A DNA stretch of 25,829 nt from a virus. The stretch lies in the IMG/VR virus record IMGVR_UViG_3300047551_001167, positions 1 through 25,829 of that record; one strand, 5' to 3'. Of this stretch, positions 1-25,829 are shown one piece after another. The position numbers and the translations under genes are program-made. The notes under the pieces are model-generated. The model was given only the letters and a program-made list of their open reading frames with translations, did not search any database and was not told the DNA's origin. Numbering within the stretch: position 1 is the stretch's first letter; every line of letters begins with the position of its first letter.

Positions 1-1
1 C

Positions 2-334
2 AAGGTCGGATGGCTGAAAGACTGCACCGATGCGCCTGTCTACATCGACCTCGAAGGCGATGATGTGTGGACTTGTCAAGTCTACGAATCAGCCGGCACA
101 GCGATCACGGCGGCGGTGCTGCATCTTCACTACAGCAACAACATCGGCGGGCCGTGGTCGGACTTCATGGATCTGCAACTTCGCATCGACAAGAACACGA
201 AGACGGCCGGACTTGTTGGCCATGTCGGACGCTATGTGCGTCTCGAAGTCGTGACGGGTGAAGGATCTGACAGCTTGCTCGATGTATTCTTCCACACACG
301 GCGATCAGAGATCGCATCGAGCGTGATCACATGA
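2..334 (+). CDS. Phage structural-module protein, 5' end missing
   Basis: The frame is open from the first bases of the window, so the true start lies upstream; 110 codons are visible before the TGA. The visible part has no signal peptide or membrane segment and is rich in beta-prone residues, with a central stretch reading NNIGGPWSDFMDLQLRID. I do not recognise a family. Its place at the head of a same-strand run of LamG-like and beta-helix-like proteins suggests a small virion protein of the tail or decoration type; this is inference from context. It overlaps the next gene by 4 bases (ATGA), which suggests translational coupling. An internal ATG-less start at 65 is possible in principle, but codons before it read as protein without interruption. 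Confidence 0.6.
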   Translation, partial: KVGWLKDCTDAPVYIDLEGDDVWTCQVYESAGTAITAAVLHLHYSNNIGGPWSDFMDLQLRIDKNTKTAGLVGHVGRYVRLEVVTGEGSDSLLDVFFHTRRSEIASSVIT

Positions 335-1035
335 GCTTTGTGCGATATGTGCCGCAGATGCTTGTGCCGTTCAACGAACGGGCGTATACCTATGTATTCG
401 AGGACTACTTCTCGACGACCGTTCCGTCATGGTGTATTCAGTCAGGATCAGGCGGTTCGCTGCTTCAGTCAGGAGCTGTGACCAATGACACGAATATCGG
501 AATGCTCGGTCTCTACACTGGCACGGGTACAACCGGGCGCATGGCGATCAACAGCCATGTAGACGGCATTCAGTTCGGATCAAACGAGTGGATATTTGAG
601 ACACGGGCAAACATTCAGAACCTCAGCGATGCGACGAATACCTTTACGACTCGCTTCGGTTTCATGGATGCGACAACAGGCGATCCGACAGACGGGCACT
701 TCTTCCGATACACGCATGGCACGAACAGCGGCAAGTGGCAAGCCGTGACACGCATCAACAACGTCGAGACGGCGACAGATACAGGCGAGACTGCGACGGC
801 AATGACGAACGGTTCGCCGATGCCACGATGGAAGATCATCGTGGACAACTCTGGTACGAACGTTGACTTCTATATCAACGATCGAAGAGTTGTGACGCAC
901 ACGCCGAGCGGATTCACGGGAAGCTCTCGCCTGACGGGTGTCGCTTATTCGATGATCAAAAGCGCAGGCACGACGACGAGAGCGTTTTTCATTGACTACA
1001 CCCTATTCGCCTGCAAACTGGGAACGCACCGATGA
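331..1035 (+). CDS. LamG/concanavalin-like virion protein
   Basis: A 234-residue protein with no signal peptide or membrane helix. The middle (about residues 45-215) alternates short beta strands with Gly/Thr/Asn turns. It carries a pattern common in concanavalin-like jelly rolls: a glycine-rich entry, a WIFETRANIQ strand, a FTTRFGFMDA strand, a WKIIVDNSGTNVDFYIND strand and a closing AFFIDY strand. Such domains are frequent in phage tail or head-decoration proteins that bind carbohydrate. The fold call comes from strand pattern, not from a unique motif. It starts by ATGA overlap with the gene before and ends by ATGA overlap with the 58-residue gene after it, so it sits inside a coupled structural operon. 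Confidence 0.6.
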   Translation: MSFVRYVPQMLVPFNERAYTYVFEDYFSTTVPSWCIQSGSGGSLLQSGAVTNDTNIGMLGLYTGTGTTGRMAINSHVDGIQFGSNEWIFETRANIQNLSDATNTFTTRFGFMDATTGDPTDGHFFRYTHGTNSGKWQAVTRINNVETATDTGETATAMTNGSPMPRWKIIVDNSGTNVDFYINDRRVVTHTPSGFTGSSRLTGVAYSMIKSAGTTTRAFFIDYTLFACKLGTHR

Positions 1036-1208
1036 CGGACTTCGCATGGATCATCTACGTGATTCGCAATCCAAGCAAGGCCGACGCATCGACGCAGCCA
1101 TATGTTGATGAGTTCAACGCAGATCCTGCGGCGTTCGATGCGAAGTATCGGGTGTTGTATCCGCAGGAAGAGGGCGAGATCGACAGACTCAGGGCGGAGC
1201 TGGCCTAG
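1032..1208 (+). CDS. Small hypothetical protein (58 aa)
   Basis: A 58-residue ORF starting at an ATG that overlaps the stop of the LamG-like gene by 4 bases. It begins MTDFAWIIYVIRNPSK and ends in a charged helix with EEGEIDRLRAEL. The hydrophobic N-terminal stretch is short and not a convincing membrane helix. No family is recognised. Codon use matches its neighbours and the coupled start supports it as real. It ends about 46 bases before the next gene, which has its own AAGGAG ribosome binding site. Confidence 0.6.
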   Translation: MTDFAWIIYVIRNPSKADASTQPYVDEFNADPAAFDAKYRVLYPQEEGEIDRLRAELA

Positions 1209-1254
1209 TTCGTCGGTGTGGTACGCTTGTGACCGAATCAAGGAGATCTGACCT

Positions 1255-2106
1255 ATGGCCGTTGAATACTTGAACGAAGGCGCTACTTCATTCGCAGCCG
1301 CTAACTGGGCGACAGTCGCAGGCGTTGCCGGATCTGGCGTTGTCGATGGTGCGGAGCTTGTGTGCCCCACGGGCGGCGCATCGGTTACGGCGGGTCTTAC
1401 CTACGCAACGGCGAGCATCGCTTATCTGAAACTCGCCGAGCGATTCAGCGGCAACATCGGCACGGCGGCTACGCCGCTGACTCTCGATGCAGACGCAACC
1501 GATACCGAGTGGTCATCATCGGCGGCGACTTCAAGCCGCATCGAGCACTACGGGCCGGGCACGCTGTACATCACTGCCGGCGCAGGCAATACCAAAGTAT
1601 CGAACCTTTTTCAGTTCGGCGTTGGCCGGACTGTGATGATCAACGGCATCTTCGCCAATGTTCAAGTCAAGAACGGCACGCTGCAAGTTGAGGAAGCGGC
1701 GACGCTGACCAAGGCGGATCTCTTCGGCGGATCGGCGACGATCGTCAAGAAGTCAACGGCAAGCACGACGATCAATGTGCATGGCGGAAACCACACGCTT
1801 CAGCGTCCTTGCACGACAGTCAATGTCTACGGAGGAACATTGACGATCAATGCTTTCTACGCTCAGGCTGCTTCGAGCATCAACATCTACGGCGGCACGG
1901 TGAATCTCATCGGGCACGGATCAACGGCGATCACGGCTGTGACGCAGTACGGCGGGTTCCTCGATCTGACGAGCTTGCGTGTTGACACGACGATCACGAC
2001 GCTGACTCGATACGCCAATGCCCGCATCAGTGCGAAGCCGATGGGCGCAAGCATCACCGTCACCAACGACATCCGCAAAGATCCGACGATTCAAGCTTAC
2101 TCATGA
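1255..2106 (+). CDS. Beta-helix-like tail or fibre protein
   Basis: A 283-residue protein with a good Shine-Dalgarno (AAGGAGATC) ahead of the ATG. The second half contains irregular repeats of about 20 residues in which a strand ends in a YGG or HGG turn: INVHGGNHTL, VNVYGGTLTI, INIYGGTVNL, TQYGGFLDL. This spacing is typical of parallel beta-helix proteins, common as phage fibres and receptor-binding or decoration proteins. The N-terminal third is Ala/Thr-rich and may form a smaller domain for attachment or trimer start. No catalytic residues of a pectate lyase or depolymerase can be picked out with confidence. It overlaps the following cysteine-rich gene by 4 bases (ATGA). Confidence 0.65.
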   Translation: MAVEYLNEGATSFAAANWATVAGVAGSGVVDGAELVCPTGGASVTAGLTYATASIAYLKLAERFSGNIGTAATPLTLDADATDTEWSSSAATSSRIEHYGPGTLYITAGAGNTKVSNLFQFGVGRTVMINGIFANVQVKNGTLQVEEAATLTKADLFGGSATIVKKSTASTTINVHGGNHTLQRPCTTVNVYGGTLTINAFYAQAASSINIYGGTVNLIGHGSTAITAVTQYGGFLDLTSLRVDTTITTLTRYANARISAKPMGASITVTNDIRKDPTIQAYS

Positions 2107-3437
2107 GCAAGATCCTATCGAAGGACGGCAAGATCGCTCAAAGCGGTTCCAGAGTCCTCGATTGGGACTATCGCTCATGCTGTTGCGATCCTCCGCCGTA
2201 CGAGTTCGCATACAAGCTGCAGAACTGCTGCGATACCAGTGAGCACTACTTCGTCAAGGCTACCGGCCTCGGTGTCGAAACGATCTCAGGAACACCGAAC
2301 TGCGTTCTGTTTCGAGAAGAGCGTGGATGCTTTCGTGTCAACTACACGAATCCGTACAACATTGAACGACTGCTTGAACAGGGAGTCGAAGTCCTAGACG
2401 AACCGATCGGCGAGTGCGTGCAAGAACGAAGGCCTGAGCCGGGAGATCCTCCACCTTGCGCGAACGAACAATGCCCTCCATGCGATCTGTTCTGCTGCAA
2501 GACTTTCACGCTTCCGAACTGCTACGGGGATCGAACAGGATTCCTTCGATGCAATGTTGGTGCGCGATATCGCTTTAGATATACATATAGAGTTTACGAG
2601 CGATCATGGGGAGCTTTAGGCGGTGAGCATTGCGTCACAGGTGTCGATACTCCGCCTGATGCTTACTGTCCAAGTCAATGCTTTCATGTCTACCGAGACA
2701 CGATCTGGCGTAGAACTTATACTCGGACATTTGATGGAATCATCGAACGAACACCTGCTCCGTGGGGTACTCCGTGTCTTGAAATAGCCAAGACATATAC
2801 GCTCACAGATACCATCGACAATGTCGCTCATGTATCAGACGGCTTCACATTCACCAACATGCAGAACGGAATGCCGACAGTCGATTCGCAAATCGTGTAC
2901 ATCAATGAGCGTCTTGAGCCGTACTACAGAGAACAAACATTCACGCAGGATGATGAGCCGTATGTTGGCTTTACTTCTCCGATCTGGTTTTGTATTGGTC
3001 TAGGTCAGTTTGACCCAGATAACTGCTGCAACAAATCCGTCTTCTTCGATGGGAATCCTGATCGACAACCAGATGAGCCTTTATATCAAACAAGAGACAC
3101 GATTAGAAGTGAGATAGATTGCCTGTCAGGCTATTCATTCAGGCTCGAAGAGACGAGAACGATGAACTGTCTAGGCAGTCTTCCACCTCGAATCGCAACC
3201 GGATTGAAATATTACGAGAAAGAAATGTCGTTCAGATGGAATATCACTCCGCTTCCGAGTGATTATTGCCCGACGCTTGAAAATCTTCGAGGCGCATTGC
3301 CTGAGCCAGAGCAAATCAACAGACAACGAAATGGCGGACATCCGCTGCCTGAGATTCCGCAAGATCCTGAAGCGTTGAAGTGGCAAAGAAATCTCACAAA
3401 AGGATGCCACAAGTGCCGAGCTTCATTCGGCCTGTGA
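2103..3437 (+). CDS. Cysteine-rich structural-module protein (27 Cys)
   Basis: A 444-residue protein with about 27 cysteines, many adjacent or in CxxC spacing: RSCCCDPPP near the N-terminus, QNCCD, CANEQCPPCDLFCC around residues 118-131, DNCCNK, and GCHKC at the C-terminus. Tyr, Arg and Pro are abundant. There is no signal peptide or membrane helix. No known domain is recognised. The density of cysteines suggests either metal binding or disulfides formed in the mature virion outside the cell. The gene is AT-richer and has fewer GATC sites than its neighbours, which may mean a different origin or looser codon constraint. Its start is coupled by ATGA to the beta-helix gene, so it probably acts with the tail proteins. 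Confidence 0.6.
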   Translation: MSKILSKDGKIAQSGSRVLDWDYRSCCCDPPPYEFAYKLQNCCDTSEHYFVKATGLGVETISGTPNCVLFREERGCFRVNYTNPYNIERLLEQGVEVLDEPIGECVQERRPEPGDPPPCANEQCPPCDLFCCKTFTLPNCYGDRTGFLRCNVGARYRFRYTYRVYERSWGALGGEHCVTGVDTPPDAYCPSQCFHVYRDTIWRRTYTRTFDGIIERTPAPWGTPCLEIAKTYTLTDTIDNVAHVSDGFTFTNMQNGMPTVDSQIVYINERLEPYYREQTFTQDDEPYVGFTSPIWFCIGLGQFDPDNCCNKSVFFDGNPDRQPDEPLYQTRDTIRSEIDCLSGYSFRLEETRTMNCLGSLPPRIATGLKYYEKEMSFRWNITPLPSDYCPTLENLRGALPEPEQINRQRNGGHPLPEIPQDPEALKWQRNLTKGCHKCRASFGL

Positions 3438-3449
3438 TAAGGTGAAAGC

Positions 3450-3845
3450 ATGAGCATCGCAAGGCTTCTCGAAGGCGGACTGGATCGCATCGTCGAACTC
3501 GCCAAGGCGAACCAGCTCGAACATCGCTTTCTATGGGTGGCATTGAAGGGCGCATGGAAGTACGCTCGTGCCGTGGCGATCGGCGATACCGCAAGCCCTA
3601 TCGAAGAGATACACCGCGCGGCGATCTGCGCACGATGCGATGCGCACGATGTCGTCGAGACATCGAAGGCGGGCGTGTGCGCCGGCTACTGCGGCAAGAC
3701 CGAGACGCACGGTGCGAATCCTACTTGCGGATGCTTGGTGACGATGACGATCAACGGCAGCATCGAGGCCGCCGGTAAAACCAAGGTCGCAAGCGAATGC
3801 TGCCCACGAGATAAATGGAACGCAGCGCCCAGATGGAACGAGTGA
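3450..3845 (+). CDS. Zinc-ribbon-like Cys-rich phage protein
   Basis: A 131-residue protein with an AAGGTG ribosome binding site. Residues 1-50 are helical; the second half holds paired cysteines ICARC, VCAGYC, TCGC and ECC, followed by a PRDKW ending. From memory, a C-x-C then C...KW pattern recurs in uncharacterised phage proteins near tail genes, and it looks like a small treble-clef or zinc-ribbon domain. No enzymatic motif is visible. It lies between the cysteine-rich protein and the metallophosphoesterase and ends two bases before the next ATG, so it belongs to the same operon. Function is unknown; metal binding is inferred from cysteine spacing only. Confidence 0.6.
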   Translation: MSIARLLEGGLDRIVELAKANQLEHRFLWVALKGAWKYARAVAIGDTASPIEEIHRAAICARCDAHDVVETSKAGVCAGYCGKTETHGANPTCGCLVTMTINGSIEAAGKTKVASECCPRDKWNAAPRWNE

Positions 3846-3846
3846 A

Positions 3847-4641
3847 ATGCAACACGACGAAACGCTCATGCTTGCCGTGTCGGATCTGCATTGCGGATCT
3901 ACGGTCGGCCTGACTCCGCCAGACTTCCCCTTACTCGATGACGGAGCATGGAAGCTGAACAAGGTGCAGGACTGGATATGGCAACAGTGGAGCGGGTTCG
4001 TTTCGTGGGCGAAGACCTACGCCGATGATCGCCCTCTGGTGCTGCTTCTCAACGGCGACCTGATCGAGGGCGTGCATCACGGCACAAAGGAAGTCGTGCA
4101 CGCCGATCCCGGCATTCATGCTCGCATGGCGGTCGAGTGCCTGCTACCGCTTGCACGCATCGCAACACGCATCTACGTCGTGCGTGGCACGGGTGCGCAT
4201 GTCGGGCATAGCTCAGAGGATTCGATCGCTCGCACGCTCGGCGCAGTCAGCGACGGCGGAATCTTCGCCAAGCATCACTGGCTATTCCGTGTGCAGGACA
4301 CGGTAGTCAGCGCAAAGCATCACATCTCGACATCGAGCAGGCGAGCCTTGCGAGGCACAAGCCTAAGCATCAATCTCGAAGAAGAGCGGGCCGAGTGCGC
4401 TGCTGCGTCGTACCAGATGCCGGATCTGCTGATCAGATCGCATCGGCATGTCTACGGGCATTACTCAACCGAAGAGTCTCAGATCGTTGTCACGCCCGCT
4501 TGGCAGGCGCTGACAAGCTACGGCTGGAAGGTTGTGCCGAATGCCGTCCCGAGGATCGGCGGCGTGATGATTGACTGGAATCTATCGAGCGCACCAGTAG
4601 TCGTGCCGTGGACACGCACACCCGAAAGGAATCGAGTATGA
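3847..4641 (+). CDS. Calcineurin-like metallophosphoesterase
   Basis: A 264-residue member of the calcineurin-like phosphoesterase superfamily, which uses two metal ions to hydrolyse phosphodiesters or phosphomonoesters. Motifs are in order: SDLHCG (D13, H15), NGDLIEG (D71), RGTGAHVG (113-120) where the usual GNHE stands, AKHHIS (156-161) and RSHRHVYG (197-204) in place of GHxH. The GNHE-to-GTGAH change is a noticeable departure, although the histidine remains. Such enzymes occur in phage genomes with proposed roles in nucleic-acid or nucleotide metabolism; the substrate cannot be told from sequence. It follows the previous gene by one base and overlaps the winged-helix gene by 4 (ATGA). Confidence 0.85.
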   Translation: MQHDETLMLAVSDLHCGSTVGLTPPDFPLLDDGAWKLNKVQDWIWQQWSGFVSWAKTYADDRPLVLLLNGDLIEGVHHGTKEVVHADPGIHARMAVECLLPLARIATRIYVVRGTGAHVGHSSEDSIARTLGAVSDGGIFAKHHWLFRVQDTVVSAKHHISTSSRRALRGTSLSINLEEERAECAAASYQMPDLLIRSHRHVYGHYSTEESQIVVTPAWQALTSYGWKVVPNAVPRIGGVMIDWNLSSAPVVVPWTRTPERNRV

Positions 4642-4859
4642 CGCAAGCCGAGCTTATAGAGTTCATCAGGACACGTTCCGAGGCGGCGGACGGCTTCACC
4701 GTTGGCCAGATCGCCGAGAAGCTAGAGACGAGTCCTAAGACGATCAGAGCGATCCTCACGCCGATGATGAAGCGCGGAGAGCTCGATGCCGTCATGGTGA
4801 TGATCACCGACGCATGGGGTCGCCGCTTCAAGGTTCCCGGCTATCGGGTCAAGTCCTAG
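4638..4859 (+). CDS. Small winged-helix DNA-binding protein
   Basis: A 73-residue protein starting at an ATG that overlaps the preceding stop (ATGA) and has AAAGGA upstream. An earlier in-frame ATG at 4608 lies inside the metallophosphoesterase gene and has no ribosome site, so I prefer 4638. Residues 20-47, reading FTVGQIAEKLETSPKTIR and then a second helix, form a helix-turn-helix. The following GELDAVMVMITDAWGRRFKV is a good wing hairpin. It is probably a transcription regulator of the phage. Its stop codon shares the palindrome CTAG at 4856-4859 with the stop of the convergent minus-strand gene, so the two operons meet with no space between them. Confidence 0.7.
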   Translation: MTQAELIEFIRTRSEAADGFTVGQIAEKLETSPKTIRAILTPMMKRGELDAVMVMITDAWGRRFKVPGYRVKS

Positions 4860-5125
4860 TCGAACGGATCGAAGAGATCCGAGTATTCGAGCAGCTCGCT
4901 CGGTTCCATCGGTCGATCACCGAGGAGATGACCGTAGGTATCACGCAGGAGCGGATCTTTGTTGATCTCGTCCCAGATACCCACGGCGAGTTTCTGTATC
5001 GCGCTGACTTCCAAGCGAATCACTACTTCACGCTCGAGCTTGAGGATTTCCGCCACTTCATCGAGCGTGGTGTAAGCGCCTGAGCCTCGCTTCCTGCGAC
5101 GGCGTTTGATCTTCGGCGTTTCGAT
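4856..5125 (-). CDS. Sigma-region-4-like HTH protein, apparent ATC start
   Basis: An 89-codon reading frame, last gene of the minus-strand operon. Residues about 18-50 (YTTLDEVAEILKLEREVV, then IRLEVSAIQKL) match the helix-turn-helix layout of sigma70 region 4. That family shows T-L-x-E-V/I, a recognition helix with R-x-x-V, then a helix ending A-x-x-K-L. A basic linker (IKRRRKRGSG) precedes it and an acidic tail follows. The first conventional start in frame is GTG at 5056, which cuts off the first HTH helix and has no ribosome site. An ATC codon at 5125 sits five bases after a perfect GGAGGT at 5136-5131. The start is therefore uncertain. It overlaps the end of rusA by about 100 bases. Confidence 0.55.
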   Translation of the reverse strand: METPKIKRRRRKRGSGAYTTLDEVAEILKLEREVVIRLEVSAIQKLAVGIWDEINKDPLLRDTYGHLLGDRPMEPSELLEYSDLFDPFD

Positions 5126-5550
5126 TCGACACCTCCGGCCTCTCTTCCTCTCGGTGTCGCTCGTGCCGCAACCGCTGCGGCTGATTGAACGAGCTCAAGT
5201 CCTTCGGTCTCGATAGCATCCATGCCACAGATCGCCAAGAATATCACTCCATCCTTGACGATCCCGCCTCGACTGATGCACAGGAAGTCGATCTGCGAAT
5301 CGTCAACCCACACGCCTGCTTTTGTGAAGGCATCGAAGACGCACTTGGCGAAGTTATCGACATCACGGCGGCGACGATCAGGCGGGCACAGGATCATCAC
5401 GACGGCAAGGCGCTCAGTCCTCGCCGTCACAGGCCCGATCAGTTCCTTGATCGCTTCCCGGTACTTGCGGCCCGCTTCGGCGATGACCATGTGATTGCGG
5501 AACTTGCGGTAGTAAGCGTTGAGACTCGGCGGCCAAGGTATCTGTATCAC
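5023..5550 (-). CDS. rusA: RusA family Holliday junction resolvase with run-on tail
   Basis: RusA is a dimeric nuclease that resolves four-way DNA junctions during recombination or before packaging. The first 117 residues match the family closely: IPWPPSLNAYYR at the start, the catalytic segment PDRRRRDVDNFAK (D63, D65, K69) and AGVWVDDSQID (D83/D84). Family members are about 120 residues; this ORF has 175. The extra 58 residues are low-complexity and Arg/Ser-rich, and they run over the start of the HTH gene in another frame, so they look like a lost stop rather than a domain. The start is GTG at 5550 with AGGCG upstream and an in-frame stop just before, so it cannot start much earlier. It lies over the tail of the upstream ORF. 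Confidence 0.85.
   Translation of the reverse strand: MIQIPWPPSLNAYYRKFRNHMVIAEAGRKYREAIKELIGPVTARTERLAVVMILCPPDRRRRDVDNFAKCVFDAFTKAGVWVDDSQIDFLCISRGGIVKDGVIFLAICGMDAIETEGLELVQSAAAVAARATPRGREAGGVESKRRRSNAVAGSEAQALTPRSMKWRKSSSSSVK
5131..5136 (-). promoter_or_regulatory. Strong Shine-Dalgarno (GGAGGT) inside rusA
   Basis: On the minus strand GGAGGT lies five bases before an ATC codon that opens the sigma-region-4-like frame. No ATG, GTG or TTG in any frame stands at a useful distance, so this site decides in favour of the non-canonical start at 5125. Confidence 0.45.
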
Positions 5551-5959
5551 GGATTCGCCTCGCAGTCATGATCGGGTTATTGGCATTGGGGATGCGCGTG
5601 CCGTCTTTGCATCGGTTGGTGCGGCTGATGGCTTCGACAAGCGGCGCATAGTCGAGCAGATCAAGGTCGATATGCTTCTTGATATAAGCAGTGCGCCAGC
5701 GCATCACCTCGTTTGCAAGCAGGGCCTTGTCAGCTTTCAAATCCAAGACGACCTTGCGTAAATCGTCGATCGTGTTCGCCGCTTCCTTCCATTCCTTGAG
5801 CGTGACGACCTTCTGCCTCGGGCGCAGTCGCTCTCGATCCGGCGCAGGTTCTCCACGCTTGCGTGCTTCGAGCTTCTCGCACTTCTTGCGGTAGAAGTTC
5901 ATCAGCGCATGAACTCGCCGATACGCATCGACCGACACCATCTCGGGCTTGTCGCTCAT
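5414..5959 (-). CDS. Coiled-coil protein with WR-x-x-Y / A-x-x-x-TN domain
   Basis: A 181-codon ORF. Its start ATG at 5959 overlaps by 4 bases (ATGA) the stop of the overprinted frame in the methyltransferase, and GGAG stands 8 bases upstream. Residues 1-90 are charged and helical, including a likely coiled coil. Then comes LLANEVMRWRTAYI followed by LVEAISRTNRCKDG, a pattern also seen in the 86-residue protein at 6985-7245. No enzyme motif is visible. The last 45 residues, from about MTARRIRD, cover rusA in another frame, are Arg/Ser/Gln-rich and look like read-through of a lost stop. The functional protein probably ends around residue 135. Overlap with rusA is 137 bases, far beyond the 4-26 bases usual here. 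Confidence 0.55.
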   Translation of the reverse strand: MSDKPEMVSVDAYRRVHALMNFYRKKCEKLEARKRGEPAPDRERLRPRQKVVTLKEWKEAANTIDDLRKVVLDLKADKALLANEVMRWRTAYIKKHIDLDLLDYAPLVEAISRTNRCKDGTRIPNANNPIMTARRIRDTDTLAAESQRLLPQVPQSHGHRRSGPQVPGSDQGTDRACDGED

Positions 5960-6984
5960 GTCTTATTCTCCGATACAAGCGAGAAGAGTCGTGAACGCAT
6001 ACGCCGCGACCAAAGGGACAACGCCATTCCCACATGCTCGAAGTCTGTCCACCCTCGAGGCCATCCCATCATCCACTCTGTGAATATTGGATTGAGTCTC
6101 TGACGACTCCCAACCTGATCTCCCAGCTTGTACTTCCCCGCTGCTCCCTCTCGAATTTCCAATGTCCCGCCCTCCCCGTCGCAAGCCGCTGGAGTTTGCC
6201 AGTTTTGAGATCGATGGGGCCAATTCGGGATGTTGCTCGAGAATTCCTCGCCATGCGTCGAAGTCTTTTGGTCCTGGTGGGAAATCTGGAAGTTTACTTC
6301 CGTCGCTTCGCTCAGTTGTCCTCTCCGTTGGCCTAGTTTCGCCGATCCACAGTGATCGGTTGAGCATGGAGTCGGCCAGTTCTCGACCACATCCATGATT
6401 GTCGGATTCTTTCTTGATCCTCTCGGCTCTCCGGTTAGGACTCTCGCTTCGGCCGCCGCTGTTACGGTTGGCCACGCCGAGAATAAAGAGTCGTTCGCGT
6501 CGATGCGGCGCGCCGACTTCCTCCGCTGTAAACAATCCCGCCGAACATCTGAAACCCATTTCTTGTAGATCTCGGAGAACGTCGGAGAGTCCGAGTGTGA
6601 GATGACCTGCGACATTCTCGAAGAACACGAAGCGAGGTTCGATCTCCTTAGTGATTCGACGGATCTCAGGCCATAAGTGTCGCGAATCATCTTCACCAAG
6701 TCGCTTACCTGCGCTTGAGAACGGTTGACACGGGTAGCCGCCAACGACGAGATCCACGACTCCACGCCACGGCTTGCCGTCGAAGGTTCTAAGGTCGCTC
6801 CAGATAGGACATGGAGCCAACGCTTTCTCTTCCATGCGAGCCGCCAGGATTGCGGCCGGGAAAGCTTCGCGTTCAACGAAACATACTGCGCGAGCCGCTC
6901 CGTTTGTTGCGAGTTCAAGTCCGAGGTCAAGACCTCCGACTCCTGAGCAGATTGATAAAGTGTTGATGGTAGGTAAATCCACAT
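5956..6984 (-). CDS. Overprinted ORF across the cytosine methyltransferase
   Basis: A 342-codon frame without a stop, lying in a second frame over the whole methyltransferase gene. Its ATG (6984) stands 6 bases after AGGAG (6995-6991), better spaced than the methyltransferase's own first GTG. Its TGA forms the ATGA overlap with the next gene's ATG at 5959, the coupling used throughout this genome. The first 180 residues are Ser/Arg-rich and unremarkable. The C-terminal part has VENWPTPCSTDHCG, NWQTPAACDGEGG and LNPIFTEWMMGWPRGWTDFE. From memory these resemble the C-terminal sequences of proteins annotated as phage DNA methyltransferases. It may be a real overprinted protein or only a conserved side effect of the methyltransferase frame. 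Confidence 0.4.
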   Translation of the reverse strand: MWIYLPSTLYQSAQESEVLTSDLNSQQTERLAQYVSLNAKLSRPQSWRLAWKRKRWLHVLSGATLEPSTASRGVESWISSLAATRVNRSQAQVSDLVKMIRDTYGLRSVESLRRSNLASCSSRMSQVISHSDSPTFSEIYKKWVSDVRRDCLQRRKSARRIDANDSLFSAWPTVTAAAEARVLTGEPRGSRKNPTIMDVVENWPTPCSTDHCGSAKLGQRRGQLSEATEVNFQISHQDQKTSTHGEEFSSNIPNWPHRSQNWQTPAACDGEGGTLEIREGAAGKYKLGDQVGSRQRLNPIFTEWMMGWPRGWTDFEHVGMALSLWSRRMRSRLFSLVSENKT

Positions 6985-6988
6985 TCAC
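5963..6988 (-). CDS. DNA (cytosine-5) methyltransferase
   Basis: A 341-residue C5-cytosine methyltransferase that transfers methyl from S-adenosylmethionine to cytosine in a short DNA target. Motifs are in order: I SICSGVGGLDLGLE (12-25), IV GGYPCQPFSSAGK (83-95) with catalytic Cys87, VI FENVAG (123-128), VIII GAPHRRERLFILG (159-171), then a variable target-recognition region and motif IX-X VDRLRACGNGVVPLVAAYAF near residues 308-327. The set is complete, so it should be active. The start is GTG at 6988, overlapping the previous stop by 4 bases, or GTG at 6982, which has better spacing to AGGAG. No cognate restriction enzyme is evident, though an HNH gene is close. It probably protects phage DNA from host restriction. 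Confidence 0.92.
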   Translation of the reverse strand: MNVDLPTINTLSICSGVGGLDLGLELATNGAARAVCFVEREAFPAAILAARMEEKALAPCPIWSDLRTFDGKPWRGVVDLVVGGYPCQPFSSAGKRLGEDDSRHLWPEIRRITKEIEPRFVFFENVAGHLTLGLSDVLRDLQEMGFRCSAGLFTAEEVGAPHRRERLFILGVANRNSGGRSESPNRRAERIKKESDNHGCGRELADSMLNRSLWIGETRPTERTTERSDGSKLPDFPPGPKDFDAWRGILEQHPELAPSISKLANSSGLRRGGRDIGNSRGSSGEVQAGRSGWESSETQSNIHRVDDGMASRVDRLRACGNGVVPLVAAYAFTTLLACIGE

Positions 6989-7245
6989 AGCTCCTGTCCT
7001 TTCAGATTCATGCCCTTCAGAATGCCGGACTTGTTGGTGGCGATGACTGCATCGTTGATCGCCTCGGTGCGCAGTCTCGATCCATCAACAAAGTAGAGCG
7101 CGCGCCATGCCGTCACTTCAGCGAGCAAGATCTCGCACGACTTGCGCAGATCCGCCATCGACTGCTGCGCCTGCGCCATCGTCGGCAGGATCTCATGCAA
7201 GAGCGCCTGCAAGTCCTCACGTGTCGGTTCACTTTCATTTGTCAT
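6985..7245 (-). CDS. Small helical protein with WR-x-x-Y motif
   Basis: An 86-residue protein. I chose the ATG at 7245 because AAGGA lies correctly upstream; the longer ORF to 7317 would run inside the HNH gene. It reads as one long helix (EDLQALLHEILPTMAQ and on) followed by LLAEVTAWRALYF and AINDAVIATNKSG. The same W-R-x-x-Y then A-x-x-x-TN-x-x-G layout ends the N-terminal part of the protein at 5959, so the two are probably distant paralogues flanking the methyltransferase. The start overlaps the HNH gene by 11 bases and the end overlaps the methyltransferase GTG by 4. Function is unknown. Confidence 0.65.
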   Translation of the reverse strand: MTNESEPTREDLQALLHEILPTMAQAQQSMADLRKSCEILLAEVTAWRALYFVDGSRLRTEAINDAVIATNKSGILKGMNLKGQEL

Positions 7246-7765
7246 TATGCTTCCTTTCATGACATTTTCTGCACAATGTGACGAGATATCTTTCATCACA
7301 AAGCCAGCCGTGCTCATATGTCAGGTGATGAACTTGAAGATTGAATCGTGATCCGCATTCACGACATCGAAACCAATCCCGGCTCTTTACTTTTTCTCTC
7401 AGTGCTTTCCATTCTTCGCTTTCTAGGAACTCTGAATAAGTTCCCCATATCTCAAACGACAACAACGGCTTCTTTCGCAATCTATCGAATGTTTGACTCA
7501 CCCATGGATAAGCATCAATCGCCTGTTCAATCGCTTCATGAAGCGATCCGTATTTTTCTTTTATTTTGCTGTGTTTGATCCAGTGGCTTCTGGTTTCTTG
7601 ACCTGTATCTGTGACCTTATCAGCGCATAAACTACATCTGTATTGAAACATGGGAACGTCATTCGATGACATCACTACGGTGAGGATTGGCTTGTGACTT
7701 TCTAGCCCATCTCTGATTCTCTTCAGATGCAGCTGTTTGTCATTCCAATCTTCCAGACTCCTCAT
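7235..7765 (-). CDS. HNH endonuclease
   Basis: A 176-residue HNH nuclease. The C-terminal domain (about 115-173) shows EEWKALREKVKSRDWFRC, then CRECG (C134, C137 form half of a zinc site), VHHLTY (H146-H147, catalytic) and LCRKCHERKH (C165, C168, H169, H173). The first 110 residues form a separate part with CSLC (44-47), possibly another metal site or DNA-binding segment. HNH enzymes are nicking or cutting enzymes and in phages serve as homing nucleases, packaging nucleases or restriction-like enzymes; the role here is open. It is AT-richer than its neighbours, which fits recent arrival. ATG at 7765, behind GAAGGGAAG, is preferred over the upstream TTG at 7780. Confidence 0.85.
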   Translation of the reverse strand: MRSLEDWNDKQLHLKRIRDGLESHKPILTVVMSSNDVPMFQYRCSLCADKVTDTGQETRSHWIKHSKIKEKYGSLHEAIEQAIDAYPWVSQTFDRLRKKPLLSFEIWGTYSEFLESEEWKALREKVKSRDWFRCRECGSRFNLQVHHLTYEHGWLCDERYLVTLCRKCHERKHNDK

Positions 7766-8048
7766 CGTTCTTCCCTTCAATCGTGGTCAAGGCAAGCGCC
7801 TCGACCTTGCTCATCATGTGCACGCTTGCGATCCACAGCGCAACTTCGAGCGTCGTGCCTTGATGCGTCTTGCGTTTCTCGTCGAACATCAGCGCGAAGC
7901 TGATCAGCTGCGACATATCAAACTTCGATGTGAACTCGTCAAGCTCGGCCCGCATCTGATCGGACGAGGCGACCATGAGGGAGTAGGCCTTGCGTGCTCG
8001 TTTGATCTTGTCGTTGTCCGGCATCCGTGCCAGTCTACTCGGATTCAT
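7740..8048 (-). CDS. Hypothetical helical protein (102 aa)
   Basis: A 102-residue protein between the lysozyme and HNH genes. It starts at an ATG overlapping the lysozyme stop by 4 bases (ATGA) and ends 26 bases inside the HNH gene. It is predicted to be mostly helical: a basic start (NDKIKRARKAYSLM), then DQMRAELDEFTSKFDMSQLISFALMF and a moderately hydrophobic helix TLEVALWIASVHMMSKVEAL. That last segment is not long or apolar enough for a firm membrane call. I do not recognise a family. Its coupling to the lysozyme makes a lysis-related role conceivable, but nothing in the sequence demonstrates it. Confidence 0.6.
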   Translation of the reverse strand: MNPSRLARMPDNDKIKRARKAYSLMVASSDQMRAELDEFTSKFDMSQLISFALMFDEKRKTHQGTTLEVALWIASVHMMSKVEALALTTIEGKNDEESGRLE

Positions 8049-8461
8049 TGCTTCAGTGCATCTTGAACCTTCGACCAGTATTCGAGCGTGGCATCCTTTC
8101 GATGACCACGAGGCCCGCCGTTGTGGATGCGGGCGAGATCCTTTGCGCTCTTGCCTTTGCCATATCGACTCAGATATGCGATCACCACACGCCGGGCGTA
8201 CTTCTCATCCGTGCGGCAGTCCTCGTACTTGCCGGCCTTCAGCGACGGGTCGTACTCGCAGGCATCCTGCCAGTACGCTCGCCAGATCTGATACATGCCG
8301 ATCGCCTTGCCTCCGTCGCCGTCCTTCACATTCGGATCATCGGTCGATTCGACGAATCGAATCGCATCGAGAAGCGCATCGGTCAGCGCCGGCGGCCTCG
8401 GGCCTGCGAACGCCGCAGCGTTGAGCGATGCGACAATGATCATGGCGTAGATGGTTTTCAT
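8045..8461 (-). CDS. Secreted i-type (destabilase-like) lysozyme
   Basis: A 138-residue endolysin candidate. Residues 1-19 (MKTIYAMIIVASLNAAAFA) form a Sec signal peptide with an AFA cleavage site, so it should be exported. The rest resembles invertebrate-type lysozymes such as Tapes lysozyme. There is IRFVESTDD with E38 in place of the catalytic Glu of LESGG, and DGDGGKAIGMYQI with D49 near the second catalytic Asp and the G-x-x-QI motif. Then come AYWQDAC, RRVVIAYLSRYG and the hallmark ARIHNGGPRGH, followed by TLEYWSKVQ. Most of the many disulfide cysteines of animal enzymes are missing; two remain (C68, C82). It would cleave peptidoglycan in the periplasm. It couples by ATGA to genes on both sides. 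Confidence 0.8.
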   Translation of the reverse strand: MKTIYAMIIVASLNAAAFAGPRPPALTDALLDAIRFVESTDDPNVKDGDGGKAIGMYQIWRAYWQDACEYDPSLKAGKYEDCRTDEKYARRVVIAYLSRYGKGKSAKDLARIHNGGPRGHRKDATLEYWSKVQDALKQ

Positions 8462-8658
8462 GACTGCGCCTCCTTCTCGGCTTGCTTCTCTTTGGCATAG
8501 TCCTCGCGCTCGGCGGCGAGCTTCGCCCGGCGTGCAGCTTCGCGCTGCACCTCTTCGACGGTCGGTTCGCCGAAGCGATCTTCCATCATGCGCAGCACAT
8601 AGTCCTCGTGGTCAATCGCTCGGTCGCTCGGGTAGTCACGATAATGATCATTCCACAT
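8458..8658 (-). CDS. Small charged protein, first gene of the minus operon
   Basis: A 66-residue protein starting MWNDHYRDYPSDRAIDHEDYV and ending in a long charged helix rich in Glu, Lys, Ala and Arg (VEEVQREAARRAKLAAER). There is no signal peptide or membrane segment. It has a strong AGGAAGGA ribosome site and lies about 60 bases downstream of a candidate promoter, so it opens the leftward operon. It overlaps the lysozyme gene by 4 bases. No family is recognised; a small binding or inhibitor protein is one possibility. Confidence 0.6.
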   Translation of the reverse strand: MWNDHYRDYPSDRAIDHEDYVLRMMEDRFGEPTVEEVQREAARRAKLAAEREDYAKEKQAEKEAQS

Positions 8659-8675
8659 GGCTTACATCCTTCCTG

Positions 8676-8695
8676 TAAACTTCCTCTAAACTTCC
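8676..8695 (-). repeat. Tandem 9-bp repeat in the leader
   Basis: TAAACTTCC occurs twice on the plus strand (8676-8684 and 8687-8695), 11 bp apart, which puts both copies on the same face of the helix. They lie between the candidate promoter and the first gene of the leftward operon, a place suited to an operator or a leader-RNA binding site. Confidence 0.45.
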
Positions 8696-8725
8696 AGAAC
8701 ATTGCGCCTTGTTTGCGCGTTGCAG

Positions 8726-8754
8726 AGTCTATATCGGCTGTCGCCGCGCGTCAA
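8726..8754 (-). promoter_or_regulatory. Candidate sigma70-like promoter of the leftward operon
   Basis: On the minus strand TTGACG (8754-8749) is followed after 17 bases by TAGACT (8731-8726); an alternative -10, TATAGA, sits 15 bases away. Transcription would start about 60 bases before the ATG at 8658, leaving room for a normal ribosome site. Confidence 0.45.
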
Positions 8755-8770
8755 CTTTAGCCAAATAAGA

Positions 8771-8801
8771 AAGACCCCGACGAGGCGATTGTCGAGGTCT
8801 T
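8771..8801 (-). terminator. Rho-independent terminator of the DnaA-like gene
   Basis: AAGACCCCGAC and GTCGAGGTCTT form an 11-bp stem with one mismatch around a 9-base loop. Read on the minus strand the stem is followed by TTTCTTATTT. It lies downstream of the minus-strand gene ending at 8857 and upstream of the next minus promoter, so it separates two leftward units. Confidence 0.6.
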
Positions 8802-8856
8802 CCTTGCTTCCTTGCGGTAGCTTTTTGCCGATCACTCGATCCGGTCGGCTTCGGAT

Positions 8857-9147
8857 TCAGGATCCACTAGACCACGGCGCAATGTCGCCGTGAAGCTTGG
8901 TATACAGGCGCATCGGATATAGCAGCGATGTGTGGCCTGCTTGACCACAAGCAAAGGCGATCTGCTGCAGCGTCAACGCCGGGCAGTCCATGTCGTGATG
9001 CGCTCGCATCAGCGCGAATACGTGGCCTCGCGCTACCGTCGCTCGATGCGTTCTCGGCGCTCGGAATATCTGTGCGCTGTACCCTGCACGAGCAAGCGCC
9101 GCATCTCTGATCTTCGTCACATACGATCGGGGAAGTGTGGAAATCAT
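8857..9147 (-). CDS. DnaA domain IV-like DNA-binding protein
   Basis: A 96-residue protein resembling the C-terminal DNA-binding domain (domain IV) of the replication initiator DnaA. RATVARGHVFALMRAHHDM corresponds to the R-x-x-x-x-R-x-x-A-x-x-L-x-R helix. ALTLQQIAFACGQAGHTSLLYPMR corresponds to the S-L-x-x-I-G-x-x-F-G-x-R-DHTTVL signature, with GQAGHTSLLY at residues 68-77. There is no ATPase domain. It could bind DnaA boxes to recruit or block host DnaA, or act as a regulator of the divergent early operon. I chose ATG 9147: the longer form to 9237 would overlap the plus-strand gene and its promoter. A candidate promoter ends five bases before this ATG, which again predicts a leaderless message. 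Confidence 0.65.
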   Translation of the reverse strand: MISTLPRSYVTKIRDAALARAGYSAQIFRAPRTHRATVARGHVFALMRAHHDMDCPALTLQQIAFACGQAGHTSLLYPMRLYTKLHGDIAPWSSGS

Positions 9148-9152
9148 GCGAC

Positions 9153-9181
9153 ACGATACGCCTCGACTTGACAGCGGGCAA
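9153..9181 (-). promoter_or_regulatory. Candidate divergent promoter of the DnaA-like gene
   Basis: On the minus strand TTGCCC (9181-9176), a 17-base spacer and TATCGT (9158-9153) stand five bases before the ATG at 9147. Each box matches the consensus at 4 of 6. It interleaves with the stronger rightward promoter at 9168-9196, so the two cannot easily be occupied together. Confidence 0.35.
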
Positions 9182-9196
9182 GCGGGCGGATATCTT
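9168..9196 (+). promoter_or_regulatory. Sigma70-like promoter giving a leaderless early mRNA
   Basis: A perfect TTGACA (9168-9173), exactly 17 bases, then TATCTT (9191-9196). Only six bases separate the -10 box from the ATG at 9203, so transcription should begin at or next to the A of the start codon. No purine-rich ribosome site is at a usable distance. Confidence 0.65.
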
Positions 9197-9202
9197 TCTC
9201 GC

Positions 9203-9592
9203 ATGACAAATATCAACCCGACGCTCGGCGATCTCATTCGTGCATGGAAGGCTCAGAAGTTTCTACTCGAAGAGTGCGAGGCGCAGTCGAAGTCGGCCCG
9301 CGCATTGCTCGCCGATATGGAGGCGGACATTCAATCCAAGATGAAAGATCTCGGCATTGAGAGCGCATCTGAAGATGGCGTGTCAGTCACTACAAAAACC
9401 AAGTGGCGAGCCAAGTACGAGCCCGAGCTGTGGGGCGATATCGTGAAGTGGGCGGCGAGCTCCGGACTTGACTACGTCGTACAACGCCGCCTCAATGATG
9501 CAAAGATTATGGAGCTTGTCGATAACGGCGTGCCGTTGCCGCAAGGACTCACAGTCGAAAGCTATAACGATCTCGCATTCCGTCGCTCGTAA
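9203..9592 (+). CDS. Phage early protein of unknown function (129 aa)
   Basis: First gene of the rightward replication operon. The ATG at 9203 is chosen because a strong promoter lies so close that the GTG at 9137 would precede the transcript. Residues 1-55 are a long helix (LGDLIRAWKAQKFLLEE, then ALLADMEADIQSKMKDLG); the second half has KTKWRAKYEPELWGDIVKWA, VQRRLND and PLPQGLTVESYNDLAFRR. I recall similar proteins in other phages, upstream of single-strand-binding or recombination genes, without a known function. No catalytic motif is visible. It is followed by a 65-base gap and another unknown early protein. Confidence 0.75.
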   Translation: MTNINPTLGDLIRAWKAQKFLLEECEAQSKSARALLADMEADIQSKMKDLGIESASEDGVSVTTKTKWRAKYEPELWGDIVKWAASSGLDYVVQRRLNDAKIMELVDNGVPLPQGLTVESYNDLAFRRS

Positions 9593-9657
9593 GCGACACG
9601 AGATCAAACGCGGCAGGGCCCGATCAGCGTGGATCGAGCGGGCGGAGATTGAAGCGT

Positions 9658-10353
9658 ATGAGTACAAAGAACATCACCAAGCACAATCAAGGCGAACTCG
9701 CACCGAGCGAACTGCCCGACGATCTGCGCGGCGGCTTGACCGTTGAAGGCGGCGAATCCTCGCCGCAGCTCGGTCGCATCGCCATGTATCAGGGCACCTC
9801 GCAGGAGCAGCAGAAGTACGGCGAGGGAGTGTTCAAGCGCGGCGACTTCATCGACGTGCTAGAAGGCCGCAAGCTCGTCACCTCGCGCATCGTCGTCGTG
9901 CATTGCGAAGTCATTTACCAGCGCTGGGACAAAGATCAGGCTCGCCCGGCCTACACCTACACACACGCGCAGCGCAACTTGATCCCTGCCGAGGATCTCG
10001 AATGGGACGGCGAGCTCCCGCCCGCCTGCGCGAAGATGTATCGCTGCATCGTGCTCGTTGACGGCGAGCCTTGGCCGTATCTCTTCATCGTCAAGCGCAC
10101 GATGATGAAGGCCTTTGATCACCTGCTCGCGCTCGAAGCGCGTCGCACGGCGACGCAGCGCGGATCAGGCCTGTACGAGCTCGGCGCTGAAGATGAGAAG
10201 AACGCGGCGGGCAATAGCTACAAGCGCCTGACCGTTCGCCCGGTCGGTGATATTCCCGCTACGATGTTCGATGTGTATCGCGCCGCGAAGCGTGGCATCG
10301 AGTCGATCCGCGCCAAGGCCGCGCAGGACGAAGAAGGTTGGCTCCCGATCTGA
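9658..10353 (+). CDS. Early protein of unknown function (231 aa)
   Basis: A 231-residue cytosolic protein. ATG at 9658 with GGAG upstream is preferred to a TTG nine bases earlier. The N-terminus (about 1-45) is polar and probably disordered; the core runs from FKRGDFIDVLEGRKL to LVDGEPWPYLFIVKRTMMK, a mixed beta/alpha region; the C-terminus is a charged helix ending EEGWLPI. The place between the first early gene and the helicase is where many phages keep a single-strand-binding or annealing protein, but I see no diagnostic motif, so I leave it unnamed. Confidence 0.7.
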   Translation: MSTKNITKHNQGELAPSELPDDLRGGLTVEGGESSPQLGRIAMYQGTSQEQQKYGEGVFKRGDFIDVLEGRKLVTSRIVVVHCEVIYQRWDKDQARPAYTYTHAQRNLIPAEDLEWDGELPPACAKMYRCIVLVDGEPWPYLFIVKRTMMKAFDHLLALEARRTATQRGSGLYELGAEDEKNAAGNSYKRLTVRPVGDIPATMFDVYRAAKRGIESIRAKAAQDEEGWLPI

Positions 10354-10385
10354 TACCCCCTTTGCGTCGTGTTGACGCATACCCG

Positions 10386-10416
10386 CAGGCCGTCGCATCG
10401 GAAGATCGGCGGCCTG
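10386..10416 (+). other. Hairpin in the gap before 10448
   Basis: CAGGCCG and CGGCCTG form a perfect 7-bp stem with a 17-base loop in the 94-base gap between two early genes. No T-run follows, so it is more likely an mRNA processing or stability element than a full terminator. Confidence 0.35.
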
Positions 10417-10447
10417 ATTCCTCCCCCCAACAAGAAAGGAATAGCAG

Positions 10448-10666
10448 ATGGAAGCAGGATCGTTTGCCTATCTACGCCTGAAGATCGTCGGTGAAATGGA
10501 CGATCCACGCGAGCCTTTCTACGACGGGCCTCGCAAGATCTGCGCACCAATGAATATTCGCGGCGAGATCATCGAGCCCGTGACGCTCTACTACATCAAG
10601 CCCGAGCAACTCGTCAGCGTCGAAACAGTCAAGGTCGAGCGCGATGCGGCAAGGAGCAAGGCATGA
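10448..10666 (+). CDS. Small early protein (72 aa)
   Basis: A 72-residue protein with a good AAAGGA ribosome site. It reads as alternating beta strands (FAYLRLKIVGEMDDP, ICAPMNIRGEIIEPVTLYYI) and ends in a short charged helix. No family is recognised. The ATGA overlap with the helicase gene makes it a likely partner or simply a coupled companion. Codon use matches the operon. Confidence 0.65.
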   Translation: MEAGSFAYLRLKIVGEMDDPREPFYDGPRKICAPMNIRGEIIEPVTLYYIKPEQLVSVETVKVERDAARSKA

Positions 10667-12072
10667 CGCTCAAACTCTTCGCGCATCAGGAGCGATGCGT
10701 ACGGGCGATGATGATGAACGCGCGATACGGCCTGTGGCTAGAGCCCGGCATGGGTAAGACCATCACCACGCTCGAAGCGATCAGGCGCGATGCCGAGATG
10801 AACGGCGGCGCGATGCGCACCGTCGTCGTGTGCCCAAAGTCGATCATGTCGAGCGCATGGATGAAGGACGCGCAGCACTTCAAGACCTCGCTCGATGTGC
10901 GCGTGCTCGCATCCGACTCGCCTGCGAAGCGAATCGAGAACATCGAATCGAGGAGCTGGAATGTCGGCCTCATCAACTTCGATCAGTTCAAGATGCTCGC
11001 GGCGAAGCTCATCGAGTCAGGCGTGAAGCGCCTCGTGATCGACGAATCATCGAAGATCAAGAACCACGATAGCCAGATCACCAAGGCGGCGATCTGGTTT
11101 GCGGATCGCATGGACTCGGTGTGGTTGCTGTCCGGCACGCCTGCGCCGAACTCGCCGATCGAATACTACGGGCAGATCCGTGCGATGCGCCGTGACATCT
11201 GCGGCGATCTCTACTGGAAGTGGGTACATTCGATCGCAACGGCACGCAAGGAACGAGTCTGGCACAAGCCGCGCAACGCAAGGCCGCGCCAGATCGAAGT
11301 CATATCAGGCTGGTCGCAGAACGAGGCGCAACGCATCGAGCTCGAACGTCAGCTCGGCCTGTGCAGTATCGCCATGCGCAAGGTCGATGCGATCGATCTT
11401 CCGAAGCAGCGGGACATCGTGCGCGTCGTGGAGCTCGATGAGAGCGAAGCGAAGATGTACCACGATGCGGCGCATCTGTTGCGCGTGCAACTGCGGCAAG
11501 GCGACAGTGAGAAGATCAACGCCGAGGCCGCACTGATGAAGCTGCGTCAGATCACTGGCGGATACTTCATCGACAACGGAACGCCGATCAAGATCGGCGG
11601 ATCGAAGCTCGATAGCCTGAATGAACTGCTCGACGAGATCGGCCCGCAACCGTGCCTGATATGGGCCGAATTCCGGCACGAGATCGACGCGATCGTCGCG
11701 CTCTGCAAAGAGCGCAAGGAATCGACCGAGTACATCGACGGCAGAACGTCAGGCGATGCAGGCTCGATCGCCTCGCGGTTTCAGGCAGGCGAGATCCAGC
11801 GCTTGATCTGTCAGCCGATGGCGGCAGGCCACGGCATCACTCTGACCAAAGCGCATTATGCGATCTACTACTCGCTCGGCTTCAGCTACGAACTCTTCAA
11901 GCAATCCCGAGATCGCATCCATCGGGTCGGGCAGGATCAGCCCTGCACCTACTACATTCTCACGGCTGAGGACACAGTGGACGAGGCGGCGTACGGTGTC
12001 GTACGCGGCAAAGGCAAGGTGAGCGATGCGCTGCTCGCCGTTCTATCGGGTAACATGAAGACCCTGAACTGA
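10663..12072 (+). CDS. SNF2-type superfamily 2 helicase/translocase
   Basis: A 469-residue superfamily 2 ATPase of the SNF2 type common in phages. Walker A is EPGMGKT (27-33), motif Ia VVVCPKS, motif II DESSK (127-131, DEAH-like), motif III SGTPAPNSP (157-165). The second RecA domain has PCLIWAEFRHEID, the Q-x-AGHG-I-x-L motif (QPMAAGHGITLTKA) and motif VI QSRDRIHRVGQ (414-424). Such proteins move on double-stranded DNA and remodel protein-DNA complexes or forks. All motifs are intact, so it should be active. It starts by ATGA overlap with the small gene before it and is followed after 10 bases by the primase-helicase, so it is part of the replication operon. Confidence 0.9.
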   Translation: MTLKLFAHQERCVRAMMMNARYGLWLEPGMGKTITTLEAIRRDAEMNGGAMRTVVVCPKSIMSSAWMKDAQHFKTSLDVRVLASDSPAKRIENIESRSWNVGLINFDQFKMLAAKLIESGVKRLVIDESSKIKNHDSQITKAAIWFADRMDSVWLLSGTPAPNSPIEYYGQIRAMRRDICGDLYWKWVHSIATARKERVWHKPRNARPRQIEVISGWSQNEAQRIELERQLGLCSIAMRKVDAIDLPKQRDIVRVVELDESEAKMYHDAAHLLRVQLRQGDSEKINAEAALMKLRQITGGYFIDNGTPIKIGGSKLDSLNELLDEIGPQPCLIWAEFRHEIDAIVALCKERKESTEYIDGRTSGDAGSIASRFQAGEIQRLICQPMAAGHGITLTKAHYAIYYSLGFSYELFKQSRDRIHRVGQDQPCTYYILTAEDTVDEAAYGVVRGKGKVSDALLAVLSGNMKTLN

Positions 12073-12082
12073 AAGGAAAAGC

Positions 12083-14635
12083 ATGGAAGCGGCAAGTTTC
12101 ATCAACGCAATATTCGCACCCGATGATGTGATCGAGTTTCGGATGCTGCCCGGCGCGTTCTCTCGTTGGTGCAACGCGGGCGACTTCGCTTCGATCTGGC
12201 CGAAGCTCATCGAAGACAATCGAGCGCAGAATGTCTACTTCGGGCCGAACCCGCGCATTGCATCTGGTAAGAAGACCGACGCGGATACAAAGCTCGCTCG
12301 CTGTGTGTGGGTTGACATTGATAACTTCGACGATCTCAACTTCGTGCTGCGCACGCTGAGCGAAGCAAGCCTGCCTGCGCCGTCGTTCGTGATCGCGTCG
12401 GGCGGCGGATTCCATGTCTACTGGATGTTGGACGAACCACTCGAAGATCTCGCACGCTGGACACGCATCCAGAAGGGCTTGATTCAACGGCTAAAGGCCA
12501 ACGGGCTCACGCAAGTAGACGGCGCGATACACAATCCGTCGCGCATCATGCGACTGCCGGGAACGATCAACCAGAAGCGCGATCGCAAGATGTGCGAGGT
12601 GATCGTGTCTGGCATCGGCACTTCGTACGATGTCGCCGAGTTCCCTGAAGTCTCAGGCGACACGCTTGAGCTAGCCGGCTACGCCGAGGGCACGCGCACG
12701 CTCGAAGACTTCGCGCCGAGTAGCAAGACGATCGAGTTCATCAACGGCAAGGTCAAGCCCGGCGAGCGCAACAACACACTCTTCTCGGCGGCGTGCGAGT
12801 TTGCGGCGAATGGCATCGCATGGATCGAGGCCGAGAAGATCCTCACGACGGCGGCGCTGAAGTGCGGGCTTGGACTCGATGAAGCCTCGCAAGCGATCCG
12901 AAGCGGATACAGCAAGCCGCGCACGATCAAAGTCACAGCGCCAGATGCAGGGACGATCATGGATTCAATCGCGCAGAACGTCGCGGCGACTTTCGAGAGT
13001 GCCGATCCCGAGCCTGTAAAGCCGTCAGGATCGACGGGAGAAGCCGCGCCGTGTGCAAGTCAGGCAGATCCGCAGGACGCTCCAAAGACGATCCCGCTCA
13101 TCTCGAACGGATGGAAGGGCACGATCGTCGATGAGAACGGCAAGGCAAAGACGATCAACTATGTCAGGCCGATCACGGAGATCGGCGAACATATCCTCAA
13201 GACTTGCGACGGTTGGCCGAAGGCCGTGGGCGATGCGCTATTCGTGCTCGATAAGGTCGCACACAAGCCGCGCGTGAGATACATGAACAAGACGCAGGAG
13301 CTGTTCGCGTGGCTACAGGCCAAGGCCTACACGCTCTGGATCGAGGGCGAAGGTCGAATTCGTGGAGTAGCAGGCGCAGCCGGCTGGCAGACTGCGGCGA
13401 CGAAATCCGAAATCCTCGAGCACCTGATCAAGACCGTGCCAGATCGCTACGTCGCCGTCAGCGAGCTTCCGCACGAGCCGGCTATGCCGGGAATGTTCTA
13501 TGTGCCGATCGACTTGCCGCCTGCTACTGGTCAGCATCTTGATGAGTTCGTCTCGATGTTCAACATCGCAAGCGATGATGATCGACTGCTACTCAAGGCG
13601 GCAGTATGCACTCCAGCTTGGGGCGGAGCGCCGGGAACGAGGCCCGGGTTCCTGTTCGAGGCCGACGGGCCCGGCGCAGGCAAGACGGCGACGGTATTTG
13701 CTATCGCTCGCATCTATAACGGTGCGCACTTGGTCAGTGATCCGAAGATGCCGTGGAACGAAACCCTCAAGCAGATGTTCAGCGGGCCTAGTGCGTCGGC
13801 GCGAATGCTGGTATTCGACAACGCCAAGGAAGTAGTCGAAGGGCAAGCGATCGAGGCCGCGATCACCGCGCCGACGATCTCAGGCTGGAAGGCCTACTTC
13901 GGCACGATTCAACGCCCGAACGATCTGACGGTCATGATCACCAGCAACAACGCGCAGACTTCGGCGGACATGGCGCAGCGCGTCGTCGTGATCCGAATGG
14001 GCGAACCCAAGAAGGGCATCGACTGGCAGGCCCGCATGGATGCCTTTCTCGCCGAGCATCGCCTCGACGTGTTGGCGGATGTGCTCGCGCTGCTCAAGGC
14101 CGCGCCCAAGTACAGGCCTGACCAGATCCTCGGCGACCGCTTCAGCGGGTGGCAACGGGCGATTCTCGCCAAGATCGACGGCGCTGATCGACTGAGCAGG
14201 ACGATCTTTGATCGTCGCGAGGCGGTCGATGCCGATAGCAAGCGCGGCGAAGAGATCGCACGCCTGATCTACGAGCTGGCGACGGTGCGCGTCGGGGCAT
14301 CGCGCTACTTCGATCTCCCTGCCTATACCCTCTGGCGGCGCTTGTGCGACGTGGGGTACTGGACGAACGAACGCCGCCTCGAAGTCGATGCCAAGTCGAT
14401 CGCCGACTGCTCGAAGTGGGCACAACGCAAGGTGGCCCGATGGTCTGGCTTGTTGACTGCTGTCAAGACTGAATCGGGCGAAGTGCGTCGCGTCATGACT
14501 CCGCGAGAGTCAGGCGGCGACGGCGCGGCGGTCAAGTCGGCGGTGCTGCGGTTCGATCTCAGCGTCTTCGAGCGCCACTTCAAGCCCGAAGAGATGCCGG
14601 TCACTGACCGATACGGGAACGAGATCCCGATCTAG
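12083..14635 (+). CDS. Primase-helicase: archaeo-eukaryotic primase plus P-loop ATPase
   Basis: An 850-residue fusion. The N-terminal domain (about 1-200) is an archaeo-eukaryotic-type primase: CVWVDIDNFDD with metal ligands D78 and D80, SGGGFHVYW with H111, a further acidic D146, and RIMRLPGTIN (154-163). Residues 200-480 include linker and D5-like helical parts. The C-terminal domain (about 500-720) is a P-loop ATPase with GPGAGKT (529-535) and Walker B MLVFDN (D579), then TVMITSNN as sensor. It resembles the helicase part of D5/phage primase-helicases. One chain would therefore prime and unwind. No DnaB-type helicase is present, so this is the likely replicative enzyme. A strong terminator and the candidate origin follow it directly. 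Confidence 0.88.
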   Translation: MEAASFINAIFAPDDVIEFRMLPGAFSRWCNAGDFASIWPKLIEDNRAQNVYFGPNPRIASGKKTDADTKLARCVWVDIDNFDDLNFVLRTLSEASLPAPSFVIASGGGFHVYWMLDEPLEDLARWTRIQKGLIQRLKANGLTQVDGAIHNPSRIMRLPGTINQKRDRKMCEVIVSGIGTSYDVAEFPEVSGDTLELAGYAEGTRTLEDFAPSSKTIEFINGKVKPGERNNTLFSAACEFAANGIAWIEAEKILTTAALKCGLGLDEASQAIRSGYSKPRTIKVTAPDAGTIMDSIAQNVAATFESADPEPVKPSGSTGEAAPCASQADPQDAPKTIPLISNGWKGTIVDENGKAKTINYVRPITEIGEHILKTCDGWPKAVGDALFVLDKVAHKPRVRYMNKTQELFAWLQAKAYTLWIEGEGRIRGVAGAAGWQTAATKSEILEHLIKTVPDRYVAVSELPHEPAMPGMFYVPIDLPPATGQHLDEFVSMFNIASDDDRLLLKAAVCTPAWGGAPGTRPGFLFEADGPGAGKTATVFAIARIYNGAHLVSDPKMPWNETLKQMFSGPSASARMLVFDNAKEVVEGQAIEAAITAPTISGWKAYFGTIQRPNDLTVMITSNNAQTSADMAQRVVVIRMGEPKKGIDWQARMDAFLAEHRLDVLADVLALLKAAPKYRPDQILGDRFSGWQRAILAKIDGADRLSRTIFDRREAVDADSKRGEEIARLIYELATVRVGASRYFDLPAYTLWRRLCDVGYWTNERRLEVDAKSIADCSKWAQRKVARWSGLLTAVKTESGEVRRVMTPRESGGDGAAVKSAVLRFDLSVFERHFKPEEMPVTDRYGNEIPI

Positions 14636-14683
14636 CCGAACAAACTCCGTACCATAGTGCACATACTGGTATGGAATGTGGTA

Positions 14684-14721
14684 GCACGCAGCGTCGGGTA
14701 TCCGGCGCTGTGTGCGTTTTT
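14684..14721 (+). terminator. Strong Rho-independent terminator of the replication operon
   Basis: A 14-bp stem (14684-14697 with 14702-14715; two G-U pairs) with a GTAT loop, followed by GTTTTT. It ends transcription from the primase-helicase before the candidate origin. Confidence 0.85.
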
Positions 14722-14751
14722 GCGCTGAAATCGAGGGTAGATGGTATCCGT

Positions 14752-14858
14752 GGACGGCTGGGACGGCTGAGACGGTACCTGCAAACTCTCTATACCTACT
14801 CTATTTATCTTTTACCCTACAGGGTTTTAGACTACTGTCTCAGCCGTCCCAGCCGTCC
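14752..14858. repeat. Perfect 22-bp inverted repeats around an AT-rich core: candidate replication origin
   Basis: Arms at 14752-14773 and 14837-14858 are exact reverse complements. Each arm is built from tandem copies of GGACGGCTG (two full copies, then AGAC, the start of a third). The 63-bp spacer is about 38% GC by hand count, much lower than its surroundings. It contains pyrimidine-rich TATTTATCTTTT and a small inverted repeat ACCCT/AGGGT. Iteron-like arms next to an AT-rich stretch, right after the replication genes, fit an origin with a DNA-unwinding element. Alternatives are a very long hairpin acting on RNA, or a recombination site. No real ORF lies in 14722-14972. Confidence 0.5.
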
Positions 14859-14902
14859 ATAGGAAGAATAAGCGGTTATCGGACTCTCACACCTATGGGC
14901 TG

Positions 14903-14911
14903 TTTTCCACA
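14903..14911 (+). promoter_or_regulatory. DnaA box (TTTTCCACA)
   Basis: Matches the bacterial DnaA-box consensus TTWTNCACA at every position. It lies 45 bp to the right of the inverted repeat, and the phage encodes a DnaA-domain-IV-like protein at 8857-9147. A single nine-base match can arise by chance, so its weight comes from the surroundings. Confidence 0.45.
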
Positions 14912-14937
14912 CTGGAAATATTCTGATTCGACTGGAC

Positions 14938-14966
14938 TTGACAAGGCAGGAGCGCCGATATATGCT
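14938..14966 (+). promoter_or_regulatory. Sigma70-like promoter, leaderless geometry
   Basis: Perfect TTGACA (14938-14943), a 17-base spacer, then TATGCT (14961-14966). The next ATG (14973) is six bases after the -10 box, the same distance as at the 9203 promoter. It drives the small-gene operon 14973-16195. Confidence 0.65.
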
Positions 14967-14972
14967 CTGTAC

Positions 14973-15020
14973 ATGAAACGCGATCGCAATTCCGCGACGC
15001 GAACCGGAGACTTCCGATGA
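14973..15020 (+). CDS. Fifteen-residue leader peptide
   Basis: ATG at the predicted first base of the mRNA opens a 15-codon frame, MKRDRNSATRTGDFR, whose TGA overlaps the ATG of the next gene (ATGA, 15017-15020). The simplest reading is a leaderless upstream ORF that loads ribosomes and couples them to 15017, which also has its own CGGAG. The peptide is very basic. It is too short for homology; the evidence is position only. Confidence 0.45.
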   Translation: MKRDRNSATRTGDFR

Positions 15021-15310
15021 CGACTGCTTCGATCTGCTTGTACGGTGCTTCTCACTGCGGCTTCGGATTCATCGCCGATATCAACGGCGAACTGATGGGA
15101 GACGGATCGCTCCGATCTGATCTTCTTTCGCAAGCGATCCGCGACGCGGCGATCGCTTTGTCTTCCAAGGTCTCGCCTTCGACGATCGTTGCGATCTTCG
15201 CTCCCGGTGGCGAGGTCTTCGCGAAGATTGAGCTCTCTAAACTCTCCGGATACTTCATGCAAGACCTCGTGTGGTATCCGGCTCCCCAGATCAAAGTCAG
15301 CATCGCCTGA
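15017..15310 (+). CDS. Small hypothetical protein (97 aa)
   Basis: A 97-residue protein starting MTTASICLYGASHCGFGF, with CGGAG eight bases upstream. It alternates beta strands and one clear helix (DLLSQAIRDAAIALSSKV), then IVAIFAPGGEVFAKIEL and a closing strand. The alpha/beta pattern is reminiscent of small RNase H-like folds, but the catalytic acidic residues are not where they should be, so I do not name it. It has no cysteine pair and no membrane segment. A CACGCC-GGAA-GGCGTG hairpin follows its stop. Confidence 0.6.
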   Translation: MTTASICLYGASHCGFGFIADINGELMGDGSLRSDLLSQAIRDAAIALSSKVSPSTIVAIFAPGGEVFAKIELSKLSGYFMQDLVWYPAPQIKVSIA

Positions 15311-15323
15311 TATCGCTCGCTGA

Positions 15324-15339
15324 CACGCCGGAAGGCGTG
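15324..15339 (+). other. Tetraloop hairpin after 15310
   Basis: CACGCC (15324-15329), loop GGAA, GGCGTG (15334-15339): a perfect 6-bp stem between two small genes, without a T-run. It probably affects mRNA stability or processing. Confidence 0.4.
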
Positions 15340-15393
15340 ATCGGCGGATTCGCCCGGCGCATGGTGCGCAGGGAAGCATGAAAGGGAATGAAG

Positions 15394-15648
15394 ATGGAAG
15401 ATGTCATGACAGCGATCGAAAGTGTGTACGACCGCCTGCGAGCGGCGCAGGAAGAGAACGCCAAACTGCGCAAGCTTGTCGCCGACTACAAAGAGCTTTA
15501 TGAGGACATGAAGGCGCACCGTGACGAGTGCTTCAAGCTCGCCAACGAGTCGATCCGTGAGCTTGATGCGATGCGCAGTCACATCAAGCTCGAACTTGAT
15601 GCGATGCGCAGTCGCATCGAAGATGCGCTCCACGGAGGTGCAGCATGA
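15394..15648 (+). CDS. Coiled-coil protein with an 11-residue repeat
   Basis: An 84-residue, almost wholly helical protein. ATG at 15394 is preferred because AAAGGGA is well spaced to it; ATG 15388 is too close. The segment DRLRAAQEENAKLRKLVADY is a heptad coiled coil. Near the C-terminus LDAMRSHIKLE is followed directly by LDAMRSRIEDA, an 11-residue tandem repeat encoded by a 19-bp perfect DNA repeat. No catalytic features. It overlaps the next gene by ATGA. Likely a small oligomeric scaffold or regulator. Confidence 0.65.
   Translation: MEDVMTAIESVYDRLRAAQEENAKLRKLVADYKELYEDMKAHRDECFKLANESIRELDAMRSHIKLELDAMRSRIEDALHGGAA
15562..15613 (+). repeat. 19-bp tandem direct repeat within a gene
   Basis: CTTGATGCGATGCGCAGTC occurs at 15562-15580 and 15595-15613, 33 bp apart, so the duplication is in frame and adds eleven residues to the coiled coil. 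Confidence 0.8.
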
Positions 15649-15857
15649 AGGACACCGTCTTCATCGTCGAGTGGTTCGGCATGACCGATGTCTTCGCTTC
15701 CAAGGAAGAAGCCGTCGAAGCCTACAAGGATGAGAAGGTCGGCATGGAATGGTTCGAGAAGCACGGGCGATACGTCCCGGCAACCGACTCACGTGTCCAC
15801 CACATCGTGAAGTGGTCGAAGGCCGCTGAGGATCTACTGAAGAACATTCAACCGTGA
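15645..15857 (+). CDS. Small hypothetical protein (70 aa)
   Basis: A 70-residue protein whose ATG overlaps the previous stop by 4 bases, behind GGAGG. It begins with a beta strand (DTVFIVEWFGMTDVFAS), followed by the helix KEEAVEAYKDEKVGMEW, then a polar middle and a helical end. Strand-helix order with an EEA-EAY helix recurs in short phage proteins of unknown role. It overlaps the following GTG by 4 bases. No catalytic motif. Confidence 0.65.
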   Translation: MKDTVFIVEWFGMTDVFASKEEAVEAYKDEKVGMEWFEKHGRYVPATDSRVHHIVKWSKAAEDLLKNIQP

Positions 15858-16195
15858 GCCTACGTCGGTTCACGCTCGAAGGCGGACGTCCGTGCCGCCT
15901 AAGAGCCTGCACCGATGCGGGAGAATGGAAAGCACTCATGGACGATTCGCTAGTCGATTACATCGGGAGAAGACTCATGCAAGACATCAAGAACGCCAAG
16001 GACTTCTACGCCGCTGAAGATGTCATCGACCCACGATCAGCGCCGCCGAGCGGCGAGGCCCGGCGTGCAGGCGATCACCAGATCAATCGCATCGTCGAAG
16101 AGCTGACGCTGGCGCTCGGATCGGCGGGAGAAGCACGCCAAACTCATCTGCGAACTGCCCGTGTTTTACTGGCGATGATCGCACCGAGAGACTAA
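15854..16195 (+). CDS. Hypothetical protein (113 aa), start uncertain
   Basis: A 113-codon ORF beginning with a GTG that overlaps the stop before it (GTGA), in keeping with the coupling style of this genome. The first 28 residues are Arg-rich and less convincing than the rest; ATG at 15938 (MDDSLVDYIGRR) or 15977 (MQDIKNAKDFY) are alternatives. The C-terminal half is helical (INRIVEELTLALGSAGEARQTHLRTARVLLAMI). No family is recognised. It is the last gene before a terminator. Confidence 0.5.
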   Translation: MSLRRFTLEGGRPCRLRACTDAGEWKALMDDSLVDYIGRRLMQDIKNAKDFYAAEDVIDPRSAPPSGEARRAGDHQINRIVEELTLALGSAGEARQTHLRTARVLLAMIAPRD

Positions 16196-16305
16196 ACTCT
16201 CCAACGCTCGGACGTGGTGCGCAGGGAGAGCCTGCGACCTATCCCCCCCAACGCCGTCCTTCCATCCGGCGCTCCTTCGGATAGCATGAATCACCGAGCA
16301 AGCGC

Positions 16306-16340
16306 AGAGCCCAGTCCCACGGCTGGGCTCTGTTGTTTTT
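16306..16340 (+). terminator. Rho-independent terminator
   Basis: AGAGCCCAG (16306-16314) and CTGGGCTCT (16323-16331) form a perfect 9-bp stem with an 8-base loop, followed by GTTGTTTTT. It closes the small-gene operon. The region 16196-16305 before it contains no gene, only short inverted repeats. Confidence 0.85.
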
Positions 16341-16347
16341 GGTGCGG

Positions 16348-16353
16348 TATATT
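16348..16353 (+). promoter_or_regulatory. Candidate -10 box for the lipoprotein gene
   Basis: TATATT lies six bases before the ATG at 16360, the spacing seen at two other promoters here. There is no recognisable -35: that place is taken by the 3' arm of the terminator. GAGG one base before the ATG is too close to be a normal ribosome site. Confidence 0.4.
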
Positions 16354-16359
16354 CGAGGC

Positions 16360-17103
16360 ATGAAGAACACTACCTATTCGGTCATCGGCATCGCCGTCGT
16401 GCTTGCGCTTGTGCTCGCCTTCAGCGGATGCTCAGTCAAGAGCGTGTCGCCCTTCTCCGGCAAGGAAGTCACGGCAGAACAGCTCGCCGCTGAAGCGAAA
16501 GTCGAGGAAGTCAAGATCGCCAAGGAAGCGACGACGGCAAAGGCCGAAGCCGATCGCAAACTCGCCGATGTTCAAGCGGCACAACGCAAGGCGAAGAGTA
16601 TCTTCGACCGTGCCGTAGCCAAGATCCAGGATGACGCAAAGGCGCAGATCAACGTCATCGCAGGCGAGTACGAGCAGAACACGCTCGAAGTCGATCGCAT
16701 CACGGCGCAGATCGTCAGCGACACGACGGCGAAGATGGCCGAGCTCGACGCACAACGAGCGGAGAATATCGAAGCGGCCAAAGCCACACTCGCCGATATC
16801 GAGGCGAAGCAGGCGAAGTACGAGACTCTCCTCAGCGTCGGTCAAACGCTCGCCGCAGGACTCGGGCCGTACGGCGGCATCGCCGCAGGTGCGCTCGGTC
16901 TTGGCGGCATCTTGTTCGGCGTGTCGAAGCGGCGTGATGCACAAGCGGCGCACGAGAACGCCGGACGAATCATCGACGCTATCGACCTGCTGAAGGATCG
17001 CAAGCCCGAAGTCGCTCAGGCATTCAAGTCTGAGGCCGAGTTCCTGAAGTCATGGATGGGCGACAAGGCCGTCCAGTACGTCGAGAAGGTGCAGCAGTCA
17101 TGA
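16360..17103 (+). CDS. Phage lipoprotein with coiled coil and C-terminal glycine-rich membrane segment
   Basis: A 247-residue protein. ATG 16360 is chosen because it starts a clean lipoprotein signal: MKNTTYSVIGIAVVLALVLAFSGC, with lipobox AFSGC and the lipidated Cys at 24. Residues 45-165 are a long Ala/Lys/Glu/Gln-rich coiled coil. A glycine-rich hydrophobic segment (LGPYGGIAAGALGLGGILFGVSKRR) follows near residue 180, then a helical tail. It would be anchored in the membrane facing the periplasm. Next to a holin-like gene, a spanin-like role in lysis is possible, but the length and second hydrophobic segment are unusual for o-spanins. It overlaps the next gene by ATGA. Confidence 0.7.
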   Translation: MKNTTYSVIGIAVVLALVLAFSGCSVKSVSPFSGKEVTAEQLAAEAKVEEVKIAKEATTAKAEADRKLADVQAAQRKAKSIFDRAVAKIQDDAKAQINVIAGEYEQNTLEVDRITAQIVSDTTAKMAELDAQRAENIEAAKATLADIEAKQAKYETLLSVGQTLAAGLGPYGGIAAGALGLGGILFGVSKRRDAQAAHENAGRIIDAIDLLKDRKPEVAQAFKSEAEFLKSWMGDKAVQYVEKVQQS

Positions 17104-17390
17104 ATGAGCAAAGTCTCACTGAGATGCTGATCGAAGTGCGTGACAGCGTGCGTGAGATCAAGCACAACCAAGAGATGATGCAGCAATCGCATCAGCAGAC
17201 TCACTCGGAAGTAGTGCGCTTGCGTCGTATCATCACTGGTGAAAGCGAGCCGGAACGCGGCCTCGTGCTTCGCGTGGATCGCTTGGAACAGCGGCAGGAA
17301 CGCTCATCGTTCCTTTCGCAAACTGCGATAGGTGCGGCGCTTACCGCAATCGTCGGCGCGATGATGGCGGCGCTTGGGTTCAGGCAGTAG
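17100..17390 (+). CDS. Holin-like (XhlA-type) small membrane protein
   Basis: A 96-residue protein with an N-terminal helical coiled coil (MNEQSLTEMLIEVRDSVREI), a heptad segment GLVLRVDRLEQRQERSS, and one C-terminal membrane helix (TAIGAALTAIVGAMMAALGF) ending in RQ. A charged coiled coil followed by one terminal transmembrane helix is the layout of XhlA/hemolysin-like holin partners. It would collect in the inner membrane and let the lysis proteins act. It is coupled by ATGA to the lipoprotein gene. The lysozyme of this phage has its own signal peptide, so the protein may trigger lysis by depolarisation rather than carry enzyme out. Confidence 0.6.
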   Translation: MNEQSLTEMLIEVRDSVREIKHNQEMMQQSHQQTHSEVVRLRRIITGESEPERGLVLRVDRLEQRQERSSFLSQTAIGAALTAIVGAMMAALGFRQ

Positions 17391-17418
17391 GGGCTTGGGG
17401 GTCAGGTACTACGAAAGG

Positions 17419-18621
17419 ATGAAGGAAGTGAAGGAACAACACGCACTGCATTACATCGCCGAGAGCCTGCGGCCTCTCGCGATCGAGATCTCGAAACTGA
17501 TACCAGATCAGGCGAACGCGCGAAAGCACAACGAGAAAAACATGGATGCGATCGTTGCAAGCCTCTCGCGGTTTGGGCAACGATCGCCGATCGTCGTGCA
17601 ACGGCAAGGCATGATCGTTCGGGCAGGCAACGGAAGACTCGAAGCGGCGAAGCGTCTTTCATGGTCGCACATCGCGGCGGTCATCGTCGATGAAAGCAGT
17701 GTCGATGCTACGGCGTTTGCGATTGCCGACAATCGCACGGCTGAACTTGCCGAATGGGATGACAGCGTACTCGCTGGCCTTCTCGATTCACTTGATCCCG
17801 AAGACCTCAAGGTCACTGGCTTCAGTGAGAAGGATCTTGAACTCATCTTGAACGATCAGATGCCGGAGCCTGTGCAGGATGAAGTGCCGGAGCCGCCTGC
17901 CGATCCGATCACAAAGCCCGGCGATCTGTGGTTGCTCGGCGATCATCGACTGCTGTGCGGCGACTCGACGAAGGCGGAAGATGTCGCGCGGCTGATGGAT
18001 GGTGAAAATCCAAGGCTTATGGTAACCGATCCCCCATATGGCGTTGCATACGAAGGTGGTCAAGTCAACACTAAGAAGCGTGAGAAGTTACAGAGTGACG
18101 ATATGCCTGATGTGTTTGCGCCAGCGCTAGCCTGCGCAAAAACCATCATGCCACAAGGTGCTTGGTATATCTGGCATGCAGGAAAGTACGCCGAGCCGGT
18201 CTATGCTGCAATCAGGCAATGCGGATATGAAACACGATCTCTGATCGTATGGCACAAGCTGAAAGCACATTATGGCGCACCAAGCGCTCACTACTGTCAG
18301 AAGCATGAGCCATGCTTGTATGCCGTGAATGGATCTGCTGGATTCATAGGGCCTTCGAATGAGGTGACGGTATGGGAAATCGAGCAACCCAGTCGGAATG
18401 AGTTTCATCCGACACAGAAGCCAATCGAGTGCATGGCCAGAGCGATTAGAAATCACGATGCTACCGTGATATATGATCCATTCTTAGGATCTGGCACAAC
18501 TCTCGTGGCCGCTGAGCAACTAGGTCGCAAGTGCTATGGCATTGAGATCAGCCCGCAGTACTGCGATGTTATCGTCAAGCGATGGGAGATACTAACAGGC
18601 AAGAAGGCAACGCTCGCATGA
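17419..18621 (+). CDS. ParB-domain / DNA N-methyltransferase fusion
   Basis: A 400-residue protein. Residues 25-140 are a ParB/Srx-like nuclease-fold domain (NARKHNEKNMDAIVASLSRFG, then IVRAGNGRLEAAKRL). Residues 165-400 are a DNA methyltransferase with VTDPPYGV (DPPY at 204-207) ahead of DPFLGSGTTLVA (353-364), the motif order of the beta class. DPPY points to N6-adenine or N4-cytosine methylation. Such fusions are common in phages and prophages. Region 18000-18560, containing target recognition, is AT-richer and poorer in GATC than the N-terminal part, which fits exchange of the recognition segment. The start is uncertain: ATG 17419 is too close to AAAGG, while GTG 17428 is better spaced. 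Confidence 0.87.
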   Translation: MKEVKEQHALHYIAESLRPLAIEISKLIPDQANARKHNEKNMDAIVASLSRFGQRSPIVVQRQGMIVRAGNGRLEAAKRLSWSHIAAVIVDESSVDATAFAIADNRTAELAEWDDSVLAGLLDSLDPEDLKVTGFSEKDLELILNDQMPEPVQDEVPEPPADPITKPGDLWLLGDHRLLCGDSTKAEDVARLMDGENPRLMVTDPPYGVAYEGGQVNTKKREKLQSDDMPDVFAPALACAKTIMPQGAWYIWHAGKYAEPVYAAIRQCGYETRSLIVWHKLKAHYGAPSAHYCQKHEPCLYAVNGSAGFIGPSNEVTVWEIEQPSRNEFHPTQKPIECMARAIRNHDATVIYDPFLGSGTTLVAAEQLGRKCYGIEISPQYCDVIVKRWEILTGKKATLA

Positions 18622-18959
18622 CTGACCCAAGCGACATCGTGCATTCGGTGATCGACGGCAGGAACACGCGCGCCAACGTCCGGCTCGTCATCGCAATGCT
18701 CGAAGAGTCAAGCGCGCGCGGCGTTCCTGTGACGCCTGAACTTGCACGCGCTGTCTCGATCATCGCGGCGAAGTTGATGCAGTCCGATTCGCCGAGGATG
18801 CAGAACGCAGGCGCGAAGTTGGTGATGTCGGCGCTGAAACACAATCTGGAACTGCACCAGTTTGCAGACAAGGCCGCGCGGCTCGATGCCGGCCAAGCAA
18901 CCGAGCGCGTCGATACGCCGATCAAGTTCATCAAGGGCATCGACGGCGACGCGCTGTAG
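18618..18959 (+). CDS. Putative small terminase subunit
   Basis: A 113-residue, mainly helical protein starting with an ATGA overlap to the methyltransferase gene. It reads as N-terminal helices (NTRANVRLVIAMLEES), ARAVSIIAAKLMQS, NAGAKLVMSALKHNLELHQ, then a short C-terminal tail. It carries no nuclease or ATPase motif. The place, one small gene before the large terminase, and the all-helical build with a C-terminal strand fit a small terminase or packaging adaptor that recognises phage DNA. I see no clear helix-turn-helix, so the call rests on context. Confidence 0.5.
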   Translation: MTDPSDIVHSVIDGRNTRANVRLVIAMLEESSARGVPVTPELARAVSIIAAKLMQSDSPRMQNAGAKLVMSALKHNLELHQFADKAARLDAGQATERVDTPIKFIKGIDGDAL

Positions 18960-19001
18960 TTCAACGCGGCGATAGACTGAGCGCATCTCAGGAGGTGCGC
19001 G

Positions 19002-19331
19002 ATGCCGATAGATCCCGAGGAGTTCAGGGAAGTGTTGCGCGAACTTGTCGCGCAAGGCTCGATCATCGAACACGATGGGCGCTTCTACGCTCGCGGCTTC
19101 GAGCCCGAGGAAGCGCGCAAGGCGCGCGACGGCGAGGAACCCTTCGAGTTGATCGCCGGGCCTCTCGACGGCGCTAGGATCGGACTCACGCCGAACTGCA
19201 CCCATGCCGTATTCTTCATCGGCGCTTCATGGGTGATCTACGTTCGATATGGCGACGGGCGTCGCATGATGCACATCGGCAACTGTGAAACGGAAGAGCA
19301 AGTCGATAGGCTGATCGAAGATGACGAGTAA
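19002..19331 (+). CDS. Hypothetical protein between terminase genes
   Basis: A 109-residue protein with an excellent ribosome site (AGGAGG). Residues 1-45 are helical and acidic (EEFREVLRELVAQGSI); the remainder alternates strands (FELIAGPLDGARIGL, AVFFIGASWVIYVRYGDGRRMMHIG) and ends in the acidic helix TEEQVDRLIEDDE. It has no known motif. It overlaps the large terminase by 11 bases and is therefore probably co-translated with it. Confidence 0.65.
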   Translation: MPIDPEEFREVLRELVAQGSIIEHDGRFYARGFEPEEARKARDGEEPFELIAGPLDGARIGLTPNCTHAVFFIGASWVIYVRYGDGRRMMHIGNCETEEQVDRLIEDDE

Positions 19332-20622
19332 GGCTACCGAGTTTGAACCGATCGGCGCGCATCGTGCGCTGTGGAGTGCGCGTGATCCGCGCGTCCTGGT
19401 CGAGGGCCCGGCTGGCACGGGCAAGACTCGCAACGAACTGGAGCGCATCAACGCGCTCGCGTTCAAGTACCCGAACTCGCGGCATCTCATCTGCCGAAAG
19501 ACTCGAGCAAGTATGAGCGAGTCGGTACTGGTGACATGGGAGCGCGACGTACACGCCGAAACGATGCACCTCTTCGGCACAGTGCGCAGGGCGAACCGCG
19601 AGGCGTACCAGTACCCAAACGGCTCGATCGTTGTAGTCGGCGGACTCGACAAGCCAGAGCGAACGTACTCGGCGGAGTATGACACGATCCACGTCTTTGA
19701 GTCGATCGAGACAACGGAGGACGAAGTTCAACAACTCCTGCGCGCCTTGCGCTCTGGCAAGATGCCGTATCAGCAACTCGTGTGCGACACGAATCCGGGA
19801 AGCGAGCGGCACTGGTTGAACATGCGCGCCAATGCTGGCTGGTTCAGGCGCATCGTCACGCGGCTCGAAGACAATCCGCGCTTCTGGGCCGGCAATGACT
19901 GGACGCATGATGGGCGGCAGTTCCTATCGAGTCTTGAGGCGCTAACTGGGCATCGGCGTCTGAGACTATTCGAGGGCAAGTGGTGTAGCACCGAAGGACT
20001 CGTCTATGACGACTTCGACGCCGCTACCCATATCATCGACTCGATGCCGGACGGCTGGCAGAACTGGCGCAAGTTCAGAGCGATCGACTTCGGCTTCGTC
20101 GATCCGTTCGTTTGCCAGTGGTGGGCAGACAGCGGCGAGGCGCTGTATCTGTATCGTGAGCTGTACATGTCAGGCCGCATCGTCGAGGATCACGCACGCC
20201 AGATCCTCGACCTATCACGAGGCGAGGACTATGTGGCGACAGTGAGCGACCATGCCCGAGAGGATCGAGAGACGCTGCACCGCTACGGCGTGTTCACAAG
20301 TCCGGCTGAGAAGGACATCGACCGAGGCTGCGATCTAGTACGCTCACGGCTACGGATTCAACCGAACGGCAAGCCGAAGCTCTACATCTTGTCGCAGGCG
20401 CTCGCCGAATCGGATCGCAGGCTTGCGGCATCGAAGCGACCGACATCAACCCGTGAAGAGTTCGACGCTTACATCTGGGAGTCGAGGCGAGACGGGCAGG
20501 CGAAAGAGCGACCGCTTGACCGAGACAACCATGGTATGGACGCCATGCGGTACGCTGTATGCGCCGCCGAAGGCATCGGCATCTCGCAACCGTATCTCGG
20601 AGTCATTGACACATGGGACTGA
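19321..20622 (+). CDS. terL: Large terminase subunit
   Basis: A 433-residue packaging motor: an ATPase that pumps DNA into the prohead plus a nuclease that cuts the concatemer. Walker A is GPAGTGKT (29-36). The Walker B region is YDTIHVFESIE (120-130), where F replaces the usual Asp and E127 or E130 would be catalytic. Motif III/coupling is LVCDTNPG (153-160). The RNase H-like nuclease shows RAIDFGFVDPF (D256), VSDHARED (D310) and RDNHGMDAMRYAV near 403-415. The order is complete, so the protein should be functional. It lies immediately before the portal gene, overlapping it by 10 bases. Confidence 0.92.
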   Translation: MTSKATEFEPIGAHRALWSARDPRVLVEGPAGTGKTRNELERINALAFKYPNSRHLICRKTRASMSESVLVTWERDVHAETMHLFGTVRRANREAYQYPNGSIVVVGGLDKPERTYSAEYDTIHVFESIETTEDEVQQLLRALRSGKMPYQQLVCDTNPGSERHWLNMRANAGWFRRIVTRLEDNPRFWAGNDWTHDGRQFLSSLEALTGHRRLRLFEGKWCSTEGLVYDDFDAATHIIDSMPDGWQNWRKFRAIDFGFVDPFVCQWWADSGEALYLYRELYMSGRIVEDHARQILDLSRGEDYVATVSDHAREDRETLHRYGVFTSPAEKDIDRGCDLVRSRLRIQPNGKPKLYILSQALAESDRRLAASKRPTSTREEFDAYIWESRRDGQAKERPLDRDNHGMDAMRYAVCAAEGIGISQPYLGVIDTWD

Positions 20623-23417
20623 TCGACAACTTGCTCAAAGCAATGCGCCGTGAGCCTACCGAGGTTGACCGTGAATACACGGCATCGACGATCAGGACAG
20701 GCGACGAGCTCCAGAACACGCAAGCATCGACGAACCCGAAGGACTTCGCACGAGTCGGCAGAGCGCTCGCAGGCAGCGTCTACAACGCCGCCACGCTCGT
20801 CGCCCGTGAAGCGGCGAAGGGCGAGATGAAGCTGTATCGCAAGAAGTCCGGCGTGCGTGGTGCGAAGGCGATGCAAGCCAACGCCGCCGAAGATATCGAG
20901 CAGGTGACAGAGCATCCCGTACTTGATCTGTTGCATGATCCAGATCCGAGCACGACCTACTGCGACTTCATGACGCTCGTGTACTGGTATCGAGAGGTGA
21001 CAGGCAAGGCGTATATCTGGGTCGGCGGCGAGAAGCCAGTCGGCCTGTTCCTGCTGCACCCACAGTACACAAAGCCGATCGTCAAGAAGGGCATCGGCAT
21101 CGAAGAGTTCCTGTACGGGCGCGACAATCTCACGCCGATGCGTGTGCCTGCATCGCAGGTCGTTGTGACTCGCTACATGCCTGATCCGTTCGCACCGTGG
21201 GACGGAGTATCGTGGGTCAATAGCATCGAGCAATACGCCGACATGGAAAACGCCGCAGTCATGTCGGAAGTGCAGCGCTGGAAGAACAGCGGGCAGTACG
21301 GCATGATCGTCAAGGCCCCGGCAAGCTACAACGATCAACAGCTCAAGCAGCTTGAATCGTCACTGAGAGGCAAAGGCGGCCCGCTTGCTGCAGGCCGTGC
21401 GCTGATCGTTCGAGATCTCGAAGTGGTCGAGGCGGGAAGCAAGCCGCACGAGATGAACTATCTCGAAGGGCTTGAGCAGGCCGAGCGTGCGATCTATCGA
21501 GCGGCGGGCGTGCCCGAGGCGATCTGGAAGTTGAACGATGCGAATCTAGCGAGCGCATCGGCTGCCGATCCGATCTGGCAGCGCAACATCTACGAGCGGC
21601 AGCAGCGAGTGGCGCAGGACTTGACCGAGTGGTTGCTGCCGATGTTCGGCATCGAGCCCGGCACGATGTGGTTTGCGTACGACAACCCTTCGCAGGACGA
21701 TGTCGAGCTACAGACGAATCGCATGGCGGCAGGCTTCACGAACGGCGCGGTGTACTTGAACGAGTACCGTCAGGCGTTGGGCTTGAACCCGTTGCCCGAT
21801 GAGCAGAACGTACTCGGCAAGCCGCAACCGATGCCGATGATGCCGAGCGCACCGATCCCCGTGCAGGAGATCGAAGAGCCTGAGGAAGAAGAGATCGAGG
21901 AAGAAGAGATCGAAGACGAGGAGATCGTCGATGAAGAGATCAGCGAGAAGGCGCAGCGATACCTCGACGCTATCGAGCGAATCCGTGCCGAGCGAAAGTC
22001 TCATGACGGTGGAGCCGATGTTTCAGCGGCAACTGGCGAACCTGCTGGCGGCACGCCTGCTGATGCTAGTGGCAAGGCGGCAGATCGAACCCCACCACAA
22101 GGCGCAAGGGAAGAAGCTGAGCGTGGACTCGCATGGCGACAAGAGTACGGACGAGGCGGCACTGCTGTCGGAGTGGCTCGAGCCCGAGACATCGCCAACG
22201 GAGCGAACCTGAGCGATAGCACGATTATGCGCATGGTGAGCTACTTCGCACGGCACGAGGTTGACAAGCAGGGCCAAGGCTGGAGCCAAGGCGAAGAAGG
22301 CTACCCGTCAGCGGGTCGCATCGCTTGGGCGCTTTGGGGCGGAGATCCCGGCAGGACATGGGCGAACGCCGAAGCGGCGAAGATCGACGACGATGAAGAG
22401 AAGATGTGCGGCGATGAGAAGCGATGCCAGCCTGAGTCGAAGGTGATCGACGGCGAGAAGATCAAGCCGCCGAGCGAGCTGACCGAGGCCGAGCTTGCAT
22501 TGCTCGCCGAGCGCCTGCGTCCATTCATGCACGGCGACAAGGCCGAGGAGCCTGTCGCACAAGTCGCCGACGAAGGCCCGATCAATCCCGAGGTGGTCGA
22601 GGTCGAGCCGATGCCGATCGACGCTGCAGAGTGCACATGCTCGAAGTGCATCGACATCAAGGCGACACCCGACGACGAGGATCGCCTCACGCCGAGCGAG
22701 AAGATGCAGCGTGAGATCAAGCGTGCGCTCGAGTTGTGGATGCAATCGGCGCTGCTCAATGCGATCAGCTCGCTTGGCATGGACGGCAAGTTCGACGAGT
22801 CGGCGTTCGATCCGAAGAAGCTCGAAGAAGTGACCAAGCGAGTCATCGAGCGAGCGTTCGAGGCAGGCGCATCGGCGAGGCTTGACGCATCGGGTATGCG
22901 TGATGTGCCGCCGCTGTCGTCGAATCCGGCCCGTGACTACATCGCCAAGTACAACTTCGAGCTAGTGCAGGGCGTGACGAACACAATGAAGGATCAGCTG
23001 CGCAATGCGATCGACCGTGAGCTTGTGAAGGGCGAGAAGCTCGAAGGCTTCACGCTGAACCAGTTGCAAGAGCGCATCACGAACGAAGTGGCGAACATGC
23101 CCGAGAACCGTGCCGAAGTCGTGGCACGCACCGAGACCGCTCGTGCTTATGCGCACGGTTCGATGAAACAGGCCGAGGAGCTTGGCTTCGACAAGAAGTA
23201 CTGGAGCTTGGGCGGCAACCCGTGCGGCTTGTGCCAAGCGGCTGCGGCGACGTTCGGCAAGAACAATGCGATACCGATCGGTCAGCCGTACTACAGGCCG
23301 GGCGAGACGATCATCGGAACAGACGGCAAGGCGTACACAGTGAAGATGCCGATCATGGCACCGAGCGACGTGCATCCGAACTGCGTGTGTGTCAACATCG
23401 AGGAGATGTCAGAATGA
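20613..23417 (+). CDS. Portal protein fused to Mu F-like domain, with an inserted middle domain
   Basis: A 934-residue three-part protein. Residues 1-410 are an HK97/SPP1-type portal (GRALAGSVYNAATLVAREAA, PDPFAPWDGVSWV, GVPEAIWKLNDA). Residues about 415-445 form an acidic Glu/Ile-repeat stretch, followed by a Gly/Ala-rich linker. Residues about 500-590 are a compact domain with YGRGGTAVGVARARDI and GYPSAGRIAWALWGGD, which I recall from other phage head proteins. Residues about 770-934 are the Mu F / SPP1 gp7-like domain with ARTETARAYAHGSM, GNPCGLCQAAAATFG and the closing HPNCVC. The portal is the DNA gate; MuF proteins are minor capsid or ejected proteins. There is no stop or frame change between the parts. 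It overlaps terL and the protease gene. Confidence 0.88.
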   Translation: MGLIDNLLKAMRREPTEVDREYTASTIRTGDELQNTQASTNPKDFARVGRALAGSVYNAATLVAREAAKGEMKLYRKKSGVRGAKAMQANAAEDIEQVTEHPVLDLLHDPDPSTTYCDFMTLVYWYREVTGKAYIWVGGEKPVGLFLLHPQYTKPIVKKGIGIEEFLYGRDNLTPMRVPASQVVVTRYMPDPFAPWDGVSWVNSIEQYADMENAAVMSEVQRWKNSGQYGMIVKAPASYNDQQLKQLESSLRGKGGPLAAGRALIVRDLEVVEAGSKPHEMNYLEGLEQAERAIYRAAGVPEAIWKLNDANLASASAADPIWQRNIYERQQRVAQDLTEWLLPMFGIEPGTMWFAYDNPSQDDVELQTNRMAAGFTNGAVYLNEYRQALGLNPLPDEQNVLGKPQPMPMMPSAPIPVQEIEEPEEEEIEEEEIEDEEIVDEEISEKAQRYLDAIERIRAERKSHDGGADVSAATGEPAGGTPADASGKAADRTPPQGAREEAERGLAWRQEYGRGGTAVGVARARDIANGANLSDSTIMRMVSYFARHEVDKQGQGWSQGEEGYPSAGRIAWALWGGDPGRTWANAEAAKIDDDEEKMCGDEKRCQPESKVIDGEKIKPPSELTEAELALLAERLRPFMHGDKAEEPVAQVADEGPINPEVVEVEPMPIDAAECTCSKCIDIKATPDDEDRLTPSEKMQREIKRALELWMQSALLNAISSLGMDGKFDESAFDPKKLEEVTKRVIERAFEAGASARLDASGMRDVPPLSSNPARDYIAKYNFELVQGVTNTMKDQLRNAIDRELVKGEKLEGFTLNQLQERITNEVANMPENRAEVVARTETARAYAHGSMKQAEELGFDKKYWSLGGNPCGLCQAAAATFGKNNAIPIGQPYYRPGETIIGTDGKAYTVKMPIMAPSDVHPNCVCVNIEEMSE

Positions 23418-24028
23418 ACAGCGAATACATCGGCGCTGCTATCGAGCGCATGACTAAGCACTTGACCGACAAGGGATACAAGGCGGCGGGCAAGATCGCA
23501 ATCAAGAACGTACACGGTGCGCCAGAGCTGGCGATGCCGACGAAGGCCGGGCCGTTCGAGATCCTGTCATGGGCGACACGCAATACCGTAGACATGGAAG
23601 GCGAAGTCGTGCTGCCCGAGGGCGCTGACACATCGTACTTCTCAAAGAATCGCACGCTGTTCGTGGATCACGAGTACGACATCATGAAGGCCGTAGGCAA
23701 GATGCGCAACATGAAGATGACGCCGCAAGGCTGGCTGCTGCGTGGTGCGCTCGTGAACAATCCCGAGAACCCGTATCGCAATCAAGTGCAGAGCTTGGCC
23801 GAGGCAGGCAACATCGGCATGAGTATCGGCTTCGAGGTTCTTGATGCGTCAGCGCCGACTGCCGAAGAGCGCAAGGCGTATCCGAATGCACGAGGCATCA
23901 TTCGTGCGTGGAAGCTGCTCGAAGTCAGCTACACGGCGATGCCGATGAATCAGGATTGCCAGAGCGACATGGTTCCGATGACGCAATCAGAGCCGGCTAA
24001 GGCGATGCGTCGAGTGGTTATTCTCTGA
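23414..24028 (+). CDS. HK97-type prohead protease
   Basis: A 204-residue serine protease that cuts the scaffold or delta domain of the capsid protein during head maturation. The start is the ATG overlapping the portal stop (ATGA). LFVDHEYD carries the catalytic His (H86) and NIGMSIGFEV the Ser (S137); WKLLEVSYTAMPMNQDC is the conserved following strand. The length is usual for the family. It stands between portal and capsid, as in HK97 order. A 113-base gap follows. Confidence 0.9.
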   Translation: MNSEYIGAAIERMTKHLTDKGYKAAGKIAIKNVHGAPELAMPTKAGPFEILSWATRNTVDMEGEVVLPEGADTSYFSKNRTLFVDHEYDIMKAVGKMRNMKMTPQGWLLRGALVNNPENPYRNQVQSLAEAGNIGMSIGFEVLDASAPTAEERKAYPNARGIIRAWKLLEVSYTAMPMNQDCQSDMVPMTQSEPAKAMRRVVIL

Positions 24029-24141
24029 GCTTGTTATTCTGATTCTTGTCTCTGCGGCAAAGTCCGAGGACGGCGGCGATAAGCCCCACGATCCTGCACA
24101 GCGTCTCAAGAGTGGCACACGCACACTTAGGAGGCCTGTCA
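24029..24141 (+). other. Non-coding leader before the capsid gene
   Basis: The only sizeable gap in the head module. It is rich in short complementary pieces: GTCC/GGAC, GGC/GCC, and ATTCTTG near its start, which can pair with CAAGAGT near its end. It ends with TTAGGAGG, the capsid ribosome site. GTTATTCT occurs at 24017-24024 and again at 24033-24040. It could be a folded leader RNA controlling capsid output, or simply a spacer. Confidence 0.35.
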
Positions 24142-25512
24142 ATGGACTGGTCGAAAGTGCTGAACTTTGCGAAGAAGGAAGGCTACACGGGCAGCGACAC
24201 CGACGCCGCGTCCGTGCAGGGATATCTTGCGTCGAAATCAATCACGCTCGCCGACGCTGACGGCAACGATCTCGATCTCGTTGCACTTGCGGCGAAGCCC
24301 GTGGAACCTGAGCCCGTCGCTCAGGTCGAAACCGATATCAAGTCGATCGAGACACTTTCACAAGAGAACGAAGCCCTGCGTGAGCAGGCACGACAGGCGG
24401 CATCGGCGCTCGTAAACGCCGGAGCCGTTCCTGCCGCAATCATCAAGGAGAAGACAATGAAGTCCGACATCAGCAAGAAGATGTACGATGCGAAGCCGAA
24501 GAAGGCTTTCGTCGATGCGGATCAGGCCGAGATCTTCGGCGCAACCGCTCGCCTCTCGATCATGGGAGGCAAGAACTATGCTCAGAAGTCCAACGACATC
24601 GAGATCGCCAAGAAGGGCCAAGTCGAGTTCGACAACACCCTCGGCGGTTACCTCGTGCCCGAGGAGTTCGTCGCTCAGTTGATCTACGCCACCGAGCCTT
24701 ACGGCACGGCCCGCAAGGTTGCGAATGTGGTTCGCATGGCCCGTGATCTGACCCGTGTGCCTCGCAAGACCGGCATCGCCACGATGTCTTGGGCGGGCGA
24801 AGGCCAGAGCACGAGCGTCAGCAACAACGGATACGACAATGTCGAGCTCGCCGCTCGCAAGCTTCAGCTTCTGATGCAGGCCTCGAACGAGCTGCTTGAC
24901 GACGCTGCGGTGAGCGTTGCCGACGATCTCGCCGCCTCGATGCGTGAAGCGTATGACAAGGCGATCGACGAGGCGTACTTCAACGGCGACGGCACCAGCA
25001 CCTACGGCGGCTACATCGGCCTCAAGAATGCGCTCCCGTCCGCTGCGTATGTCGATGCCTCGGGAACCTCTTGGTCAGCGATCACCAGCGCCGACTTCAC
25101 CAAGGCGCTCGGATCGCTTGAGAACGTGGACTCCTCGCGCATCGCCATGGTGTGCAGCCGTCAGTTCTACTTCCAAGTCATGCTGCGTCTGGAGAAGGCG
25201 ACGAGTCAGTTCAAGGATCTCGCAGGCCCGGCGCTCGCCGGCGCTGATGCGTCCTTCCTTGGCTACCCGGTCTACTTCTCGCAGGTCATGCCGACCGCTT
25301 CGGCCTCGACCACGAAGAGCGTGTACATCGGCGACTTCGTCGGCGGTTCTATCGTCGGCGAGCGTCGTGACTTGACGATCGCTTCGAGCGAGCACTACGC
25401 CTTCAACACCGACACTTGGACTTGGCGTGCGACCGCTCGTGCGGCGATCGCTATCCACGGTGACGGTCGTGGCTCGACTTACGGCAACATCGTCGCACTC
25501 GAAACCACCTAA
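24142..25512 (+). CDS. HK97-fold major capsid protein with N-terminal scaffold (delta) domain
   Basis: A 456-residue capsid protein. ATG at 24142 is chosen because GGAGG stands just before it; the longer ORF to 24046 runs through the leader. Residues 1-105 are charged with a coiled coil (LSQENEALREQARQAAS) and should be a scaffold part cut away by the protease. The core has NTLGGYLVPEEFVAQLI, MSWAGEGQSTSVSNNGYDNV, ARKLQLLMQASNELLDDA, AYFNGDGTSTYGGYIGL, and a C-terminal RRDLTIASSEHYAFNTDTW with the usual final strand. A second in-frame start, ATG at 24457 behind AAGGAG, sits exactly at the border between scaffold and core. Confidence 0.92.
   Translation: MDWSKVLNFAKKEGYTGSDTDAASVQGYLASKSITLADADGNDLDLVALAAKPVEPEPVAQVETDIKSIETLSQENEALREQARQAASALVNAGAVPAAIIKEKTMKSDISKKMYDAKPKKAFVDADQAEIFGATARLSIMGGKNYAQKSNDIEIAKKGQVEFDNTLGGYLVPEEFVAQLIYATEPYGTARKVANVVRMARDLTRVPRKTGIATMSWAGEGQSTSVSNNGYDNVELAARKLQLLMQASNELLDDAAVSVADDLAASMREAYDKAIDEAYFNGDGTSTYGGYIGLKNALPSAAYVDASGTSWSAITSADFTKALGSLENVDSSRIAMVCSRQFYFQVMLRLEKATSQFKDLAGPALAGADASFLGYPVYFSQVMPTASASTTKSVYIGDFVGGSIVGERRDLTIASSEHYAFNTDTWTWRATARAAIAIHGDGRGSTYGNIVALETT
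24445..24459 (+). promoter_or_regulatory. Internal ribosome site and ATG at the scaffold/capsid border
   Basis: AAGGAG (24445-24450), six bases, then ATG (24457), in frame with the capsid gene. Initiation here would give a 351-residue product starting MKSDISKKMYD, without the scaffold domain. Confidence 0.45.
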
Positions 25513-25543
25513 TCTGTAAACTCTCACACAAGGAGATCAATCT

Positions 25544-25829
25544 ATGGTTCTCGGAACTCTCAGCAAATCCATCGTCGTGACTCCCTCGGCGACGGTTGCG
25601 ACGAACGCCACAGCTTCGGCTGGCCCGTTCGACATCGCAGGCTTCGACTCTGTGCAGATCAAGTGCATCCACCAAGCGGCGACCAACTCTTCAGCTTCGG
25701 CGAAGTGGGCTACGCTCGATGTGCTTGTCGGCGACACCACGACCTTCTCCAGCGCTACTGCTGTCAACGGTCTGGTCGGCACGACCAACTCGACGGCGAG
25801 CACTTCGCAGTTCGTGCTCGGCGTTCACA
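25544..25829 (+). CDS. Virion protein downstream of capsid, 3' end missing
   Basis: A frame with AAGGAGATC upstream, running off the window; 95 codons are visible. It begins MVLGTLSKSIVVTPSATVAT and is rich in Thr, Ser, Ala and Val with beta-strand pattern (FDIAGFDSVQIKC, WATLDVLVGDTTTF). There is no signal peptide or membrane helix. Its place directly after the capsid gene and its composition suggest a head decoration protein or a head-tail component. The family is not recognised. Confidence 0.65.
   Translation, partial: MVLGTLSKSIVVTPSATVATNATASAGPFDIAGFDSVQIKCIHQAATNSSASAKWATLDVLVGDTTTFSSATAVNGLVGTTNSTASTSQFVLGVH

Follow-up and report, generated by a model that had tools for sequence, protein, structure and literature searches.

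A conserved overprinted reading frame in a phage cytosine methyltransferase gene and its probable role as the motif-IX subunit

In a 25.8-kb record of an uncultivated virus that carries terminase and portal genes (25,829 nucleotides, analyzed whole and referred to here as the window), two long open reading frames occupy the same kilobase. Frame A resembles a C5-cytosine DNA methyltransferase; the question raised by the locus is whether frame B, read from the same DNA, is a gene in its own right and, if so, what its product contributes. ORF analysis placed both frames on the minus strand throughout and found both open, with frame B in +1 relative to frame A (Table 1). The upstream sequence is AGGAGCTGTGAATGTGG, with the start region reading AGGAG-CT-GTG-A-ATG-TGG, and the ATG of B follows the GTG of A by 4 nt, so that a single ribosome site is usable by both. 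The initial annotation had described two same-strand frames of 341 and 342 codons over one kilobase, Shine-Dalgarno spacings of 2, 6 and 8 bases, and a TGA of frame B that forms a junction with the next gene; all three statements held, the strand being minus and the TGA overlapping the downstream ATG as ATGA (5959-5956). Scans for promoters and terminators gave matches at chance level only.

Table 1. Positions of the features of the overlapping locus in window numbering
Feature	Coordinates	Strand	Description
Frame A	5963..6988	-	GTG start, 341 aa; predicted catalytic (alpha-like) subunit of a C5-cytosine methyltransferase
Frame A motif content			motifs I, IV, VI, VIII and X present; motif IX absent
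Frame B	5956..6984	-	ATG start, 342 aa; overprinted gene, probable motif-IX/target-recognition (beta-like) subunit
Paired start codons GTGAATG	6982..6988	-	A: GTG 6988-6986; B: ATG 6984-6982
Shine-Dalgarno-like AGGAG	6991..6995	-	2 nt before A GTG, 6 nt before B ATG
A motif I LSICSGVGG	6932..6958	-	
A motif IV GGYPCQ	6725..6742	-	catalytic Cys
A motif VI ENVAGH	6602..6619	-	
A motif VIII RRERLF	6485..6502	-	
A motif X GNGVVP	6014..6031	-	
B motif-IX-like segment LNPIFTEWMMGWPRGWTDF	6040..6096	-	B residues 297-315; just before A motif X
B NWQTPA	6187..6204	-	[WL]PTP-type repeat, probable recognition region
B NWPTPC	6364..6381	-	[WL]PTP-type repeat
B AWPTVT	6460..6477	-	[WL]PTP-type repeat

Two further observations concern the genes around the pair. 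The gene that follows A/B differs between the window and its closest relative, L001, in which a Mom-family DNA modification protein (L001:4002-4700, PF25680, E 7.7e-26) lies directly after the pair. Elsewhere in the window, at 17374-18621 on the plus strand, a second DNA methyltransferase combines a ParB-like domain with an N6/N4 methylase (PF01555, E 1e-24).

Frame A carries the C5-cytosine methyltransferase motifs I, IV (PCQ), VI (ENV), VIII and X, and matches both phrog_363 (E 1.3e-63) and PF00145 (E 1.4e-33). The Pfam match covers only positions 2-182 of the 324-position profile and ends after motif VIII, past which frame A keeps only motif X, near its C-terminus; similarly, the A family profile aligns to residues 10-177 of M.HhaI. 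A pattern scan of 97 A homologues detected no motif IX in frame A, and the strict motif-IX pattern was found in the +1 frame, i.e., frame B, of most of these 97 loci. In the window, the DNA just before motif X of A codes WMMGWPRGW in B, not motif IX in A. Frame A is an incomplete C5 methyltransferase, with motifs I-VIII and X and without motif IX. Its initial description as a complete enzyme failed on the truncated Pfam match and the missing motif; the related claim, that the DNA coding motifs IX-X of A codes WMMGWPRGW in B, is corrected likewise: the segment precedes motif X, and A has no motif IX there to encode. What had been missed is that motif IX, absent from A, is carried by B, and this points to the probable function of B.

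One alternative is that frame B is an unselected by-product of the amino acids and codon habits of A. To its credit, the conservation of A alone gives a considerable similarity to B, since frames in which the amino acids of A were held fixed and its codons re-drawn synonymously still scored a median of 138-146 bits on B profiles. Every control holding A fixed was nevertheless exceeded, and the comparison with about 170 relatives shows selection on both frames. The window locus has no stops in B after its ATG, against a mean of 5.07 in the A-synonymous shuffles (P = 0.00015). In viral loci picked by A similarity alone, the +1 frame is open over almost the whole gene in nearly all cases, and its stops are usually far below the shuffle level; in 16 conventional monomeric enzymes that carry motif IX in frame, the +1 frame has stops at 0.96 of the null expectation, that is, at the expected rate. 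Held-out B frames scored above all 20 synonymous re-codings of their own A in 127 of 127 loci, with a median of 259 bits for real frames vs 138 for re-coded ones (297 vs 146 with a second profile), and this excess did not weaken for loci more distant from those used in training. The motif-IX pattern was present in 92 of the 127 real frames and in 1 of 2540 re-coded ones. The signal also transferred between clades separated by a median A identity of 37%: after training on the window clade, 120 of 132 loci of the other clade exceeded all 50 shuffles, as did 12 of 12 in the reverse direction.

The codons of frame A carry the corresponding imprint. Across 96 non-redundant genes, the four-fold third base of A G308 is G in 98% (21% expected) and that of A310 is C in 99% (33% expected); these frozen positions code the Gly and Pro of the MGWP motif of B, and the third base of P258, C in 92% (28% expected), codes a further Pro of B. 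At 85-97% protein identity in both sets, four-fold sites differ by 0.105 in A vs 0.262 in flanking genes, and the ratio of third- to first-position differences is 1.16 vs 3.03; the flanking controls, which were non-overlapping ORFs only, show no synonymous deficit. Synonymous re-coding costs B 29 bits before motif IV, 31 bits between motifs IV and VIII and 61 bits over the rest, and the loss over the first part indicates that the N-terminus of B is itself constrained. These results identify frame B as an overprinted gene that is conserved and under protein-level selection along its length, and the by-product explanation is all but excluded.

The initial annotation had offered two readings, a conserved overprinted gene or a frame kept open as a ribosome bridge to the next cistron, and had proposed to distinguish them by stop avoidance in B and synonymous constraint in A. 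Both measures came out positive in the comparisons above, and the first reading is supported. In favor of a translational bridge stands only the ATGA by which B ends on the next gene in the window. Against it, particular residues of B are conserved although a bridge would have no use for them, and in most relatives the stop of B falls at varying positions, from about 65 nt ahead of the stop of A to 28 nt past it. Given this residue-specific conservation and the variable position of the stop, the bridge reading is unsupported and very improbable.

If B is a selected protein, its sequence should tell what kind of protein it is. Frame B matches phrog_1008, annotated as 'DNA methyltransferase' (E 3.3e-20); no model in Pfam or NCBIfam matched it, and searching the sequences of solved structures with the B profile returned no match. 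AlphaFold2 modeling of B alone reached a mean pLDDT of only 54.5 with the window alignment and 58.4 with a deeper sister-clade alignment. Such poor models provide no evidence for a fold; they would fit a subunit whose folding depends on its partner, a possibility that they do not prove. The C-terminal pattern of B, LNPxxxEWLMGWPxGW, is in register with motif IX of the monomeric enzymes (LTPRECARLMGFPDTF) with identical spacing, and hhalign of the B segment against motif IX gave E 0.0096, equaled by 3 of 2000 column shuffles. This direct match is modest, and the single-chain and tandem relatives described below are the stronger evidence. The distribution of conservation between the frames was compared in pairs not selected on B identity: over the VIII-X stretch, B is the more conserved frame in 78-92% of pairs, a share that varies with divergence, and over motifs I-VIII A is the better conserved frame.

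In certain actinophages the two parts are arranged differently. Mycobacteriophage DillTech15 gp66 and Gordonia phage Gudmit gp58 each contain motifs I-VIII, [L/W]PTP repeats, an EWMM-type motif and motif X in one chain. In Peaches (gp77/gp76) and Sebastisaurus (gp34/gp35) the halves are tandem genes, the second half lying in the +1 frame. A profile of the C-terminal part of B detected DillTech15 (E 2e-10), Peaches (7.6e-8), Sebastisaurus (2.5e-7) and Gudmit (0.0043), against a best E of 1.7 among 39 monomeric enzymes and 400 shuffles used as controls. Because this profile finds the second halves of the actinophage methylases, the C-terminal part of B is homologous to the VIII-X segment of the single-chain relatives, comprising the recognition region and motif IX. 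We consider B likely to be the motif-IX subunit and probably the target-recognition part as well, the role in specificity being inferred in the absence of biochemical data.

The relatives also show several variations of their own. A recognition-like block around PTPTxHN, placed in frame B before LNP/INP, is shared by four loci (L006, L020, L079 and L115) on diverged backbones, and its recurrence suggests that modules are exchanged within frame B. The overlapped genes of a third clade (L246, L247, L249, L250 and L260) have GSCPCQ and GEQV in A instead of GGFPCQ and ENV, and their B frames end in WLMG[YF]P. In two single-chain actinophage genes (L278:807-2150 and L280:1456-2841), the +1 frame is B-like over the motif VI-VIII region and then runs into stops, as might be left by an overlapped ancestor. 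In mycobacteriophage Peaches (L282:999-2094), the gp76 frame is B-like upstream of its annotated start, and gp76 is probably longer than annotated, with a greater overlap with gp77.

A different objection is that B, though a real protein, takes no part in methylation chemistry and acts, for instance, as a regulator or counter-defence protein with its origin inside the methyltransferase gene. The lack of any Pfam or NCBIfam match, the lack of a confident fold and the absence of a biochemical link between B and A speak for it. Against it, single-chain methyltransferases contain the C-terminal segment of B in frame, A is without exactly that segment, and B was not found without A in the loci examined. 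We regard such a separate role as unlikely, and the reading of B as the motif-IX subunit is retained.

How B is expressed bears on a further rival, in which a +1 programmed frameshift after motif VIII joins the catalytic part of A to the recognition region and motif IX of B. Several points favor this explanation: the actinophage tandem pairs hold their second half in +1, so that one +1 shift would produce the full enzyme; in one locus, L019:2455-3261, a methyltransferase N-terminal half of the frame-A type (GGFPCQ) is fused in frame to the C-terminal half of B; and a paper on frameshift prediction names methyltransferases among the genes known to contain frameshifts (PMC10885494). The L019 fusion may be a natural frame fusion or a sequencing or assembly error. 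Against the frameshift, the constraint on B reaches far upstream of motif VIII (29 + 31 bits), and this N-terminal constraint is not needed by a product fused after that motif; B retains its own start codon; and a fused A-B chain in the window would be without motif X, which remains in A. Of 93 non-redundant loci of the sister clade, 67 start B with ATG and 3 with GTG at the clade position, and a frame-A NTG codon lies 4 nt upstream of the B start in 64 of the 93, although Asn codons elsewhere in the sister-clade genes are mostly AAC (466 vs 269 AAT). A point on the other side is that in L001, the closest relative, B starts with TTG, not ATG. Independent initiation of B is the likely mode, as inferred from sequence without expression data, and the frameshift is considered improbable.

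To assess how widespread the arrangement is, B relatives were counted in several collections. A single scan of GTDB species genomes yielded 446 confirmed relatives, and among 299 genomes sampled from one phylum, 17 had a B-type match. In all 80 bacterial loci found with the B profile and kept, A-type methyltransferase motifs were present in frame -1 relative to B, with one stop in the A core in six loci and a stop in B in one. B as a free gene without A was found neither in these 80 loci nor in a further sample drawn with a different profile. Single B queries matched 221 and 110 records of cultured phages, not all of which are overlapped, the single-chain DillTech15 being an example. In the annotated overlapped records that were examined, usually only A is annotated; B alone is annotated in Alfacinha1, Ssp-JY39 and SOVA965, and both frames in Paenibacillus phage Bloom, where BLOOM_57 lies inside BLOOM_56 and both are named 'DNA cytosine methyltransferase'. 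The overprinted pair is conserved across phages and prophages at hundreds of loci. We found no description of a phage-wide overlapping methyltransferase subunit in the literature searched.

Long same-strand overlaps of two conserved genes are rare and are usually rejected by gene callers. Here, with 446 relatives in GTDB, 17 of 299 genomes in one phylum and 221 phage records, such an overlap is apparently a routine arrangement. The overprinted, tandem and single-chain forms provide a natural series for studying the origin and dissolution of overlapping genes.

Considering these data together, we hypothesize that the locus encodes a split, overprinted C5-cytosine DNA methyltransferase with A and B as its subunits, a likely reading that is inferred from sequence, with no expression, interaction or methylation data. 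The frame A chain would provide SAM binding and catalysis through motifs I-VIII and X, including the catalytic Cys, and the frame B chain would supply motif IX at its C-terminus, complete the small domain and most likely read the target. Each chain alone would be without an essential part, and the two would associate into one enzyme; the paired starts, 4 nt apart behind one ribosome site, may give a roughly equal dosage of A and B. The synthesis of both proteins, their association, the necessity of B and a specificity set by B are all inferred. If B is the recognition subunit, the annotation of orphan phage methyltransferases, single-ORF cloning and target prediction have used half of the enzyme. 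A bolder reading is that a large proportion of the C5 methyltransferases of phages and prophages now annotated as single proteins are two-subunit enzymes with the recognition subunit overprinted in +1, and that shifts of frame turn the overprinted, tandem-split and single-chain forms into one another; taken jointly, these propositions have only a slight balance of evidence on their side. If they are true, the most variable, specificity-setting part of the enzyme sits in a frame ignored by most annotations.

Division of a C5 methyltransferase between two chains has precedents, against which the window pair can be compared. Monomeric enzymes of the M.HhaI type are similar to A over M.HhaI residues 10-177; they carry an in-frame motif IX, which A of the window does not. 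The closest likeness is to M.EcoHK31I (isoschizomer M.EaeI; YGGCCR), a heterodimeric C5 methyltransferase of two polypeptides, as proposed for the window, in which motifs I-VIII and X lie in the large subunit and motif IX in a small polypeptide (PMC3404938). In M.EcoHK31I, the gene of the large subunit also encodes the small one, in a different frame. Of the features of this type, A has the motif set of the large subunit (I-VIII and X, without IX), and B has two: it carries motif IX in a second polypeptide, with the modest direct motif match noted above, and it lies in another frame of the same DNA. The two systems differ in that B is nearly as long as A and starts 4 nt after it, and apparently in the recognition domain, which is placed in the large subunit in M.EcoHK31I, whereas conservation in the window points to B. 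The window pair also has a phage/prophage setting, unlike M.EcoHK31I, and the likeness rests on motif layout, by analogy and without sequence comparison.

M.AquI (CYCGRG) is likewise a split two-subunit C5 enzyme with motif IX in its second chain, as in the window; that chain carries motifs IX and X together, whereas in the window motif X remains in A. The M.AquI layout is met by Peaches gp76 and Sebastisaurus gp35, and these tandem pairs fit it better than does the window pair. Members of phrog_1008 and the single-chain actinophage methylases, such as DillTech15 gp66, share with B the B-type recognition and WMMGWP segments; unlike the window, the single-chain enzymes hold motifs I-VIII, the B-type segment and motif X in one frame and one chain. 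The logic of the split enzyme is already known from M.EcoHK31I, and the overprinted phage pair would be a variation on it.

Follow-up and report, generated by a model that had tools for sequence, protein, structure and literature searches.

A conserved inverted repeat of 9-bp units behind a phage primase-helicase gene as a probable replication origin

The window analysed here, a stretch of 25,829 nucleotides from a viral record, carries an inverted repeat at positions 14751-14859, shortly behind a primase-helicase gene. By comparison with studied systems we consider this element likely to be the cis-acting replication origin of the phage, or its equivalent of the P4 crr, bound by the phage's own primase-helicase. 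In other words, it is very probably the docking site of the phage replication protein for copying of the genome. This reading is supported by the conservation of the element, by its recurrence behind unrelated primase-helicases and by the studied elements of P4 (crr), pRN1, PICI and SaPI/SCCmec. We describe its anatomy, its placement, its conservation and the recurrence of its grammar behind other primase-helicase genes. The element provides a concrete origin candidate for an uncultivated phage lineage.

Results

The left arm (14751-14777, +) and the right arm (14833-14859, -) comprise 27 bp each with one mismatch. Exact identity extends over the outer 23 bp, TGGACGGCTGGGACGGCTGAGAC, at 14751-14773 and 14837-14859. 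An earlier note on this DNA had given exact arms of 22 bp; the exact repeat of units is real, while the length has to be corrected by one base pair. Both arms are built of the unit GGACGGCTG with a period of 9 bp; each arm has two exact copies and a degenerate one. Exact copies are at 14752-14760 and 14761-14769 on the + strand, followed by a degenerate third unit AGACGG, and at 14850-14858 and 14841-14849 on the - strand with the degenerate third unit inside. Opposed sets of 9-bp tandem units are thus present, with four exact units over both arms. The arms enclose an AT-rich core at 14778-14832, the presumed melting region. Between the exact 23-bp arms (14774-14836) it measures 63 bases with an AT content of 61.9% vs 42.3% across the window, in agreement with the 63 AT-rich bases noted before. 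In a scoring of inverted repeats that allowed 25-130 bases in the loop, the element reached 24 and the runner-up in the window 10, which makes it by far the strongest of the window. The top scores in 40 dinucleotide shuffles of the window were 10-14.

The gap between the stop codon of the primase-helicase gene and the element is 115 bp and contains the intrinsic terminator of the gene at 14684-14715 (+). With the arm starting at 14751, the site does lie right after this terminator, as had been proposed. The right border is the promoter of the next operon, TTGACA-17-TATGCT at 14938-14966 (+). Because of the terminator upstream and the promoter downstream the element is probably situated in a little-transcribed gap. 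It occurs once in the record, and no second cluster of GGACGGCTG units was found in these 25.8 kb, which may be an incomplete record. The primase-helicase gene itself contains none of the units, and one more exact copy is located far off at 20049. We rejected a phage origin of the lambda type, i.e. iterons within the initiator gene, since all four units are outside the gene. No Rep endonuclease of the rolling-circle type was found among the Pfam-annotated genes in a scan covering part of the ORFs. A blastn search with the whole element against phages gave no match. Its outer ends lack GGGAC, and inverted-repeat patterns demanding GGGAC at this place missed the window.

Two further viral contigs encode the primase-helicase, with 98% and 81% protein identity. 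Both have the element in the same position together with the terminator and the -35 box of the promoter. Hence the finding named beforehand as refuting an origin, absence of the repeat from close relatives, was not seen. In L019 and L020 the terminator is kept with altered stem bases, and TTGACA is kept as well. The arms have drifted in L020, the relative with 81% identity; there the units retain GGACRGC and other positions change. Some mismatches across its stem are uncompensated, while the unit cores persist. Within the right half of the core 24 bases, TTACCCTACAGGGTTTTAGACTAC at 14812-14835, are unchanged in the alignment of all three relatives. To the right of the repeat, TTATCGGACTC at 14876-14886 is also invariant across all three.

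The presumed initiator is the product of the primase-helicase gene at 12083-14635 (+), a protein of 850 aa with an AEP/PrimPol-like N-terminal part, PriCT_1 and a P-loop ATPase as C-terminal part. The N-terminal part matches PHROG DNA primase families, PriCT_1 and the PrimPol AEP domain of PDB 6zp9 (E 3e-7). The C-terminal part, which contains the P-loop GPGAGKT (residues 529-535), matches phrog_10537, a family whose function is not known. The D5_N and DUF5906 models did not match the ATPase part, and against D5-type proteins a profile comparison aligned the P-loops in a weak match (E 0.036, probability 1.4%). Therefore, a relationship to P4 alpha and pRN1 is based on layout and motifs. An AlphaFold model from three sequences had a mean pLDDT of 34, from which we draw no claim on the fold. 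Elsewhere in the window, a gene at 17374-18621 (+) combines an N6/N4 DNA methylase domain with a ParB_N-like domain, and a C-5 cytosine methylase gene is located at 5963-6988 (-).

To see whether the layout recurs, viral contigs were scanned, irrespective of genes, with a DNA pattern of opposed units of the GGAC type. It matched unrelated phage contigs, six of which (L025, L026, L028, L030, L031 and L032) carry the match at the 3' end of a primase-helicase gene of the D5_N/DUF5906 or the phrog_21086/DNA-primase type. Because this pattern presets the 9-bp spacing, the test was reversed and run gene-first. DUF5906 genes from genomes of Gammaproteobacteria, Alphaproteobacteria and Planctomycetota were chosen regardless of repeats, and the best inverted repeat at most 500 bp from each stop codon was evaluated. 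Excluding the loci of genomes first found by their repeats left 82 flanks (full set: 89 flanks, 30 positive). Both arms consisted of 9-bp tandem units in 28 of the 82 3' flanks, which fall into 20 of the 64 clusters formed at 50% protein identity; the other 54 flanks failed the 9-bp test. Other periods were 10 bp in three flanks and 8 bp in two. The positive inverted repeats are no more than about 200 bp away from the stop codon, at a median distance of 37 bases, and their median core is 63 bases long. Controls on the full 89-flank set were positive in 0/445 shuffles, 0/29 5' flanks and 1/252 windows within these genes. The unit sequences vary widely among the positives (TGTGACGCT, TATCCAACC, TGGAACGGT and others). 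Thus what is shared is a grammar, not a sequence.

In Bacillota and Actinomycetota the signal was weaker: period 9 was found in 6/57 flanks vs 0/570 shuffles, other periods were mostly 8 or 10, and a few windows within genes were positive, too. Among the sampled phages, those nearest with a related primase part (Pam3, RHph_TM26 and L111-L116) failed the 9-bp test. Among relatives of phrog_10537 only Mesorhizobium L229, which is identical to L058 and was first found by its repeat, shows the layout. Two other phrog_10537 relatives, L227 and L228, carry 9-bp units within the coding 3' end together with an inverted repeat of 12 bases, which may be an origin that overlaps the gene. In MinM1 the repeats are visible by eye but escaped the automatic detector, which also assigned a period of 5 to pRN2, where GGAC motifs are spaced by 9 on inspection.

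Two further observations were made in these data. Purine-pyrimidine alternation of at least 12 bases is found in the cores of half of the 28 positives vs 1.4% of control segments. Alternating tracts of the CGCGCG type occur e.g. in L179, L181, L184, L186 and L187 and also in L118 (AcaML1); they may be related to melting or to Z-DNA. Inverted repeats of the GGACAGN-GGGAC type are dispersed on the chromosomes of Thermoanaerobaculum MAG JAJKHS, Coriobacteriaceae RUG13402 and Micrococcales WRET01 (L038-L108), with up to about twenty per MAG and family-specific cores such as GTAGCACTTTGTCC. These look like repeated hairpin elements and not like phage origins. The matches of the broad genome pattern to such hairpins, numerous and scattered over the chromosomes of a few MAGs, were left out of the evidence.

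Discussion

Judging from studied relatives, the most likely mode of action is as follows. The primase-helicase encoded just upstream would bind the 9-bp units, probably via its C-terminal part. Its helicase part would assemble as two oligomers, one on each of the opposed arms, and these would melt the AT-rich core between them. The primase part would then lay the first primers, giving rise to two outgoing forks.

The element could instead act by secondary structure. In this view, which follows a proposal made for pRN1, it would be extruded to form a large hairpin or cruciform and be recognised in this shape by the replication protein, and the sequence of the units would matter little. We regard this as possible, though rather unlikely. 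The 27-bp stem far exceeds shuffles in folding (z -11.4), and stem mutants of pRN1 were rescued when symmetry was regained (PMC4234260). Stem symmetry is retained despite differing units in pRN1 and in L204 from Planctomycetota. L204, behind a DUF5906 gene, has 44-base arms with a score of 32, differing units and a nearly perfect stem, and is a good case for the stem-symmetry model. In a test that required exact cores and applied no selection for spacer symmetry, on a set that includes pattern-selected loci, spacer bases matched their stem partner in 206/272 cases, a non-partner in 181/272 and the neighbouring unit in 183, a modest excess for symmetry over and above unit identity. On the other hand, the stem mismatches of the 81% relative are left uncompensated where its unit cores are kept. 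Moreover, a hairpin needs no 9-bp tandem period in both arms, and binding of SCCmec Cch2 requires direct, not inverted, repeats (PMC7581432). That the element is an accessory cis element like the P4 crr, or a site for copy-number control or autoregulation of the primase-helicase, with forks starting elsewhere, appears unlikely to us. P4 has iteron sets at crr beside alpha and at a distant annotated origin. Because the P4 origin is separate from crr, the phage element, too, could be an accessory site. Yet a second iteron cluster is missing from the possibly incomplete record, and pRN1 and PICI need no more than such an element plus their replication genes (PMC4234260, PMC6092414).

Replication from a DnaA-dependent origin is highly improbable. 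It would employ a box at 14903 and a DnaA-like protein of the phage, both of which the earlier note had proposed. The candidate box TTTTCCACA (14903-14911), 44 bp right of the repeat, had been taken for a consensus box; it matches TTATCCACA in 8 of 9 positions. The window contains three such 8-of-9 boxes where 2.2 are expected, which is chance level, and the box is absent from L020. With this single, non-conserved box in place of a box cluster we rejected a DnaA-type oriC. The gene at 8857-9237 (-), which we take to be the intended DnaA-like gene, was without a Pfam hit up to E 10, and BLASTP did not match its product to the DnaA-like proteins of two phages; the assignment found no support. 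Of the proposed replication system of the phage's own, the origin beside the primase-helicase is upheld by conservation, recurrence and studied relatives, while the DnaA part is not. GC skew, which had been suggested as a check, turns at about 9 kb, where the genes switch strand, and not at the element. Since skew follows gene direction in the window, it speaks neither for nor against an origin. Finally, the inverted ends and the intergenic position would also suit a non-replicative element such as a terminator or attenuator, a structured RNA or a miniature transposable element. This is very unlikely, because the terminator hairpin upstream is distinct from the element, the next promoter lies downstream of it, an Rfam search gave no family at the gathering score, and the element is present as a single copy in the record and retains its position and both flanks in relatives. 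In addition, the same placement is seen behind unrelated primases with different unit sequences. We favor the view that the element is a replication origin bound by the primase-helicase.

The 9-bp rule across the group is a more interesting result than the single element and calls for a larger, phylogenetically corrected test. It states that in many primase-helicase replicons, ranging from plasmids of archaea to phages and satellites of bacteria, the origin is defined by opposed arrays of 9-bp units around a core of 35-130 bp (median 63), directly behind the gene. We consider the chances of this generalisation to be evenly balanced. If true, it would unify the 'stem-loop' origins (pRN1) with the 'iteron' origins (P4, SaPI) and would cover initiators outside the D5 family like that of the phage studied here. 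Origins would then be readable directly from sequence. As it stands, a simple sequence rule finds candidate origins behind about one third of the sampled DUF5906 genes of Proteobacteria and Planctomycetota. A prior description of the 9-bp rule for such origins was not found in the open-access papers that were searched.

Among the studied elements, that of the Sulfolobus plasmid pRN1 is a 100-bp stem-loop 3' of orf904, which is needed for replication and functional when relocated (PMC4234260). The authors contrasted it with the P4 iterons and described it as lacking iterons (PMC4234260). In our analysis, the pRN1 arms are each made of two 9-bp units, TGTCCATAG TGTCCAACT, which suggests that this stem-loop origin and the P4 crr are built of 9-bp units of one kind. 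Like the phage element it follows a terminator hairpin behind a PrimPol-helicase gene, with 21-bp arms and a 58-base loop. It differs in its unit sequences and its archaeal host, and ORF904 has a recognisable D5_N/DUF5906 helicase next to the Prim-Pol domain, whereas the phage protein has no D5_N/DUF5906 match.

The P4 crr is annotated beside the alpha gene, behind the alpha terminator, and thus adjoins an initiator gene in the same manner. Its type I repeats, located at 4314 and 4323 in one orientation and at 4366 and 4384 in the opposite one, form opposed iteron sets with spacings of 9 and 18 bp. Unlike the phage element, crr consists of two 120-bp copies, the P4 record has a second iteron set at the annotated origin distant from crr, and alpha carries a TOPRIM primase.

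PICI origins, located after the replication gene, have an AT-rich region flanked by two iteron sets, and rep plus ori maintain a plasmid (PMC6092414); SaPI origins are directly downstream of rep (PMC7581432). Both share with the phage element the two iteron sets and the AT-rich region 3' of the initiator gene (PMC6092414, PMC7581432), a likeness drawn from the published description, while iteron sequences and initiators differ. The C-terminal domains of SaPI Rep and SCCmec Cch2 bind repeats just 3' of their own genes (PMC7581432). The putative SCCmec cch2 origin resembles the phage element by repeats directly 3' of a D5-type initiator gene. It is distinguished by three direct 5-nt repeats in 23 bp, and Cch2 binding was intact without the inverted repeats and abolished without the direct ones (PMC7581432).

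For phage BIP-1 the pRN1 authors proposed the same type of origin and reported a large stem-loop in the region (PMC4234260). We found a 9-bp element with arms of TTTGCCTCG units near the primase gene of BPP-1, possibly but not necessarily the stem-loop shown in Figure 6 of PMC4234260. The putative origin of these Bordetella phages, BPP-1/BIP-1, is likewise an inverted repeat 3' of a PrimPol-D5 gene in a phage; in contrast to the element described here, a small gene separates the primase gene from the 9-bp element and the initiator is from another family. By its layout the element of the window would belong to a known class, the inverted-iteron origins 3' of primase-helicase genes.
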